Assembly: GCF_014268755.2 (NCBI RefSeq)
Contig: NZ_CP077093.1
Coordinates: 5,546,501 to 5,610,500, forward strand
DNA from: Pseudomonas vanderleydeniana
GTDB taxonomy: Bacteria > Pseudomonadota > Gammaproteobacteria > Pseudomonadales > Pseudomonadaceae
DNA length: 64,000 nt
Direction: 5' to 3'
The translations under genes and the position numbers were made by a program. The notes beneath the pieces were generated by a model. The model saw only the letters and a program-made list of their open reading frames with translations. It did not search any database and was not told where the DNA came from. Positions 1-64,000 of the stretch are shown one piece after another (position 1 is the first letter of the stretch; every line of letters starts with the position of its first letter).

Positions 1-764
1 GCATCGGCCGAACGCAGGCGCTTCAGGTCGGTGAGCCGGGCCAGCAGGGGACCGAACTCCTGGCGTGAACAACTGGGGTCCTGCGCGGCGATATCGGTGA
101 GCAGCGCCGCCTCGATAAAGGCCAGCACCACGGCTCGCCGCCCGGCGCCGAACAACGCTACCCAGTCCTCGTAGCAGGCAACCGCACCGGCTTCGCTTTC
201 CAGGTAATCCCGATAAGCCTCACGCAGCAGTCCGGCGCGCAGCTCCATCGCCCGACCGAACAGGCGGGCTTTCAGGGCGCTGTTGATGCCGGCCTTCAAT
301 CGCCGGGGCGAGGCCTGTGCCACCACCGTTTCCAGCAACTGCTCCAGGCGCTGGAAAGTAGCGGACTGAAGCTTGCTGCGGCGCAGCAGTTCGCGCAGGA
401 CCAGCACCAGGTCGCTGTCGTCGGGAAACAATCCACGGGCGGCCTGCAACAGCCATTCGACCGGTTTGTCCGTGGCCTTGGCCAACGCCAGCACCTGCCG
501 GGCCTTGGGTTGCACATCCTCGTCGAGCACCGCCTCGAAACTCTCCGGCCGGTTTTCGGCCTTGAGCTCGAAATGCCGGCGCTGGCGAAAACCGGCCAGG
601 GCCGCCGCCATGTCATCACTGTTCTGGATGAAGCGCTGCAACAGCGTCACCGGATTCGCGTCCGGGTCGTTCGACTCGGCATCGGGCTGGGCCTGGGCCT
701 CCTGCCGGGCGGCGTCGAGGCGAGCCAGGAAGGCCCGGTTCGAAAGGGAACCGATCGATGTCAT
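1..764 (-). CDS. sctW: Type III secretion gatekeeper, InvE/YopN/SctW family (partial, C-terminus outside window)
   Basis: About 254 N-terminal residues are present, beginning MTSIGSLSNRAFLARLDAAR; the protein runs off the left edge. The start codon (762-764) overlaps the secretin stop by one base (TGATG), so the two are translationally coupled. The fragment is mostly helical and charged, with no signal peptide, as expected for the cytosolic gatekeeper that holds back effectors until translocators have been secreted. The family call rests mainly on position, since the order invF-invG-invE is the SPI-1 arrangement, plus the general composition. The region around residues 40-90 (IQNSDDMAAALAGFRQRRHF) resembles the InvE/MxiC N-terminal domain. 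The class of gene is fairly sure; the exact orthology is not. Confidence 0.7.
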   Translation of the reverse strand, partial: MTSIGSLSNRAFLARLDAARQEAQAQPDAESNDPDANPVTLLQRFIQNSDDMAAALAGFRQRRHFELKAENRPESFEAVLDEDVQPKARQVLALAKATDKPVEWLLQAARGLFPDDSDLVLVLRELLRRSKLQSATFQRLEQLLETVVAQASPRRLKAGINSALKARLFGRAMELRAGLLREAYRDYLESEAGAVACYEDWVALFGAGRRAVVLAFIEAALLTDIAAQDPSCSRQEFGPLLARLTDLKRLRSAD

Positions 765-2395
765 CAGCCATCCACCGCCCGCATGAACGCCCGACGCACC
801 ATTTCCTGTTGCTCCGCGCTCATCAGGCCCTTGCCCAGTTCCTGGGTACTGGCCTGCAAGGCACCGAGAATTTCCCGCGGCTGGATCAGAAAAACCCGGG
901 CGGTGTTCGCCGAACTGTTGACCCGATAACGGAACAACCCGCCAATCAGCGGGATCGAGCCGAGCAGCGGAATCCGCGCGACCTGTTCGCTGTAGTCGTC
1001 CCGGGTAAAACCGCCGATCAGCAGGCTCTTGCCCTGCGGAACGCGGGCGACCGTGTTGATCCGGGTGCGCCCGACCAACGGCAACACGCCCACTGCCACC
1101 TCGTCACGCTTGACCTCGCTGCCGTCCTCGATGTTCAGCGACATCTCGATTTCATCGGCGATGGCAAAGCGCGGCAGCACGCTGACCAGGGTCCCGTAGG
1201 TCACGCTCTGCAGGTCGACACTGCGTTCTCCCAGCAACTGGGTGTAGAAGGTCCGGTTGTTGTCGAACAGCGCCGGGACGTTCTCCTGGGTCAGGATCAC
1301 CGGTCGCGCGACCACGTTGGCGCGATTCTTCCGGGCCAGGGCCAGGACCCTGGCCATGAAGGAAACACCGTCGAGGGTGGTCACCGAACCGGCGTTGAGC
1401 GACGCCTGCAACTGCGAGCCGAGCTTGACCGCACCCTGCCAGTTCACCCCGAGCTGGTTCAGTTCGTCCTGGTTCAGGTCGATGATCCACAGCGACAGCT
1501 CGACATGGCGCTTGGGCACGTCCAGCGCCGCCACCAGGTTCTCGATGAAGCGCACCTGCTCAGGCAGGCCCTTGACCAGCAGGCTGTTGGTATCCGGGTA
1601 GGCAACCACGCGAATGTTGCCGGCGGCGGCCTCCCGCGCCAGCACCCGAGGGGCGGTGGGGTCATCCGGTGAAACCGGCGTCGCCAGCCCTTCCAGGGGA
1701 AACTGCGGCATGCGCAACGGGCTGCCGCTCACCGTGCGGACCTCGACCTGGGGCTCGACACCGCCCGGCTCCCCCTTGAGCAGGCTGTCGATCACCGTGG
1801 CCATGCCGGGAATCGACACCTTGCGGTCGCGCTGTTCGTACTCGCGGTCAGCGACGAAGGTATTGAGCAGGTGGATCACACCGATCCGCTGCTGGCCGAG
1901 CAGCAGCTCCGAAGGCCGGTTGTCCATCAGTTGCGCCGCCTGCATGACCAGGTCGACGTAGATCGGCGGGCCGGACACATAGAAGGTCCGGCGACCGTCG
2001 TTGCGCAGCGGGTAACGCGCATCCTCGAGCCCCGACTGGCGCAGGAACTGCTTGAGGGTATCGACACTGATCACCCGCAGCGCGACCACCGAGCTTTTCA
2101 CCTCGGACGCGTCATACAGGTAGATGGCCTGGCCATCGCTGTACCAGATCAGCCCCAGTTGGACGACGATGCGGTCGAAGGTCTGGCGTGCCGAATGCAG
2201 TGGAAACTCACCGCTGATACGTTTGCCGGCGGCCGCCTTGCTGACGATGATCGGTTTGCCCAGCGGCGCCGACAAGGCGGAAAAGAAGCTGCGCAGGCCT
2301 TCCTCGCGCGCGACGTAGTCACCGCTCGGCCCGGGCGAGGCATTCGCGCTCCAACACAGCGCGCAGAGCAGCCATGCGCCAAGCCGGTGCCGCAT
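764..2395 (-). CDS. sctC: Type III secretion outer-membrane secretin, InvG/SctC family
   Basis: This 543-residue protein starts at MRHRLGAWLLCALC, a clear Sec signal peptide ending near SANA (residue about 19). N-terminal ring domains (N0/N1, roughly residues 25-200) are followed by the secretin core. The core ends with the classic block VARVPQGKSLLIGGFTRDD and IPLLGSIPLIGGLFR near residues 455-500. It would form the outer-membrane ring of an injectisome. Length is close to Salmonella InvG. An open frame continues upstream to 2728 but overlaps the AraC gene and lies before the signal peptide, so 2395 is the start. Coupled to the downstream gatekeeper by TGATG. The upstream AraC regulator and downstream gatekeeper point to the Inv-Mxi-Spa family rather than Hrp or Ysc types. 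Confidence 0.88.
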   Translation of the reverse strand: MRHRLGAWLLCALCWSANASPGPSGDYVAREEGLRSFFSALSAPLGKPIIVSKAAAGKRISGEFPLHSARQTFDRIVVQLGLIWYSDGQAIYLYDASEVKSSVVALRVISVDTLKQFLRQSGLEDARYPLRNDGRRTFYVSGPPIYVDLVMQAAQLMDNRPSELLLGQQRIGVIHLLNTFVADREYEQRDRKVSIPGMATVIDSLLKGEPGGVEPQVEVRTVSGSPLRMPQFPLEGLATPVSPDDPTAPRVLAREAAAGNIRVVAYPDTNSLLVKGLPEQVRFIENLVAALDVPKRHVELSLWIIDLNQDELNQLGVNWQGAVKLGSQLQASLNAGSVTTLDGVSFMARVLALARKNRANVVARPVILTQENVPALFDNNRTFYTQLLGERSVDLQSVTYGTLVSVLPRFAIADEIEMSLNIEDGSEVKRDEVAVGVLPLVGRTRINTVARVPQGKSLLIGGFTRDDYSEQVARIPLLGSIPLIGGLFRYRVNSSANTARVFLIQPREILGALQASTQELGKGLMSAEQQEMVRRAFMRAVDG

Positions 2396-2415
2396 CGACC
2401 GCGGCGCCAGCCGGC

Positions 2416-3162
2416 TCAATCCGGCTGCTCCACCAGATCGAGCAGCCGGCTCGGCGCGACGCCAAGCAATTCGCGCACTTCCTTGGAAAAATGCGACGAG
2501 GACGCATAGCCATACTCCAGCGCCACGTCGGTCAGCGAGCCGCCGCCACGGATCATCCGCAGCAGCGCCTTGGCCGCGCGCCAATCGCGCAGTTCCGGCT
2601 TGGCCGCGCCCCCCAGTGCCTGGTGGCACAAGCGCCGAAAATGCGAGACCGAAACCCCATAGCGACGGGCCAGGCCGATCAGCTTTTCGCTGGCGGTGCC
2701 CTGCTCCAGCAGAAAACGCACCAGCCAATAGCTCGCGCTCTGGCGCAGCACGCTGGCGAACCGCCGGTAGTCGGAATCATCACGCAGGGCCTGCTCGATG
2801 TACCAACGTTCCAGGCAAGCCCGGCTGCGGCTCACCGCCAGCGGCATCGACAAGGCCGCCCAGGGCTGTACGCACGGACGGTCGCGCTCGACCGTCACCC
2901 CCATGTCGATGAACACCTGCAGCTTCATCAGGCAGGTTCCGGACAAGCCCGCACTGCTCCAGTCACCGGAGGTGACCCGCAACGCATTGCGTCCGACCAC
3001 CAGGCCTTGCCAGCCGGGTGGCAGGCAGCCGCCCACCATCACCTCATCGGGAATCAGACAGACACCGGTGTCGCCGGCCCGCACGAGCGCCACCCGTTGC
3101 GCGGAGAGCCCCCCGGGACACGTCATCGCGAAGCGTTCATCAGCCTGCACCGTGCATTCCAC
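2416..3162 (-). CDS. AraC-family transcriptional activator, InvF-like, of the type III secretion locus
   Basis: A 248-residue cytoplasmic DNA-binding protein. The C-terminal AraC double helix-turn-helix is visible from about residue 150: IGLARRYGVSVSHFRRLC is the first HTH and SLTDVALEYGYASSSHFSKE the second. The N-terminal part is weakly conserved, as in InvF/MxiE activators. The gene lies 20 bp upstream of the secretin on the same strand, the position invF holds before invG. InvF-type proteins work with a secretion chaperone to switch on effector genes; that partner is not in the window. The start at 3162 has AGGTGGA immediately upstream; an internal ATG at 3126 is possible. The next gene on the right, nasS, is divergent. 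Confidence 0.85.
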   Translation of the reverse strand: MECTVQADERFAMTCPGGLSAQRVALVRAGDTGVCLIPDEVMVGGCLPPGWQGLVVGRNALRVTSGDWSSAGLSGTCLMKLQVFIDMGVTVERDRPCVQPWAALSMPLAVSRSRACLERWYIEQALRDDSDYRRFASVLRQSASYWLVRFLLEQGTASEKLIGLARRYGVSVSHFRRLCHQALGGAAKPELRDWRAAKALLRMIRGGGSLTDVALEYGYASSSHFSKEVRELLGVAPSRLLDLVEQPD

Positions 3163-3252
3163 CTGTCGTCGATCAGTCTCGGAGCATGATGGTCCGATCC
3201 CTCGCCCAGATCATGATGAGAAGCTGATGGCCAGCGGCTGCGCCCGCGACAG

Positions 3253-3268
3253 TGGCATATGCCTTGCT
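3253..3268 (+). promoter_or_regulatory. Sigma-54 (-24/-12) promoter for nasS
   Basis: TGGCATATGCCTTGCT has GG at 3254-3255 and GC at 3266-3267 with exactly ten bases between them, matching the TGGCAC-N5-TTGC consensus closely. Transcription would start near 3279, just before the leader hairpins, which fits nitrogen control through NtrC. Confidence 0.7.
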
Positions 3269-3282
3269 ACCTCCCGGTAGAC

Positions 3283-3365
3283 CCTGGCCAACGGCGGCCG
3301 GGCAGCCAGGACAAAGACGTCGTAACCCGCCAGCCCCCAGGGGTCGGCCGGGTACGACGTTTTTT
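3283..3365 (+). promoter_or_regulatory. NasT-type ANTAR antitermination leader of nasS
   Basis: Hairpin P1 (3283-3302) has a 7-bp stem and hexaloop AACGGC. Hairpin P2 (about 3310-3321) has a short stem and hexaloop AAAGAC. Both loops have A at position 1 and G at position 4, the signature of ANTAR-protein targets. The 3' side of P2 overlaps the 5' arm of a terminator (ACGTCGTA.. at 3317-3329 pairing with CGGGTACGACGT at 3349-3360) followed by six T (3360-3365). P2 and the terminator cannot form together, so NasT binding should permit read-through into nasS, which implies autoregulation. Confidence 0.75.
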
Positions 3366-3383
3366 ATGAAGAGTGAAAAGCCG

Positions 3384-4595
3384 ATGAACGAACTTCCCGT
3401 CTCCCCCCTCGCCTGGGTCAACGGCAGCGATGCGCCGGAGAAACCCAGCCTGGACCTCGGCTTCATGCCCTTGAGCGACTGCGCTTCACTGGTGGTCGCC
3501 GCCACCCAGGGCTTTGCCCAACCGTACGGCCTGACTCTGAACCTCAAGCGCCAGCCGTCCTGGGCCAGCCTGCGCGACAAGCTGGTCAGCGGCGAGCTGG
3601 ATGCCGCCCACAGCCTGTACGGGCTGGTCTATGCCGTGCACCTGGGCATCGGCGGCAGCGCGGCTACCGACATGGCGGTGTTGATGGGGCTGAACCAGAA
3701 CGGCCAGAGCATCAACCTGTCCCCGGCGTTGCAGGCGGCCGGCGTGACCAACCCTGAAGCACTGGGCCGGCACGCGCACCAGAACGGCGCAAGGCTGACG
3801 TTTGCCCAGACCTTCCCCACCGGGACCCACGCCATGTGGCTGTATTACTGGCTGGCCAGCCAGGGCATCCACCCCTTGCACGACGTCAACAGCGTGGTGG
3901 TGCCCCCGCCGCAGATGATCGCGCACCTGCGGGCCGGACGGATCGACGGTTTCTGCGTCGGCGAACCGTGGAGCGACAGCGCGGTGCGCCAGGGCCTGGG
4001 CTGCACCCTCGCCACCAGCCAGTCGATCTGGCCCGACCATCCGGAGAAGGTACTGGGCTGTACCCGTGCGTTCGTCGAGCAGTACCCCAATACCGCCCGA
4101 GCCCTGGTGATGGCGGTGCTCGAAGCCAGCCGGTTCATCGAACAAAGCCAGGAAAACCGCCGCAGTACCGCGCAATTGCTCAGCGGCAGCGACTATCTCG
4201 ATGCACCCCTGGAACACATCCAGCCACGTCTGCTCGGCGACTACGACAACGGCCTCGGCCAGCGCTGGCAGGACTCCCACCCCGTGCGCTTCCACGCGGC
4301 CGGCGCGGTGAACCTGCCCTACCTGTCGGACGGCATGTGGTTCATGACCCAATTCCGCCGCTGGGGCCTGCTGCGCGAGGACCCCGACTACCTCGGTGTC
4401 GCCCGCCAGGTGCAACAACTGGAACTGTATCGCCAGGCGGCCACTGCACTGGGCATCGAGCACGGGGCCGAGGTGATGCGCAGCAGCCGGCTGGTCGACG
4501 GCCTGGTCTGGGACGGCAGCGATCCGGCCGGCTATGCCCGCGGCTTCCGGCTGCATGCCATGAGTGACGAGCCCGCCGCGCTCGTCCGTCACTGA
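3384..4595 (+). CDS. nasS: NasS nitrate/nitrite sensor
   Basis: A 403-residue periplasmic-binding-protein-like protein (NrtA/NMT1-like fold) without a signal peptide, so cytosolic. In the known NasS-NasT pair, NasS sequesters NasT when nitrate and nitrite are absent and releases it on ligand binding. Ligand-domain motifs include LGFMPLSDCASLVVAA near residue 30, SLYGLVYAVHLGIG, and FCVGEPWSDSAVRQGLG near residue 190. An open frame continues upstream to a GTG at 3252, but that lies inside the promoter. ATG 3366 follows directly on the terminator T-run without a ribosome site. ATG 3384 (MNELPVSPLAWVNGS), preceded by GAAGAG and GAAAAG, is preferred. It lies 14 bp upstream of nasT, in one operon. 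Confidence 0.92.
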   Translation: MNELPVSPLAWVNGSDAPEKPSLDLGFMPLSDCASLVVAATQGFAQPYGLTLNLKRQPSWASLRDKLVSGELDAAHSLYGLVYAVHLGIGGSAATDMAVLMGLNQNGQSINLSPALQAAGVTNPEALGRHAHQNGARLTFAQTFPTGTHAMWLYYWLASQGIHPLHDVNSVVVPPPQMIAHLRAGRIDGFCVGEPWSDSAVRQGLGCTLATSQSIWPDHPEKVLGCTRAFVEQYPNTARALVMAVLEASRFIEQSQENRRSTAQLLSGSDYLDAPLEHIQPRLLGDYDNGLGQRWQDSHPVRFHAAGAVNLPYLSDGMWFMTQFRRWGLLREDPDYLGVARQVQQLELYRQAATALGIEHGAEVMRSSRLVDGLVWDGSDPAGYARGFRLHAMSDEPAALVRH

Positions 4596-4609
4596 TCGGA
4601 GGCCCGAAC

Positions 4610-5185
4610 ATGCTGCGTATCCTGCTGATCAACGACACCGCGAAAAAGGTCGGGCGCCTGCGGGCGGCGCTGGTCGAGGCCGGCTTCGACGTCATCGACG
4701 AGTCGGGGCTGACCATCGACCTGCCGGCGCGCGTGGAGAGCGTGCGTCCCGACGTGATCCTGATCGACACCGAATCCCCCAGCCGCGACGTGATGGAACA
4801 GGTGGTGCTGGTCAGCCGTGACCAGCCCCGCCCCATCGTCATGTTCACCGACGAACACGATCCGGGCGTGATGCGCCAGGCCATCAAGTCCGGCGTCAGT
4901 GCCTACATCGTCGAAGGCATCCAGGCCCAGCGCCTGCAGCCGATCCTCGACGTCGCCATGGCCCGTTTCGAGAGCGACCAGGCGTTGCGTGCACAGTTGC
5001 AGGCACGCGACCAGCAACTGGCCGAACGCAAGCGCATCGAACAGGCCAAGGGCCTGCTGATGAAGATGAAGGACTGCAAGGAAGAGGAGGCCTACACGCT
5101 GATGCGGCGCCAGGCCATGAGCCGCCAGCAGAAGCTGATCCAGGTTGCCGAACAGATCATCGCCATGAGCGAACTGCTCGGCTGA
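4610..5185 (+). CDS. nasT: NasT response-regulator-like ANTAR antiterminator
   Basis: A 191-residue RNA-binding regulator. The N-terminal pseudo-receiver domain (residues 1-120) carries ILLINDTAKKVGRLR and DVILIDTESPSRDVMEQ. The C-terminal ANTAR domain (about 130-190) carries the family-defining helices RKRIEQAKGLLMKMKDCKEE and AYTLMRRQAMSRQQKL. ANTAR proteins bind paired hexaloop RNA hairpins and prevent terminator formation. Two such leaders lie in this window, upstream of nasS (3283-3365) and nasA (5230-5312), so the target and regulator are seen together. A good ribosome site (GGAGG, 4598-4602) precedes the ATG. Activity is expected to be held in check by NasS. Confidence 0.95.
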   Translation: MLRILLINDTAKKVGRLRAALVEAGFDVIDESGLTIDLPARVESVRPDVILIDTESPSRDVMEQVVLVSRDQPRPIVMFTDEHDPGVMRQAIKSGVSAYIVEGIQAQRLQPILDVAMARFESDQALRAQLQARDQQLAERKRIEQAKGLLMKMKDCKEEEAYTLMRRQAMSRQQKLIQVAEQIIAMSELLG

Positions 5186-5199
5186 GACACTCGCCGACC

Positions 5200-5215
5200 T
5201 GGCCCGCCTCTTGCT
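5200..5215 (+). promoter_or_regulatory. Sigma-54 (-24/-12) promoter for nasA
   Basis: TGGCCCGCCTCTTGCT has GG at 5201-5202 and GC at 5213-5214, ten bases apart. Transcription should start near 5226, immediately before hairpin P1 of the leader. It lies 14 bp after the nasT stop, so nasA gets its own nitrogen-regulated start. Confidence 0.7.
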
Positions 5216-5229
5216 TATTCGAGCCTGCA

Positions 5230-5316
5230 GGTAACCAACGGCGGTTGCCCCACTTTACGACAAAGACGTCGCCCACCCCCTTCGCGCCAGCGCAGCGGGT
5301 GGCGACGTCTTTTGCG
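5230..5316 (+). promoter_or_regulatory. NasT-type ANTAR antitermination leader of nasA
   Basis: P1 (5230-5249) has a 7-bp stem and hexaloop AACGGC. P2 (5258-5271) has a 4-bp CGAC/GTCG stem and hexaloop AAAGAC. The P2 loop and 3' strand also form the 5' arm of a long terminator: AAAGACGTCGCC from 5262 pairs with the arm at 5297-5312, about 16 bp with one bulge, ending in TTTT. The two hexaloops are identical to those in the nasS leader. The structure is the textbook arrangement for ANTAR control, with antiterminator and terminator mutually exclusive. Confidence 0.85.
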
Positions 5317-5420
5317 TTCTGGCCCCGCAAGACGGGCCGGTGGTGCAGCCGTATCGGTGCACCCGCCGGTAGTCCCCCTTGCGATAGCTCCCCTTGAGAC
5401 TCTTACCGCTGAGGTGCGTG

Positions 5421-6632
5421 ATGAATGCAAGCTTCTGGAAGTCCGGCCATACCCCGACCCTGTTTTCGGCCTTTCTGTATTTCGACCTGAGTTTCATGGT
5501 CTGGTACCTGCTCGGCCCCCTGGCGGTGCAGATCGCCGCCGACCTGCACCTGAGCACCCAGCAACGCGGCCTGGTGGTGGCCACGCCGATCCTCGCCGGC
5601 GCGGTGCTGCGCTTCCTGATGGGCATGCTGGCGGACCGGCTGTCCCCGAAGACAGCGGGAATCATCGGCCAGGTCTGCGTGATCAGCGCGCTGCTGGGCG
5701 CCTGGCAACTGGGTATCCACAGTTATGAACAGGCACTGCTGCTGGGCCTGTTCCTCGGCATGGCCGGAGCCTCGTTCGCCGTGGCCCTGCCCCTCGCCTC
5801 CCAGTGGTACCCACCGCAGCACCAGGGCAAGGCCATGGGCATCGCCGGCGCCGGCAACTCGGGCACCGTGTTCGCCGCCCTGATCGCGCCCCTGCTGGCG
5901 GCCTCGTTCGGCTGGAGCAACGTCTTCGGTTTCGCCCTGATCCCGCTGCTCGCCACCCTGCTGGTGTTCGTCCTGCTGGCGCGCAACGCGCCACAACGCC
6001 CCAAGGCCAAGTCCATGGGTGACTACATGAAGGCCCTGGGCGACCGCGACAGCTGGTGGTTCATGTTTTTCTACAGCGTGACTTTCGGCGGCTTCATCGG
6101 CCTGGCCAGTGCGCTGCCCGGCTACTTCAACGACCAGTACGCGCTGAGTCCGGTGACCGCCGGCTACTACACCGCGGCCTGCGTGTTCGGCGGCAGCCTG
6201 ATGCGTCCGCTCGGTGGCGCCCTGGCCGACCGTTTCGGCGGCATCCGCACCCTGCTCGGCATGTATGCCGTGGCCGCGACCTGCATCGCCGCCGTCGGCT
6301 TCAACCTGCCCAGCTCCTATGCCGCCCTGGCGCTGTTCGTGCTGGCAATGCTCGGCCTCGGGGCCGGCAACGGCGCGGTGTTCCAGTTGGTGCCGCAACG
6401 TTTCCGCCTGGAAATCGGTGTGATGACCGGCCTGATCGGCATGGCCGGCGGTATCGGCGGTTTCGCCCTGGCAGCCGGCATGGGTGCAATCAAGCAGAGC
6501 ACCGGCAGCTATCAACTGGCCCTGTGGTTGTTCGCCAGCCTCGGCGTGCTCGCCTGGTTCGGCCTGCACGGGGTCAAGCGCCGCTGGCGGACCACCTGGG
6601 GCTCGGCGGCCGTGACCGCGGCCCGGGTCTGA
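5421..6632 (+). CDS. nasA: NarK-type nitrate/nitrite transporter of the assimilatory system (MFS)
   Basis: A 403-residue inner-membrane protein with 12 predicted transmembrane segments. Nitrate-transporter signature motifs are present: AGAGNSGTVFAALIAPL in TM5 and LGAGNGAVFQLVPQRF in TM10-11. The MFS loop 2-3 motif reads RFLMGMLADRLSPK. It imports nitrate or nitrite for assimilation. GAGGTG at 5411-5416 fixes the start at 5421. It is transcribed behind its own sigma-54 promoter and NasT-controlled leader, and the phosphatase/kinase gene follows after 7 bp. The usual partner enzymes (NirBD, nitrate reductase) are not in the window. Confidence 0.93.
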   Translation: MNASFWKSGHTPTLFSAFLYFDLSFMVWYLLGPLAVQIAADLHLSTQQRGLVVATPILAGAVLRFLMGMLADRLSPKTAGIIGQVCVISALLGAWQLGIHSYEQALLLGLFLGMAGASFAVALPLASQWYPPQHQGKAMGIAGAGNSGTVFAALIAPLLAASFGWSNVFGFALIPLLATLLVFVLLARNAPQRPKAKSMGDYMKALGDRDSWWFMFFYSVTFGGFIGLASALPGYFNDQYALSPVTAGYYTAACVFGGSLMRPLGGALADRFGGIRTLLGMYAVAATCIAAVGFNLPSSYAALALFVLAMLGLGAGNGAVFQLVPQRFRLEIGVMTGLIGMAGGIGGFALAAGMGAIKQSTGSYQLALWLFASLGVLAWFGLHGVKRRWRTTWGSAAVTAARV

Positions 6633-6639
6633 CCTGGCG

Positions 6640-8310
6640 GTGGCCCTGCAACTGAGTTTCGCCCAGGCCAGTGCCACTGGCCCGCGCGCGGAGAACCAGG
6701 ACGCCATGCGCCTGGTCACGCCGGCGCCGGAGCTGGCCGCCAGCAAGGGCTACCTGTTCGCCCTCGCTGACGGGGTCAGCCAGTGTGCCGACGGCGCACT
6801 GGCGGCGCAGGCCACCCTGCAGGCCCTGGCGCTCGATTATTACGCCACGCCGCCCACCTGGGGCGTGGCGCAGGCGCTGGACCGGCTGCTGCTGGCACAG
6901 AATCGCTGGTTGCGGGCCAATGGCGGCGGACAACCGCTGCTCACCACCCTGAGTGCCGTGGTCCTGCGCGGACGACGCTTTACCCTGGCCCATGTGGGCG
7001 ATTGCCGGGTCTATCGCTGGCACGACGACCAACTGCACCGGATCAGCCAGGACCATGTCTGGGACCAACCGGACATGCAGCACGTACTCAAGCGGGCGCT
7101 GGGCCTGGACCAGCACCTGGTGGTCGACTACCTCGACGGCGAGCTGCGCCAGGGCGAAAGCTTCCTGCTGCTCAGCGATGGCGTCTGGGCCACGCTCGGT
7201 GATGCAGCGATCGCCAACATCCTGCGTGAACAGCCACAGCCCGACGAGGCAGTGACCACGCTGGTCAATGCCGCCCACCTGGCCGGTAGCCAGGACAACG
7301 CCAGCGCCCTGCTGGTCAGGGTCGAACAGCCGGGAACCGACAGTCTCGGCGACACGCTGATCCAGTTGCAGCAATGGTCGTTGCCGCCTCTGCTCAAGCC
7401 CGGCCAGTGCTTCGAAGGCTGGCAGGTCGACAGCCTTCTCGGGCAAACCCGCCAATCGCTGCTCTACCGGGTTCGGGATGCCCACCAGCAACCCTGGCTG
7501 CTCAAGACCCTGCCCGAGAGCCGACACGCGGAGGCCGAGGCCGGCCAGGGCCTGTTGCTGGAAGAGTGGTTCCTGCGTCGGGTGGCCGGGCGTTGCTTCC
7601 CCGAGGTCCATCCCGCCGGGCAACGCCAGCACCTGTACTACGTGATGCGCGAGTACCCGGGACAGACTCTCGCCGACCTGTTCCGGCAGGCCGGTCCATT
7701 GCCACTGGTGCAATGGCAGGAATTGGCCAGACGCACCCTACAGGCGGTCGGCATGCTCCACCGGCGCAACATCCTGCACCGCGATATCAAGCCGGAGAAC
7801 CTGCACCTGGGCACCGATGGCGAATTGCGGCTACTGGATTTCGGCCTGGCCTATTGTCCGGGCCTGAGCGAAAAGCCCGGTCATGAACTGCCGGGCACCC
7901 CTGGCTACATCGCCCCGGAGGCCTTCGAAGGGTATCCCCCGGATGTCCGCCAGGACCTCTACAGCGTCGGCGTCAGCCTGTTCCATCTGCTGACCGGGCA
8001 CTACCCCCACGGCGAAATCGAGGCGTTCCAGCGCCCGCGCTTCGGGACACCGGTCAATGCCCAGCGTTATCGCCCGGACCTGCCCGCCTGGCTGGCGCAC
8101 AGCCTCGATCGCGCCATCGCGGTCGACCCCGCGCAACGCTACGAGACGGCCGAGCAATGGCTACTGGTACTGGAAAAGGCTGAACGGAATGAATTGAGCG
8201 TGCGTCCCCGGCCGTTGCTGGAGCGTGAGCCGCTGAAAGTCTGGCGCACCGTGGCGCTGGTCTCGCTGCTGGTCAACCTGGCCCTGCTGCTGTGGGCCCT
8301 GAAAGCCTGA
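6640..8310 (+). CDS. Fused PP2C phosphatase / Ser-Thr protein kinase
   Basis: This 556-residue protein joins two opposing signalling enzymes. The N-terminal PP2C phosphatase (about residues 5-235) shows ENQD, FALADGVSQC, LAHVGDCRVYRW, LLLSDGVWATLG and SQDNASAL, which supply the metal-binding aspartates. The C-terminal eukaryotic-type kinase (about 260-520) shows HRDIKPENLHL (catalytic loop), LLDFGLAY (DFG) and GTPGYIAPEAF. The N-terminal lobe is compact: a lysine in PWLLKTLPES probably serves as the ATP lysine. One transmembrane helix near the C-terminus (VALVSLLVNLALLLWALKA) anchors it to the inner membrane. It follows nasA by 7 bp and begins at a GTG, so it is co-transcribed. A homologue sits beside nasA in other Pseudomonas; its substrate is unknown to me. 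Confidence 0.9.
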   Translation: MALQLSFAQASATGPRAENQDAMRLVTPAPELAASKGYLFALADGVSQCADGALAAQATLQALALDYYATPPTWGVAQALDRLLLAQNRWLRANGGGQPLLTTLSAVVLRGRRFTLAHVGDCRVYRWHDDQLHRISQDHVWDQPDMQHVLKRALGLDQHLVVDYLDGELRQGESFLLLSDGVWATLGDAAIANILREQPQPDEAVTTLVNAAHLAGSQDNASALLVRVEQPGTDSLGDTLIQLQQWSLPPLLKPGQCFEGWQVDSLLGQTRQSLLYRVRDAHQQPWLLKTLPESRHAEAEAGQGLLLEEWFLRRVAGRCFPEVHPAGQRQHLYYVMREYPGQTLADLFRQAGPLPLVQWQELARRTLQAVGMLHRRNILHRDIKPENLHLGTDGELRLLDFGLAYCPGLSEKPGHELPGTPGYIAPEAFEGYPPDVRQDLYSVGVSLFHLLTGHYPHGEIEAFQRPRFGTPVNAQRYRPDLPAWLAHSLDRAIAVDPAQRYETAEQWLLVLEKAERNELSVRPRPLLEREPLKVWRTVALVSLLVNLALLLWALKA

Positions 8311-8341
8311 GTGAGTGGCCCCGGGCAAATCGCAGGCAAAG

Positions 8342-8367
8342 AAAAGCCCGGCCGGGGCCGGGCTTTT
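8342..8367. terminator. Bidirectional rho-independent terminator between the kinase gene and oprF
   Basis: AAAAGCCCGGCC (8342-8353) pairs with GGCCGGGCTTTT (8356-8367), with an A-run on one side and a T-run on the other. It can therefore stop both the convergent nas operon and oprF transcripts. Confidence 0.9.
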
Positions 8368-8383
8368 CGCAACACCAGGCTAA

Positions 8384-9364
8384 TTACTTAGCTTGGGCTT
8401 CAACGGAAGCTTCTACGCGACGGTTGATCGCGCGGCCAGCTTCAGTGGCGTTGTCAGCCACTGGACGGGTCTTGCCGTAGCCAACCGACTCAACGCGGTT
8501 AGGAGCGATACCGTCTTTGACCAGGATTTGCTTCACAGCGTCAGCACGACGCTGGGACAGCTTCTGGTTGTAGGCGTCGGTACCGATGCTGTCGGTGTGA
8601 CCAGCAACCACGGTGGTGGTTTGTGGGTACTGCTTCATGAAGTCAGCCAGGTTCTTCACGTCGCCGTAGCTGTTAGGCTTGACCACGGACTTGTTGAAGT
8701 CGAACTTCACGTCCAGCTCAACCTTGACCACTTCAGCTACTGGAGCTTCAGGAGCTGGAGCTGGCTCTTGAGCAACTGGAGCTGGAGCAGGTGCTGGAGC
8801 AACCTTGCCGCCGTTGCCACCGAAGTTCACGCCCAGACCTACGACAGCTGCGTAGTCCCAACGACCGTTGTCCAGCTTGTAGTCGGCTTCAACACCGCCA
8901 CGAGCGTAGAAGTTGTCGGTGATGTACCACTTGGCGCCAGCGCCGGTGGTCAGGAAAGTCGACTGGTCACGACCGGTGTGGCCGTCAGCAGCAACGTTGG
9001 TCAGGCTGCCGTGAGCAACGCCGCCTTCAACGTATGGACGGATTGCATCGCCAACGGTACCGAAGTGGTACTGACCTTTCAGGCCGAACTTGTCACCGCC
9101 CAGCTTCTGGCTGCCGGTGCCGTCGTTCGAACGAGTGTGGTTGCTCTTGTCGTAGGTCAGGTTGACCGATACGTCGTCAGTGATGAAGTAGCCCAGCGAA
9201 GCGCCTGGGTTGTAGCCATCTTCAACGTGGTTGACGCTGTCGTTGTACTGCTTTTTGTAGAACAGCTCACCCTCGACTGCGCCTTGGCCTTGTGCCAGAG
9301 CGCCGAACGAAGTTGCGGCTACAAGTGTACCAACGGCAATGCCCAAGGTGTTTTTCAGTTTCAT
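8384..9364 (-). CDS. oprF: Major outer-membrane porin and structural protein OprF
   Basis: A 326-residue protein. The signal peptide is MKLKNTLGIAVGTLVAATSFGALA. An eight-stranded OmpA-like barrel spans about residues 25-185. A Pro/Ala-rich hinge (about 187-212, repeated AP units) is followed by the peptidoglycan-binding OmpA domain (about 215-326) with TTTVVAGHTDSIGTDAYNQ and LSQRRADAVKQIL. It ties the outer membrane to the wall and forms non-specific pores. Codon choice is strongly biased (many GCT, GGT, AAC codons), typical of very highly expressed genes. The gene lies downstream of sigX, whose sigma factor is known to drive part of oprF expression, and ends at the terminator at 8342-8367. 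Confidence 0.98.
   Translation of the reverse strand: MKLKNTLGIAVGTLVAATSFGALAQGQGAVEGELFYKKQYNDSVNHVEDGYNPGASLGYFITDDVSVNLTYDKSNHTRSNDGTGSQKLGGDKFGLKGQYHFGTVGDAIRPYVEGGVAHGSLTNVAADGHTGRDQSTFLTTGAGAKWYITDNFYARGGVEADYKLDNGRWDYAAVVGLGVNFGGNGGKVAPAPAPAPVAQEPAPAPEAPVAEVVKVELDVKFDFNKSVVKPNSYGDVKNLADFMKQYPQTTTVVAGHTDSIGTDAYNQKLSQRRADAVKQILVKDGIAPNRVESVGYGKTRPVADNATEAGRAINRRVEASVEAQAK
8744..8806 (-). repeat. Short tandem repeat encoding the Ala/Pro hinge of OprF
   Basis: GGAGCT-type hexamers and close variants recur across this stretch, read on the minus strand as alternating Ala and Pro codons. They code for the flexible linker between barrel and peptidoglycan-binding domain, whose length varies among pseudomonads. 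Confidence 0.6.
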
Positions 9365-9396
9365 CCGTTAAATCCCCATCTGGTGATTGTGAATCA

Positions 9397-9414
9397 GTCC
9401 CCAAACCGGGGGAC
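9397..9414 (-). promoter_or_regulatory. Hairpin in the oprF 5' leader
   Basis: GTCCCC (9397-9402) and GGGGAC (9409-9414) form a perfect 6-bp stem with a 6-nt loop, 33-50 nt upstream of the oprF start codon. There is no T-run after it in the minus-strand direction. A transcript-stabilising leader hairpin is more likely than a terminator, though this is inference. Confidence 0.45.
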
Positions 9415-9470
9415 AACTCGGCGACAAGTCTAGCAGAACTTGCCTGAACGTAAGAGATATTTGCGTCGAA

Positions 9471-10061
9471 CTAAGTTTCAGCAATGCCCGCAAATTTCTC
9501 ACGCAATTTATCAAGCGCCCTCTTGTAGCGCATTTTCGTAGCACTCAAGCCCATGTGCATGATGTCGGCGATCTCCTGGAATTCCAGCTCTGCGACAAAA
9601 CGTAGCACCAGAATTTCCCGATCGATCGGATTCACATGCACCAGCCAGCGGTCAAGACCGCCTTTTTCTTCCGGCGCCGGCGTCTTCTCCTCGGAAGCCT
9701 CCTCGAGCGGATCGAGGCTCAGGGCATCCATGAGACGACGCTTGCGCCGTTCTTTACGGTACTGGGTGATACATTCGTTGTACGTGATGCTATAAAGCCA
9801 TGTCTTGAACTTCGATTTACCCTCAAAGTTCTTAAGGCCATACAGCACCTTCAACATCACTTCCTGACAGACATCATCCGCGTCACGATCGTTCCCTAAA
9901 TACCTTGAACAAACGCTGAACAAAGTTCGTTGATAGCGCCGCATCAACTCTTCGTAGGCGCGTGTCACGTGAAACAGCTCCGCATGCGAACGCGCCACCA
10001 GCTCCTCATCGGTAAGCTCGCGGGGGTCGTAACGCATCGATAGCGATTGGGTTTTATTCAA
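9471..10061 (-). CDS. sigX: ECF sigma factor SigX
   Basis: A 196-residue extracytoplasmic-function sigma factor. Region 2 shows YQRTLFSVCSRYLGNDRDAD and SKFKTWLYSITYNECITQYR. Region 4 shows LRFVAELEFQEIADIMHMGL and KMRYKRALDKLREKF. The protein is very close to the P. aeruginosa SigX sequence as I know it. SigX controls oprF, fatty-acid synthesis and envelope stress responses. Downstream are oprF and upstream cmpX and cfrX, the conserved envelope-stress cluster; CfrX and CmpX are thought to modulate SigX. It ends 106 bp before oprF. Confidence 0.97.
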   Translation of the reverse strand: MNKTQSLSMRYDPRELTDEELVARSHAELFHVTRAYEELMRRYQRTLFSVCSRYLGNDRDADDVCQEVMLKVLYGLKNFEGKSKFKTWLYSITYNECITQYRKERRKRRLMDALSLDPLEEASEEKTPAPEEKGGLDRWLVHVNPIDREILVLRFVAELEFQEIADIMHMGLSATKMRYKRALDKLREKFAGIAET

Positions 10062-10091
10062 AACGAGTCTTGCCGACAGTCAGGTCAATGT

Positions 10092-10127
10092 CCGCCGCGG
10101 CCCCAGGCGGGGGGCTTTTTGCGGCGG
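10092..10127. promoter_or_regulatory. Nested hairpin in the sigX leader, terminator-like on the plus strand
   Basis: Outer arms CCGCCGC (10092-10098) and GCGGCGG (10121-10127) enclose an inner GCCCC/GGGGC hairpin (10100-10115). On the plus strand the inner hairpin is followed by TTTTT (10116-10120), like a terminator, although no plus-strand gene ends here. On the minus strand it is a strong hairpin in the cmpX-sigX interval. Confidence 0.5.
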
Positions 10128-10151
10128 CATACATTAGCAGGGTTTGCCGGA

Positions 10152-10976
10152 TTAGCGGCTACTCACATGCTGTTCCAGCAGGATCCGATTGGAGAGAGAG
10201 ACTAGCTCACCCTCGTCGGTCAGCAATGTGGTCTTGACCGTGCCGATCTCTTCGATCTGCCCTTCGACCTCGCCAACTCGCACTTGTTGCCCAACCTGGT
10301 ACAACTCACGCACATAAATTCCCGCCAGGATCTGCCCGGCAATTTCCCGGCTCCCCAGGCCCATGGCCAACGCAACGGCCAGACCAACGGTAATCAGGAC
10401 GATCACGATCACATGGTTCAGCAGGTCGGTCTTGACCTCCAGCTGGCTGATCGCCACCGAAATGCTGATGATCACCACCAGGCCCTGGGCAACACGCCCC
10501 AGGCCGCTGGCGTAATCCAGGCCCACGCCCTCCGCGGCACCGCGCACCAGGCCGTTGACCAACTGGGCCAGCAGCATGCCGACCAGCAGCACCAGTGCCG
10601 CGCCGAATACCTTCGGCAGGTACAGGGCAAGCATGTCCAGCGTCGCCGAAACCCGCTCCAGGCCCAGCGATTCCGCGGCGGAAACCAGGAAAATCAGCAG
10701 GATGAACCAGTAGACGATCTTGCCGATCAGCGTCGAGATCGGCACCTGGATGCCGGCCCGGCTGAGCAGCTTGGTCAAGCCAGTGCCCGCCATCAGGCGA
10801 TCGAGCCCGAGCTTGGCCAGCAGCTTGGACAGCAGGGTGTCGAGCAGCTTGGCCACGACGAAGCCCAGCAGTACCACGACCAGGGCGCCAAACAGGTTCG
10901 GGATGAAGTTCGCGACCTTCGTCCACAACGCTGTCATCGCCGTCACCAGACTCCGAGTCCAGAGATCAAGTTCCAT
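10152..10976 (-). CDS. cmpX: CmpX, small-conductance mechanosensitive-channel-like membrane protein
   Basis: A 274-residue inner-membrane protein of the TM-helix/MscS-related family. Several hydrophobic segments are visible (IPNLFGALVVVLLGFVVAKL, KIVYWFILLIFLVSAAESLG, VFGAALVLLVGMLLAQLV, VIVIVLITVGLAVALAMGLG). A C-terminal soluble part resembling the MscS beta domain follows (VRVGEVEGQIEEIGTVKT). CmpX is linked to membrane tension sensing and to SigX activity. A longer frame starts at a TTG (10982); ATG 10976, two bases after the cfrX stop with AAGG upstream, is preferred. Overlap and spacing indicate co-transcription with cfrX. Confidence 0.93.
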   Translation of the reverse strand: MELDLWTRSLVTAMTALWTKVANFIPNLFGALVVVLLGFVVAKLLDTLLSKLLAKLGLDRLMAGTGLTKLLSRAGIQVPISTLIGKIVYWFILLIFLVSAAESLGLERVSATLDMLALYLPKVFGAALVLLVGMLLAQLVNGLVRGAAEGVGLDYASGLGRVAQGLVVIISISVAISQLEVKTDLLNHVIVIVLITVGLAVALAMGLGSREIAGQILAGIYVRELYQVGQQVRVGEVEGQIEEIGTVKTTLLTDEGELVSLSNRILLEQHVSSR

Positions 10977-10978
10977 AT

Positions 10979-11227
10979 TCAATCAGCCTTATCCGCACTG
11001 CGACTTGTAGGGGTACGACGAGAAACCGGCATCACATGGGCCGATCCATTGTTCAGGGCGATCATCAGCGCTTGCAGCCAGCGCCCGAGCAGACTGAAGA
11101 GATCACCCGCGCCAACCTGGCGGTTGGCAGTTTTCAGGACACGCCCCAGGCACGCATCGTCGTCACGCGCAGTGGACGGCGAAGCCTTGAGCATGTCACG
11201 CAGAGACTGTTCAAAAGGATCGTGCAT
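10979..11227 (-). CDS. cfrX: CfrX, small protein of the sigX-oprF cluster
   Basis: An 82-residue protein beginning MHDPFEQSLRDMLKASPSTA, with no signal peptide and one weak hydrophobic stretch (LFSLLGRWLQALMIAL, about residues 43-58). It has the position and size of CfrX, proposed as a SigX-associated regulatory protein. ATG 11227 is preceded by GAGAGGTG; a GTG at 11233 is a weaker alternative. Its stop lies two bases before the cmpX start. The function is not evident from sequence alone. Confidence 0.87.
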   Translation of the reverse strand: MHDPFEQSLRDMLKASPSTARDDDACLGRVLKTANRQVGAGDLFSLLGRWLQALMIALNNGSAHVMPVSRRTPTSRSADKAD

Positions 11228-11291
11228 ACGCACCTCTCGGAATGTCTTGAAAAGACGCGATCGGGATTTTCCGGGTCACATGCAACATTCT

Positions 11292-12287
11292 TCAGAGCCA
11301 GCGCAAACGACGGAACAACCACCACTGCCCGAGCGCAACACCGACGATCAGCAGGCAGGCAATGATGAAGCCGTAGGGGTCCTGGGACCCCGGAATGCCA
11401 CCGACGTTGATCCCCAGAAGGCCGGTGAGAAAACTCATCGGCAGGAAGATCCCGGTGATGATCCCGAAGCGGTACATGATCTTGTTCATGTGCTGGTTCA
11501 GGCGCCGGTCCTCGGCGTCAAGCAGCAGCCCCACGCGCTCCCGGGTCAGTTCGAGCTCTTCGAGGTAGCGGGTCAGGCTGTTGTTCAATTCGTTCCAGTA
11601 GTCGGCATCGTCACTGGCGAACCAGGGCAGCCTGGTCCTCGTCAACTGGCCGAAAATGTCCCGCTGCGGGGCCAGAAAACGCTTCAGTCCGGCCGCCCGG
11701 CGACGGATCTGCACAACCACGCTGTGGTCGGGACAATACCGTTCGTCGGAATCTCCCTTTTCTTCCTCGTCATCGACCGCTTCGGAGAGGTCGCCGATCA
11801 GATCCTGGACCTTCATCGTCAGGTGCTGGCCGATGTAGAGGATGAGCTCGGAGGCGGTTTTCGGTCCCCGCCCGTCCTCCAGTTGTGCCAGCAACTCGTC
11901 GGTGGCCCGCAACGGACGCAGGCGCAGGGAAATCACCCGCTGGGCTGAAGCGAAGATGCGCACCGAAACCATGTCCTCGGGTTCGGCGCCCGGGTTGAGG
12001 TTGACCCCGCGCAGGAACAACAGAAACTCGCTGTCCGGCAGCGGCAACAGGCGCGGGCGGGTGTTCTCTTCCAGCAGCAGGTTGCAACTGAACTCGCTCA
12101 GGCCGCTGGAAGTGCGCAGCCAGGTCTGGGTTTGGGGATGGCTGCGATCCCAGTGCAGCCAGAGGCTCTCCTGCGGCTGCAACTGCAGGTCATCCAGCTC
12201 GGTCCGAGCAATCGAGCGCGCACCACCCTTACCATCGAGAACCAGGGCATGGACCAGCCCCCATTGCGCGTTGTCTTCCTCGAACAT
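11292..12287 (-). CDS. cmaX: CmaX, CorA/ZntB-family divalent cation transporter
   Basis: A 331-residue protein. A large acidic cytoplasmic domain (residues 1-265) is followed by two C-terminal transmembrane helices (FGIITGIFLPMSFLTGLLGI and GFIIACLLIVGVALGQWW) separated by the pore-loop motif GINVGG. CorA magnesium channels have GMN here; GIN is typical of the ZntB branch, associated with zinc transport. ATG 12287 has AGGGG at ideal spacing; an in-frame GTG lies at 12293. It is the second gene of the rraA-cmaX-cfrX-cmpX-sigX-oprF series, 29 bp after rraA. Confidence 0.93.
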   Translation of the reverse strand: MFEEDNAQWGLVHALVLDGKGGARSIARTELDDLQLQPQESLWLHWDRSHPQTQTWLRTSSGLSEFSCNLLLEENTRPRLLPLPDSEFLLFLRGVNLNPGAEPEDMVSVRIFASAQRVISLRLRPLRATDELLAQLEDGRGPKTASELILYIGQHLTMKVQDLIGDLSEAVDDEEEKGDSDERYCPDHSVVVQIRRRAAGLKRFLAPQRDIFGQLTRTRLPWFASDDADYWNELNNSLTRYLEELELTRERVGLLLDAEDRRLNQHMNKIMYRFGIITGIFLPMSFLTGLLGINVGGIPGSQDPYGFIIACLLIVGVALGQWWLFRRLRWL

Positions 12288-12316
12288 CCCCACCCCTGTT
12301 GGTCTACTTCGACAAA

Positions 12317-12808
12317 TTACTCAGGCATCTCAAGCGGACTGGGCGAGACGATGATCCCGTTGTTGTCCGCATACACGTATTCACCCGGTACGAAGGTGAC
12401 GCCGGCGAAGGTGACCTTCACGTTCAGGTCACCGATACCGCGCTTGTCGGTCTTCATCGGATGGCTGGCCAGGGCCTGCACACCCAGGTCGGTCTGGGCG
12501 ATCACATCGACGTCACGAATGCAGCCATAGACCACCAGGCCTTCCCAACCGTTCCGTGCGGCCTTCTCGGCCAGCATGTCGCCGAGCAGCGCACGGCGCA
12601 ACGAGCCACCGCCATCGACGACCAGGACCTTGCCAGCGCCCGGGAGCTCGACCTGCTCCTTGACCAGGGAGTTATCCTCGAAGCACTTGATGGTCACGAT
12701 CTGGCCCCCGAAGGAATCGCGACCGCCGAAGTTGCTGAACATCGGCTCAAGCACCTGCACCAGCTCCGGGTAGGCGTCGCACAGGTCGGGAGTGACGTAA
12801 TGGTTCAT
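12317..12808 (-). CDS. rraA: RraA, regulator of ribonuclease E activity
   Basis: A 163-residue protein beginning [20 protein letters not shown]. The family is small and trimeric and inhibits RNase E, altering mRNA decay. Typical stretches are [40 protein letters not shown] and [20 protein letters not shown]. The RraA fold is shared with HMG/CHA aldolases, so some annotations call it a 4-hydroxy-4-methyl-2-oxoglutarate aldolase; aldolase activity cannot be excluded. AGGAG upstream fixes the start at 12808 rather than the longer frame to 12904. Confidence 0.95.
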
Positions 12809-12966
12809 GGACAAACTCCTGTAGGTGAGAGACCGCAATCCGAGGTGCCAATCCTCCCCGGCACCTCTTGAAGAAACGCGCTGACCGGTCGTTTGTTTAG
12901 ACAATGACCAGAACGGCTCAATGCGTCATATGTTAGCCGCAACGCCCCTGAAGCGGAATGCCCTTA

Positions 12967-13956
12967 TCAGGACGCTTGCTGAACCTCGCCTGACTGAGGC
13001 GCCACAAAAGCCTGCTGATCGCGCAACCAGTCCGCCACCAGCGGCCACACCTCGGTTTGTGCCGGCTTGCTCACCAGCATCTCGACATGCCCGAACGCCG
13101 AGCTGAAACCGGCCGCTCGCCCCAGGCAGATGAAACGCTTGAGCGGCGAGCCGATCTGCTCGAACAACTTGCGGCAGGCCCACGCCGGATCCTGTTGGTC
13201 GCCTTCGGCGCTCACCGCCAGCAGCGGCACCTCGACCTCCGCCAGGCCATCCCACCAGTTGCGCTCCTTGTCGCCGAAGCGGCCGAACAGGCCGTACCAG
13301 CGCATGCTTTCCAGCGCCAGTCCGATCGGCTCGTCCTCCGGCCCACGCTTGAGACGCGAGCCGGACAGGTGAGGAAAACGCTTGAGCAGGAAACGTCCGC
13401 TCCACTCCACCGCGGGAATCTTCAGCGGCCAGTAGGTGCGGCTGACCTGGCTGCCGAACAGCGCCGCCGAGGCCACGGCGGGTGCCCCCAGGTACTGGCC
13501 GCCCAGGGCTGCCGCCAGGGTCGTACCGCCCAGGGAATGGCCGATCCAATGGGGAACCTGACCACTCTGCTCACGGACGAACGCGGCGATCGCCGGCAGG
13601 TCGTAGCGGGCGTAGTCGGCCACACGGTTCTTGCGATAGTCCTGGTTGCGCACGGACAGCCCGTGGCCACGCATTTCCGGCACCCAGACATCGAAGCCGG
13701 CACGCGCCAGGTAGGCGCCCAGGCCAACGCCCTTGGGCGAGAACCAGAACCGCCGGTTGGAAAAACTGCCATGCAGGAGAATCACCGGCACGCCACGGGC
13801 CTGCGGTTCGTCGGCCATGCCCAGGCGGGTCACGGCCAGCTCGACGGAGGCATCGGGGCTGTTGCCCGGTTTCAAACGATAGACGTCTTCGCTCAGGTCG
13901 CCACGACGCTCGGCGCTGAGCAAAGCCACCGGAAAAAGATCACTGCTGCTTTGCAT
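12967..13956 (-). CDS. Alpha/beta hydrolase (esterase/lipase family)
   Basis: A 329-residue protein. The oxyanion region reads VILLHGSFSNRRFW. The nucleophile elbow is HWIGHSLGGTTLAA (GHSLGG, serine near residue 149). Asp lies in LLAVSAEGDQQDPAW, and the C-terminal His in SAFGHVEMLVSK. No signal peptide. An orthologous hydrolase sits between ppsA and rraA in P. aeruginosa. The substrate is unknown; the late FGHVEML motif is reminiscent of polyhydroxyalkanoate or acyl-ester hydrolases. ATG 13956 follows directly on the ppsA terminator. An upstream frame to 14043 overlaps that terminator and is rejected. Confidence 0.87.
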   Translation of the reverse strand: MQSSSDLFPVALLSAERRGDLSEDVYRLKPGNSPDASVELAVTRLGMADEPQARGVPVILLHGSFSNRRFWFSPKGVGLGAYLARAGFDVWVPEMRGHGLSVRNQDYRKNRVADYARYDLPAIAAFVREQSGQVPHWIGHSLGGTTLAAALGGQYLGAPAVASAALFGSQVSRTYWPLKIPAVEWSGRFLLKRFPHLSGSRLKRGPEDEPIGLALESMRWYGLFGRFGDKERNWWDGLAEVEVPLLAVSAEGDQQDPAWACRKLFEQIGSPLKRFICLGRAAGFSSAFGHVEMLVSKPAQTEVWPLVADWLRDQQAFVAPQSGEVQQAS

Positions 13957-13969
13957 AAGGCTCTTGCAC

Positions 13970-14000
13970 AAAAAAGGGCGATGCCTGTGCGGCTTCGCCC
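13970..14000 (-). terminator. Rho-independent terminator of ppsA
   Basis: On the minus strand GGGCGA (14000-13995) and TCGCCC (13981-13976) form the stem, followed by T6. It separates ppsA from the downstream hydrolase, whose transcript must therefore start close to its ATG or arise by read-through. Confidence 0.75.
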
Positions 14001-14084
14001 CATATGACACAAGGCACCAAGCGCCCCGCCACCCGCCCCACAAAGGCTCAGGTGGCGCCTGGGCGCCGGTACCCTCTCTCGGAC

Positions 14085-16454
14085 CTACGCCTGGCCTTCA
14101 GCCAGGAAGAACCAGGTTTCCAGCACGGTATCCGGGTTCAGCGACACACTTTCGATGCCCTGTTCCATCAGCCAGCGGGCCAGGTCCGGGTGGTCGGATG
14201 GGCCCTGGCCACAGATGCCGATGTACTTGCCGGCCTTGTTGCAGGCCTGGATCGCGTTGGACAACAGCTTCTTCACCGCCGGGTTACGCTCGTCGAACAG
14301 GTGCGCGATGATCCCCGAGTCGCGGTCCAGGCCCAGGGTCAGCTGGGTCAGGTCGTTGGAGCCGATGGAGAAACCGTCGAAGTGCTCGAGGAACTCGTCG
14401 GCCAGGATCGCGTTGGACGGCAGTTCGCACATCATGATCACGCGCAGGCCGTCCTGGCCGCGGGCCAGGCCGTTGGCCGCCAGCAGCTCGACCACCTGGC
14501 TGGCTTCGCCCAGGGTGCGCACGAACGGCACCATGATCTCGACGTTGGTCAGGCCCATCTCGTTGCGCACGCGCTTGAGCGCACGGCACTCGAGCTCGAA
14601 GCAGTCACGGAACGACTCGCTGATGTAGCGCGAGGCGCCGCGGAAGCCCAGCATCGGGTTTTCTTCTTCCGGCTCGTAGAGCTTGCCGCCGATCAGGTTG
14701 GCGTATTCGTTGGACTTGAAGTCCGACAGGCGCACGATGACCTTCTTCGGCCAGAACGCTGCGGCCAGGGTGCTGATGCCCTCCACCAGCTTCTCGACAT
14801 AGAAGCCGACCGGATCGTCGTAGCCGGCGATGCGCTTGTCGACGCTTTCCTTGATGTCCAGCGGCAGGCCGGCGTAGTTCAGCAGCGCCTTGGGGTGCAC
14901 GCCGATCATGCGGTTGATGATGAATTCCAGGCGGGCCAGGCCCACGCCGGCGTTCGGCAACTGCGCGAAATCGAACGCGCGGTCCGGGTTGCCGACGTTC
15001 ATCATGATCTTGAACGGCAGCTCCGGCATGGCGTCGACGGAGTTCTTCTTGATGTCGAAGCCCAGCTCGCCTTCGAAGATGTAGCCGGTGTCGCCTTCGG
15101 CACAGGAAACGGTCACGCCCTGGCCGTCCTTGAGCAGTTCGGTGGCGTTGCCGCAACCGACGACCGCCGGAATCCCCAGTTCACGGGCGATGATCGCCGC
15201 GTGGCAGGTACGGCCGCCGCGGTTGGTGACGATGGCGCTGGCGCGCTTCATCACCGGTTCCCAGTCCGGGTCGGTCATGTCGGACACCAGCACGTCGCCG
15301 ACCTGGACCTTGTCCATCTCGGTCACGTCGCGAATGATGCGGACCTTGCCGGCACCGATGCGCTGGCCGATGGCCCGGCCTTCGACCAGCACGGTGCCCT
15401 TTTCCTTGAGCAGGTAGCGTTCCATGACGTTGGCGCTGGCGCGGCTCTTCACGGTTTCAGGACGAGCCTGCACAATGTACAGCTTGCCGTCGTCACCGTC
15501 CTTGGCCCACTCGATGTCCATCGGGCACTGGTAGTGCTTCTCGATGATCATCGCCTGCTTGGCCAGCTCGCTGACTTCGGCGTCGGTCAGGCAGAAACGC
15601 GCGCGATCGGCCTTGTCGACCTCGACGGTCTTGACCGAACGACCGGCCTTGGCCTCGTCGCCGTAGATCATCTTGATCGCCTTGCTGCCCAGGTTGCGGC
15701 GCAGGATCGCCGGGCGGCCGGCGCTCAGGGTGCTCTTGTGGACGTAGAACTCGTCCGGGTTCACCGCGCCCTGCACGACGGTTTCACCCAGGCCGTAGGC
15801 GCCGGTGATGAACACCACGTCACGGAAGCCCGACTCGGTGTCGAGGGTGAACATCACGCCGGCGGTGCCGGTTTCCGAACGGACCATGCGCTGCACGCCG
15901 GCCGACAGGGCGACCAGCTTGTGGTCGAAGCCCTGGTGCACGCGGTAGGAAATGGCGCGGTCGTTGAACAGCGAGGCGAACACTTCCTTGGCCGCGCGGA
16001 TGACGTTGTCCACGCCGCGGATGTTCAGGAAGGTTTCCTGCTGGCCGGCGAAGGAGGCGTCCGGCAGGTCTTCGGCGGTCGCCGAGGAACGTACGGCCAC
16101 GGCCATGTCCGGGTTGCCGGCCGACAGGGCGGCGAAGGCGGTGCGGATTTCGCTGTTGAGGCGCTCGGGGAACTCGGCTTCCATGATCCACTGGCGGATC
16201 TGGGCGCCGGTCCTGGCCAGGGCGTTGACGTCATCGACGTCCAGCGCGTCGAGCGCGGCGTGGATGCGGTCGTTCAGGCCACTCTGTTCGAGAAAATCGC
16301 GATACGCCTGAGCCGTAGTGGCAAAGCCGCCGGGAACCGACACGCCGGCGCCCGCGAGGTTACTGATCATCTCGCCAAGGGATGCGTTCTTGCCCCCTAC
16401 GTGCTCCACATCATGGACGCCGAGCTTATCGAGGGAAACTACGTACTCTACCAA
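14085..16454 (-). CDS. ppsA: Phosphoenolpyruvate synthase
   Basis: A 789-residue cytosolic enzyme that makes PEP, AMP and phosphate from pyruvate and ATP for gluconeogenesis. The N-terminal ATP-grasp domain (1-340) shows [11 protein letters not shown] and [20 protein letters not shown]. The swivelling phosphohistidine domain shows [17 protein letters not shown] with catalytic His418. The C-terminal PEP/pyruvate domain shows [10 protein letters not shown] and the signature [20 protein letters not shown]. Full length for the family. It is divergent from ppsR, which encodes its kinase/pyrophosphorylase, with a 177-bp shared control region. Confidence 0.98.
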
Positions 16455-16631
16455 GGTGATCTCTCCACTGACTGTGTTGGATGAAGCTCAGGGCGGGCCA
16501 TGTTCAAATGGCTGGTCGATCCGCTCTGTGGCCTGGACCTGGAAAATAAGTGAGAATGCCAGCCGTTCCAGGCGGGCAAATCCTGCCTATCATATCCAAG
16601 AATCGTCATCAGCTTAAGGCCCAAGGTGCAA

Positions 16632-17450
16632 ATGAAACGATCTGCTTTCTTTATCTCCGATGGCACCGGCATCACCGCCGAAACCCTGGGTCAAAGCCTG
16701 TTGGCGCAGTTCGAAAGCATTACCTTCGCCAAATCCACGCAACCGTACATCGACAGCGTGGATAAGGCCCGGGCCATGGTCCAGAAGATCAACAGCGCCG
16801 CAGAACGGGACGGTTACCGCCCGATCATCTTCGACACCATCGTCAATCAGGACATTCGTGAGATTCTCGCGACGTCCAATGGTTTCATGATCGACATTTT
16901 TTCCACCTTCCTCGCCCCGCTGGAACAGGAACTGAGCGAGCATTCCTCCTACTCCGTGGGCAAATCCCACTCGATCGGCGGCAACTCCAACTACATGGAA
17001 CGGATCGAGGCGGTGAACTTCGCCCTCGATAACGACGACGGCGCCCGCACCCACTACTACGACAAGGCCGACCTGATCCTGGTCGGCGTGTCGCGCTGCG
17101 GCAAGACGCCGACGTGCCTGTACATGGCGATGCAGTTCGGTATCCGGGCCGCCAACTACCCGTTGACCGAGGAAGACATGGAGCGCCTGCAACTGCCGAC
17201 GGCCCTGCGCGCCCACCAGCACAAGCTGTTCGGCCTGACCATCGACCCGGACCGCCTGACCGCGATCCGCAACGAGCGCAAGCCCAACAGCCGCTACTCG
17301 AGCTATGCTCAGTGCGAATTCGAGGTACGCGAGGTGGAAAACCTGTTCCGCCGGGAAAACATCCCGCACATCAACTCCACGCATTTCTCCGTGGAAGAGA
17401 TTTCGGCGAAGATTCTCGTGGAAAAAGGCGTGGAGCGCCGGTTCAAGTAA
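16632..17450 (+). CDS. ppsR: PEP synthase regulatory protein (DUF299 kinase/pyrophosphorylase)
   Basis: A 272-residue bifunctional ADP-dependent kinase and Pi-dependent pyrophosphorylase. It inactivates PpsA by phosphorylating the active-site threonine and reactivates it. It begins [20 protein letters not shown]. The P-loop-like motif [20 protein letters not shown] is near residue 150, and the C-terminus has the usual [23 protein letters not shown] six bases upstream extends the frame by two codons, but AAGG at 16623-16626 favours ATG 16632. Divergent to its target gene ppsA. Confidence 0.96.
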
Positions 17451-17463
17451 GGATCCGAAAGGT

Positions 17464-17507
17464 GTGGGAGCAGGGACGGCCTATTCGCGGGCAAGCCCGG
17501 CTCCCAC
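17464..17507. repeat. Degenerate REP element
   Basis: GTGGGAG at 17464-17470 and CTCCCAC at 17501-17507 frame a GC-rich palindrome containing CGCGGGCAAGCCCGG. It lies in the 136-bp gap between the convergent ppsR and prpF genes and could act as a weak bidirectional transcript end. Confidence 0.7.
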
Positions 17508-17586
17508 AGGGGCGAGCGATCCTTGCAGGCGCCGGGCTTGTCGGGCGCCGAACCGCCGCGAATGCGGTTGACCTGATACCCCCGAT

Positions 17587-18777
17587 CTAGAAGGCGTCGC
17601 CCGGCACCCGCACCCAGCCTTCCATCAGCACCCGCGCGCTGCGGCTCATGATGGCCTTGACCACGGTCCATTCACCGTCGGCCTGGGTGGCCTCGGCACC
17701 GACCCGCAGGGTTCCCGACGGGTGGCCGAAACGCACCGAACTGCGCTCGCCGCCGCCCGCCGCCAGGTTCACCAACGTCCCGGGAATCGCCGCCGCCGTG
17801 CCGATGGCCACCGCCGCGGTGCCCATCATGGCGTGGTGCAGCTTGCCCATCGACAGCGCCCGTACCAGCAGGTCCAGGTCACCGGCCGCCACCGCCTTGC
17901 CACTTGATGCGGTGTAGCTGGCTGGCGGTGCGACGAAGGCGACCTTCGGCGTGTGCTGGCGCTTGGCCGCTTCGTCGATACGGTCGATCAACCCCATGCG
18001 CAGCGCCCCGTAGGCACGAATGGTCTCGAAGCGTGCCAGGGCCTTGGGATCACTGTTGATATCGCCCTGCAACTCGGTGCCGGTGTAGCCGATGTCCGCG
18101 GCATTGACGAAGATCGTCGGAATCCCGGCATTGATCAGGGTCGCCTTGAAGGTACCGACACCCGGAACCTCCAGGTCATCCACCAGGTTGCCGGTGGGGA
18201 ACATCGAACCGCCAGCGCCCTCCTCCTCGGCCGCCGGGTCCATGAACTCGAGTTGCACCTCGGCGGCGGGAAACGTCACGCCATCGAGTTCGAAGTCGCC
18301 GGTTTCCTGGACCTGGCCGTCAGTGATCGGCACATGGGCGATGATGGTCTTGCCGATGTTCACCTGCCAGATCCGCACCACCGCCACGCCATTGCGCGGA
18401 ACCCGCGCGGCATCGACCAGGCCGGCACTGATGGCGAACGAGCCCACTGCGGCCGACAGGTTGCCGCAGTTGCCGCTCCAGTCGATGAACGGCTTGTCGA
18501 TCGACACCTGGCCGAACAGGTAGTCGACATCGTGACCGGCCTTGATGCTGCGCGACAGGATCACCGTCTTGCTGGTGCTGGAGGTCGCCCCCCCCATGCC
18601 ATCGATCTGCTTTTCATAGGGATCGGGGCTGCCGATCACCCGCAGCAGCAGCGCGTCGCGTGCCGCGCCGGGCAACTGCGCGGCCTCGGGCAGGTCGCTG
18701 AGGTTGAAGAACACCCCCTTGCTGGTACCACCACGCATGTAGGTGGCGGGGATTCTGATTTGTGCGGCGTGGGTCAT
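17587..18777 (-). CDS. prpF: PrpF, 2-methylaconitate cis-trans isomerase
   Basis: A 396-residue diaminopimelate-epimerase-like fold enzyme that isomerises the 2-methylaconitate made by AcnD, so that aconitase can hydrate it. Motifs include ATYMRGGTSKGVFFNLSDLP at the N-terminus and DWSGNCGNLSAAVGSFAI (conserved Asn-Cys-Gly-Asn) near residue 105. The C-terminal GHPSGTLRVGAE carries a second conserved Gly-His-Pro. AGGAGG precedes ATG 18777. It is the last gene of the prp operon here; no prpD follows, and ppsR is convergent. Confidence 0.95.
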   Translation of the reverse strand: MTHAAQIRIPATYMRGGTSKGVFFNLSDLPEAAQLPGAARDALLLRVIGSPDPYEKQIDGMGGATSSTSKTVILSRSIKAGHDVDYLFGQVSIDKPFIDWSGNCGNLSAAVGSFAISAGLVDAARVPRNGVAVVRIWQVNIGKTIIAHVPITDGQVQETGDFELDGVTFPAAEVQLEFMDPAAEEEGAGGSMFPTGNLVDDLEVPGVGTFKATLINAGIPTIFVNAADIGYTGTELQGDINSDPKALARFETIRAYGALRMGLIDRIDEAAKRQHTPKVAFVAPPASYTASSGKAVAAGDLDLLVRALSMGKLHHAMMGTAAVAIGTAAAIPGTLVNLAAGGGERSSVRFGHPSGTLRVGAEATQADGEWTVVKAIMSRSARVLMEGWVRVPGDAF

Positions 18778-18860
18778 GAAGCCTCCTGCGGGGCCTGCGC
18801 GCCTGGGTTGCGCGGCAGGACCGGAATGGGTTCGCATTGCCATGGCCGCCACCCCGCCCC

Positions 18861-18949
18861 GTGGGAGCCGGATTCATCCGCGAAGAACGATAACGCAGCC
18901 ATCCGGTATGACCGCGTTGCCTGGTTCGCGGATGAATCCGGCTCCCACA
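18861..18949. repeat. Inverted REP pair (REPIN), family 1
   Basis: GTGGGAGCCGGATTCATCC begins at 18861 and its reverse complement ends at 18949, with a 41-bp spacer. Located between acnD and prpF, inside the operon. Confidence 0.9.
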
Positions 18950-18976
18950 GGGCGGAGCAGTTGCCGTTTTCTTCTG

Positions 18977-21571
18977 TCAGCGTGCGCTCGCCGACTGGAG
19001 GAAGTCCTGCGCAAAACGCTGCAGCACACCGCCCGCCTCGTAGATCGAGACCTCTTCGGCGGTATCCAGCCTGCAGGTCACTGGCACCTCGACACGCTCG
19101 CCGTCCCTGCGCCGGATGACCAGGGTCAGGGTCGCCCGCGGCGTACGCTCGCCGATCACGTCGAACGTCTCGGTGCCGTCGATGCCAAGGGTCTTGCGAT
19201 CGGTGCCCGGCTTGAACTCCAGCGGCAACACGCCCATGCCGACCAGGTTGGTCCGGTGGATGCGCTCGAAGCCTTCGGCGACGATCGCCTCGACCCCCGC
19301 CAGCCGGACGCCCTTGGCCGCCCAGTCACGGGACGAACCCTGGCCGTAGTCGGCGCCGGCGATGATGATCAAGGACTGCTTGCGGTCCATGTAGGTCTCG
19401 ATGGCTTCCCACATGCGCATGACCTGGCCTTCCGGCTCGACCCGCGCCAGGGAGCCCTGCTTGACCTTGCCGTTCTCCTGAACCATTTCGTTGAACAGTT
19501 TCGGGTTGGCGAACGTCGCGCGCTGGGCAGTGAGGTGGTCGCCGCGGTGGGTGGCGTAGGAGTTGAAGTCCTCCTCCGGCAGGCCCATTTTCGCCAGGTA
19601 CTCACCGGCCGCACTGTCCAGCAGGATAGCGTTGGACGGCGACAGGTGATCGGTGGTGATGTTGTCCGGCAGCACCGCCAGCGGGCGCATGCCCTTGAGC
19701 GGTCGGGCCCCGGCCAGGGCGCCTTCCCAGTACGGCGGACGACGGATATAGGTGCTCATCGGCCGCCAGTCATAGAGCGGCTCGACCTTCGGACCGTTGT
19801 CCTCGTGAATGGCGAACATCGGCGTATAGACCTTGCGGAACTGCTCCGGCTTGACCGAAGCCTTGACCATTGCATCGATTTCCTCGTCGCTCGGCCAGAT
19901 GTCCTTGAGGCGGATTTCCTGGCCGTCGGCATCGCGCCCCAGCACGTCCTTCTCGATATCGAAACGGATGGTCCCGGCAATCGCGTAGGCCACCACCAGC
20001 GGCGGTGACGCCAGGAATGCCTGCTTGGCGTACGGATGGATACGCCCGTCGAAGTTGCGGTTACCGGAGAGCACCGCCGTGGCGTAGAGGTCACGATCGA
20101 TGATTTCCTGCTGGATCACCGGGTCCAGCGCGCCGGACATGCCGTTGCAGGTGGTGCAGGCGAAGGCCACCACGCCAAAGCCCAGTTGCTCCAGTTCCTG
20201 GGTCAAGCCGGCTTCATCCAGGTACAGCGCAACCGCCCGGGAGCCCGGCGCCAGCGACGACTTGACCCACGGCTTGCGGGTCAGGCCCAGCCTGTTGGCG
20301 TTGCGCGCCAGCAGGCCGGCGGCGATGACGTTGCGCGGGTTGCTGGTGTTGGTGCAACTGGTGATGGCGGCGATGATCACCGCGCCGTCGGGCATCTGCC
20401 CCGGCACTTCGCTCCACTGCCCGGCGATGCCCTTGGCCGCCAGGTCGCTGGTGGCGACGCGGGCATGCGGGTTGCTGGGGCCGGCCATGTTGCGCACCAC
20501 CGAAGACAGGTCGAACTGCAGGCCGCGCTCGTACTGCACGCCCTGGAGGCTGTCGGCCCACAGGCCACTCTCGCGGGCGTAGGTTTCGACCAGTTGCACC
20601 TGCGCATCCTCACGACCGGTGAGCTTCAGGTAGTCGATGGTCTGCTGGTCGATGTAGAACATCGCCGCCGTGGCGCCGTACTCCGGGGCCATGTTGGAGA
20701 TAGTCGCACGGTCGCCCAGGGTCAGCGCACTGGCGCCTTCGCCGAAGAACTCCAGGTAGGCCCCGACCACCTTCTGCTTGCGCAGGAACTCGGTCAGCGC
20801 CAGCACCATGTCGGTAGCGGTGATACCCGGTTGCAACTTGCCGGTCAGCTCGACGCCAACGATCTCCGGCAGGCGCATCCAGGAAGCACGACCCAGCATC
20901 ACGCTCTCGGCTTCCAGGCCGCCGACACCGATGGCGATCACGCCCAGCGCATCGACGTGCGGGGTGTGGCTGTCGGTACCGACGCAGGTATCGGGGAAGG
21001 CCACGCCGTCACGCGCCTGGATCACCGGGGACATCTTCTCCAGGTTGATCTGGTGCATGATGCCGTTGCCCGGCGGGATCACGTCGACGTTCTTGAACGC
21101 CTTCTTGGTCCAGTCGATGAAGTGGAAACGATCCTCGTTGCGACGGTCCTCGATGGCGCGGTTCTTGGCGAACGCATCCGGATCGAAACCACCGCATTCC
21201 ACCGCCAGCGAGTGGTCGACGATCAGTTGGGTCGGTACCACCGGGTTGACCTGGGCCGGATCACCGCCCTGGGAGGCAATGGCATCCCGCAGGCCGGCCA
21301 GGTCGACCAGCGCGGTCTGGCCGAGGATGTCGTGGCAGACCACGCGGGCCGGGAACCAGGGAAAATCCAGGTCGCGCTTGCGTTCGATCAGTTGCTTGAG
21401 GGAGTCGGTCAGCGTCGCCGGCTCGCAGCGCCGCACCAGGTTCTCAGCCAGGACGCGGGAGGTGTAGGGCAGCGTGGCGTAGGCCCCGGGCTGGATCGCA
21501 TCGACCGCCGCACGGGCATCGAAGAAGTCCAGGTGACTGCCGGGCAACGGTTTACGGTATTGGGTATTCAT
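18977..21571 (-). CDS. acnD: AcnD, Fe/S-dependent 2-methylcitrate dehydratase
   Basis: An 864-residue aconitase-like enzyme converting 2-methylcitrate to 2-methylaconitate. The [4Fe-4S] cysteines are visible in AAITSCTNTSNPRNVIA (near residue 425) and VAFACTTCNGMSGALDP (near 490). The substrate-binding swivel domain includes GADYGQGSSRDWAAKGVRLA near residue 775. In AcnD-type organisms this enzyme plus PrpF replaces PrpD. ATG 21571 (MNTQYRKPLPGSHLDFFDAR) is the family start; the upstream frame to 21610 lacks support. It lies between prpC and prpF, separated from prpC by a REP pair. Confidence 0.96.
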   Translation of the reverse strand: MNTQYRKPLPGSHLDFFDARAAVDAIQPGAYATLPYTSRVLAENLVRRCEPATLTDSLKQLIERKRDLDFPWFPARVVCHDILGQTALVDLAGLRDAIASQGGDPAQVNPVVPTQLIVDHSLAVECGGFDPDAFAKNRAIEDRRNEDRFHFIDWTKKAFKNVDVIPPGNGIMHQINLEKMSPVIQARDGVAFPDTCVGTDSHTPHVDALGVIAIGVGGLEAESVMLGRASWMRLPEIVGVELTGKLQPGITATDMVLALTEFLRKQKVVGAYLEFFGEGASALTLGDRATISNMAPEYGATAAMFYIDQQTIDYLKLTGREDAQVQLVETYARESGLWADSLQGVQYERGLQFDLSSVVRNMAGPSNPHARVATSDLAAKGIAGQWSEVPGQMPDGAVIIAAITSCTNTSNPRNVIAAGLLARNANRLGLTRKPWVKSSLAPGSRAVALYLDEAGLTQELEQLGFGVVAFACTTCNGMSGALDPVIQQEIIDRDLYATAVLSGNRNFDGRIHPYAKQAFLASPPLVVAYAIAGTIRFDIEKDVLGRDADGQEIRLKDIWPSDEEIDAMVKASVKPEQFRKVYTPMFAIHEDNGPKVEPLYDWRPMSTYIRRPPYWEGALAGARPLKGMRPLAVLPDNITTDHLSPSNAILLDSAAGEYLAKMGLPEEDFNSYATHRGDHLTAQRATFANPKLFNEMVQENGKVKQGSLARVEPEGQVMRMWEAIETYMDRKQSLIIIAGADYGQGSSRDWAAKGVRLAGVEAIVAEGFERIHRTNLVGMGVLPLEFKPGTDRKTLGIDGTETFDVIGERTPRATLTLVIRRRDGERVEVPVTCRLDTAEEVSIYEAGGVLQRFAQDFLQSASAR

Positions 21572-21650
21572 GGTCTGGGACTCGATCACGGTTAAGTCAG
21601 AAGCAAACACGGGCCGGCAGGGAGTTATCGGGTGAGCTTGAGGCCCCTTT

Positions 21651-21742
21651 CGCGGATAAATCCGGCTCCCACAGGGCGCATGCGTCGAACACAGATTTCA
21701 GGCCTGCCTCAAACCTGTGGGAGCCGGATTTATCCGCGAACA
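21651..21742. repeat. Inverted REP pair (REPIN), family 1
   Basis: TTCGCGGATAAATCCGGCTC begins at 21651 and its inverse ends at 21742, between prpC and acnD. The arms match the copies at 28033 and 49789. Confidence 0.9.
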
Positions 21743-21773
21743 GGGCCCGCGCCCGACTCCCACGGCCAAGGCC

Positions 21774-22901
21774 TCAGCGACGCTCGATTGGCACGAACTT
21801 GCGCTGCTCGACGCCGGTGTACTCGGCGCTCGGACGGATGATGCGGTTGTTGGCACGCTGCTCGAACACATGCGCCGCCCAGCCGGTCAGGCGCGAGCAG
21901 ACGAAGATCGGCGTGAACAGCTTGGTCGGGATACCCATGAAGTGGTACGCCGAGGCATGGTAGAAGTCGGCGTTGGGGAACAGTTTCTTCTGTTCCCACA
22001 TGGTCTTGTCGATCGCCTCGGACACCGGGAACAGCACGCTGTCACCGACTTCATCGGCGAGCTGCTTCGACCAACCCTTGATCACCTCGTTGCGCGGGTC
22101 GCTGTCCTTGTAGATCGCATGGCCGAAGCCCATGATCTTGTCCTTGCGCGCCAGCATGCCGAGGGTGCCCTCGATGGCCTCCTGGGCCGAACCATAGCGC
22201 TCGATCATCTCCATCGCCGCCTCGTTGGCACCGCCGTGCAGCGGGCCGCGCAGCGAACCGATGGCTGCGGTGACGCAGGAGAACAGGTCGGACAGGGTCG
22301 AGGCACAGACCCGTGCGGTAAAGGTCGAGGCGTTGAACTCGTGCTCCGCATAGAGGATCAGCGACACGTCCATCACCTTGCGATGCAGCTCGCTCGGCGC
22401 CTTGCCGTGCAGCAGGTGCAGGAAATGCCCGCCAAGGGACGCCTCGTCGGTCACGCAGTCGATACGCTTGCCTTCATGGCTGAAGCGATACCAGTAGCAC
22501 ATGATCGCCGGGAAGGCGGCCAGCAGGCGGTCGGTGGCTTCGTGCTGGCGGGAGAAGTCGCCCTCCGGCTCGATGTTGCCCAGGAACGAGCAGCCGGTGC
22601 GCATCACGTCCATCGGGTGGGCATCGGCCGGTATGCGCTCGAGCACCTCTTTCAGCGCCTGGGGCAGGTCGCGCAGGGTGCGCAGCTTGCCCATGTAGGC
22701 CGCCAGCTCGGTGGCGTTGGGCAGCTCGCCGTACAGCAGCAGGTAGGCGACCTCCTCGAAGCGCGCCTCGGCCGCCAGCTCACGCACGTCATAACCACGA
22801 TAGGTCAGACCGGCACCAGCCTGGCCCACGGTGGACAGGGCGGTTTGTCCGGCGACCTGGCCACGCAGGCCGGCACCGCTCAGTACTTTTGCTTCAGCCA
22901 T
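21774..22901 (-). CDS. prpC: 2-methylcitrate synthase
   Basis: A 375-residue citrate-synthase-family enzyme condensing propionyl-CoA with oxaloacetate. Active-site regions are GSLRGPLHGGANEAAMEM (His) and MGFGHAIYKDSDPRNEVIK (His/Arg). The C-terminal AAHVFEQRANNRIIRPSAEY is typical of PrpC. GGAGAG precedes ATG 22901; a TTG at 22913 is rejected. Second enzyme gene of the prp operon, after prpB. Confidence 0.96.
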   Translation of the reverse strand: MAEAKVLSGAGLRGQVAGQTALSTVGQAGAGLTYRGYDVRELAAEARFEEVAYLLLYGELPNATELAAYMGKLRTLRDLPQALKEVLERIPADAHPMDVMRTGCSFLGNIEPEGDFSRQHEATDRLLAAFPAIMCYWYRFSHEGKRIDCVTDEASLGGHFLHLLHGKAPSELHRKVMDVSLILYAEHEFNASTFTARVCASTLSDLFSCVTAAIGSLRGPLHGGANEAAMEMIERYGSAQEAIEGTLGMLARKDKIMGFGHAIYKDSDPRNEVIKGWSKQLADEVGDSVLFPVSEAIDKTMWEQKKLFPNADFYHASAYHFMGIPTKLFTPIFVCSRLTGWAAHVFEQRANNRIIRPSAEYTGVEQRKFVPIERR

Positions 22902-22970
22902 TGCTCTCTCCAAATTCTTGTAGGTTGTCGGGGATCGGCAATTCGATCACTCAGGCTATTCAATTTTTCT

Positions 22971-23050
22971 GTGGGAGCCGGCTTGCTGGCGATGATATCG
23001 ACGCGATGCCCATGATCCACCGCGTCGCCTGGATCGCCAGCAAGCCGGCG
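22971..23050. repeat. Inverted REP pair, family 2
   Basis: GTGGGAGCCGGCTTGCTGG starts at 22971 and is answered by CCAGCAAGCCGGCGCC ending near 23050. It lies between prpB and prpC. The core GGCTTGCTGGCGAT differs from the family 1 core. Confidence 0.85.
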
Positions 23051-23057
23051 CCTGGCT

Positions 23058-23957
23058 TCAGCCCTTCTTCTGGGCGAACAACGCATCGAGCTTCTGCTCG
23101 AAGGCGTGGTAGTCGATGCGATCGTAGAGCTCCATGCGGGTCTGCATGGTGTCGATCACGTTCTGCTGGGTGCCATCGCGACGAATCGCGGTGTAGACGT
23201 TTTCCGCCGCCTTGTTCATGGCGCGGAACGCCGACAGCGGGTACAGCACCAGCGATACGTCGACGGATGCCAGCTGTTCGGTGGTGTACAGCGGCGTCGC
23301 GCCGAACTCGGTGATATTGGCCAGGATCGGCGCCTTCACCCGGTTGGCGAACAGCTTGTACATCTCCAGTTCGGTGATGGCTTCCGGGAAAATCATGTCG
23401 GCACCGGCCTCGATGCAGGCCGCTGCGCGGTCCAGCGCGGCTTCCAGGCCTTCGACCGCCAGCGCGTCGGTGCGCGCCATGATCACGAAGCTGTCGTCGA
23501 GGCGCGCGTCAACGGCCGCCTTGATGCGATCGACCATTTCCTGCTGGGAAACGATTTCCTTGTTCGGCCGGTGGCCGCAGCGCTTGGCCCCGACCTGGTC
23601 CTCGATATGGATCGCCGCCGCGCCGAACTTGCTCATCGAGCGCACGGTACGCGCGACGTTGAAGGCCGAGGAACCGAAACCGGTGTCGACATCCACCAAC
23701 AGCGGCAGGTCGCAGACATCGGTGATGCGTCGCACGTCGGTCAGCACGTCATCCAGGCCGGAGATGCCCAGGTCAGGCAGGCCGAGGGAGCCGGCCGCGA
23801 CCCCGCCACCCGACAGGTAGATCGCCTTGAAACCGGCGCGCTTGGCCAGCAGGGCGTGGTTGGCGTTGATCGTGCCGACCACCTGCAGTGGATGCTCGCT
23901 GGCGACCGCATCGCGGAAACGCTGACCGGGCGTGTTTTTGTTGGAACCCTGACTCAT
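23058..23957 (-). CDS. prpB: 2-methylisocitrate lyase
   Basis: A 299-residue PEP-mutase/isocitrate-lyase superfamily enzyme splitting 2-methylisocitrate to succinate and pyruvate. The active-site loop [18 protein letters not shown] contains the catalytic Cys near residue 127. Metal-binding residues sit in [20 protein letters not shown] and [13 protein letters not shown]. Its start overlaps the gntR stop by four bases (ATGA), so the regulator and first enzyme are translationally coupled. Confidence 0.97.
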
Positions 23958-24676
23958 GACTCACCTCGTGGAGTGGCTGTCGGTTTGGCGCCGTCCTGGT
24001 AGTGACGCGCAATATTGCGTTTCGAGGCGCCGATGTGACGGCGCATCAGCAGTTCGGCCAGTTCACCATCACGATCGGCAATCGCATCGAGAATCCGATG
24101 GTGCTCGGCAAAGGCCTGGCGTGGCCGGTTGGGGGTCGCGGAAAACTGGATGCGGTACATGCGCACGAGCTGGTAGAGCTCGCCGCAGAGCATCTGGGTC
24201 AGGGTGCGGTTGCCGGCCCCCTGGATAATCCGGTAGTGGAAGTCGAAATCGCCTTCCTGCTGGTAGTAGCCGACACCCGCCTGGAACGCCGCATCGCGTT
24301 CGTGGGTATGCAGCACCTGGCGCAGTTCCTCGATCTCTTCGCGGGTCATGCGCTCGGCGGCAAGACGGCAGGCCATGCCCTCCAGGGACTCGCGGATCTC
24401 ATAGAGTTCGATCAGTTCGGCATGGCTGAGCGAAACCACCCGCGCCCCGACATGAGGCACCCGCACCAACAGGCGCTGCCCTTCCAGGCGGTGGATGGCC
24501 TCGCGCAGCGGGCCACGGCTGATACCGTAGGTGCGTGCCAGTTCCGGCTCGGAAATCTTGCTGCCCGGAGCGATCTCGCCCTTCACGATGGCAGCCTGGA
24601 TGCGCCGGAAGACGTTCTCGGAAAGCGTTTCCGAATCTTCCTGGGGAGCGGCCAGCGACTCCAGATTTTCCAGCAT
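23954..24676 (-). CDS. GntR/FCD-family regulator of the 2-methylcitrate operon
   Basis: A 240-residue cytoplasmic regulator. The N-terminal winged HTH (about residues 20-85) shows [20 protein letters not shown] and [20 protein letters not shown]. The C-terminal FCD ligand domain (about 95-220) has the metal-binding histidines in [13 protein letters not shown] and [13 protein letters not shown]. It is first in the prp operon and probably represses it, with 2-methylcitrate or a related acid as inducer. GAAGGTG upstream supports ATG 24676; the frame to 24718 is rejected. Palindromic candidate operators lie at 24749-24762 and across the start codon. Confidence 0.9.
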
Positions 24677-24686
24677 ATTGTCGACA
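24676..24686 (-). promoter_or_regulatory. Second partial GntR operator across the start codon
   Basis: TATTGTCGACA here repeats eleven of the fourteen bases of the palindrome at 24749-24762. Its position overlaps the gntR start codon, suggesting a second, weaker binding site for autoregulation. Confidence 0.4.
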
Positions 24687-24748
24687 CCTTCAAAATCAAT
24701 GACGGTAAAACTAGCCAATCAGACCAGCACAGTCAAAGAATTAATCGA

Positions 24749-24762
24749 TATTGTCGACAATA
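24749..24762. promoter_or_regulatory. Palindromic operator upstream of gntR-prpBC-acnD-prpF
   Basis: TATTGTCGACAATA is a perfect 14-bp palindrome 73-86 bp upstream of the gntR start. It fits the TTGT-N-ACAA pattern common for FCD-type GntR regulators and lies between plausible promoter hexamers. Confidence 0.65.
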
Positions 24763-24945
24763 GTCTAAGAGCGCGAGAAAACAGCGGATCATGATGGAGA
24801 CAACCACCCCGGCGCTGGCGCCATAAAACCAGCATGTTAGAATGCCGCGCGCATCTGACGATGCCATGCCTGTCATCTTCATCTGACAGACGCACGAGGA
24901 AGCTTGCGCGGTATTGCCAGTCACCTTGAATACGCGCCAGGACTT

Positions 24946-25485
24946 ATGAGACTCAAGCCCTTCCCTCTACTGCTCTTGCTTCTTTTCTGCCTGCCAGGCC
25001 TCGCCAGCGCGGCGGGAAAGACCGTGTACGGCCTGAACGAGTACGCGACCCTGGACGGTATCGACCTGGAAGTCGCGGCCAAGCTCGACACCGGTGCCAA
25101 GACGGCCTCCCTGAGTGCCCGTGACATCAAGCGTTTCAAGCGTAACGGTGAAAGCTGGGTACGTTTCTACCTGGCCATCGATACGGCGCATTCACACCCC
25201 ATCGAACTGCCGTTGGCACGGGTCAGCAAGATCAAGCGCCGCTCCGGCGACTACGACCCGGACGAGGACAAGGCTTACACCGCCCGCCCGGTGATCACCC
25301 TGAATGTCTGCATGGGCAGCGCCCTGCGCACCATCGAAGTGAACTTGACCGACCGAAGTGCTTTCCAATACCCGCTCCTGATTGGCTCCGAGGCGCTCAA
25401 GCGCTTCGATGCGCTGGTAGACCCCAGCCTTAAATACGCTGCCGGCAAGCCCGCCTGCATCGCCGACGCTCAAACCGCCGAGTAA
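24946..25485 (+). CDS. Exported retropepsin-like protease (former ATP-dependent zinc protease family)
   Basis: A 179-residue protein with a Sec signal peptide (MRLKPFPLLLLLLFCLPGLA, cleavage near residue 22), so periplasmic. The core shows KLDTGAKTASLSA (DTGA at residues 48-51), the catalytic motif of retropepsin-type aspartic proteases, and LLIGSEALKRFDALVDPSLK near the C-terminus. Pfam has called this family a putative ATP-dependent zinc protease (RimK-associated). I see no HExxH zinc motif; the DTGA motif favours an aspartic mechanism. First of three closely spaced genes with a membrane transglutaminase-like protein and an ATP-grasp ligase. ATG 24946 has CCAGGA upstream; the frame from 24904 would bury the signal peptide. 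Confidence 0.85.
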   Translation: MRLKPFPLLLLLLFCLPGLASAAGKTVYGLNEYATLDGIDLEVAAKLDTGAKTASLSARDIKRFKRNGESWVRFYLAIDTAHSHPIELPLARVSKIKRRSGDYDPDEDKAYTARPVITLNVCMGSALRTIEVNLTDRSAFQYPLLIGSEALKRFDALVDPSLKYAAGKPACIADAQTAE

Positions 25486-25490
25486 TTCGC

Positions 25491-27023
25491 ATGCGTTCTC
25501 TTACCCTCCATCTGAAAGTCCTGATCGCCATCCTGGTGGTGCTCGGTATTTCGGTCACGGCCTATCAGATTTTCGTCCTGGGGATTCCGGTCACCGAAGA
25601 TGCCACCGACGACCTGTGGAACATCGACGCCAAGGTCGAGTTCGTCGCCGCCAGCAAGGACCCGGTGAAGATCCAGATGTTCGTGCCGCCGCTGAGCCGT
25701 GACTACGTGAGCCTCAACGAGAGCTTCATCTCCAACAACTACGGGGTCAGCGTCAACCGTGCCGATGGCAATCGCAAGGTCACCTGGTCGGCCCGGCGGG
25801 TCAGCGGCAAGCAGACGCTCTACTATCGCCTGGTGCTGACCAAGCGCTATACCGGCGAAAAACCCAAGGTCAAGGGCCCGACCTTCCGTGACAGCATGGC
25901 CATCGAAGGCCCGGAAAAAATCGCTGCCGAAGCACTGATGGCGCCCATCCGCCAGCACTCGGCCGACGTCGAGACCTTCATCAGCGAAACCATCAAGCGC
26001 GTCAACAACCTGGGCGACGACAACGTCAAGCTGCTGCTGGCCGGCGATCCATCGACCCCGCACAAGGCACAGATCATCGAACTGCTGCTGTCGATTGCCC
26101 ACGTACCGCTGGAAAAGGTCCACACCATCCGCCTGGTCGCCGACCAGCCGCAAACCCCGGAACTCTGGCTGCGCAGTTTCAACGGCAACGACTGGCTGTA
26201 CTTCAACCCGGACACCGGCGAACAGGGCCTGCCTGAAGACCGCCTGGTCTGGTGGACCGGCGACGACAACCTGATCACCGTCGAGGGCGGCAAGAAGGCC
26301 AGCGTCAACTTCAGCCTGAACAACAGCGAGATGAACGCCATCCGCCTGGCCAAGCTGACCGACGAGAACTCCGACGCCAACTTCCTCGAATACTCGCTCT
26401 ACGGCCTGCCGCTGCAGACCCAGCAGACCTTCATGATCATGGTGATGATCCCGATCGGCGTGCTGGTGATCCTGATCCTGCGCAACCTGATCGGCCTGCA
26501 GACCCTCGGCACCTTCACCCCGGTCCTGATCGCCCTGGCCTTTCGCGAGACCCAGCTGGGCTTCGGCATCGTGCTGTTCACCATCATCACCGCGCTCGGC
26601 CTGTCGCTACGCTCCTACCTGGAACACCTGAAGCTGCAGATGCTGCCGCGATTGTCGGTGGTGCTGACCTTCGTTGTGGTGCTGATCGCCGCCATCAGCC
26701 TGTTCAGCCACAAGCTCGGCCTGGAGCGCGGCCTCTCGGTCGCGTTGTTCCCGATGGTGATCCTGACCATGACCATCGAGCGCCTGTCCATCACCTGGGA
26801 GGAACGCGGCGGCGGCCATGCGATGAAAGTCGCGATCGGCACCCTGTTCGCCGCCTCGCTGGCACATCTGATCATGAGCGTGCCGGAACTGGTGTACTTC
26901 GTCTTCACCTTCCCGGCGATCCTGCTGATCCTGGTGGGCTTCATGCTGGCCATGGGACGCTATCGCGGCTACCGCCTGACCGAACTGGTGCGTTTCAAGG
27001 CCTTTCTCAAGGAAGACGCCTGA
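25491..27023 (+). CDS. Inactive transglutaminase-like domain fused to multiple transmembrane helices
   Basis: A 510-residue inner-membrane protein. One N-terminal helix (about residues 9-29) is followed by a large periplasmic domain to about residue 305. The C-terminal half has about seven hydrophobic segments (from TFMIMVMIPIGVLVILILRN to FTFPAILLILVGFMLAMG). The periplasmic part resembles a transglutaminase fold (GDPSTPHKAQIIELLLSIAH, then LYFNPDTGEQGLP), but no cysteine is present at the expected nucleophile position, so it is probably non-catalytic. It sits 5 bp after the protease gene and overlaps the ATP-grasp gene by one base (TGATG). It may act as scaffold or transporter between periplasmic protease and cytosolic ligase; this is inference. 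Confidence 0.87.
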   Translation: MRSLTLHLKVLIAILVVLGISVTAYQIFVLGIPVTEDATDDLWNIDAKVEFVAASKDPVKIQMFVPPLSRDYVSLNESFISNNYGVSVNRADGNRKVTWSARRVSGKQTLYYRLVLTKRYTGEKPKVKGPTFRDSMAIEGPEKIAAEALMAPIRQHSADVETFISETIKRVNNLGDDNVKLLLAGDPSTPHKAQIIELLLSIAHVPLEKVHTIRLVADQPQTPELWLRSFNGNDWLYFNPDTGEQGLPEDRLVWWTGDDNLITVEGGKKASVNFSLNNSEMNAIRLAKLTDENSDANFLEYSLYGLPLQTQQTFMIMVMIPIGVLVILILRNLIGLQTLGTFTPVLIALAFRETQLGFGIVLFTIITALGLSLRSYLEHLKLQMLPRLSVVLTFVVVLIAAISLFSHKLGLERGLSVALFPMVILTMTIERLSITWEERGGGHAMKVAIGTLFAASLAHLIMSVPELVYFVFTFPAILLILVGFMLAMGRYRGYRLTELVRFKAFLKEDA

Positions 27024-28009
27024 TGTTCGGCCTGTGGAAAACCTGGAAGGCCCTGGAGGCCAAGGGCATCATGGGCATCAACCGGCGTAACGCCGACTAT
27101 GTGCTCAAGTACAACAAGCGCAGCCTGTACCCGATCGTCGATGACAAGATCATCACCAAGGAACGGGCAATCGCCGCCGGCATCCACGTGCCGGAAATGT
27201 ATGGCGTGATCTCCACCGAAAAGGACATCGACAAGCTCGACGAAATCATCGGCGGGCGCAGCGACTTCGTCATCAAGCCGGCCCAGGGTGCCGGTGGCGA
27301 CGGCATCCTGGTGATCGCCGACCGTTTCGAAGGGCGCTACCGGACCGTTTCCGGACGGATCATCAGCCATGAGGAAATCGAGCACCAGGTGTCCAGCATC
27401 CTCACCGGGCTCTATTCCCTGGGCGGCCATCGCGACCGCGCGCTGATCGAATACCGGGTGACCCCCGACCAGATCTTCAGGAGCATCAGCTATGAGGGCG
27501 TGCCGGACATCCGCATCATCGTGCTGATGGGCTACCCGGTCATGGCCATGCTGCGCCTGCCGACCCGCCAGTCCAACGGCAAGGCCAACCTGCACCAGGG
27601 CGCCATCGGCGTCGGTGTCGACCTGGCGACTGGCCTGACCCTGCGCGGTACCTGGCTGAACAACATCATCAGCAAGCACCCTGACACCACCAACGCGGTG
27701 GACGGTGTGCAACTGCCAAACTGGGACGGCTTCATGAAGCTCGCCGCCGGCTGCTACGAGCTGTGTGGCCTGGGCTACATCGGCGTGGACATGGTGCTGG
27801 ACCAGGACAAGGGCCCATTGATCCTCGAGCTCAACGCCCGCCCCGGACTGAACATCCAGATCGCCAATGATTGCGGCCTGACCACCCGGGCCCAGGCGGT
27901 GGAAGCGCACCTGGAAGAGCTGGCAGCGGCCGGCCTCAGCGAAACCGCGGAGGAGCGGGTGCGTTTCGTCCAAGGTCTGTTCGGCCATGTAGCTCCACGG
28001 AATGCCTGA
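27023..28009 (+). CDS. ATP-grasp ligase, alpha-L-glutamate ligase-like (RimK-related)
   Basis: A 328-residue cytosolic enzyme. The glycine-rich ATP loop is FVIKPAQGAGGDGILVI near residue 92. Mg-binding residues lie in GYIGVDMVLDQDKGPLILEL followed by NARPGLNIQIAN. Such enzymes form amide or peptide bonds using ATP. RimK adds glutamate to ribosomal protein S6, but this branch occurs with the exported protease and membrane protein seen upstream, and its real product is not known to me. Start overlaps the previous stop (TGATG). Confidence 0.87.
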   Translation: MFGLWKTWKALEAKGIMGINRRNADYVLKYNKRSLYPIVDDKIITKERAIAAGIHVPEMYGVISTEKDIDKLDEIIGGRSDFVIKPAQGAGGDGILVIADRFEGRYRTVSGRIISHEEIEHQVSSILTGLYSLGGHRDRALIEYRVTPDQIFRSISYEGVPDIRIIVLMGYPVMAMLRLPTRQSNGKANLHQGAIGVGVDLATGLTLRGTWLNNIISKHPDTTNAVDGVQLPNWDGFMKLAAGCYELCGLGYIGVDMVLDQDKGPLILELNARPGLNIQIANDCGLTTRAQAVEAHLEELAAAGLSETAEERVRFVQGLFGHVAPRNA

Positions 28010-28032
28010 TAACGGAGGGAACCAACCCACCT

Positions 28033-28120
28033 GTGGGAGCCGGATTTATCCGCGAACCAGACGACGCGGCGGTACAGGATTACCGTGTTATCGTTCTTCG
28101 CGGATAAATCCGGCTCCCAC
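28033..28120. repeat. Inverted REP pair (REPIN), family 1
   Basis: GTGGGAGCCGGATTTATCC starts at 28033 and its inverse ends at 28120, after the ATP-grasp gene and before pabB. Confidence 0.9.
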
Positions 28121-28242
28121 GGTTTGCGGTGTCTGCCTGAACTCCAGGCCATGAATATAGCCAGTACCGACACCCCTCTAGGAGCATTTCCTACAGGAGA
28201 CTACAATCGCCCTCCCCTGCGCCCAAGGCTGATCCACCCCGC

Positions 28243-29586
<1,344 letters not shown>

Positions 29587-29665
29587 ACCGGCTCGCACCA
29601 GCAAGATTTTGTTACTATTGCCGCCTATATGAGCGCAAAGCGCCAACGACTGTAGGAACCGCCTG

Positions 29666-30400
29666 ATGAGTCAACCGTTCGACGTCGCCGAACTCGCTGC
29701 GACATACGCCACAAAATCACCGCAGGACATCCTCAAGCTGGCCTTCTCCCAGTTTGGCGACGACCTGTGGATATCTTTCAGCGGTGCCGAGGACGTGGTC
29801 CTGGTGGACATGGCCTGGAAGCTGAACAAGAACGTCAAGGTGTTCAGCCTCGACACCGGTCGCCTGCACCCGGAGACCTACCGCTTCATCGACCAGGTTC
29901 GCGAGTTCTACAAGATCGACATCGAGCTGGTCTCCCCGGATCACACCCGGCTCGAGCCGTTCGTCAAGGAAAAGGGCCTGTTCAGTTTCTACAAGGACGG
30001 CCATGGCGAATGCTGCGGCGTGCGCAAGATCGAGCCGTTGCGGCGCAAGCTGTCCGGCGTGACCGCCTGGGCCACCGGCCAGCGTCGCGACCAGAGCCCT
30101 GGCACCCGCAGCCAGGTGGCCGTACTGGAAATCGACAGCGCCTTCTCGACCCCGGAACGTACCCTGTACAAGTTCAATCCGCTGGCGCAGATGACCAGCG
30201 AAGAAGTCTGGGGCTACATCCGCATGCTGGAACTGCCCTACAACAGCCTGCACGAACGCGGCTTCATCAGCATCGGCTGCGAGCCCTGCACCCGTCCGGT
30301 CCTGCCGAACCAGCACGAGCGCGAAGGCCGCTGGTGGTGGGAGGAAGCCACGCAGAAAGAGTGCGGCCTGCACGCCGGCAACCTGATCAGCAAGGGCTGA
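29666..30400 (+). CDS. cysH: Assimilatory adenylyl-sulfate (APS) reductase
   Basis: A 244-residue enzyme reducing APS to sulfite with thioredoxin. PP-loop motif [13 protein letters not shown] is near residue 37, and [13 protein letters not shown] follows. The [4Fe-4S] cysteines are Cys116-Cys117 ([11 protein letters not shown]) and Cys205/Cys208 (GCEPCTRPV), which mark APS rather than PAPS reductase. The catalytic Cys233 lies in KECGLHAG near the C-terminus. The sulfur regulator gene cysB lies downstream on the other strand. Confidence 0.97.
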
Positions 30401-30409
30401 TCCCGGTGT

Positions 30410-30530
30410 GACGCGGAGCTTCACGGGCGGCGTTCCCACGCAGAGCGTGGGAACGATCGGTACCGGCTCCGAATACTTGCTGATCGTTCCCACGCTCCGC
30501 GTGGGAATGCCGCCAAGGACGCTCCGCGTC
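30410..30530. repeat. GTTCCCACGC-type repeat element
   Basis: Outer arms GACGCGGAGC (30410) and GCTCCGCGTC (30521-30530) enclose two internal hairpins, GTTCCCACGC-agA-GCGTGGGAAC and GTTCCCACGC-tcc-GCGTGGGAA. Same family as the two elements at 60897-61136. It fills the gap between the convergent cysH and cysB genes. Confidence 0.85.
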
Positions 30531-30550
30531 CGCTCACATGGCGACCGGAA

Positions 30551-31534
<984 letters not shown>

Positions 31535-31635
31535 TCAAAGCAGGTAGACGCCACAGGCAGCAGCGGCGATATATAACTATATGAAAGGTACGAATAATAA
31601 ATCTAGAACTTTTTATCAATTCGCTGAATTTCGCT

Positions 31636-32136
31636 TCAGCTGTCGCCGTGCCGGCGACGTTGCAACAAGGGCACGAGGTACACCGGTACGCGCGACAACT
31701 GCAGGACCCGTGCGGCGGTACGCCCCAAGTGTGCCTCCGCACCGGTACCATGGCTGTGACTCCCGACAATCAACAGATCGACGGCCAGCCGTTGCGCGTG
31801 GGCGAGAATCACCTGTGACGGATCGCCCTGGATCACCTGGACCGACTGGATCATCGCCAGGTCCTGCTGCCCTTCCCCCAACTCCTCGCGAAAACTGTCC
31901 AATACCCGCTGCTCGATATTGGCCATCACGGTGTTAAGACCCTGGCTGTGCAATTCGTTCAATGCCTGCTCGTCCAGGTAGCTCTGCAACACCGACTCCG
32001 CAAACAGCCCCATGGGCTCGACCGCGTGCACCACATGCAGGTCGGCCTTGAACGTTCGAGCCAGCCCCAGTGCATGCTGCATGACGTAAGGCGCATACAG
32101 GCCAAGGTCGGTGGCATACAGCATCGAACGGATCAT
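31636..32136 (-). CDS. Universal stress protein (UspA family)
   Basis: A 166-residue cytosolic protein beginning MIRSMLYATDLGLYAPYVMQ. The C-terminal nucleotide-binding motif appears as DLLIVGSHSHGTGAEAHLGR and AARVLQLSRVPVYLV (G-2x-G-9x-G-S/T type). GAGGAGG gives a strong ribosome site at ATG 32136. It lies between cysB and the nucleotidase on the same strand with its own short gaps. The specific stress role is not evident. Confidence 0.9.
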   Translation of the reverse strand: MIRSMLYATDLGLYAPYVMQHALGLARTFKADLHVVHAVEPMGLFAESVLQSYLDEQALNELHSQGLNTVMANIEQRVLDSFREELGEGQQDLAMIQSVQVIQGDPSQVILAHAQRLAVDLLIVGSHSHGTGAEAHLGRTAARVLQLSRVPVYLVPLLQRRRHGDS

Positions 32137-32217
32137 GGGGCCTCCTCGATTGCCAGGATGGCGGAGATGGATTGAGCTTAGCAGCGCGCCGAACAGTTCG
32201 GCGCCCTGCTGGTCGGG

Positions 32218-33129
32218 CTAATCCGTCGCCTGGGGTTCGTTGCTGATGCCATGGGGAACGTGACCGGTGGCGACCACTTCGCGGGCTCTCTCGCAATGTC
32301 CGCTCTGGTCGTCGAAAAACACGTCGGCGGCAAACGCCTCGAGGAATGCCGACTTGTCCAGGCCACCCAGAAACAGCGACTCGTCCAGGCGGATATCCCA
32401 TTCGCGCAGGGTGCGGATCACCCGTTCGTGAGACGGCGCGGAACGGGCGGTGACCAGCGCCGTGCGGATCGGACAGGCCTCGTCGGCGAACTCGCGCTGC
32501 AGCAGGTTGAGCGCCGCCAGGAACCCCTTGAACGGGCCACCCGGCAACGGCTCGCGGGCCGACTGGCGCTCGTTGGCCTGGAAGGCCTCCAACCCGCCGA
32601 GCTGGTAGATGCGCTCCGACTCATCGGAAAACAGCACCGCATCGCCGTCGAAGGCGATCCGCAACTCGGCGCTGGTCGCACGGCGCGCGCCGCCGGCCAG
32701 GATCGTCGCGGCGGCAAAACCGGCATCGAGGGCGCTGCGCACATCGTCGGCGTGAGTCGAGAGAAACAGGTGACAGCCGAACGCCGACAGGTAGGGATAG
32801 GGAGTACGCCCGCCAGCGAACGCCGCACGGGAGATATCCAGGCCGTAATGCTGGATCGAGTTGAACACCCGCAGGCCGGTGTCGGCACTGTTGCGCGACA
32901 CCAGCACCACCTCGACCCGTGAGCGGCCCAGGCTGGTGTTGAGACTCAAGAGTTTCTGCACCAGGGGAAAGGCCTCTCCCGGCTCGAGGATCTCCTCCTC
33001 GTGCTCGATCTGGTACTTGCGATAGGCCTCGACCCCCTGGGTCAGGTAGACCTGGTGGCTTTCACTCAGGTCGAACAACGCCCGCGAGGAAATCGCCAGC
33101 ACCAGCTTACCGCCAAGGCTGTTTGCCAT
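32218..33129 (-). CDS. Cytosolic 5'-nucleotidase (NT5C1-like family)
   Basis: A 303-residue HAD-related nucleotidase. Motifs are LVLAISSRALFDLSESHQVY near the N-terminus, VEVVLVSRNSADTGLRVFNS, then AELRIAFDGDAVLFSDESER (DGDAVLF aspartates) and the C-terminal VFFDDQSGHCERA. It probably hydrolyses AMP or IMP. Its start lies 18 bp after the panE-like gene, suggesting a shared operon with the reductases and the thioredoxin-like protein. Confidence 0.87.
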   Translation of the reverse strand: MANSLGGKLVLAISSRALFDLSESHQVYLTQGVEAYRKYQIEHEEEILEPGEAFPLVQKLLSLNTSLGRSRVEVVLVSRNSADTGLRVFNSIQHYGLDISRAAFAGGRTPYPYLSAFGCHLFLSTHADDVRSALDAGFAAATILAGGARRATSAELRIAFDGDAVLFSDESERIYQLGGLEAFQANERQSAREPLPGGPFKGFLAALNLLQREFADEACPIRTALVTARSAPSHERVIRTLREWDIRLDESLFLGGLDKSAFLEAFAADVFFDDQSGHCERAREVVATGHVPHGISNEPQATD

Positions 33130-33147
33130 GATGTTCTCCCAATCATA

Positions 33148-34107
33148 TCAGCGATTGTGCGCGTCGATGAAATCCAGGGCCTGGTACAGGGCGCGGATCT
33201 TCGGCAATTCGCAACCGGCCTCGAGAGCGGCGGCCAGGGGACGGGCGTAGATCGCCTCCAGTTCGAGCGCCCGCTTGTGGCTGAAGTCGTGGTACATGCT
33301 CGGCCAGTAGTCCGGCATCTTCTCCGTGACCTTGAACAGATGCTCGGCGTACCCGGCTGGCAACACGTAGCCACAGGCCTGAGCGCCCTGGACCACTTCC
33401 GCCATCAGCGCCTGGACCAGCTCGCGACTGCTGGCATCGCACATCAGTGGCGTGGTACTGGCCCGCAGCAGCACCGACAGGCCGTTGTAGGGCACGTTCC
33501 ACACCAGCTTCTGCCAGCGCGCCTGCTCCAGGTTGGCCATGGCCTGGGATTCGATGCCGGCCTGGCGGAACAGGCCGGCGCCCTCCTCGACCAGCGCCTG
33601 GCGGGCGCCCGGGTCATCGGCCAGCGGGCCACTGTGGTAACCGATGTTCACCGAACCCAGTGCCTGGTGCACCACCGCTCCGGGGCCGGTGCGATGCACG
33701 CAGATGAAACACAACCCGCCGAGCAGGTGCAGCGAGTCAGGCAGCAGCGGCCGCAACTGTTCCTCGACCCCCAGGCCATTCTGCAACAGCAGGACCTTGG
33801 CGCCGGGCGCCGCGACCTGGGTGATCAACGGTGCCAACTCGGCGTTGGCGGTGGCCTTGGCGCCCACCAGCAGCCAGTCGCAAGGCGGCAGGTCCTCGGC
33901 CGAGGCGTAGGCCTGGACCGGCTCCAGGTGCAACGGACCGTGGACGGCGCTGTCGATCCGCAGCCCGTTTTCGGCCACCGCGGAAAATTCGCTGCGCAGC
34001 AGGAAATGCACGTCGAAACCGGCCCGCGCCAGCATCACCCCGTAGAACCCGCCGATCGCACCGGTGCCGATGATGCCGACACGCGGCCTGGTCGCTGAAA
34101 CTGTCAT
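33148..34107 (-). CDS. Ketopantoate reductase family protein, copy 1
   Basis: A 319-residue NADP-dependent oxidoreductase of the PanE family. The Rossmann motif GIIGTGAIGGFYGVMLA is near residue 11, and the catalytic lysine region reads QKLVWNVPYNGLSVLL. PanE makes pantoate for coenzyme A. A second copy lies directly upstream, sharing a run of 29 identical residues at the N-terminus, so which (if either) is the housekeeping PanE is unclear. ATG 34107 has AAGGAG and overlaps the stop of copy 2 (ATGA). Confidence 0.87.
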   Translation of the reverse strand: MTVSATRPRVGIIGTGAIGGFYGVMLARAGFDVHFLLRSEFSAVAENGLRIDSAVHGPLHLEPVQAYASAEDLPPCDWLLVGAKATANAELAPLITQVAAPGAKVLLLQNGLGVEEQLRPLLPDSLHLLGGLCFICVHRTGPGAVVHQALGSVNIGYHSGPLADDPGARQALVEEGAGLFRQAGIESQAMANLEQARWQKLVWNVPYNGLSVLLRASTTPLMCDASSRELVQALMAEVVQGAQACGYVLPAGYAEHLFKVTEKMPDYWPSMYHDFSHKRALELEAIYARPLAAALEAGCELPKIRALYQALDFIDAHNR

Positions 34108-35078
34108 GGTTGCTCCTTCGCGCAAAGCTGTCGTGACTCGAGAAACCGCAGGGCCTGGAGCAGTGTCTGCGTCCTGGGCATTTCGCAGCCGGCCCGTCGC
34201 GCCATGGCCAGGGGGCGTTCATAGATCGCCTCCAGTTCCATCGGCCGTCGGTGCCGATAATCGTGATACATGCTGGGGTAATAATCCGGGACCCGGGCCG
34301 CCATGTACATCAGCTGTTCGATGAAACCTGGCGGCAACGGATAACCGCAGGCGCCGGCCGCCTGGCCCACCTCCTCCATCAAGGCACGCACCAGGGCACA
34401 ACTGTCGGCATCGGCCAGCATGCGTTCGGTGCCGCAATCGAGCAGGACCGACAAACCGTTGGTCGCGATATTCAACACCAGTTTCTGCCAGCGGGCCTGC
34501 TGCAGATCGCCGATGGCGTTCGACTCCAACCCTGCCTGGCGGAACAGCCGGGCCGCCGACTCGACCACTGCCCGCTGCTGCTCCAGCCCCTGCGCCGGCC
34601 CACTGTGATAGGCGATGTTCACTCCGCCCATGGCCTGGTGGGCCACCACCCCGGGCGACTGGCGATGCACGCAACTCAGGCACAGGCCGCCCAGCAGGTG
34701 CAGCTCATCGGGCAGTGTCCGGCGCAATCGCTCCTCGACCCGCAGGCCATTCTGCATCAGCAGCAGGCTCGCGCCCGGGGCGGCAATGCCGACCACCGAG
34801 GCCAGCAGTTGCGGGTCATCCAGCGCCTTGGTGCAGATCAGCAGGTAGTCGCAGACCGGCAGGTCCTGCGCGGCGGCGTAGCCCTGGACCGGATGCAGGT
34901 GCAGCCGGCCATGGATCAGGCTGTCCAGCACCAGGCCATGATCGGTCACCTGCTGGAAATCGCTGCGCAGCAGAAAGTGCACGTCGAACCCGGCCCGCGC
35001 CAGCATGACCCCGTAGAAACCGCCAATGGCCCCCGTTCCGATGATACCGATGCGCGGGGACACCACCGTCTCGTTCAT
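34104..35078 (-). CDS. Ketopantoate reductase family protein, copy 2
   Basis: A 324-residue paralogue of the downstream gene. It keeps GIIGTGAIGGFYGVM, LLLMQNGLRVEERLR and QKLVLNIATNGLSVLLDCGT. The two differ through the middle and C-terminal halves, indicating an old duplication. Its start overlaps the thioredoxin-like stop (ATGA) and its stop overlaps the start of copy 1, so the three genes are coupled. Substrate specificity of this copy is unknown. Confidence 0.86.
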   Translation of the reverse strand: MNETVVSPRIGIIGTGAIGGFYGVMLARAGFDVHFLLRSDFQQVTDHGLVLDSLIHGRLHLHPVQGYAAAQDLPVCDYLLICTKALDDPQLLASVVGIAAPGASLLLMQNGLRVEERLRRTLPDELHLLGGLCLSCVHRQSPGVVAHQAMGGVNIAYHSGPAQGLEQQRAVVESAARLFRQAGLESNAIGDLQQARWQKLVLNIATNGLSVLLDCGTERMLADADSCALVRALMEEVGQAAGACGYPLPPGFIEQLMYMAARVPDYYPSMYHDYRHRRPMELEAIYERPLAMARRAGCEMPRTQTLLQALRFLESRQLCAKEQP

Positions 35079-35395
35079 GGCAACTCCTCGGGCACCCGCT
35101 CCAGCGCCTGCTGCAGGGCCTCGGTCAACTCGCGCCGGGCCAGCGTGGAACGCAGGGCGCCCTGAAACTCGCCGTCGCGCACCACGAACAGGGCGGGCAG
35201 GTGGAAAACCTCGTAGCGCTGGACCAGCCCGCCATTGTCACCGGCGTCGATCCAGCACAGGCGATCGACCGGCAAGCCCAGTGCCGGCAACGCCTGCCGG
35301 GCAAAACGGCAGGAAGCGCAACCGGGACTGGTGAAGATCAGCAACGAAACACCCGGCAGGTCGAGCAACTGGCGATCCGCATCGAAATCGGACAA
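35075..35395 (-). CDS. Thioredoxin-like protein
   Basis: A 106-residue protein with the redox motif in LLIFTSPGCASCRFARQALP (CASC, near residue 26), VFHLPALFVVRDGEF (cis-Pro strand) and no signal peptide. The TTG at 35395 is chosen because AAGGGGG lies just upstream. The frame also continues to an ATG at 35461, which has no ribosome site and overlaps the divergent PilZ-like start. CASC is not the usual CGPC, so it may serve a special disulfide exchange role. First gene of the set with the two reductases. Confidence 0.8.
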   Translation of the reverse strand: MSDFDADRQLLDLPGVSLLIFTSPGCASCRFARQALPALGLPVDRLCWIDAGDNGGLVQRYEVFHLPALFVVRDGEFQGALRSTLARRELTEALQQALERVPEELP

Positions 35396-35459
35396 CTCGA
35401 CCCCCTTCACTATACTGGGGAAAGGTTTTTCCGGTGACCGGCACACGGAGTCGTTTGTC

Positions 35460-35906
35460 ATGGTGCGTTTTCTACCTCATCCCGTAGACGTTCCAGTGAA
35501 ACTGACCTTGCTCGAGCACTCTTGCATTTCCAGGCACAGGCTGCACAGCCTCAGCCTCGGTGGCATCGCCTGCCACTCGCCACGCGCCTGGCGACATGGT
35601 TCGGCGCTGGAAATGCGCATTCCGAGCCTGGGCGAAAGCGCATGTTACTCCGGCTACGTGGCCTGGTGCCTGAAACGCAAGCATGTATTTCTGGTCGGCA
35701 TCGCCTTCGTCGACGAGCAGACCCTGTTCGGCGCCCGCATGGGCGAGCAGATCTGCCAGATAGAACGCTACCAGCGCGCCCGCCAGCAACTGGATGCCGG
35801 GCCGCAAAGCATCGAGGCCATCGCCCGCGAATGGGTGCTGCAAAATGCCAGCGATTTTTCCCACGCCAGCCTCGGGCAGCCCTTTACCCGCACGTTGCTG
35901 GATTAA
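35460..35906 (+). CDS. PilZ-domain-like protein
   Basis: A 148-residue soluble protein starting MVRFLPHPVDVPVKLTLLEH. The stretch HRLHSLSLGGIACHSP resembles the PilZ c-di-GMP motif (D/N)xSxxG, but the leading D/N is a serine, so cyclic-di-GMP binding is uncertain. The second conserved region is YVAWCLKRKHVFLVGIAFVD. GGAG lies about ten bases before ATG 35460. The gene is divergent from the thioredoxin-like gene, and the two starts are within 65 bases. Confidence 0.75.
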   Translation: MVRFLPHPVDVPVKLTLLEHSCISRHRLHSLSLGGIACHSPRAWRHGSALEMRIPSLGESACYSGYVAWCLKRKHVFLVGIAFVDEQTLFGARMGEQICQIERYQRARQQLDAGPQSIEAIAREWVLQNASDFSHASLGQPFTRTLLD

Positions 35907-36032
35907 TCCGGCCTTTGCCCATTGCCCGGCCACGGCCTAACGCGCTAAGGTTCGGCTCCCCGACACGCTCATATCGCTGTGCTCCGCCGCGCGGGGCTGG
36001 CGACCGGCACCCGTGACCTGACGAGTAACACG

Positions 36033-37109
36033 ATGGCTGATTTACCGATCAACGACCTTAACGTCGCCTCCAACGAGACGCTGATCACGCCTGATCAGCT
36101 CAAGCGTGACATTCCCCTGAGCGAGGCTGCCCTGCGCACCGTGACCCGGGGCCGCGAAGTGATTCGCAATATTCTCGATGGCAAGGACCATCGCCTGTTC
36201 GTCGTCATCGGGCCCTGCTCGATCCACGACATCAAGGCGGCCCACGAATATGCCGAACGTCTCAAGGTGCTTGCTGCCGAAGTCTCCGACAGCCTGTACC
36301 TGGTGATGCGCGTGTACTTCGAGAAGCCGCGGACCACGGTCGGCTGGAAGGGCCTGATCAACGATCCATACCTGGATGACTCGTTCAAGATCCAGGACGG
36401 CCTGCACATCGGCCGCCAATTGCTGCTGGACCTGGCCGAAATGGGCCTGCCGACCGCGACCGAAGCGCTGGACCCGATCTCGCCGCAGTACCTGCAGGAC
36501 CTGATCAGCTGGTCGGCCATCGGTGCCCGCACCACCGAATCCCAGACCCACCGCGAAATGGCTTCCGGCCTGTCCTCGGCAGTCGGTTTCAAGAATGGCA
36601 CCGACGGCGGCCTGACCGTGGCGATCAACGCCCTGCAGTCGGTCTCCAAGCCGCACCGCTTCCTCGGGATCAACCAGGAAGGCGGCGTGTCGATCGTCAC
36701 CACCAAGGGCAACGCCTACGGTCACGTGGTACTGCGCGGCGGCAACGGCAAGCCCAACTATGACTCGGTGAGCGTTGCGCTCTGCGAGCAGGCGCTGACC
36801 AAGGCCGGGATCCAGAACAACATCATGGTCGATTGCAGCCACGCCAACTCCAACAAGGACCCGGCCCTGCAACCGCTGGTGATGGAGAACGTCGCCAACC
36901 AGATCCTCGAAGGCAACCAGTCGATCATCGGCCTGATGGTCGAGAGCCACCTGAACTGGGGCTGCCAGGCAATTCCGAAAGACCTCGCCGACCTGCAGTA
37001 CGGTGTCTCGATTACCGACGCCTGCATCGACTGGGACAGCACCGAGAAAACCCTGCGCAGCATGCACGCCAAGCTCAAGGACGTGCTGCCCAAGCGTGGC
37101 CGTGGCTGA
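36033..37109 (+). CDS. 3-deoxy-7-phosphoheptulonate (DAHP) synthase, type I
   Basis: A 358-residue enzyme that joins PEP and erythrose-4-phosphate in the first step of the shikimate pathway. Signatures are LFVVIGPCSIHDIKAAHEYA (metal-binding Cys), YFEKPRTTVGWKGLINDP, AIGARTTESQTHREMASGLS and NNIMVDCSHANSNKDP. It belongs to the AroF/AroG/AroH group. Which amino acid inhibits it cannot be told with certainty. ATG 36033 (MADLPINDLNVAS) has ACGAG upstream. It ends at the terminator 37134-37160. Confidence 0.95.
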   Translation: MADLPINDLNVASNETLITPDQLKRDIPLSEAALRTVTRGREVIRNILDGKDHRLFVVIGPCSIHDIKAAHEYAERLKVLAAEVSDSLYLVMRVYFEKPRTTVGWKGLINDPYLDDSFKIQDGLHIGRQLLLDLAEMGLPTATEALDPISPQYLQDLISWSAIGARTTESQTHREMASGLSSAVGFKNGTDGGLTVAINALQSVSKPHRFLGINQEGGVSIVTTKGNAYGHVVLRGGNGKPNYDSVSVALCEQALTKAGIQNNIMVDCSHANSNKDPALQPLVMENVANQILEGNQSIIGLMVESHLNWGCQAIPKDLADLQYGVSITDACIDWDSTEKTLRSMHAKLKDVLPKRGRG

Positions 37110-37133
37110 TCGCGAAACGATTGCGCACAAACG

Positions 37134-37160
37134 AAAACGCCGGGCAATGCCCGGCGTTTT
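37134..37160. terminator. Bidirectional terminator between DAHP synthase and GNAT genes
   Basis: AAAACGCCGGGC (37134-37145) and GCCCGGCGTTTT (37149-37160) form a perfect 12-bp stem with a 3-nt loop, serving both convergent genes. Confidence 0.92.
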
Positions 37161-37178
37161 CATGTCTGTTCGATTGGA

Positions 37179-37460
37179 TCAGGTCTTGGCAGCGTGCCGC
37201 TGGTGCCGCTCCATGTAGCGCTCCACATAGGAGCAGGAAGGGATGACCGTGTACCCCATCCGTTCGGCGTACTCCAGTGCCTGTTCGGTCAGCGCCGCCG
37301 CAATGCCTCGGCCACGCAACGCGTTGGGCACGAAGGTGCGGTAGATATCCAGGGTCTGCTTACCCAGGTCCATATAGGTCAGGTAGGCACGATGACCGTC
37401 CACATTGGTCTCGAACTGATGACCAGCCTGGTCATGGTGGATGGACAACGCCTCGCTCAT
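37179..37460 (-). CDS. Small GNAT-type N-acetyltransferase (YjdJ-like)
   Basis: A 93-residue protein beginning MSEALSIHHDQAGHQFETNV. The acetyl-CoA pyrophosphate loop is FVPNALRGRGIAAALTEQAL (R-G-R-G-I-A). The short length matches the Acetyltransf_CG/YjdJ subfamily, which lacks most of a standard GNAT fold. AGGAG precedes ATG 37460. The substrate is unknown. Confidence 0.88.
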   Translation of the reverse strand: MSEALSIHHDQAGHQFETNVDGHRAYLTYMDLGKQTLDIYRTFVPNALRGRGIAAALTEQALEYAERMGYTVIPSCSYVERYMERHQRHAAKT

Positions 37461-37463
37461 CAC

Positions 37464-38101
37464 TACTCCTCGCGGGTCTTGGTATTCGACCCTACCTTAC
37501 CGATGTTTTTCCGGCGAAGGAACCTCTACGCCACCCCGTGCCTGTTTGGACAACGAGAAAAGCCGACCGCTCCCTGAAAACACGAGCACGTATCAAATAG
37601 TAGGCACCCTTGGCGCAAATGCTCAAGATACGCTCGTCACGTTGCCTGGCACCGTTCGGATCATAGCGCGGGCAAACACGCCCCTGCGGACGAAAACCTG
37701 AATGCAGGCTGAAAATTGCCGGAATGTCATGTTGTATGACGCACGGCTGTGGTTAAAGTCACTTTTCAACTAGCAAAAGACACTCGCCGCTCGGCAAGCG
37801 GTAGAGAGCAAGAGTCACCCGTGACAATTAGAACGATTCCTGGATACGAGCCGGACAATTGCCACCATTGACATACAGACCGGTTCAAGATTCCAAAAAG
37901 CGCTCGGAACGGGTGTTGCAGCTGCATATTTTTTATACAGCTTCATGAAAAGTTAGCTGAAAAACATTCTGTGCCAAGAATTTTTTTTGCTTCTTGCGTT
38001 ACGTCAGTTTACTTACTACAAGTAATGGGTAGTATGTATGCCGGCTATTTCCTCACTCTGGGGTTATGGTCATTAATAGAAAGTCCTTGAAGGGGAACAC
38101 G
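37464..38101. other. 638-bp non-coding region before oprI, AT-rich in its right half
   Basis: No convincing gene. From about 37700 the sequence is much richer in A and T than the roughly 63% GC surroundings, with runs such as TTTTTT near 37930 and TTTTTTTT near 37981. A possible sigma-70 promoter close to oprI is TTGCGT (near 37995) - 17 bp - TACAAG (near 38018). TTGACA near 37868 is another candidate -35. A small RNA or long leader here is possible but unproven. Confidence 0.5.
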
Positions 38102-38353
38102 ATGAACAACGTTCTGAAATTCTCGGCTCTGGCCCTGGCCGCTGTTCTGGCTACCGGTTGCAGCAGTGCATCGAAAGAAACCGAAGCTCGTCTGACTGCT
38201 ACTGAAGACGCAGCTGCTCGTGCTCAGGCTCGTGCTGACGAAGCCTACCGCAAAGCTGATGAAGCTCTGGCTGCTGCTCAAAAAGCACAACAGACTGCTG
38301 ACGAAGCTAACGAGCGCGCTCTGCGCATGCTGGAAAAAGCCAGCCGCAAGTAA
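38102..38353 (+). CDS. oprI: Major outer-membrane lipoprotein OprI
   Basis: An 83-residue precursor. The lipoprotein signal peptide ends [12 protein letters not shown], with lipidated Cys20. The mature part is an uninterrupted alanine-rich heptad coiled coil (about residues 25-75), and the C-terminal residue is lysine (KASRK), as in Braun-type lipoproteins that are linked to peptidoglycan. AAGGGG precedes ATG 38102. Codons are strongly biased and the start is preceded by an AT-rich region, fitting a very abundant protein. An L,D-transpeptidase gene is convergent next door. Confidence 0.97.
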
Positions 38354-38374
38354 TAGTCCCTCGGGGCTGTTATC

Positions 38375-38405
38375 AAGCCGATCCATTCTTGGGTCGGCTT
38401 TTTTT
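38375..38405 (+). terminator. oprI terminator
   Basis: AAGCCGATCC (38375-38384) pairs with GGGTCGGCTT (38391-38400) over a 6-nt loop and is followed by a run of T to 38405. Confidence 0.9.
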
Positions 38406-38436
38406 ATGCCTGTCGCCTGGCGGCCAGGCATGAAAA

Positions 38437-38467
38437 ACCCGCCTGGCGCGCAAGGCCCCAGGCGGGT
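38437..38467 (-). terminator. Terminator of the L,D-transpeptidase gene
   Basis: ACCCGCCTGG (38437-38446) and CCAGGCGGGT (38458-38467) form the stem; the A-run at 38433-38437 gives the U-run of the minus-strand transcript. Confidence 0.82.
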
Positions 38468-38479
38468 CGTTCGAAGCGC

Positions 38480-39448
38480 TTACTGCTGCAGGTCGATCGG
38501 TGCGCTCGATACCACCGGCGCCGTACCCGGCACGGCGATTTCGGTCGGCAGGCCATCTTCGGCCGCCACCACGTCACGCACCTCGTCCCAGTTCACCCGC
38601 AGGTTCTTCGCCAGGTCGTCACGCTTGAGCAGGGCGTTGATCACCGCGGTGTGCTTGTCGACCACCGACGGGTTGCCGTTGTCGTCCAGCGGCGTGTGCG
38701 CCTCCAGGTAGACCTTGCCGCCACTGATACCGAACTTGTAGGCCTCGTTGATGATCCGCACCGAGGTACCGACCGGCACCATGCTGGCCATTTCCAGCAC
38801 ATTGTTGTTGAACATGCGGAAGCAGCCATGACTGGTCCGGGTACCGATACCGAACTTCATGTTCGAACCATGGATCAGGTAGCCCGGCGTGCCCAGGGTG
38901 AACTTGAACGGCCCCAGCGGGTTGTCCGGACCGGCCGGCACCACATTGGGCAGCGGGTCGCCGTTGGCGGCGTGCTCGGCCTTGATCGAGGCCGGCGGCG
39001 TCCAGGTCGGGTTCGGCGTCTTGGCGGTGATGGTGGTGTGCGCGATCGGCGAGCCCCAGCCTTCACGTCCGATACCCAACGGGAAGGTGTAGACCACGTT
39101 GCGGCCCTTGGGGAAATAGTACAGGCGATACTCGGCCAGGTTGATCACGATGCCTTCGCGCGGCCCCGGCGGCAGGATGAAGCGGGTCGGCAGGACGACA
39201 TCGGTACCCGCACCCGGCAACCAGGCGTCGACACCCGGGTTGGCCGCGACCATCTCCGAGTAGCCCAGGTCGTAGGTGGTACCGAGATCGGCAAAGGTAT
39301 CTTCGTACTTGGCCTTGATCACCTGGACCTGGCCGACGATATCCTCGCCCGGCGGTGGCAGCGGCAATTCCAGTGCAGAAACGGGACCTGCCGCACACAG
39401 GGCGGCAATGGACAGGCAACGGGTGACGGCAGGAAAGCGCGACAACAT
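38480..39448 (-). CDS. L,D-transpeptidase (YkuD/ErfK family)
   Basis: A 322-residue exported enzyme. Signal peptide MLSRFPAVTRCLSIAALCAA (cleavage near residue 26). A LysM-like region (about residues 45-90, YEDTFADLGTTYDLGYSEMV) precedes the YkuD catalytic domain (about 98-235) with GYLIHGSN and the catalytic motif TRTSHGCFRM (Cys209). The family crosslinks peptidoglycan or attaches lipoproteins to it. Lying beside oprI, it is a candidate for anchoring OprI; this is inference. Start 39448 is chosen because AAGGA lies just upstream; ATG 39466 is possible. Confidence 0.92.
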   Translation of the reverse strand: MLSRFPAVTRCLSIAALCAAGPVSALELPLPPPGEDIVGQVQVIKAKYEDTFADLGTTYDLGYSEMVAANPGVDAWLPGAGTDVVLPTRFILPPGPREGIVINLAEYRLYYFPKGRNVVYTFPLGIGREGWGSPIAHTTITAKTPNPTWTPPASIKAEHAANGDPLPNVVPAGPDNPLGPFKFTLGTPGYLIHGSNMKFGIGTRTSHGCFRMFNNNVLEMASMVPVGTSVRIINEAYKFGISGGKVYLEAHTPLDDNGNPSVVDKHTAVINALLKRDDLAKNLRVNWDEVRDVVAAEDGLPTEIAVPGTAPVVSSAPIDLQQ

Positions 39449-39556
39449 CCGGGAAATCCTTCGCATGATCAACGGAGAAATAAAACGCGATTGTACACCT
39501 GCTGCCGGCCACCCGGCAGGACATTGGCGGCGCTTCAGCTGGCAGACAGGCAGGTT

Positions 39557-39850
39557 TTACAGTTCGAAACGCAATTCCGGCCAGATCGGTGGCGTGCCAC
39601 GCTTCTGGGACTCGAGAATCGCTCGGCAGAACGGGCACAGACGCTGGTCGCGAAAAATCGACTTGTCCACTCCCGACCAGCGCGGTTGTGCCGGCAGCAG
39701 GCTGCCGCACAGCGTGCGATCGGCGGAGCCACCCAGTTCCAACTGACGCGTGACCAGATGCACCCGCACTTCCTGGCAGGCGAACAGATCCAGCTGCTCG
39801 TCGGGCTCGATCAGTTGGTAGGCAAATAGGGACCAGGCGGGACGCTGCAT
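39557..39850 (-). CDS. Hypothetical protein with a C-terminal CxxC motif
   Basis: A 97-residue protein starting MQRPAWSLFAYQLIEPDEQL. No signal peptide. Four cysteines: one in DLFACQEV, one in RTLCGSLL, and a CPFC pair near the C-terminus, which could bind zinc. AGGAG precedes ATG 39850. An equivalent small gene lies between the L,D-transpeptidase and tesA in P. aeruginosa. Function unknown. Confidence 0.78.
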   Translation of the reverse strand: MQRPAWSLFAYQLIEPDEQLDLFACQEVRVHLVTRQLELGGSADRTLCGSLLPAQPRWSGVDKSIFRDQRLCPFCRAILESQKRGTPPIWPELRFEL

Positions 39851-39906
39851 CGGGGGCTCCTGACAGGGGGGCGCCACCTTAGCCGAAAAACCGCCGGTAA
39901 AAAAGC

Positions 39907-40512
39907 TCAAAGCAGCGGTTTCAGGGTCGGCCAGACGTTATTGAGCAACTTGTCCTGACCAGCGGGCCCCGGGTGAATCCCATCGGCCTGCATCAGGTCC
40001 GGGTGGCCGCCCACGCCTTCGAGAAAAAACGGCACCAGCGCGACGTTTTTCTCCTGGGCCAGGGCCGGATACACCTCGGCAAAAGCCTTGGTGTAGCGAG
40101 CGCCATAGTTGGGCGGCAACTGCATGCCGAGCAACAGCACCTTGGCCCCACTGGCCCGGGCGTTGTCGATCATCGATGCAAGATTTTGTTTCAATTGCGT
40201 AGGCAACTGCCCACGCAGGCCATCGTTGCCCCCCAACTCGATGATCACCAGCTCCGGCTTGTGCTGCGCAAGCAGCGCCGGTAGCCGCGCCTGGCCACCT
40301 GCACTGGTGTCACCGCTGATGGAAGCGTTGACCACCTTGTCCTTGAAACCCTCGTCCCTGAGCCGCTTTTCCAACAAGGCGACCCAGCCGACACGGGTAT
40401 CCAGGCCGAAAGCCGCGCTGATACTATCTCCAACGATCAGGACCGTGCCCGCCGCCGCATTCTGAGCCATGCACATCAGGGCCAGGCCGGCACTCAAAAA
40501 CCAAACTCGCAT
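39907..40512 (-). CDS. tesA: TesA, arylesterase / lysophospholipase I (SGNH hydrolase)
   Basis: A 201-residue periplasmic esterase. Signal peptide MRVWFLSAGLALMCMAQNAA (cleavage near residue 21). SGNH motifs: VLIVGDSISAAFGLD (Ser30), IIELGGNDGLRG (Gly/Asn), and the Asp-His pair in ADGIHPGPAGQ. It hydrolyses acyl-CoA, aryl esters and lysophospholipids. The frame continues far upstream (to 42225), but that part is antisense to the ABC transporter genes. It is divergent from the ABC ATPase with only ten bases between starts. Confidence 0.95.
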   Translation of the reverse strand: MRVWFLSAGLALMCMAQNAAAGTVLIVGDSISAAFGLDTRVGWVALLEKRLRDEGFKDKVVNASISGDTSAGGQARLPALLAQHKPELVIIELGGNDGLRGQLPTQLKQNLASMIDNARASGAKVLLLGMQLPPNYGARYTKAFAEVYPALAQEKNVALVPFFLEGVGGHPDLMQADGIHPGPAGQDKLLNNVWPTLKPLL

Positions 40513-40522
40513 CGGATTCTCC

Positions 40523-41206
40523 ATGGGCGAAAGCATTCTCACCGCGCAGAACCTTAGCAAAGTGGTTCCCAGCGCGGAAGGCGAACTGACCATCCTGCAC
40601 CCTCTCTCCCTGCACCTGAACAAGGGCGACAGCCTGGCCATCGTCGGCGCCTCCGGCTCCGGCAAATCCACCCTGCTCGGCCTGCTGGCCGGCCTCGACC
40701 TGCCCAGCGGCGGCGAGGTGACCCTGGCCGGACGTGCGCTGAGCAACCTCGACGAAGACCAGCGCGCGCGCATCCGTGCCGAGCATGTCGGCTTCGTGTT
40801 CCAGAGCTTCCAACTGCTCGACAGCCTCAACGCCCTGGAAAACGTCATGCTGCCACTGGAACTCGATGGCCGCAGCGACGCCCGCGAACGCGCCCGCGGC
40901 CTGCTCGAACGAGTTGGCCTGGGCAAGCGGCTGACCCACTCGCCACGCCAGCTGTCCGGTGGCGAGCAGCAGCGGGTGGCGATCGCCCGGGCCTTTGCCG
41001 CCGAGCCGGACGTGCTGTTCGCCGACGAACCCACCGGCAACCTCGACAGCCACACCGGCGAACGCATCAGCGACCTGCTCTTCGAGCTGAACAAGGAGCG
41101 CGGCACCACGCTGGTGCTGGTGACCCACGACGAACGCCTGGCGCATCGCTGCCGGCGCCTGATCCGTCTTGACGCCGGCCAGCTGGTCGCGCCCCTGGAG
41201 CCTTGA
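40523..41206 (+). CDS. ABC transporter ATP-binding protein (YbbA/LolD type)
   Basis: A 227-residue ATPase. Walker A GASGSGKSTLLGLLAGLD near residue 44; signature LSGGEQQRVAIARAFA near 145; Walker B DVLFADEPTGNLDSHTGER; H-loop VTHDERLAHRC. This matches the E. coli YbbA-YbbP pair, which flanks tesA. It is coupled (TGATG) to the large FtsX-type permease that follows. Proposed role: mechanotransmission or lipoprotein and lysophospholipid handling with TesA; the substrate is not settled. Confidence 0.92.
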   Translation: MGESILTAQNLSKVVPSAEGELTILHPLSLHLNKGDSLAIVGASGSGKSTLLGLLAGLDLPSGGEVTLAGRALSNLDEDQRARIRAEHVGFVFQSFQLLDSLNALENVMLPLELDGRSDARERARGLLERVGLGKRLTHSPRQLSGGEQQRVAIARAFAAEPDVLFADEPTGNLDSHTGERISDLLFELNKERGTTLVLVTHDERLAHRCRRLIRLDAGQLVAPLEP

Positions 41207-43710
41207 TGGCACGCCTGCCGCTGTTGCGCCTGTTCAGTCTCGCCACCCGCCAGCTCCAGCGCGATGCCCGCGCCGGGGAACTGCGGGTACTGTTCTTCGC
41301 CCTGCTGGTCGCCGTGGCGGCCAGTACCGCCATCGGTTACTTCGGTGCTCGCCTGAACGGCGCGATGATGTTGCGCGCCACCGAATTCCTCGCCGCCGAC
41401 CTGGTGCTCGAGGGCACCTCGAAAGCCCGCCCGGAACAGCTCCAGATCGGTCGCGAGCTGGGCCTGGAGCATGCCCAGGTCGTCGAGTTCTCCAGCGTCA
41501 TCGCCACCGACAACGGCATCCAGCTGTCGAGCATCAAGGCCGCGGACGAGCACTACCCGCTGCGCGGTGAACTCAAGAGCGCGGCACAGCCCTTCGGGGC
41601 AGAAACCGCTGGCGGCGGGCCGGCGCCTGGCGAGGCCTGGGTCGAAGCACGGTTGATGACCGCACTGGACCTGAAGATCGGCGACAGCATCGACGTTGGC
41701 ATGAAGACCGTGCGCATCGCCCGGGTGCTCACCTACGAGCCGGATCGGGCCGCCAATTTCTACAGCCTGACGCCCCGGGTACTGATCAACCTGGCGGACC
41801 TGGAGGCCACCGGCGTGGTACAGCCCGGCAGCCGGGTCAACTTCCGCGAGCTGTGGCGCGGCCCGGCCAGCGCCCTGCTGACCTACCGCGACCTGCTCAA
41901 GCCGGGACTGGCGGCCAACCAGCGGCTGCTCGATGCCCGCGACGGCAACCAGCAGATTGGCGGCGCGCTGGGCAAGGCCGAACGCTACCTGAACATGGCG
42001 AGCCTGGTCGCGGTACTGCTGTCCGGCGTGGCCGTGGCCCTCAGCGCCAGCCGCTTCGCCGCCCGCCGTTTCGACGCCAGCGCGCTGTTGCGCTGTCTCG
42101 GGCTGTCGCGACGGGAAGCCATGACCCTGTTCAGCCTGCAATTGGCGATCCTCGGCCTGCTCGCCAGCATCAGCGGCGCACTGCTGGGTTGGCTGGCCCA
42201 ACTGGGACTGTTCCAGTTGCTGCACGACCTGTTGCCGGCCGATGTTCCCCCCGGTGGCCTGACCCCGGCGCTGGCCGGCATCGGCACCGGGCTGGTGGCG
42301 CTGGCCGGTTTTGCCCTGCCACCGCTGGCGGCGCTGGGCCGGGTCCCACCGTTGCGGGTATTGCGCCGCGACCTGCTGCCGATTCCCGCCAGCACCTGGG
42401 TGGTCTATGGCACCGCGTTGCTGGCCCTGGGGTTGATCATGTGGCGCCTGAGCCTGGACCTGGTGCTGACCTTCGCCCTGCTCGGCGGCGGCGTGATTGC
42501 CGCCCTGCTGCTCGGCGGCCTGATGCTGCTCGGCTTGCAGAGCCTGCGCCGCCTGCTGGCCAAGGCCTCGCTACCCTGGCGCCTGGGCCTCGGCCAACTG
42601 CTGCGCCACCCGCTGGCCGCTGCGGGCCAGTCCCTGGCATTCGGGCTGATCCTGCTGTCCATGGCATTGATCGCACTGCTGCGCGGCGAACTGCTCGACA
42701 CCTGGCAGAACCAGTTGCCGAAGAACGCCCCGAACTACTTCGCCCTGAACATCCTGCCAGCGGACAAGGACGGCTTCCGTGACCACCTGAACAGGCTTTC
42801 GGCCCAGTCGGCGCCGATCTACCCGGTGGTGCCGGGGCGCCTGGTCAGCATCAACGGCGAGCCGGTGCAGGAAATCGTCAGCAAGGACTCCGCCGGCGAC
42901 CGGGCGATCCAGCGCGACCTCAGCCTGACCTGGGCCGCCGACCTGCCGGCGGGCAACGCCCTGACGGCTGGCAGCTGGTGGTCACAGCAGCCCGATGGCG
43001 GCATTCCCGAGGTGTCGGTGGAGGCCAAGGTCGCCGCCAGCCTGAAGATCAAGCTCGGTGACCACCTGGTGTTCAGCGTCGGCGGCAGCCAGCGCGAAGC
43101 CCGGGTCAGCAGCTTGCGCAGCATCAACTGGGACAACTTCCAGCCGAACTTCTTCATGATTTTCCAGCCCGGTACCCTGCAGGACCTGCCGGCGACCTAC
43201 CTGACCAGCTTCTACCTGGCACCCGGTCACGACAAGGATATCGTCGAGCTGTCCCGGGCCTTCCCGGCGGCGACCATCCTGCAGGTCGAGGCCCTGCTCG
43301 CACAGTTGCGCAGCATCCTCGCGCAGGTCACCATCGCGGTGGAATACGTTCTGCTGTTCGTCCTCGCGGCGGGCATGGCGGTGCTGTTCTCCGGCCTGCA
43401 GGCGACCCTCGACGAACGCATTCGCCAGGGCGCGCTGTTGCGGGCACTGGGCGCGGAGCGGCGCCTGCTGGTCAAGGCGCGGCGTATCGAGTTCGGTCTG
43501 CTTGGCGCCGCCAGTGGCCTGTTGGCTGCGCTGGGTGCCGAGCTGGTGAGCCTGGTGCTGTATCGGTTCGCCTTCGACCTGCCCTGGCACCCGCATCCAT
43601 GGCTGTTGCTACTGCCGTTGCTCGGTGCCCTGATGATCGGCGGCGCAGGTGTCTTCGGCACCCGCCGGGCGCTGAATGCCAGCCCACTGACAGTGCTGCG
43701 CGAGGGCTGA
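41206..43710 (+). CDS. FtsX-type ABC transporter permease (YbbP-like)
   Basis: An 834-residue inner-membrane protein. An N-terminal helix (near residues 27-47) is followed by a MacB-like periplasmic domain. FtsX domains around residues 265-390 and 715-825 contain four-helix sets, for example LLSGVAVALSASRFAARRFD and the last helix WLLLLPLLGALMIGGAGVFG. The pattern SALLRCLGLSRREAM and LLRALGAERRLLV (coupling helices) repeats in both halves. Partner of the upstream ATPase. Length is as expected for YbbP. Confidence 0.92.
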   Translation: MARLPLLRLFSLATRQLQRDARAGELRVLFFALLVAVAASTAIGYFGARLNGAMMLRATEFLAADLVLEGTSKARPEQLQIGRELGLEHAQVVEFSSVIATDNGIQLSSIKAADEHYPLRGELKSAAQPFGAETAGGGPAPGEAWVEARLMTALDLKIGDSIDVGMKTVRIARVLTYEPDRAANFYSLTPRVLINLADLEATGVVQPGSRVNFRELWRGPASALLTYRDLLKPGLAANQRLLDARDGNQQIGGALGKAERYLNMASLVAVLLSGVAVALSASRFAARRFDASALLRCLGLSRREAMTLFSLQLAILGLLASISGALLGWLAQLGLFQLLHDLLPADVPPGGLTPALAGIGTGLVALAGFALPPLAALGRVPPLRVLRRDLLPIPASTWVVYGTALLALGLIMWRLSLDLVLTFALLGGGVIAALLLGGLMLLGLQSLRRLLAKASLPWRLGLGQLLRHPLAAAGQSLAFGLILLSMALIALLRGELLDTWQNQLPKNAPNYFALNILPADKDGFRDHLNRLSAQSAPIYPVVPGRLVSINGEPVQEIVSKDSAGDRAIQRDLSLTWAADLPAGNALTAGSWWSQQPDGGIPEVSVEAKVAASLKIKLGDHLVFSVGGSQREARVSSLRSINWDNFQPNFFMIFQPGTLQDLPATYLTSFYLAPGHDKDIVELSRAFPAATILQVEALLAQLRSILAQVTIAVEYVLLFVLAAGMAVLFSGLQATLDERIRQGALLRALGAERRLLVKARRIEFGLLGAASGLLAALGAELVSLVLYRFAFDLPWHPHPWLLLLPLLGALMIGGAGVFGTRRALNASPLTVLREG

Positions 43711-43744
43711 TAGACTCGCGCGCTGTTTCACGAATGGAATGACA

Positions 43745-44242
43745 ATGAGCCGTTACCGCCCTCCCCGTACCGCCGGCACCGCCCTGATCACCCCCGAGGG
43801 CGAAGCGCGCATGCGCGCCGAACTGCACGAGTTGTGGCACGTACGTCGGCCACAGGTCACCCAGTCGGTCAGCGAGGCGGCCGCCCAGGGCGATCGTTCG
43901 GAAAATGCCGAGTACACCTACGGCAAGAAGATGCTGCGCGAGATCGACAGTCGCGTGCGCTTCCTGACCAAGCGCCTGGAAAACCTCAAGGTGGTCGGCG
44001 AACGCCCGAGCGATCCGAACAAGGTCTACTTCGGTGCCTGGGTGACCATCGAGAACGAGGAGGGCAAGGAGTCGCGCTACCGCATCGTCGGCCCCGACGA
44101 GCTGGACCTGAAGCTGAACCTGATCAGCATCGACTCGCCCCTGGCCCGCGCCCTGATCGGCAAGGCGCTGGATGCCGAGGTGAAGGTCATGACACCGACT
44201 GGCGAGCAGTTGGTGTACATCACCGCCATCGACTATCCCTGA
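43745..44242 (+). CDS. greB: Transcription elongation factor GreB
   Basis: A 165-residue factor that rescues backtracked RNA polymerase by stimulating RNA cleavage. The N-terminal coiled coil (residues 1-75) carries the acidic tip region GDRSENAEYTYGKKMLREID. The C-terminal FKBP-like domain includes RYRIVGPDELD and SPLARALIGKALDAEVKV. GreB rather than GreA is indicated by the basic coiled-coil face (RFLTKRLENLKVV). ATG 43739 lies six bases upstream in frame; the second ATG is preferred because TGGA is well spaced from it. Confidence 0.93.
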   Translation: MSRYRPPRTAGTALITPEGEARMRAELHELWHVRRPQVTQSVSEAAAQGDRSENAEYTYGKKMLREIDSRVRFLTKRLENLKVVGERPSDPNKVYFGAWVTIENEEGKESRYRIVGPDELDLKLNLISIDSPLARALIGKALDAEVKVMTPTGEQLVYITAIDYP

Positions 44243-44274
44243 GCCGCGAAGGACTCACTTGAATACCGACAGGC

Positions 44275-44583
44275 TCAGCGCCGGGTAATCAGCCCCTGTC
44301 GCGCCACGCGCGTCAACTGGCGGATCACCGCCTCGGCCTGCTCCGCACTCGGCGACTGGATCACCGCCATGTCGAAACTGTCATCGGCAAAGCGCTCCAG
44401 CGAATCACCGTCTTCGGCAAACTGGATCAGGAAGGCCGAGGCACGCCCCTTGCGACGCGGCCAGCCGTCCAGGCAACGCAGCAGCGTCGGCTGGTTCTTG
44501 CCACACAGGAGAATTTTCGGATTGCGTTCGGGAAGGTGGGCCGTGATAGGCACAAGACGTACAACTGGGCGTGGATTGTTCAA
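44275..44583 (-). CDS. Hypothetical 102-residue protein
   Basis: Starts MNNPRPVVRLVPITAHLPER. It resembles half of a Rossmann-type methyltransferase (PKILLCGKNQPTLL then DSFDMAVIQSPSAEQAEAVI), but is too short for a complete enzyme and lacks a recognisable SAM-binding GxGxG motif. No signal peptide. A similar small gene follows greB in other pseudomonads. A 13-bp palindrome lies upstream at 44660-44672. Function unknown. Confidence 0.7.
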   Translation of the reverse strand: MNNPRPVVRLVPITAHLPERNPKILLCGKNQPTLLRCLDGWPRRKGRASAFLIQFAEDGDSLERFADDSFDMAVIQSPSAEQAEAVIRQLTRVARQGLITRR

Positions 44584-44800
44584 CGTGTGGTCTCCGCCTC
44601 AACGATCTGCCGGGCAGGTGTGAGGCAACACCGAACCAGCGCTTTAGCGGTATTTCGAAGTCTGGACCAGACCTCTGGCGGAGTGCAGTCGACTCCCCTG
44701 GCGCCCCGCAAGTAGCTGTTTAAATCGGCGCATACGCGGCATCCTAGAGAAGCCCGGGGGGGGCTGTCAAGAATCGCGCCCTGCGCAGTGTCCCAATGAA

Positions 44801-44824
44801 AAAGGCCCGCGGGTGCGGGCCTTT
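44801..44824 (-). terminator. Terminator of the DoxX gene
   Basis: AAAGGCCCGC (44801-44810) and GCGGGCCTTT (44815-44824) form a 10-bp stem with a GGGT loop, 19 bp after the DoxX stop. The adjacent A-run gives a U-run on the minus strand. Confidence 0.88.
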
Positions 44825-44842
44825 GGTAATCTTCCTGGATGA

Positions 44843-45277
44843 TCAGCGCTTGATGATGCCATCGATCGAGGCCTTGCCCGCACCTTCGATCAGCACCGCG
44901 AGAGTGCCGCCCAACAGGGCCAGGGCGAACTCGTAGCCGTTGTTGCTCATGAACAGGCCGTTGTGGATGTGCACCGAGAGGATTGCCACCACCAGGGTGA
45001 AGGTCAGGCCCAACGCCGCAGGACGTGCCAGCAGGCCGACGATCAGTGCCAGGCCACCGAAGAACTCCGTGCCACCCGCCAGCAGCGCCATCAGGTGGCC
45101 GGGTGCCAGACCGATGCTTTCCATCCATTGGGCGGTGCCTGCCAGGCCGTAGCCACCGAACAGGCCGAAGAGTTTTTGCGCGCCGTGGGCGGCGAAGATG
45201 ATCCCCACCAGAATCCGCAGGGCAGTCAGGCCGTAGCCGGCACGGGTGTTCAGAACGCGTTGGGTCAGAGTGCTCAT
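44843..45277 (-). CDS. DoxX-family membrane protein
   Basis: A 144-residue inner-membrane protein with four helices. Typical DoxX pieces are ALRILVGIIFAAHGAQKLFG, MALLAGGTEFFGGLALIVGL and FTLVVAILSVHIHNGLFMSN. The family is linked to redox or thiol stress (DoxX, SURF1-like), but no specific function is established here. An inverted repeat with LysR-type geometry lies upstream at 45367-45381. Confidence 0.9.
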   Translation of the reverse strand: MSTLTQRVLNTRAGYGLTALRILVGIIFAAHGAQKLFGLFGGYGLAGTAQWMESIGLAPGHLMALLAGGTEFFGGLALIVGLLARPAALGLTFTLVVAILSVHIHNGLFMSNNGYEFALALLGGTLAVLIEGAGKASIDGIIKR

Positions 45278-45366
45278 GGTTGAATCCTTAATTCAAATGT
45301 CGAGTTGATGGGCGCCATATTAATCAGCTTTTAAAATGAAAAAAGCGCAAAAAACCTGACATAACA

Positions 45367-45381
45367 ATCGAACTATTCGAT
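45367..45381 (-). promoter_or_regulatory. Possible LysR-type operator upstream of doxX
   Basis: ATCGAA-CTA-TTCGAT is a perfect inverted repeat with the T-N11-A spacing of LysR regulators, about 90-104 bp upstream of the DoxX start. No LysR gene lies next to it, so any regulator acts from elsewhere. Confidence 0.45.
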
Positions 45382-46814
45382 CATTTCCGTGAGGCAATCT
45401 TCCTTCCGTTGTGTTCCAGAGAATCCCTTTCCAGGGAACCGCGCTCCCGATCGAACGCCAGGTAGTACTTGTTCACACTATTAACATAGTTGACCGGCGC
45501 CATTCCCACCTGCTCCATCGCCACCCGCTCGACCTGGAAGAACCACTGGTTGGGGTTCAATCCACGCCGCCGCGCCTCGGCGCGCATGCCCTGGACCCGC
45601 TCGGGCCCCATGTTGTAGGCCGCCAGGACGAAGGCCATGCGCTCACGCTCGTTGAGCTTGGGGCTGGCGAAGAACTTGCGGCGGATCATCGCCAGGTACT
45701 TGGCCCCGGCCTGCACGTTGTTATCGACATTCTGGATATTGCCCACGCCGACCCGTTGCGCCGCCGAGGGGGTGATCTGCAGTAGCCCGGTGGCCCCGCT
45801 CGCACCCCGGGCTGCCGGGTCCAGTGCCGACTCCTTGAACGCCAGCGCGGCCAGGTTCAGCCAGTCAAGACCCTGGGCCTGGGCATGCCGCTGCAGCACC
45901 GGCCGCAGCTTGTCCAGCTTCTGCCGGTCATCGCGGGCCAGCGGATAATGCACCTGGTACAGGCGCCGATAGATGCGCAGGAACGCCACGTCCTGATCGG
46001 ACGGTGACTTGTAGGTCTTGAAGAAACGATCGATGCTGGCCAGCAGCATCGAGGCATCGCGGCGCACGAACCAATGCATCTGCCCCGGCTCGCCGACCAG
46101 CACCTGCCGGTCGAAACGCAGCTTGGGCATGATCCTGGCCCAGCGCTCGGCAATCGGCTGCTCGACGATGGTCAGGTGAAAGATCCCGCCCTGGACCATT
46201 TCCAGCACATCTTCGACTGCCAGGCTCGGGTCAACCCACTCGACCTTCACCGGTGGCAGCTTGTGCAGGGCCAGTTTCTGGTTGATCTGGTTCAGCGCAT
46301 CGGCGGCGGCACTGCCGGTGGTCAGGGTCAGTGTCCGCCCGGAAAGCTGCTCGACGCGGGTAACCCGCTTTTCGCCCTTGAGGCCCACCAACAGCAGCGG
46401 CACCGGATTGCCGATCGGCTCACTGGCGCTGACCGCATGCCCGGGTTGCGCATCCAGCAGTTCGCCCGGTGCGACCAGGTCGCCTTCGCCGCGCTGCAGG
46501 GCGCCGAGCAACTGGTCCTTGGCCTTGGGAATGAGCTTGAGGGTGATCTCCTGATTGTCCCGGGCATGCCCGTTCAGGTACTGCTCGAAGGCCCGCAGGC
46601 GGTGGTACTCGACACCGATGGCCTCACCCTGGATTTCTCCCGAGCTGTTGCGACTCTGGTTGACCAGTACCCGCAGGACACGACTGCTGCGGATGTCCGC
46701 CAGGTCGCGGACCTTGCCCGGATGGCCGATTTCCAATGGCCCGGCCAGCCGCGCAACCGCCGGCAGCGGCAGCAGGAACAGGCACAGCAGGAGCAACAGC
46801 GAGGGTCGCTTCAT
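45381..46814 (-). CDS. MltF-type membrane-bound lytic transglycosylase
   Basis: A 477-residue exported protein. Signal peptide MKRPSLLLLLCLFLLPLPA. The N-terminal solute-binding-like domain (about residues 45-270, SBP_bac_3 type) is followed by the SLT transglycosylase domain (about 305-430) with LAALAFKESALDP (catalytic Glu), GASGATGLLQITPSAAQRVG and FVLAAYNMGPERVQGM. Modular build as in MltF; it probably corresponds to the second MltF paralogue (MltF2) of P. aeruginosa. It cleaves peptidoglycan to anhydromuropeptides. Confidence 0.93.
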   Translation of the reverse strand: MKRPSLLLLLCLFLLPLPAVARLAGPLEIGHPGKVRDLADIRSSRVLRVLVNQSRNSSGEIQGEAIGVEYHRLRAFEQYLNGHARDNQEITLKLIPKAKDQLLGALQRGEGDLVAPGELLDAQPGHAVSASEPIGNPVPLLLVGLKGEKRVTRVEQLSGRTLTLTTGSAAADALNQINQKLALHKLPPVKVEWVDPSLAVEDVLEMVQGGIFHLTIVEQPIAERWARIMPKLRFDRQVLVGEPGQMHWFVRRDASMLLASIDRFFKTYKSPSDQDVAFLRIYRRLYQVHYPLARDDRQKLDKLRPVLQRHAQAQGLDWLNLAALAFKESALDPAARGASGATGLLQITPSAAQRVGVGNIQNVDNNVQAGAKYLAMIRRKFFASPKLNERERMAFVLAAYNMGPERVQGMRAEARRRGLNPNQWFFQVERVAMEQVGMAPVNYVNSVNKYYLAFDRERGSLERDSLEHNGRKIASRK

Positions 46815-47051
46815 CCGTTCTCCGGAAAGAATACTGTCCCGCGCAAGTCACCTGACGTGCTACGGGTCGATAGAAACCGCGCGTCTCTTGAACGCATACA
46901 GGGTGCGCAAGACGACTACGGCAGCGGACGAAAAAGCTGTCGCTGCTTGCTTGCGGCCTTAAAAGACAGTCATAACTCGTTGTAGTTCTTGGTTTTTATT
47001 ATAAATCTACAGCTCTGGTATGCTTTCCGGCCTGTGGCCTGAGGACGAACC

Positions 47052-47858
47052 ATGCAACTCATCGATATCGGCGTCAACCTGACCAACTCGGCTTTTTCCG
47101 GAAAACACCGGGAAATACTCGACCGCGCACAGGCCGCCGGGGTCTGCCAACTGGTGCTGACCGGCACCAGTATCGAAGGCAGCGAACAGGCCCTGGAGCT
47201 ATGCCGGACGCTGGATGAGAGCGGTCGCCAACTGTTCGCCACGGCCGGTGTCCACCCCCACTCCGCCAGTGACTGGAACGCCGACAGTGCCGCTCGTCTG
47301 AAAAGCCTGCTCAAGGAGACGAACGTTCGTGCGGTCGGTGAATGCGGGTTGGATTTCAACCGCGACTTTTCTCCACGCCCACAGCAGGAGAAAGTCCTCG
47401 AGGAGCACCTGGCCCTGGCGGTCGAACTGCAGATGCCGGTGTTCCTCCACGAACGCGACGCCAACCCGCGCCTGCTGGAAATCCTGCGTGACTACCGCGA
47501 CCAGCTGCCCGCTGCCGTGGTGCATTGCTTCACCGGCGAGCAGCGGGCGCTGTTCAGCTACCTGGACCTGGACCTGCACATCGGCATCACCGGCTGGATC
47601 TGCGACGAGCGCCGCGGCACCCACCTGCATCCGCTGGTGCGGGAAATCCCCCGGGGTCGCCTGATGCTGGAAAGCGATGCGCCCTACCTGCTACCGCGCA
47701 GCCTGCGGCCCAAGCCGAAGAACGGACGCAACGAGCCCGCCTTCCTCACCGAAGTCCTGCGCGAAGTGGCCCTGCATCGCGGTGAAAGCGAAACCGAGCT
47801 GGCCGCCCACAGCACTGCCTGCGCGCGGGCATTCTTCGGCCTGCCATCGATTGCTTGA
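47052..47858 (+). CDS. TatD-family metal-dependent hydrolase
   Basis: A 268-residue TIM-barrel hydrolase. Metal-binding motifs are [14 protein letters not shown] near the N-terminus (the first His-x-His is replaced by an Asn/Asp version, as in E. coli TatD), [40 protein letters not shown] and [13 protein letters not shown]. Likely a 3'-5' DNA/RNA exonuclease involved in repair. Its stop overlaps the leader of the chemoreceptor gene that follows. Confidence 0.92.
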
Positions 47859-47944
47859 CCCATGTCAACACGTCTTCACCTTGCGCGGGACACAATGATG
47901 GCACCTTGCCAATACTGTTTCCGCTCAATCAGAGAAGACCTTCC

Positions 47945-49423
47945 ATGGGTGCCTGGCTTAGCAACATCTCGCTGAAGTACAAATTCTGGGCCGTCAACGC
48001 AGTGGCCTTCGTCACCACCCTGCTGTTGGTGCTGTACGCGGTACAGCTTGAACAGCAGGCCCGCACCGACAGCGCGCGCGCCGCCGCACAGGCCGAGGCA
48101 CGGCTGCTGTCCAGCTGGCCCGCCGGCCAGCCCCTGCCGCAGAATGACCAGTTGCTGGTGTTCCAGAACGGCCAGACACCCAGCCTCAATGGCCAGATGC
48201 TGCCACGCCTGGGCGACGCCCAGGGTTGGGTCGCCTACGACTACATGCCGCTGTTCGGCGACAACCCGCTGCACGGCGCCGAAGTGCTCAGCCATGGCGA
48301 CCAGCGAGTCGCCGTGCTCGCCTATGCGCCGAGCCTGGCCCAGGTATTCAGCGACCGTTTCACCCACTACGCCGTGGCCGTGTTCATCCTGATGCTGGCG
48401 ATGCTCTGCGCCTCGCAGTTGCTGATCCGCTTCCTGCTCAGCCAGCTCAACACCCTCAAGGACGTGATGCTGCACGTGGAAAAGACCGGCGACCTGTCCG
48501 CCCGGGTACCCCTGGCGTGCAAGGATGAGGTCGGCCAGATGGCCAGTGCCTTCAACGCCATGCAGGCCGGCTACCAGCGCGTGGTCGGCACCGTCGCCCG
48601 TACCGCCGCACAGCTGGATGTCGGTGCGGCGCGCCTGGCGTCGAGCATGAACGACGTCCAGCACGGCATGCTCGGCCAACAGAGCGAAACCGATCAGGCC
48701 GCCACTGCCATCAACGAAATGACCGCGACGGTCTACCACATCGCCCAGCACGCCGGTGCCACCCGCGACCTGTCGAAGACCGCCGACACCCTGGCCGGCA
48801 GCGGCAAGGAGGTGGTCAGCCGCGTCCAGCAATCGATCGCCGGCCTGTCCAACGGCGTGCAGCAGACCGCCGAGATGATCCAGCGCCTGGCCGAGGACAG
48901 CCAGAAGATCAATGGCGTGGTCAACGTGATCCACAGCATCGCCGAGCAGACCAACCTGCTCGCCCTCAACGCCGCGATCGAGGCGGCCCGGGCCGGGGAA
49001 ATGGGGCGCGGCTTCGCGGTGGTCGCCGACGAGGTACGCAACCTGGCCAAGCGCGTGCAGACCTCCACCGATGAAATCACCACCATGGTCTCGGCCCTGC
49101 AGTCCGGCACCCGCGATGCCGTGGACTTCATGCAGGAAAGCTCGTTCAAGGCCGACGACTGCGTCCAGCAGGCCCAGGAAGCCGGAGCCGCCCTGGCCGA
49201 GATCACCGGTGCGGTGGCGCAGATGCGCGAGAGCAACACCCAGATCGCCGTAGCCGCCGAGCAGCAGAGCCAGGTCGCCGAGGAAATGAACCGGGCGGTG
49301 GTGAGCATCCGCGATGTCACCGAGAACACCGTCCAACAGACCGTCGACTCGGCCAGCACCAGCAATGAACTGGCAACCCTGGCCGGTGAACTGAACAAAG
49401 CCATTGGCCAGCTCAAGCTATAG
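47945..49423 (+). CDS. Methyl-accepting chemotaxis protein
   Basis: A 492-residue receptor. TM1 ([20 protein letters not shown], about 17-37), a small periplasmic domain of about 105 residues, TM2 ([20 protein letters not shown], about 142-162), a HAMP domain and the long cytoplasmic coiled coil. The signalling tip reads [20 protein letters not shown], followed by [18 protein letters not shown]. No CheR-binding pentapeptide at the C-terminus (ends AIGQLKL). The ligand is unknown; the periplasmic part matches no standard Cache or four-helix pattern that I recognise. ATG 47945 has AGAAG upstream; the frame from 47855 overlaps tatD. Confidence 0.95.
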
Positions 49424-49507
49424 CCGCGATAGCAAGAGTTGATTCGTCGCCGACGTTTGCCCGCCCTATCCTAGGTTCATCGAATACACGAACCAAGGAA
49501 CACGATC

Positions 49508-49741
49508 ATGGGCAAACGTCATCCCAACTTTCCCGCCTGGCAATGGCGCGTTGCGCCACAAGCTTCGAGCGACGGCACACGCGAAGGCCTGCAACTGCTC
49601 TCGGTGATCCTGTTTGCCCTGGCGTTCCTGCTGCTGGCCAGCGGGGTCTTCACCCAGGACCTGACCAACGTCGCCATCGGCGTGATCGGCCTGGTCGCGG
49701 CCAGTGCAGTGCAGCGCAAGCGGCAGACGCTCGAAGCCTAG
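49508..49741 (+). CDS. Small hypothetical membrane protein
   Basis: A 77-residue protein beginning MGKRHPNFPAWQWRVAPQAS, with two hydrophobic segments (LLSVILFALAFLLLASGVF and VAIGVIGLVAASAVQ). AAGGAACACG precedes the ATG. Function unknown; it is followed by a REP pair. Confidence 0.8.
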   Translation: MGKRHPNFPAWQWRVAPQASSDGTREGLQLLSVILFALAFLLLASGVFTQDLTNVAIGVIGLVAASAVQRKRQTLEA

Positions 49742-49788
49742 TAACCGGACTCCGAAAGCACAACGCCCCTGTAGGAGCACACTATCCT

Positions 49789-49876
49789 GTGGGAGCCGGA
49801 TTTATCCGCGAAGAACGATAACGAGGTCTTCCAGAAGAGACGTGTTACCTTCTTCGCGGATAAATCCGGCTCCCAC
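49789..49876. repeat. Inverted REP pair (REPIN), family 1
   Basis: GTGGGAGCCGGATTTATCC starts at 49789 and its inverse ends at 49876. It lies between convergent genes and can serve as a bidirectional transcript end. Confidence 0.9.
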
Positions 49877-49929
49877 AGCAATGCCTCCGATCCCGGAAGA
49901 AGTACCCCGGCCCCCACACACAGCGCCAG

Positions 49930-50727
49930 TCAGCCAAACACCGTGACGGTCTGCCGGCTCAGGGCGATCAGGCGATCGTCCGGGCTCCACAGCGCCGCCG
50001 CCACATGGCCGTAGCCATCGCGGGCATGCTCGATCACCGCCAGGTACTTGCACCAGTCCAGGGTGTCGAGTGCCAGCAGCGGCTGCACGAACTCGATGGT
50101 CCAGGTCAGGGTGCTGCCCGCCGCCATCTTTTTCAGGTGCGGCAGCAGCGCCGGCGGCCAGGCATCCACCAGGGCCAGCAGATGCGCCTCGTTCAGGGGC
50201 TCCTGCTCGACGTCGCCGCGCAGGCGCACCCAGCCGCCCATCTCCCGCGAAGTGTTGCCGGTGAACGGAAAGCCACCGACCGCCCAGCGCATTGCCACGT
50301 GCTGCATGAACTCCGGCGTCACGCCCTTGAAGTACGGCAACTCCTGGCACTTGTCCCAGTGCTTCATTTCCGGCGCCGGCTCGGCGGCCACCGCAACCAC
50401 CGACTCGCGCGACGCGCCGAAGCTGCCCTGCACCAGAGTCACCACCTGGCCGTTCTGCACCGCCCGCCCGAGCACCTGACTGACCGCCTTGCCCTCGCGC
50501 AGCACCTCGACCTCGAAACTGACCGGCACCAGCGGCTCGACCGGACCGACGAAAGTCACCGCCAACGAACGCACCGGGCGCTCGGCCGGCACACGGGCGC
50601 GCATGGCCTCGTACTGGAGTGCGACCACCAGGCCGCCAAAGGAAGCACGCCCCTGGCCCCACTCGGCCGGGATGACAAGAGCCTGGGGATCACGACGGAC
50701 CCCTTCGAGCAGATCGGAAAAGCGCAT
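49930..50727 (-). CDS. Acyl-CoA thioesterase-like double hot-dog protein
   Basis: A 265-residue protein with the pattern of two hot-dog folds. The N-terminal half reads WGQGRASFGGLVVALQYEAM and RPVRSLAVTFVGPVEP; the C-terminal half has GSTLTWTIEFVQPLLALD and HARDGYGHVAAALWSPDDRL, with the usual late Asp/Gly cluster. It probably belongs to the 4HBT_3/TesB-like thioesterases. GAGGTG supports ATG 50727 over the longer frame. The substrate is unknown. Confidence 0.85.
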   Translation of the reverse strand: MRFSDLLEGVRRDPQALVIPAEWGQGRASFGGLVVALQYEAMRARVPAERPVRSLAVTFVGPVEPLVPVSFEVEVLREGKAVSQVLGRAVQNGQVVTLVQGSFGASRESVVAVAAEPAPEMKHWDKCQELPYFKGVTPEFMQHVAMRWAVGGFPFTGNTSREMGGWVRLRGDVEQEPLNEAHLLALVDAWPPALLPHLKKMAAGSTLTWTIEFVQPLLALDTLDWCKYLAVIEHARDGYGHVAAALWSPDDRLIALSRQTVTVFG

Positions 50728-50863
50728 GCACACCTCGGCTGACAAGAATTCCCTGATATCCCTGCAAATTGGAAACTTGCATGATGGAAGTGAATCTTAA
50801 CCAGCCTTATGGGGAGGTAAAGGGCCTATTCCGGCCAAATGACCTGTCATACAGGTCGTCGCT

Positions 50864-51634
50864 TCAGGAAAAACAGCGGTTGCTCAGTTTCTCCAGCATC
50901 CGGTCCGACTTGCCTTCGGCATCGGCCATGGTGCGGCGCCAACCATTGACGCAAGGTTGCAGGTCCGCCTGGGTTTCGGCCTGGAGCAACCACTGCCAGC
51001 AGTCATGCCAGTCGCCCAGGGCCTCCTGGGCCGCCTTGAGCCTCGGCAACGCCGGGGGCGGCAATCGATCCAGCTCGGGGTAGGCTTCAGCGGCGTAGCG
51101 CACCCGCTTGATCAGCAGGCGCAGGCGATGGCGATCATGCCCCGGTGCATGCAAGGCCTCGTCCAATGCCTGCCATTGCCTGGCCAGGCGCTTCTCAATG
51201 CGTTTCTGCAAGCCCTTGAGCAGGCCCTGGTGTTCAGCCGCGCGCAGGAAGCGCGGAAAGGCATCGAGCACATCGAGCAGGTGCTTGAGCTCGGTACTGC
51301 GTGCGACTTTCCAGTAGTCCTCGGCCAGTTGCGCGGTACGCCGTGTCGCCGCGCCATGGTGCCCCTGGCGATGCAGATAGGCCGCCAGAACCTCGCGATC
51401 GCGAATCGGCGTGGTCAGCCGGCCTACTTCGGCTGCCGCCAGCTCCAGTTGCTCGACACCCGGCAGTCCGCGCAAGGGTCGCAACAGGCTGCGTAGCCGG
51501 CGCACGGCAATGCGCAGGTCATGCAGGCCCTCGTCATCGGTCAGCGCATCGATCCGCGCATGACAGGCCAGCAAGCGTACTTCCAGGTTCAGCACCTGAA
51601 CCACCAAACGATCAACCAGGACCGACATCGACAT
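50864..51634 (-). CDS. CHAD-domain protein
   Basis: A 256-residue mostly alpha-helical protein. Conserved positively charged His/Arg motifs mark CHAD domains: LHDLRIAVRRLRSLLRPLRG near residue 37, and RHRLRLLIKRVRYAAEAYPE near 170. CHAD proteins can bind polyphosphate. Its ATG abuts the tgpA stop (TGA then ATG), so it is coupled to the MoxR-DUF58-TgpA genes. A start at 51628 is also possible, with better ribosome-site spacing. Confidence 0.88.
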   Translation of the reverse strand: MSMSVLVDRLVVQVLNLEVRLLACHARIDALTDDEGLHDLRIAVRRLRSLLRPLRGLPGVEQLELAAAEVGRLTTPIRDREVLAAYLHRQGHHGAATRRTAQLAEDYWKVARSTELKHLLDVLDAFPRFLRAAEHQGLLKGLQKRIEKRLARQWQALDEALHAPGHDRHRLRLLIKRVRYAAEAYPELDRLPPPALPRLKAAQEALGDWHDCWQWLLQAETQADLQPCVNGWRRTMADAEGKSDRMLEKLSNRCFS

Positions 51635-53605
51635 TCACTCCCAAATGGAATTGCCAAGACTGCGACGCAATGAGCGCAACTCCTGTTGCAATACATCCAT
51701 CGACGGGGTTCGCTCAGCATAGCGCTGACTGACGAACAACTCGCCAAAGCGGCGGATACCCTGTGCCTGGCGTGGCAAGTGCACGGCCGCACGCTCGGCA
51801 AACGCCAGCGGCCCCTCGCCCGGCTCGCGCACCAGGCCATGCCGCCGCAACAGTTTTTCGAAGGTGGCGAACGCCCGCAACTGCGGGTCGGTCCTCACCT
51901 GCCAGGGACGTAGCAGCCATAACGACAGCAGGCCCAGGATCACCACCAGGCCAACCGGCAGCGCCAGCCGCGACAGGTCGCCGAACCAGCGCCAAAGCAA
52001 CTGCAACTGCTGTTCCCCCTGATAACCCAGGACCCAGCGTTGCCAACCGTAATTGAGATTATCCCAGCCCAGGCGCAACTCGTTGAGCCAGGTCAGCTGC
52101 CGGTAGCGCAGCGGCGAGAACACCGAGGCGCCGGGCACGCCCTCGTCGGCGGACAGGGCCTGCTCCAGCCCCTGGTCGATCCGTTGCGGTGCCACCGCAT
52201 AGGTCGGATCGACGCTGCGCCAGCCCCTTGCGACCTGCCAATACTCGACCCAGGCATGGGCGTCGTACTGGCGTACGGTAAGGAAACCGCCACTCGGATT
52301 CAACTCGCCGCCCTGGTAGCCGGCCACCACCCGCGCCGGAATGCCGGCCGCCCGCAGCACATAGGTCATGGCTCCGGCGAAGTGCGCGCAGAAGCCCTGG
52401 CGGCTGTCGAACAGGAAACCGTCGATGCTGTCCGCTCCCAGCGTCGGCGGCTGGAGGGTGTAGCGATAGGGTTCATCGTGAAAATGTCTGAGCAGTGCCG
52501 CCACCAACGCCTCGGGCTGTGGATAAGTGCGCCGCAGTTCGGCGGCCCACTGCCGCGTCCGGGGATCGCCCTCGGCGGGCAATTGCAGGGCCCGGCGGCG
52601 CGCCCGTTCATCGAGCTGCACATCGCGCGGCACCTGCGGCCAGGAACTGGCCCGGTACAGCAGCGCCTGCTGTACCGGGCGCTGGCGCTGCAGCCGATAG
52701 TCCGCCAACTGGCGCGCGTCGCCCAATTCGCTACGGGCGACATCGAGCGTCGGCAGCCAGGGTTTGCCGCTGGGTTGCAGGATGACGCTGTAGCGCCACG
52801 GCTCGCCGCTGGCCTGCCATTTCGGTGGTGGGCTGGAGGCGATCCCCGGCGACTGGCTCCAGCGCCGGCCATCGAACTGTTCCAGGGTCAGGGCACGCCA
52901 GTACAGTTCCCGCCGCGGCGGCAGCGGGCCGTCGAAGCTGGCACGAAATGCCAGCTCGGCGGAGCGCCCGAGTTCAGCCACGTCGGCCGGCGCCATGCTT
53001 TCGGAAAGGCCGCTCAGGCCCTTGTCGCTCGGCAGCGGCAATGACCACAGCGGCGCGATCCGCGGGAAGAACAGGAACAGCAACAGCATCAGCGGCAAGG
53101 CTTGCGCCAGCAGCGTCGCGGCCAGCCTCAGGGTTGCCGGTGGCCGGGTACCCGGGCCCTGCTGCAAGCCGATCAGGGCCGCCAGCAGGGCGGTGATCGG
53201 CAACAGGCTGTAGGCTGCCCACGGCAGGCTGTCCTCGAACAGATAGGCCACCGCCACGCAGAACAACCCGAGGAATATCAGCACCAGCGCATCGCGATGG
53301 GTGCGGGTTTCCACCAGCTTGAGGATGAACATCGCCACCAGCAGCACCGCGCCGGCATCCAGGCCGATCAGGCTGCTGCGCGACAGCCAGATCCCGGCGA
53401 TGGTGAACAGCAGCAACAGCAACTCCAGCAAGCGCCCGGGAAACGTTGCGCGCATGCGGTACACCTGGATACGCCAGAAGGTGCAGCCCAGCCAGAAGGC
53501 GACCATCCACAACGGCACGTGGAACCAGAACGGCAACATGACCAGGGCCTGGGCCACCAGCAGCCAGACCAGGCTGGCGCGGGAAATCGTCGTCGCGCCG
53601 CTCAT
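51635..53605 (-). CDS. tgpA: TgpA, membrane transglutaminase-like protease
   Basis: A 656-residue inner-membrane protein. Around five to six N-terminal helices (residues about 10-185), then a large periplasmic transglutaminase domain, then one C-terminal helix (LALPVGLVVILGLLSLWLL) and a cytoplasmic tail. The catalytic triad is visible: Cys406 (SRQGFCAHFAGAM), His450 (QYDAHAWVEYW) and Asp466 (WRSVDPTYAVAP). In P. aeruginosa the orthologue TgpA has been reported as essential. Operon partners MoxR, DUF58 and CHAD proteins lie on each side. The start at 53605 overlaps the DUF58 stop. Confidence 0.94.
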   Translation of the reverse strand: MSGATTISRASLVWLLVAQALVMLPFWFHVPLWMVAFWLGCTFWRIQVYRMRATFPGRLLELLLLLFTIAGIWLSRSSLIGLDAGAVLLVAMFILKLVETRTHRDALVLIFLGLFCVAVAYLFEDSLPWAAYSLLPITALLAALIGLQQGPGTRPPATLRLAATLLAQALPLMLLLFLFFPRIAPLWSLPLPSDKGLSGLSESMAPADVAELGRSAELAFRASFDGPLPPRRELYWRALTLEQFDGRRWSQSPGIASSPPPKWQASGEPWRYSVILQPSGKPWLPTLDVARSELGDARQLADYRLQRQRPVQQALLYRASSWPQVPRDVQLDERARRRALQLPAEGDPRTRQWAAELRRTYPQPEALVAALLRHFHDEPYRYTLQPPTLGADSIDGFLFDSRQGFCAHFAGAMTYVLRAAGIPARVVAGYQGGELNPSGGFLTVRQYDAHAWVEYWQVARGWRSVDPTYAVAPQRIDQGLEQALSADEGVPGASVFSPLRYRQLTWLNELRLGWDNLNYGWQRWVLGYQGEQQLQLLWRWFGDLSRLALPVGLVVILGLLSLWLLRPWQVRTDPQLRAFATFEKLLRRHGLVREPGEGPLAFAERAAVHLPRQAQGIRRFGELFVSQRYAERTPSMDVLQQELRSLRRSLGNSIWE

Positions 53606-54585
53606 GGCGACTGTCCAAACAGTGCCAGGGCACGCAGGCAGGCTTCGCAGTGCACCGCGCCGCTGTCCGTGGCCAGGTGTCGACCGGGCAATTGCAAGGC
53701 GAACGGCTGTTCGCGACGGGTCAGTTCCAGTACCCAGTAGCACAGGCGTGACAGACGCTGCTCGACGTCCCCCCCCAGCGCCAGGAAGTCCAGGCAATGC
53801 TCCTGGCCTTCAAGGCGGGCGAAATCCTTGATCAGCAACCCCTGTCCACGGGAATAGGCCTTCCAGTGCAAGCGCCGCCAGGAGTCGCCAGGCTGGTAGG
53901 GTTTCAGGCCCTGGTAGTCGTCGACGCCCTGCCCGTGGGCCCGCACCCCCTCCTGCGGGGCATCCTCCGGTACGCTGGCCAGGGTTGGCAGTTCACCTTC
54001 CAGCGGCTGTGGATAAACCAGCACCTGCTGGCCCAGGTCGACCCAACTCCAGGCCCGCAGGATGCCCAGCGGAAAGCTGCTGCGCACGCCGATACGTGGT
54101 GCCGCCAGCCAGCCGCGGGCCCGGGTCGGCCGGGTCAGTTCCAGTTCATGGAAACCCGCCGGCGGCACATCCGCAAGCTGGCTCGCCTGGCCTGACCAGC
54201 CGAGATGGATCGCCTGGTGACGCTTCCCGGCGCTTTCCAGGCGCACCACGAAACGCGCCTCCTCGCCGACGAACACCGCCGGCCCAACCCCGGCACTGAG
54301 CACCAGGCCGCGCAGATTGCGATAGGTATGCAGGATCGCCACCACGAACACCGACAACAGCAGGAAGCACAGGCCATAGGCAAGGCTGTTCTGGTAGTTG
54401 ATCGCCACCAGCAGGATCAGCAACAGCAAGGTGGCAAACACCCCGCCCGCGCGGTTGGGCATGATGAAAATCCGCCGCTGGGTCAGTTCCACCCGCGGCG
54501 CCGGCGGCAGGCGTCGGGCCAGCCAGGCCCGCCACGCCGTGCGCAGACGGACAATCAAAGCGCCGGCACTTCGCGCAGCAACCAT
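53602..54585 (-). CDS. DUF58-domain membrane protein
   Basis: A 327-residue protein with two close N-terminal helices (about residues 46-83), then a soluble DUF58 domain. The region GVDDYQGLKPYQPGDSWRRL followed by HWKAYSRGQGLLIKDF is the DUF58 signature. These proteins often co-occur with MoxR ATPases and transglutaminases, as here. ATG 54585 overlaps the moxR end by 31 bases, so an alternative internal start (TTG near 54558) is possible. Confidence 0.88.
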   Translation of the reverse strand: MVAARSAGALIVRLRTAWRAWLARRLPPAPRVELTQRRIFIMPNRAGGVFATLLLLILLVAINYQNSLAYGLCFLLLSVFVVAILHTYRNLRGLVLSAGVGPAVFVGEEARFVVRLESAGKRHQAIHLGWSGQASQLADVPPAGFHELELTRPTRARGWLAAPRIGVRSSFPLGILRAWSWVDLGQQVLVYPQPLEGELPTLASVPEDAPQEGVRAHGQGVDDYQGLKPYQPGDSWRRLHWKAYSRGQGLLIKDFARLEGQEHCLDFLALGGDVEQRLSRLCYWVLELTRREQPFALQLPGRHLATDSGAVHCEACLRALALFGQSP

Positions 54586-55472
54586 TGCACCAACGCGCCA
54601 CCGCCCAACCCGGCCGGGTCGGCGCGCTCGCGCAGGCGATGGCCGACCACCGCCGGCAACACCGCCTGCACGTCCTCCGGGATCACATAGTCGCGGCCGG
54701 CGAGCAGCGCCCAGGCACGGGCGGCGGCGAGGATCGCCAGGCTGGCCCGCGGCGACAGCCCCCAGGCGAACTGCGCCTCGCTGCGGGTCGCGCCGACCAG
54801 GCGCAGGACGTAGTCCACCAGCGGGTCGCTGGCGCGGACCTGCTTGACCTGCTGTTGCAGCGCAGCCAGTTCGCCATGGCTGAGGATCGGTTGCAGCCGG
54901 GGCAGCAGGTCGCGCCGCGAGGCCCCCAGCAACAAGGCCTTTTCCGCCGCCCGGGCCGGATAGCCGAGGGACACGCGCATCAGGAAGCGATCGAGCTGCG
55001 ACTCGGGCAAGGCGAAGGTGCCGCCCTGGCTGGTGGGATTCTGCGTGGCGATGACGAAGAACGGCGACGGCAATGGCCGGGTGGCGCCTTCGATGGTCAC
55101 CTGGCCTTCTTCCATGGCTTCGAGCAGGGCACTCTGGCTCTTGGGGGTGGCGCGGTTGATTTCATCGGCCAATACCAGCTCGGCGAAGATCGGCCCGGGA
55201 TGGAACACGAAACCGCCGCTGTCCTTGTCGAACACCGAGGTACCGAGAATATCACTGGGCAGTAGGTCGGACGTGAACTGGATACGCTGGAAACTCAGGC
55301 CAAGAACCCTGGCCAGGGTATGGCTGAGCGTGGTCTTGCCCATGCCGGGCAGGTCCTCGATCAGCAGATGGCCGTCGGCCAGAAGACAGGTCAGGGCCAG
55401 CCGGACCTGCGCATCCTTGCCCAACACCACCTGGTTGACGGCCTCCAGGCAGTCTTGCAGTTTACTGCGCAT
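54555..55472 (-). CDS. MoxR-family AAA+ ATPase
   Basis: A 305-residue ATPase. Walker A GHLLIEDLPGMGKTTLSHT near residue 45; Walker B FAELVLADEINRATPKSQSA near 110; sensor 1 FFVIATQNPTSQGGTFALPE; sensor 2 region SPRASLAILAAARAWALL. It probably acts as a chaperone-type ATPase for the membrane partners DUF58 and TgpA. A start at 55472 (MRSKLQDCLEAVNQ) is typical; the frame to 55616 spans a repeat and is rejected. Confidence 0.92.
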   Translation of the reverse strand: MRSKLQDCLEAVNQVVLGKDAQVRLALTCLLADGHLLIEDLPGMGKTTLSHTLARVLGLSFQRIQFTSDLLPSDILGTSVFDKDSGGFVFHPGPIFAELVLADEINRATPKSQSALLEAMEEGQVTIEGATRPLPSPFFVIATQNPTSQGGTFALPESQLDRFLMRVSLGYPARAAEKALLLGASRRDLLPRLQPILSHGELAALQQQVKQVRASDPLVDYVLRLVGATRSEAQFAWGLSPRASLAILAAARAWALLAGRDYVIPEDVQAVLPAVVGHRLRERADPAGLGGGALVQWLLREVPAL

Positions 55473-55510
55473 AGGCAGACATCCAAATGTGAAGGCATCG
55501 CCGCAACCCT

Positions 55511-55599
55511 GTAGGAGCAGGGCTTGCCCGCGAAGGTATCGCTGCGACCTTTCAGAGACACCGCAGTCTCGTTTTTCGCGGGCAAGCCCTGCTCCTGCA
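55511..55599. repeat. Inverted REP pair, family 3
   Basis: TGTAGGAGCAGGGCTTGCCC begins near 55510 and is answered by GGGCAAGCCCTGCTCCTGCA ending near 55600. It lies upstream of moxR. Confidence 0.85.
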
Positions 55600-55671
55600 G
55601 AGCGAGGACGTGACACAGAGGCGTGCTCGGCGCACGCATCTACCCGGCAAACTGCCCCGAATCAAATCCAG

Positions 55672-55950
55672 TTAGCGACCGGCACGCGACTCACGAATGT
55701 AGAAACGCGCTTTCTCGGCCTTGGCCGAACAACCCTCGTAGGCCTCGAACTGCTGTTGGGTCTTGGCCCCGGTCAGCAACGAGAGAGCCTTGGAGTAGCT
55801 CACGGTCCCGGCAAAGCCCTCGGCCTTGGCCAGGTCCAGTTCACGCCAGGCAGCATCCAGCTGGGTACCGCAGGTTTCGCGATAGGCAGTCTTGCCCGCG
55901 CAACCGGCCAACGCCAATGCAATCAATGGCACACAGATCCAGGCTTTCAT
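55672..55950 (-). CDS. Small putative lipoprotein
   Basis: A 92-residue protein. Lipobox in MKAWICVPLIALALAGCAGK, lipidated Cys at residue 17. The mature part has only helical predictions and cysteines in RETCGTQL and YEGCSAKA that could form a disulfide. GAGGTG supports ATG 55950; a GTG three codons upstream (55959) is weaker. Function unknown. Confidence 0.82.
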   Translation of the reverse strand: MKAWICVPLIALALAGCAGKTAYRETCGTQLDAAWRELDLAKAEGFAGTVSYSKALSLLTGAKTQQQFEAYEGCSAKAEKARFYIRESRAGR

Positions 55951-56140
55951 CGATGACACCTCAAGAAAAAACAGTCGTGCAGCTTATGACGGCACGCCAG
56001 GCAAAAAGTGCCTTGCACCGTTCTACAAGCTTAGCCAATCCCCATGAACGAAAGCCATCGATGACTTCATGCAAATGCCGATGATTGTGCCGCCACCCGC
56101 CTTGGGTGCATTGTGGGTCACCGGCTGGAAGGAGTGCATG

Positions 56141-57181
56141 ATGAAAAAACGCGTTGCATTGGTGCTGGGTTCGGGTGGGGCCCGGGGGTATGCCCATATC
56201 GGGGTAATCGAGGAGATCGAACGACGCGGCTATGAAGTGGCCTGCATCGCCGGCTGCTCGATGGGCGCAGTGGTCGGCGGCATCTACGCTGCCGGCAAGC
56301 TCGACGAATACCGCAACTGGATCGAAAGCCTGGACTATCTCGACGTCCTGCGCCTGGTCGACGTCAGCTTCCGGCTGGGGGCGATCCGCGGCGAAAAGGT
56401 CTTCGGCCAGATCCGCAAGATCGTTGGCGAAATCGACATCGAGAACCTGCGCATTCCCTACACGGCAGTCGCCGCCGACCTCACCAACCAGCAGGAAATC
56501 TGGTTCCAGGAAGGTTGCCTGCACCAGGCGATGCGCGCCTCGGCGGCCATCCCGAGCCTGTTCACCCCGGTCATGCAAGGCAATCGCATGCTGGTCGACG
56601 GCGGCATTCTCAACCCGCTGCCGATCGTACCGGTGGTCTCCAGCCACTGCGACCTGATCATCGCCGTCAACCTCAACGCCACCAACCAGAAGCAGTACCA
56701 ACTGCCGGTGATCCAACGGCCACCGGCCTTCAAGAGCCGCTTCAACGCCCTGCTCAGCTCGATGGGTTCGCGCCTGCCGTTCCGCCGCAAGCAGGCCGAG
56801 GAGTTGCTGCGCCTGGAGCAGCAGACCCTGGTCGCCGACTCGGCGGACCTCGCCAACGCCTGGCTCGACGCCGCCGATCCCGAAGCCCAGCAGCCGGCGG
56901 CCGCTCCCGAGGCCGATGGCGCGCCGAAATCGGCGACCGGTTCGTTCATCGTCGACAACGTTGGCCCCGCGTCCTTGCTGGACCTGATCAACCAGAGTTT
57001 CGAGGTGATGCAGACCTCGCTGGCGCAGTACAAGATTGCCGGCTATCCACCGGATATCCTGATCAACGTGCCCAAGCGGGTCTGTCGCTTCTTCGAGTTC
57101 TACAAGGCGCCGGAATTGATCGCCCTGGGCCGCGAAATCGCCCGCGATACCCTGGATCGCTACGAGGAGGAACGCCGCTGA
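56141..57181 (+). CDS. Patatin-like phospholipase (RssA-like)
   Basis: A 346-residue protein. The oxyanion glycine motif is VLGSGGARGYAHIGVIEEIE; nucleophile elbow GCSMGAVVGG (Ser40); catalytic Asp153 in MLVDGGILNPLP. A C-terminal extension of about 160 residues beyond the catalytic domain is seen. No signal peptide, so cytosolic. GGAG (56131-56134) fits ATG 56141 best; ATG 56138 and a longer frame to 56069 are alternatives. Confidence 0.9.
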   Translation: MKKRVALVLGSGGARGYAHIGVIEEIERRGYEVACIAGCSMGAVVGGIYAAGKLDEYRNWIESLDYLDVLRLVDVSFRLGAIRGEKVFGQIRKIVGEIDIENLRIPYTAVAADLTNQQEIWFQEGCLHQAMRASAAIPSLFTPVMQGNRMLVDGGILNPLPIVPVVSSHCDLIIAVNLNATNQKQYQLPVIQRPPAFKSRFNALLSSMGSRLPFRRKQAEELLRLEQQTLVADSADLANAWLDAADPEAQQPAAAPEADGAPKSATGSFIVDNVGPASLLDLINQSFEVMQTSLAQYKIAGYPPDILINVPKRVCRFFEFYKAPELIALGREIARDTLDRYEEERR

Positions 57182-57483
57182 GGCCGGGCGGCCTGTCAAA
57201 GAAATCCTGTGGAACACATCAAGCCATGCGGCAAACACCTGGTGTGTGGCAAGCCCGCGGCTGTGGTAGGCGGGCTTCTGTGGTGAGCGGGCTTGCCCGC
57301 GCTGGGCGGCAAGGCAGCCCCAAAACCAGCCACCGCGATCCATCTGACCCAGCCGGGTCGCCTGGCTTCAGGGCTGCTTCGCACCCCAGCGCGGGCAAGC
57401 CCGCTCACCACAACAGCTCGCCGACCACAGCAGCTCGCTCACCCCAGCAGCCCACTCGCCGCAAAGACGCTATCGGCCCGAAG
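57182..57483. repeat. Intergenic region with a wide-spaced inverted REP pair, family 4
   Basis: TGGTGAGCGGGCTTGCCCGC begins near 57281 and GCGGGCAAGCCCGCTCACCA ends near 57410, with an unusually long spacer of about 90 bp. A single half copy (CAAGCCCGCGG) lies near 57250. No gene is seen in this 302-bp gap between the patatin and kdpE genes. Confidence 0.8.
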
Positions 57484-58179
57484 TCAGCCCTGGTTGTCGA
57501 GCAGGCGATAGCCGACACCGGCTTCGGTGACAATGAAACGCGGTCGGGTCGGATCATCAGCCAGTTTCTGGCGCAGGTGCCCGACCACGATCCGCAGGTA
57601 GTGGCTGTCCTCGGTATGGGTCGGCCCCCAGATGTCCTTGAGCAGTTGCTGCTGGGTGATGACCCGCCCGGGATGCCGCGCCAGCTGGGCGAGCACCGCG
57701 TATTCCTTGCGCGTCAGCGCCACTTCCATACCGTCCAGCGACACCCGGCGATACGCCAGGTCGACGGTCAGCGGGCCGAACTTCAGGGCCGCCTCCTGAA
57801 CCTCGCCCACCGGCACCTGGCGCAGCAGCGCACGGATGCGCGCAAGGAACTCCTGGATACCGAAGGGCTTGGTCACATAGTCGTTGGCGCCGCCATCGAG
57901 GGCCTGGACCTTCTGCGCTTCGCTGGCCCGTACCGACAGTACCAGCACCGGCGCCGCGGACCATTCGCGAAACTCGCGCAGCACCTGCTGGCCGTCCATG
58001 TCCGGCAAGCCGAGGTCCAGTACCAGCAGGTCGGGCTTGTTCAGCGCCGCCTGGGCCAGGCCCTCGGCGCCCGTACCGGCCTCCAGCACCCGATACCCCT
58101 GGGAAGCGAGGCTGATGCGCAGGAACTTGCGAATCTGCGGTTCGTCGTCGATGACCAGGATGGTCGAAATCTGGCTCAT
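57484..58179 (-). CDS. kdpE: KdpE response regulator
   Basis: A 231-residue OmpR/PhoB-family regulator. Receiver domain (1-120): acidic pair LVIDDEP, phosphorylation Asp in LLVLDLGLPDMDG, Lys in YVTKPFG. DNA-binding winged helix (about 130-230): LTRKEYAVLAQLARHPGRVI and SHYLRIVVGHLRQKLADDPT. It activates the kdp operon. It follows kdpD by 36 bp. Confidence 0.96.
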   Translation of the reverse strand: MSQISTILVIDDEPQIRKFLRISLASQGYRVLEAGTGAEGLAQAALNKPDLLVLDLGLPDMDGQQVLREFREWSAAPVLVLSVRASEAQKVQALDGGANDYVTKPFGIQEFLARIRALLRQVPVGEVQEAALKFGPLTVDLAYRRVSLDGMEVALTRKEYAVLAQLARHPGRVITQQQLLKDIWGPTHTEDSHYLRIVVGHLRQKLADDPTRPRFIVTEAGVGYRLLDNQG

Positions 58180-58215
58180 GGTTGGGCAATCGTGCTGAAG
58201 AAGCGCCAAAGCATA

Positions 58216-60867
58216 TCAGGCTTCACTTTCAAATCCCGGTTGCTCCTGCAGGGGCAGGAATAGAGTGATACAGGTGCCTCGACCATCGATGCCCTCCGAC
58301 ACGCCGATATGCCCGCCATGGGCGCCGACCATGCCCTGGCAGATCGCCAAGCCGAGGCCGGTACCCTGGCCGCCACGATCGCCACGCGCCGCGGTGTAGA
58401 ACATGTCGAAGATCTTGCTGCGCTCCTCCTCGGGAATGCCCGGTCCCTCGTCGCTGACCGCGAAGAACAGTTCGCCAGCGGCCACCCCGGCATGGATGTG
58501 CAGGCGACCATGGCTCGGTGAAAAGCGCGCGGCGTTCTCCATGACATTGACCAGGGCCTGCTCGATCAAGGCGGCATGCACGTAGAGCAGCGGCAACTCG
58601 TCAGGAACCCGGGTACTGACCTGCAATGGCGCCAGCACCGCGCGCAAGCGGTTCAGGGCACTGCCGACGATGTCCGCCGGCGCCACCCAGTCGCGCGCCA
58701 GTTTCAGCGCGCCGTGACCGAGCCGGGTCATGTCCAGCAGGTTCTGGATATAGCGGTCGAGCCGTTCGGCCTCGTCGCGGGTGCCTTCCAGCAGCTCCTG
58801 GCGGTCGGCCAGCGGGATCGCCTCGCCGAGGGCCAGCAGGCTGTCGATGCTGCCGCGCATCGAGGTCAGCGGTGTGCGCAGGTCATGGGAGACCGACGCC
58901 AGCAAGGCGCTGCGCAGTTGCTCGGTTTCGCCGTGCAGGCGGGCCGCCTCGAGGTCGTCGGCCAACTGTGCCCGGGCCAGGGCCTGGGCCAGCGGCTGGC
59001 TCAGCGCGGTCAGCAGGCGGCGACGCTGTCCCGTCAACGACTGGCCTTCGCGCGGACAGACACCAAGCAACGCCAACGGCCCTTCCTCCGCCGACAACGG
59101 CCACCACCACCAGCGGCCGAATGGCAGTGTACCGGTCCCCATCCCCGCCGGCTGGTCGTGCTGCCAGGCCCAATCGGCCGCAGCGCGTTCAGCCTCGGAA
59201 AAACTCCATGCGCCACCGCTCTCGACCTTCCAGCCACCCTGCCCGTCGCGGTTGAGCAGGCACACGTCCAATTCGTCCCAGCCACTGAGGTGCAGGGACG
59301 CCGCGCTGATCACCGCCTGGCGGTCGGTGGCGGCGGTCAACTTGCGCGACAGGTCGAGCAATTCGCTGGTTTCCTCCTGGGTATCGCGCAGGGCCTGCAA
59401 CTGGCGGCGCTGGCGAGCGGCCAGGTTGCCGGTCAGCGCCGCCATCATCAGGAAGAACAGCAAGGTCAGCACATCCTCTTCACGCTGGATCGCAAAGGAG
59501 AAGTTCGGCGGGATGAACAGGAAGTCGTAGGTCAGGAATGACAACACCGCACAGACCAGCGACGGGCCGAGGCTGCTGCGCACCGCCACCAGCAACACCG
59601 CGGCGAGAAACACCAGCGAGATGTTCGGCAACGGCAGCACACTGGCCACGCCCCAGGCCAGGGCGCTGGCCAGCACCGTCGCCAGCACGGCCAGCAGATA
59701 GTCGAGCCAGACCACCGCATGGGGTTCACGGACACGGGGCTGGCGTTGCTCCTCCTGGCTGTCGAGAACGTTGATTTCCAGGCCCCGGGCATTGCGCAGC
59801 AGGTGTGCCGCCAGCCCGCCGCCAAACAGCCGACGACGCAGACGCTGGCGCGACTGGCCGACCAGCACCAGGCTGGCACGGCGCTCGGCGGCATGCTGGA
59901 TCAGGGTCTTGGCCACCTCGCCGGCTCGCAGCAGCACCACTTCGCCGCCCAGGCGCTCGGCCAGTTGCTGGGCACTCTGCAGGCGCAGTCGCGACTGCTC
60001 GTCGCGGCTGCTGCCGTTATCCACGTGCACCAGGCTCCAGGGCAGATGCCGCCGCTGCGCGACCCGGCTGGCATGGCGCACCAGGCGCTCAGCCTGTGCA
60101 TCGCCGTCCACCCCCACCAGCAGGCGACCACGAATCGCCGGGGCGGCCTGGCCGAGAGTCCGGTAACCCTGGGCCAGGTCATTGTCGACCTGGGCCGCAG
60201 CGGTCTGCATGGCCAGCTCGCGCAGGGCGGTGAGATTGGTCTGGGTAAAGAACGCATCGATCGCCGCCCGTGCCTGCTCCGGTACATAGACCTTGCCGTC
60301 GCGCAGGCGTTCGAGCAGTTCACGTGGCGGCAGGTCGATCAACAGCAGCTCATCGGCTTCCTGCAGGACCCAGTCGGGCAAGGTCTCGCGCACCTGCACG
60401 CCGGTGATGCCGCGGACCTGGTCATTGAGGCTTTCCAGATGCTGGACGTTGACCGTGGTGAATACATCGACGCCAGCAGCCAGCAGTTCCTGGACATCCT
60501 GCCAACGCTTGAGATGGCGACTGCCGGGTGCGTTGCTGTGGGCCAGCTCATCGACCAGCACCAGTTTCGGCCGGGCCTTGAGCAGACCGTCGAGGTCCAT
60601 TTCCTCAAGCAGCACGCCGCGATATTCGGAGCGTACCAGCGGCAGTTGCGGCAACCCCGCGAGCAGCGCCTCGGTCTCCGCCCGGCCATGGGTCTCCACC
60701 ACGCCAGCCAGTACCTTCACGCCCTGGCGCAATTGCGTATGCGCGGCCTGGAGCATCGCATAGGTCTTGCCCACGCCCGGGGCGGCGCCGAGGAATACCT
60801 TGAGCCGGCCACGACCGGCCCGGGGCAGTTCGGCGAGCAGCGCGTCGGCGCGACCTGAATCACTCAT
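58216..60867 (-). CDS. kdpD: KdpD sensor histidine kinase
   Basis: An 883-residue inner-membrane kinase that senses potassium limitation. N-terminal KdpD domain with Walker A GAAPGVGKTYAMLQAAH (residues about 27-44) and Walker B VLVDELAHSNAPGSRH; universal-stress-like domain (about 250-370); four transmembrane helices (about 395-490); GAF-like region; HisKA SVSHDLRTPLTSMRGSID; HATPase motifs ENAARFSPSHGRL and GTGLGLAICQGMVGAHGG. Full family length. Separated from kdpC by two 108-bp repeat elements. Confidence 0.96.
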   Translation of the reverse strand: MSDSGRADALLAELPRAGRGRLKVFLGAAPGVGKTYAMLQAAHTQLRQGVKVLAGVVETHGRAETEALLAGLPQLPLVRSEYRGVLLEEMDLDGLLKARPKLVLVDELAHSNAPGSRHLKRWQDVQELLAAGVDVFTTVNVQHLESLNDQVRGITGVQVRETLPDWVLQEADELLLIDLPPRELLERLRDGKVYVPEQARAAIDAFFTQTNLTALRELAMQTAAAQVDNDLAQGYRTLGQAAPAIRGRLLVGVDGDAQAERLVRHASRVAQRRHLPWSLVHVDNGSSRDEQSRLRLQSAQQLAERLGGEVVLLRAGEVAKTLIQHAAERRASLVLVGQSRQRLRRRLFGGGLAAHLLRNARGLEINVLDSQEEQRQPRVREPHAVVWLDYLLAVLATVLASALAWGVASVLPLPNISLVFLAAVLLVAVRSSLGPSLVCAVLSFLTYDFLFIPPNFSFAIQREEDVLTLLFFLMMAALTGNLAARQRRQLQALRDTQEETSELLDLSRKLTAATDRQAVISAASLHLSGWDELDVCLLNRDGQGGWKVESGGAWSFSEAERAAADWAWQHDQPAGMGTGTLPFGRWWWWPLSAEEGPLALLGVCPREGQSLTGQRRRLLTALSQPLAQALARAQLADDLEAARLHGETEQLRSALLASVSHDLRTPLTSMRGSIDSLLALGEAIPLADRQELLEGTRDEAERLDRYIQNLLDMTRLGHGALKLARDWVAPADIVGSALNRLRAVLAPLQVSTRVPDELPLLYVHAALIEQALVNVMENAARFSPSHGRLHIHAGVAAGELFFAVSDEGPGIPEEERSKIFDMFYTAARGDRGGQGTGLGLAICQGMVGAHGGHIGVSEGIDGRGTCITLFLPLQEQPGFESEA

Positions 60868-61192
60868 GTACGAAACTCCCCCTCATAGGATGTGTTGATC
60901 GTTCCCACGCTCTGCGTGGGAATGCCGCACCGGACGCTCCGCGTCCAGCCTTGGCGACGCAGAGCGCCACAGGATGCATTCCCACGCAGAGCGTGGGAAC
61001 GATCATGCGGGGAATTTCATGGATTCATGATTGTTCCCACGCTCTGCGTGGGAACACCACGCCGGACGCTCGGCGTCCAGCCTTGGCAACGCGGAGCGTC
61101 ACCGGATGCATTCCCACGCAGAGCGTGGGAACGATCAAAGAAGCCGCGAAGAGGCCAGCAAACCTGACCCACATCCCCCTGGCAACAGCGGA
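60868..61192. repeat. 325-bp gap between kdpC and kdpD filled by two tandem GTTCCCACGC-type elements
   Basis: Element A is 60897-61004 and element B is 61029-61136, about 108 bp each, direct copies of one another with scattered differences. Each begins GATCGTTCCCACGCTCTGCG or a close variant, contains an inner GGACGCTCCGCGTCC palindrome, and ends with the inverse of its start. They contain no protein-coding signal. Confidence 0.88.
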
Positions 61193-61744
61193 CTATTTCG
61201 AGATATCGGCCAGCGCCGCATTCAAGGCAAGCACATTGACCACCGGCGGGCCAATCAGCGGCTGCTCGATATGCGCCTCTACCAGCTTCTCCACGGCCGC
61301 CGCCGACAGGTTGCGTGCCTGCGCCACCCGTGCCAGTTGATAGCGAACCGCAGCCGGTGGCAAGTGCGGATCGAGACCGCTGCCGGAAGTGGTCAGCAGC
61401 GCCAGCGGCACCGGCCCCTGGCCAGGTACCGCCTGCTTGGCCGCATCGTCGAAAATGCGCGTGGCCAGCGCCGGGTTGCTCGGCGAGAGGTTGCTCGCGC
61501 CGCTGGATACCGTGGCAAAGGCCCCGGCCGAAGGCCGTGGATGGAACCAGGCGTCGCCGGTGAAATCCTGGGCAATCAGCGACGAGCCACGGACCTTGCC
61601 GTCGGCGTCGCGCAGCAGGCTGCCATTGGCCTGGTCGGGGAAAACGGCCTGGGCCACGCCGGTGACCACCAGCGGGTAGGCGATGCCGGTGATCAGGGTC
61701 ATCAGGGCCAACAGGCTCAGGGCCGGGCGCCATACAGTAGACAT
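61193..61744 (-). CDS. kdpC: KdpC, potassium-transporting ATPase subunit C
   Basis: A 183-residue inner-membrane protein. One N-terminal helix ([20 protein letters not shown], about residues 8-28) and a periplasmic domain with [20 protein letters not shown] and [15 protein letters not shown], the conserved KdpC blocks. It stabilises the KdpAB complex. GAGGAA precedes ATG 61744. Separated from kdpB by a 147-bp gap containing a degenerate REP. Confidence 0.95.
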
Positions 61745-61785
61745 GTTCAGTTCCTCGATTCGGATGATGGGGTGACGGGCGTGCC

Positions 61786-61831
61786 GTCTTCGTGGATAAA
61801 CCGGGGCGCCGGACCGCCGGCTCCCACTAGA
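61786..61831. repeat. Degenerate single REP element between kdpB and kdpC
   Basis: TCTTCGTGGATAAACC and CCGGCTCCCAC are remnants of one arm of a family 1 REP. No second arm is visible. Confidence 0.6.
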
Positions 61832-61891
61832 GTTATTCCCTACAAATCCGGCAGCCATGGGGCCCGCCCCACAGGGAGCGGGCCACCAGGG

Positions 61892-63946
61892 CTACACCAG
61901 GTGCAATGCGGTCAGCAGCAGGTCGATGGCCTTGATGCCCACGAATGGCACGAGGATCCCGCCCAGGCCGTAGATCAGCAGGTTGCGGCGCAGCAGGTGC
62001 GCGGCGCTCGCCGCCTGGACCCGCACACCACGCAGTGCCAGCGGGATCAGTACGACGATGATCAACGCGTTGAACACGATGGCCGAAAGGATCGCGCTCT
62101 GCGGGCTGGCCAACTGCATGATGTTGAGCACGCCGAGCTGCGGATAGATCGCCGCGAACAGTGCCGGCAGGATCGCGAAGTACTTGGCCACGTCGTTGGC
62201 GATCGAGAAGGTGGTCAGCGCACCACGGGTCACCAGCAGCTCCTTGCCGATCTGCACTACGTCCAGCAGCTTGGTCGGGTCGCTGTCGAGGTCGACCATG
62301 TTCGCCGCTTCGCGGGCAGCCTGCGTACCATCGTTCATCGCCATGCCGACGTCGGCCTGCGCCAGTGCCGGGGCGTCGTTGGCCCCGTCGCCGCACATCG
62401 CGACCAGCCGACCGTCGTTCTGCTCCAGGCGGATGCGGGCCAGTTTCTTCTCCGGCGTGGCCTCGGCCAGCACGTCGTCGACCCCGGCCTCGGCAGCGAT
62501 CGCCGCCGCCGTCAGCGGGTTGTCACCGGTGACCATGACGGTGCGAATACCCAGCTTGCGCAGTTCGGCGAAACGCTCGCGGATGCCCGGCTTGACCACG
62601 TCCTTGAGGTGGATGACACCGAGCAGCTTGCCTTGGGCGCAGACCAGCAGCGGCGTCCCGCCACTCTGGGCGATCTTGTCGATCTCGCGGGACAGTGCCG
62701 GCTGCAGGTCGGCGCGTTTCTGGCCGAGGAAGGCCAGCAGCGAATCCACCGCGCCCTTGCGGTACACCCGCCCCTGGTGGTCGACACCCGACAGGCGGGT
62801 TTCGGCACTGAACGGCACCGCGGTCAGTTCCGCGGCCGCCGGCTCCGCCTGTGGATAAAGATCCCGCAGGTACTCGACGATGGATTTGCCTTCGGCGGTT
62901 TCATCGGCCAGCGAGGCCAGCAGGGCCCCCTCGGCCAGTTCGCGAACCGGTACGCCAGGCGCCGGGTGGATCGCCGAGCAACGGCGGTTGCCGAAGGTGA
63001 TGGTGCCGGTCTTGTCCAGCAGCAGCACGTGCACATCACCAGCGGCCTCTACCGCACGACCGGACTTGGCGATCACGTTCAGCCGCACCAGGCGGTCCAT
63101 CCCGGCGATACCGATGGCCGACAGCAGGCCGCCGATGGTGGTCGGGATCAGCGTCACCAGCAGCGCCACCAGGAACACCAGCGGCAAGCTGCCGCCAGCG
63201 AAGTGGGCGAACGGCTGCAGGGTCACCACCACCAGCAGGAAGATCAGGGTCAGGCCGATCAGCAGGATATCCAGCGCGACCTCATTGGGTGTTTTCTGCC
63301 GCTTGGCACCTTCGACCAGGGCGATCATGCGGTCCAGGGTCGACTCGCCGGGGTTGCTGGTGATGCGCACCAGCAACCAGTCGGAGACCAGCCGGGTGTT
63401 GCCGGTCACCGCCGAGCGGTCGCCGCCGGACTCGCGGATCACCGGCGCCGATTCGCCGGTGATGGCCGCTTCGTTGACCGCGGCGATACCTTCGATCACC
63501 TCGCCGTCACCGGGAATCATCTCACCGGCCTCGACCCGGACCACGTCGCCCTTGCGCAGGCTGCTGGCAGGCACCACCTGGAAGCTGTTGTCGGCCTTGC
63601 GACGCCGGGCGCTGAGCCCCTCGCTGCCGGCCTTGAGGCTGTCGGCCCGGGCCTTGCCGCGACCTTCGGCCAAGGCTTCGGCGAAGTTGGCGAACAGCAC
63701 GGTGAACCACAGCCAGAGGGCGATCTGTACCGCAACGAAGGTCGGCACGGCGCTGTTGGGGACCAGGCAGAGGACGGTGGTCAATACCGCCGTCAGTTCC
63801 ACCACCAGCATCACCGGCGCCCGCTGCAACTGGCGCGGATCGAGCTTGACGAAGGCCTGCACCAGCGCCGGCCGCCACAGGTCGGCGAAGGTAGTCTTGG
63901 GCTGTGCGACGACAGCCGGTTTTGTCGCAGGAAGAGGCATGTTCAT
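61892..63946 (-). CDS. kdpB: KdpB, potassium-transporting P-type ATPase catalytic subunit
   Basis: A 684-residue P-type ATPase. TGES motif [16 protein letters not shown]; phosphorylation motif [16 protein letters not shown]-binding region [20 protein letters not shown]; hinge [18 protein letters not shown]. Seven transmembrane helices expected, several visible ([20 protein letters not shown]). It powers high-affinity potassium uptake through KdpA. ATG 63946 is preferred (GAGGA eight bases upstream); 63949 and 63940 are nearby alternatives. Confidence 0.96.
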
Positions 63947-63956
63947 CATCAGGTCC

Positions 63957-64000
63957 TCAGCTCTTGAACCCAAGAGCGGCCATACTCAAATGTTCGGCGA
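63957..64000 (-). CDS. kdpA: KdpA, potassium-transporting ATPase subunit A (C-terminal end only)
   Basis: Only the last 14 residues are visible ([13 protein letters not shown] and stop). They match the conserved end of KdpA, and the gene sits immediately before kdpB on the same strand. The rest lies beyond the right edge. Confidence 0.85.

Follow-up and report, generated by a model that had tools for sequence, protein, structure and literature searches.

The three genes at positions 24946 to 28009 of the window (the whole stretch of 64,000 nucleotides that was analyzed) are almost certainly the rloABC operon of a Pseudomonas. This operon is not new, as it has already been described and named in P. 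aeruginosa (mBio 2025, PMC12239564). On balance, we lean modestly towards a mechanism in which the ligase RloC makes poly-alpha-glutamate, the membrane protein RloB passes it across the inner membrane, and the protease RloA trims it. Somewhat more tentatively, we suggest that RloB and RloC are the core of two-subunit machines that synthesize polyglutamate (or a similar polyamide) and export it across the inner membrane, and of which there would be two builds: one periplasmic and closed by RloA, the other secreting, in which RloB would be an active transglutaminase and a TPR protein and an outer-membrane barrel would provide the exit.

The rlo locus and its published counterpart

The locus resides in a 7.03-Mb genome consisting of a single contig. 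Its features are as follows.

24946..25485, + strand: rloA, exported retropepsin-like aspartic peptidase RloA, 179 aa (NF052262, 342.1 bits)
24946..25011, + strand: RloA leader, residues 1-22, a likely signal peptide; hydrophobic, ending in Ala-Ser-Ala (20-22), read by eye
25087..25098, + strand: DTGA active-site motif of RloA, residues 48-51, numbered from the ATG at 24946
25491..27023, + strand: rloB, inactive transglutaminase domain and multi-helix membrane domain, 510 aa (NF052267, 1074.7 bits; PF14400 and PF14402)
25608..26336, + strand: RloB periplasmic transglutaminase-like fold, residues 40-282; triad positions are T189, E224 and N239
26337..27020, + strand: RloB membrane domain, residues 283-510; domain model pLDDT 77.0
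27023..28009, + strand: rloC, ATP-grasp ligase of the alpha-L-glutamate ligase-like family, 328 aa (TIGR02291, 573.1 bits)

The 193-aa reading frame at rloA differs only in its longer, in-frame TTG start. The close spacing noted in the preliminary description was confirmed on the sequence: 5 bp separate rloA from rloB, and the start of rloC shares one base with the stop of rloB (TGATG). A promoter scan upstream of rloA returned no sigma-70-like site. Among related proteins, P0030 (786 aa, 93% identical over RloB) carries RloB and RloC domains in one frame; it may result from a frameshift across the one-base overlap, and we set it aside because a single such event would yield it. Between rloC and the next gene lies a 24-nt perfect inverted repeat (28033-28056 and 28097-28120). 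This is a dispersed REP-like element, the unit of which recurs 176 times genome-wide when up to 2 mismatches are allowed (0 for the backwards control); it is also present at window positions 21649-21740 and 49789-49876. On the minus strand, at 18977-24718, four genes resemble by eye what we take to be a methylcitrate cluster, presumably encoding aconitase-like, citrate-synthase-like and methylisocitrate-lyase-like proteins and a GntR-type regulator.

A search of the class for the 7TM family gave 27 matches in 26 of 143 genomes, namely the window, 20 other canonical loci, three loci of a different build (L067, L068 and L072) and L069, L070 and L071. The last of these was dropped (PF14402 E-value 5e-4, no RloB by tblastn), and L069 and L070 were left out of both class counts, as their RloB is divergent and has no RloC next to it. 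These two (L069:8139-9761 and L070:7447-9072) form a third, very divergent RloB group, and in L070 an RloA relative lies alongside in divergent orientation. In the 20 canonical loci, window excluded, RloA adjoins RloB in all except L064, and RloC adjoins in all except L060, where the contig stops before RloC; a TPR protein or barrel relative is found in none.

The window operon resembles that of P. aeruginosa in its three genes, their order, and the numbering of the catalytic and glutamate-contacting residues of RloA (PMC12239564). The closest named RloB, at 96% identity, is that of Pseudomonas agarici. NCBIfam offers models of RloA1-3 and of RloB, of which the window proteins match those of RloA1 and RloB above their cut-offs. 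With such models at hand, the operon named, and two RloA crystal structures and characterized mutants reported (PMC12239564), the earlier view of this locus as poorly described biology does not hold. According to the same account, RloA, RloA2 and RloA3 are redundant in P. aeruginosa, and the triple protease mutant does not grow on low-salt medium, forms poor biofilm, has short and wide cells and shows heightened sensitivity to some beta-lactams (PMC12239564). The suspected connection with osmotic or envelope stress is thereby borne out. In contrast to P. aeruginosa, with RloA, RloA2, RloA3 and RimB (PMC12239564), the genome of the window encodes three PF05618 proteins: the window RloA, RloA2 (L003; 305.1 bits, cut-off 250) and a separately encoded RimB (L001; 288.7 bits, cut-off 200). 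No RloA3, and hence no third secreted protease, was found among these three matches. As a side lead, insertions are recorded in all three rlo genes.

RloA, RloC and polyglutamate

The window RloA scores well above the cut-off of the RloA1 model (342.1 against 280 bits for NF052262) and matches PF05618 (155.1 bits) as well as the PDB entries 9g58 (300.6 bits), 9g59 and 2pma. It is distinct from RimB, whose model it matches with 80.1 bits, below the cut-off of 200, and it also has a leader. The assignment as a retropepsin and not a zinc enzyme stands: DTGA occupies residues 48-51, inspection of the sequence by eye revealed no HExxH motif, and Asp48 is catalytic (PMC12239564). The cysteines of RloA are at positions 122 and 171. 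All nine residues reported as catalytic or glutamate-contacting in P. aeruginosa, namely K46, D48, R92, K95, K97, R99, K109, R114 and R137, are present with the published numbering (PMC12239564). The mutation of Asp48 that had been suggested as a check is already in print, with the predicted outcome: D48A does not complement, and R114A and R137A likewise fail in vivo (PMC12239564).

In vitro, P. aeruginosa RloA cleaves 8E and 10E, and not 6E or shorter chains; R114A and R137A, designed to disturb glutamate binding, also weaken cleavage (PMC12239564). The product of the pathway is thus less unclear than the preliminary description stated. RloA also cuts glutamates off the C-terminus of RpsF in vitro (PMC12239564), and the pairing of a retropepsin with an ATP-grasp glutamate ligase, along with the polyglutamate chemistry, is shared with RimB-RimK (PMC11957791, PMC10092738). 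By analogy with RimK and RimB acting on RpsF, RloB and RloC might attach glutamate chains to a membrane or periplasmic acceptor, be it a protein, a lipid or a wall precursor, and RloA might remove them, in the manner of a reversible envelope tag. The authors of the P. aeruginosa study list this option (PMC12239564), and in a sister operon described below RloB has an intact transglutaminase triad that could attach chains. However, with the ligase in the cytoplasm and RloA in the periplasm, the acceptor or the tag must still cross the membrane, and no acceptor gene is conserved beside the canonical rloABC genes, as counted for five named families. RimB, moreover, is leaderless, cytoplasmic and acts on RpsF, and RimB-RimK has no membrane subunit of the RloB type (PMC11957791, PMC10092738). 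We regard the tagging scheme as possible, though unlikely.

RloC matches TIGR02291 with 573.1 bits (cut-off 314.2), PF14397 with 327.5 bits, and the RimK family PF08443 with 40.6 bits. The ATP-grasp residues K85, R164, D256, E269 and N271 occur in every one of 33 aligned sequences, 18 from canonical loci and 15 from the sister operons. When RloC is aligned to RimK (PDB 5zct), R164 falls on R189 and N271 on N262, although the match is weak (E-value 7e-4). In P. aeruginosa RimK, R189 and N262 touch the last glutamate (PMC10092738), and the pairing assumes that both RimKs share their numbering; the other polyglutamate contacts of RimK, S7, R8, S14 and R64, fall outside the alignment. Because the match is weak and the agreement in numbering assumed, the glutamate specificity of RloC is supported rather than shown. 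RloC could conceivably join something else, in which case the cleavage of polyglutamate by RloA in vitro would be a side activity. The weakness of the RimK match and the Pfam name of the family, sugar-transfer associated ATP-grasp, are consistent with this notion, as is the report that the substrate of RloA in vivo is still unknown (PMC12239564). Nevertheless, R114A and R137A not only weaken cleavage but also fail in vivo, and without rloC the protease phenotype is suppressed (PMC12239564); this explanation is therefore, in our estimate, very improbable.

RloB and the proposed pathway

RloB passes its family model clearly (NF052267, 1074.7 bits, cut-off 900) and was modeled with a pLDDT of 80.2. 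The lack of a nucleophilic cysteine remarked on in the preliminary description is even more pronounced than claimed, since the window protein has no cysteine at all. At the triad positions of canonical RloB, Cys occurs in 0 of 46 aligned sequences and His in 1 of 46. In the membrane domain, R331, R352, R374, R431, E430, E438, R495, E498 and R501 are invariant across a 56-row alignment. A Foldseek search with this domain gave no transporter match under 0.001. Rnf/Nqr proteins were the consistent top rows in VIA-align and were not significant by Foldseek or by profile comparison, the profile comprising the 21 of 30 fetched PF02508 rows that passed a self-consistency filter; we keep a shared fold as a lead.

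A kinship of this domain with CapC/PgsC, an idea that arose from the order of motifs, was also considered and is not claimed. Profiles of 23 and then 47 RloB sequences (36 after filtering), compared by hhalign with tandem CapC proteins, gave non-significant probabilities of 0.2-1.3%, against 0.1% for a reversed control, and no CapC match appeared among PDB sequences up to an E-value of 1. As for the tandem CapC proteins themselves, with two CapC domains in one chain, 5 of the 299 genomes examined in the phylum encode one, and these 5 belong to a single family (L042-L046). They are about 1080 aa long in four loci, the L046 copy ending at the contig end; in L042 the gene is followed by three encoding proteins with no Pfam match.

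In the mechanism towards which we lean, RloC, as a RimK-like ligase, would build poly-alpha-L-glutamate in the cytoplasm; the membrane domain of RloB, rich in invariant arginines, would pass the polymer across the inner membrane, while the dead transglutaminase fold would hold it; and RloA, a dimeric retropepsin that cleaves polyglutamate in vitro (PMC12239564), would cut it in the periplasm. Without RloA, a polyanion might accumulate, and this may be why cells fail in low salt, as reported (PMC12239564). The trimmed polymer could, more speculatively, serve as an envelope osmolyte or as a wall-associated polyanion. A comparable division of labor exists in PgsBCA/CapBCA, in which a ligase together with a membrane subunit synthesizes poly-gamma-glutamate and exports it, and another enzyme trims or releases it; there, the ligase is Mur-like and the bond is gamma. 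If the model holds, the rlo system would work in the same way; the comparison made here concerns only the CapC family, with a probability of 1.3% at best.

Published genetics bears directly on this mechanism. Deletion of rloB or rloC in the triple protease mutant fully restores low-salt growth (PMC12239564), as would follow if RloA has to clear away what RloB and RloC produce. The preliminary description was right to place the three proteins in a single pathway that spans three compartments. Several points speak against the mechanism. Mutants lacking only rloB or only rloC are themselves impaired in cell shape and in their response to ampicillin (PMC12239564), so the product is not merely harmful; the RimK match of RloC is weak; the membrane domain of RloB matches no transporter significantly, either by Foldseek or by profiles; the rescue of biofilm, ampicillin sensitivity and shape is only partial (PMC12239564); and the signs for a barrel in the sister operon described below are weak. 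The earlier reading of the locus as one of synthesis, export and processing is plausible and unproved; the P. aeruginosa study itself does not settle what RloA acts on in the cell or what RloB and RloC do (PMC12239564).

A rather improbable alternative is that RloB acts as a sensor instead of a transporter, binding periplasmic glutamate chains and controlling RloC or wall synthesis. Such a role would account for a transglutaminase domain that is dead and yet retained, would suit a membrane domain with no clear transporter match, and has a precedent in the binding roles proposed for dead transglutaminase domains elsewhere (PMC3482391). On the other hand, rloB and rloC deletions rescue alike (PMC12239564), and an outer-membrane module beside the RloB of the sister operon points to passage.

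A sister operon with a predicted outer-membrane module

Three of the class loci differ from the canonical build in that their RloB retains the transglutaminase Cys, His and Asp and that RloA is missing. This type-2 operon, encoding RloB with the triad, RloC, a TPR protein and a predicted barrel, is located at:

L067, 4724-10366
L068, 7765-13392
L072, 2097-7608
also L076 to L097

The one RloB scanned, from L067, matches Transglut_core with 63.7 bits. In all three loci RloC is followed by a protein of 633-667 aa (with 11 TPR stretches in L067) and then by one of 392-401 aa that resembles an outer-membrane barrel. The signs that point to a barrel are weak: leader-like N-termini together with an aromatic final residue in 4 of 6 proteins, and a match of the L067 protein to EpsL, a polysaccharide outer-membrane protein (E-value 5.9e-6, 25.5 bits, cut-off 275); the proteins of two other loci gave no family match.

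Scanning named genomes with the RloB of these three loci yielded 24 type-2 loci, of which L076, L078 and L081 seem to repeat the contigs of L067, L068 and L072, and L098 and L099 are contig-end fragments. They are labelled Gammaproteobacteria, Nitrosomonadales, Desulfobulbaceae, Deltaproteobacteria, Campylobacterales/Helicobacteraceae and Nitrospirota; L079, L084 and L087, named Nitrospirota or Nitrospira, may be mis-binned. RloC follows in all 22 loci whose sequence extends beyond RloB, the TPR protein in all 20 with room for it, and the predicted barrel in 17 of the 18 with room (L095 lacks it; in L097 the contig is cut inside it). A TPR lipoprotein lies upstream in 5 of 24. RloA is absent from all 24 loci, an absence local to the locus: a RimB-like PF05618 protein is encoded elsewhere in genome G101 (131.6 bits, below the RimB cut-off), and in G071 no PF05618 protein was found. 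The Cys-His-Asp triad is intact in 10 of 10 aligned type-2 RloB sequences; the RloC residue count above used 15 of the 22 type-2 proteins.

In a tree of RloB, from which the L090 protein, split over two frames, was excluded, type 2 forms a single clade (100/100; root unplaced). One bin, G033 (86% complete, 6% contaminated), carries both builds (L065 and L072), possibly through contamination. Literature searches returned no description of the type-2 operon, a weak sign that it is new; Iyer et al. 2009 may have predicted the canonical or the type-2 neighborhood.

The RloB-RloC core is thus accompanied by either the RloA protease or the outer-membrane module, the one taking the place of the other. 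This exchange fits a core through which a polymer would reach the periplasm, where we would expect it to be trimmed and kept in one build and secreted in the other; judged from gene content, the type-2 build seems to secrete its product out of the cell. Periplasmic delivery also agrees with the published epistasis, in that the core harms cells that lack the protease (PMC12239564).

The operon has effects in P. aeruginosa on survival in low salt, on biofilm, on cell shape and on sensitivity to beta-lactams (PMC12239564). The sister operon offers a second handle on the product, which in the type-2 build should leave the cell and be findable in the medium. If RloB and RloC do make a periplasmic glutamate polymer, the envelope would have a component of a new kind, with the RloA proteases as its safety valve.
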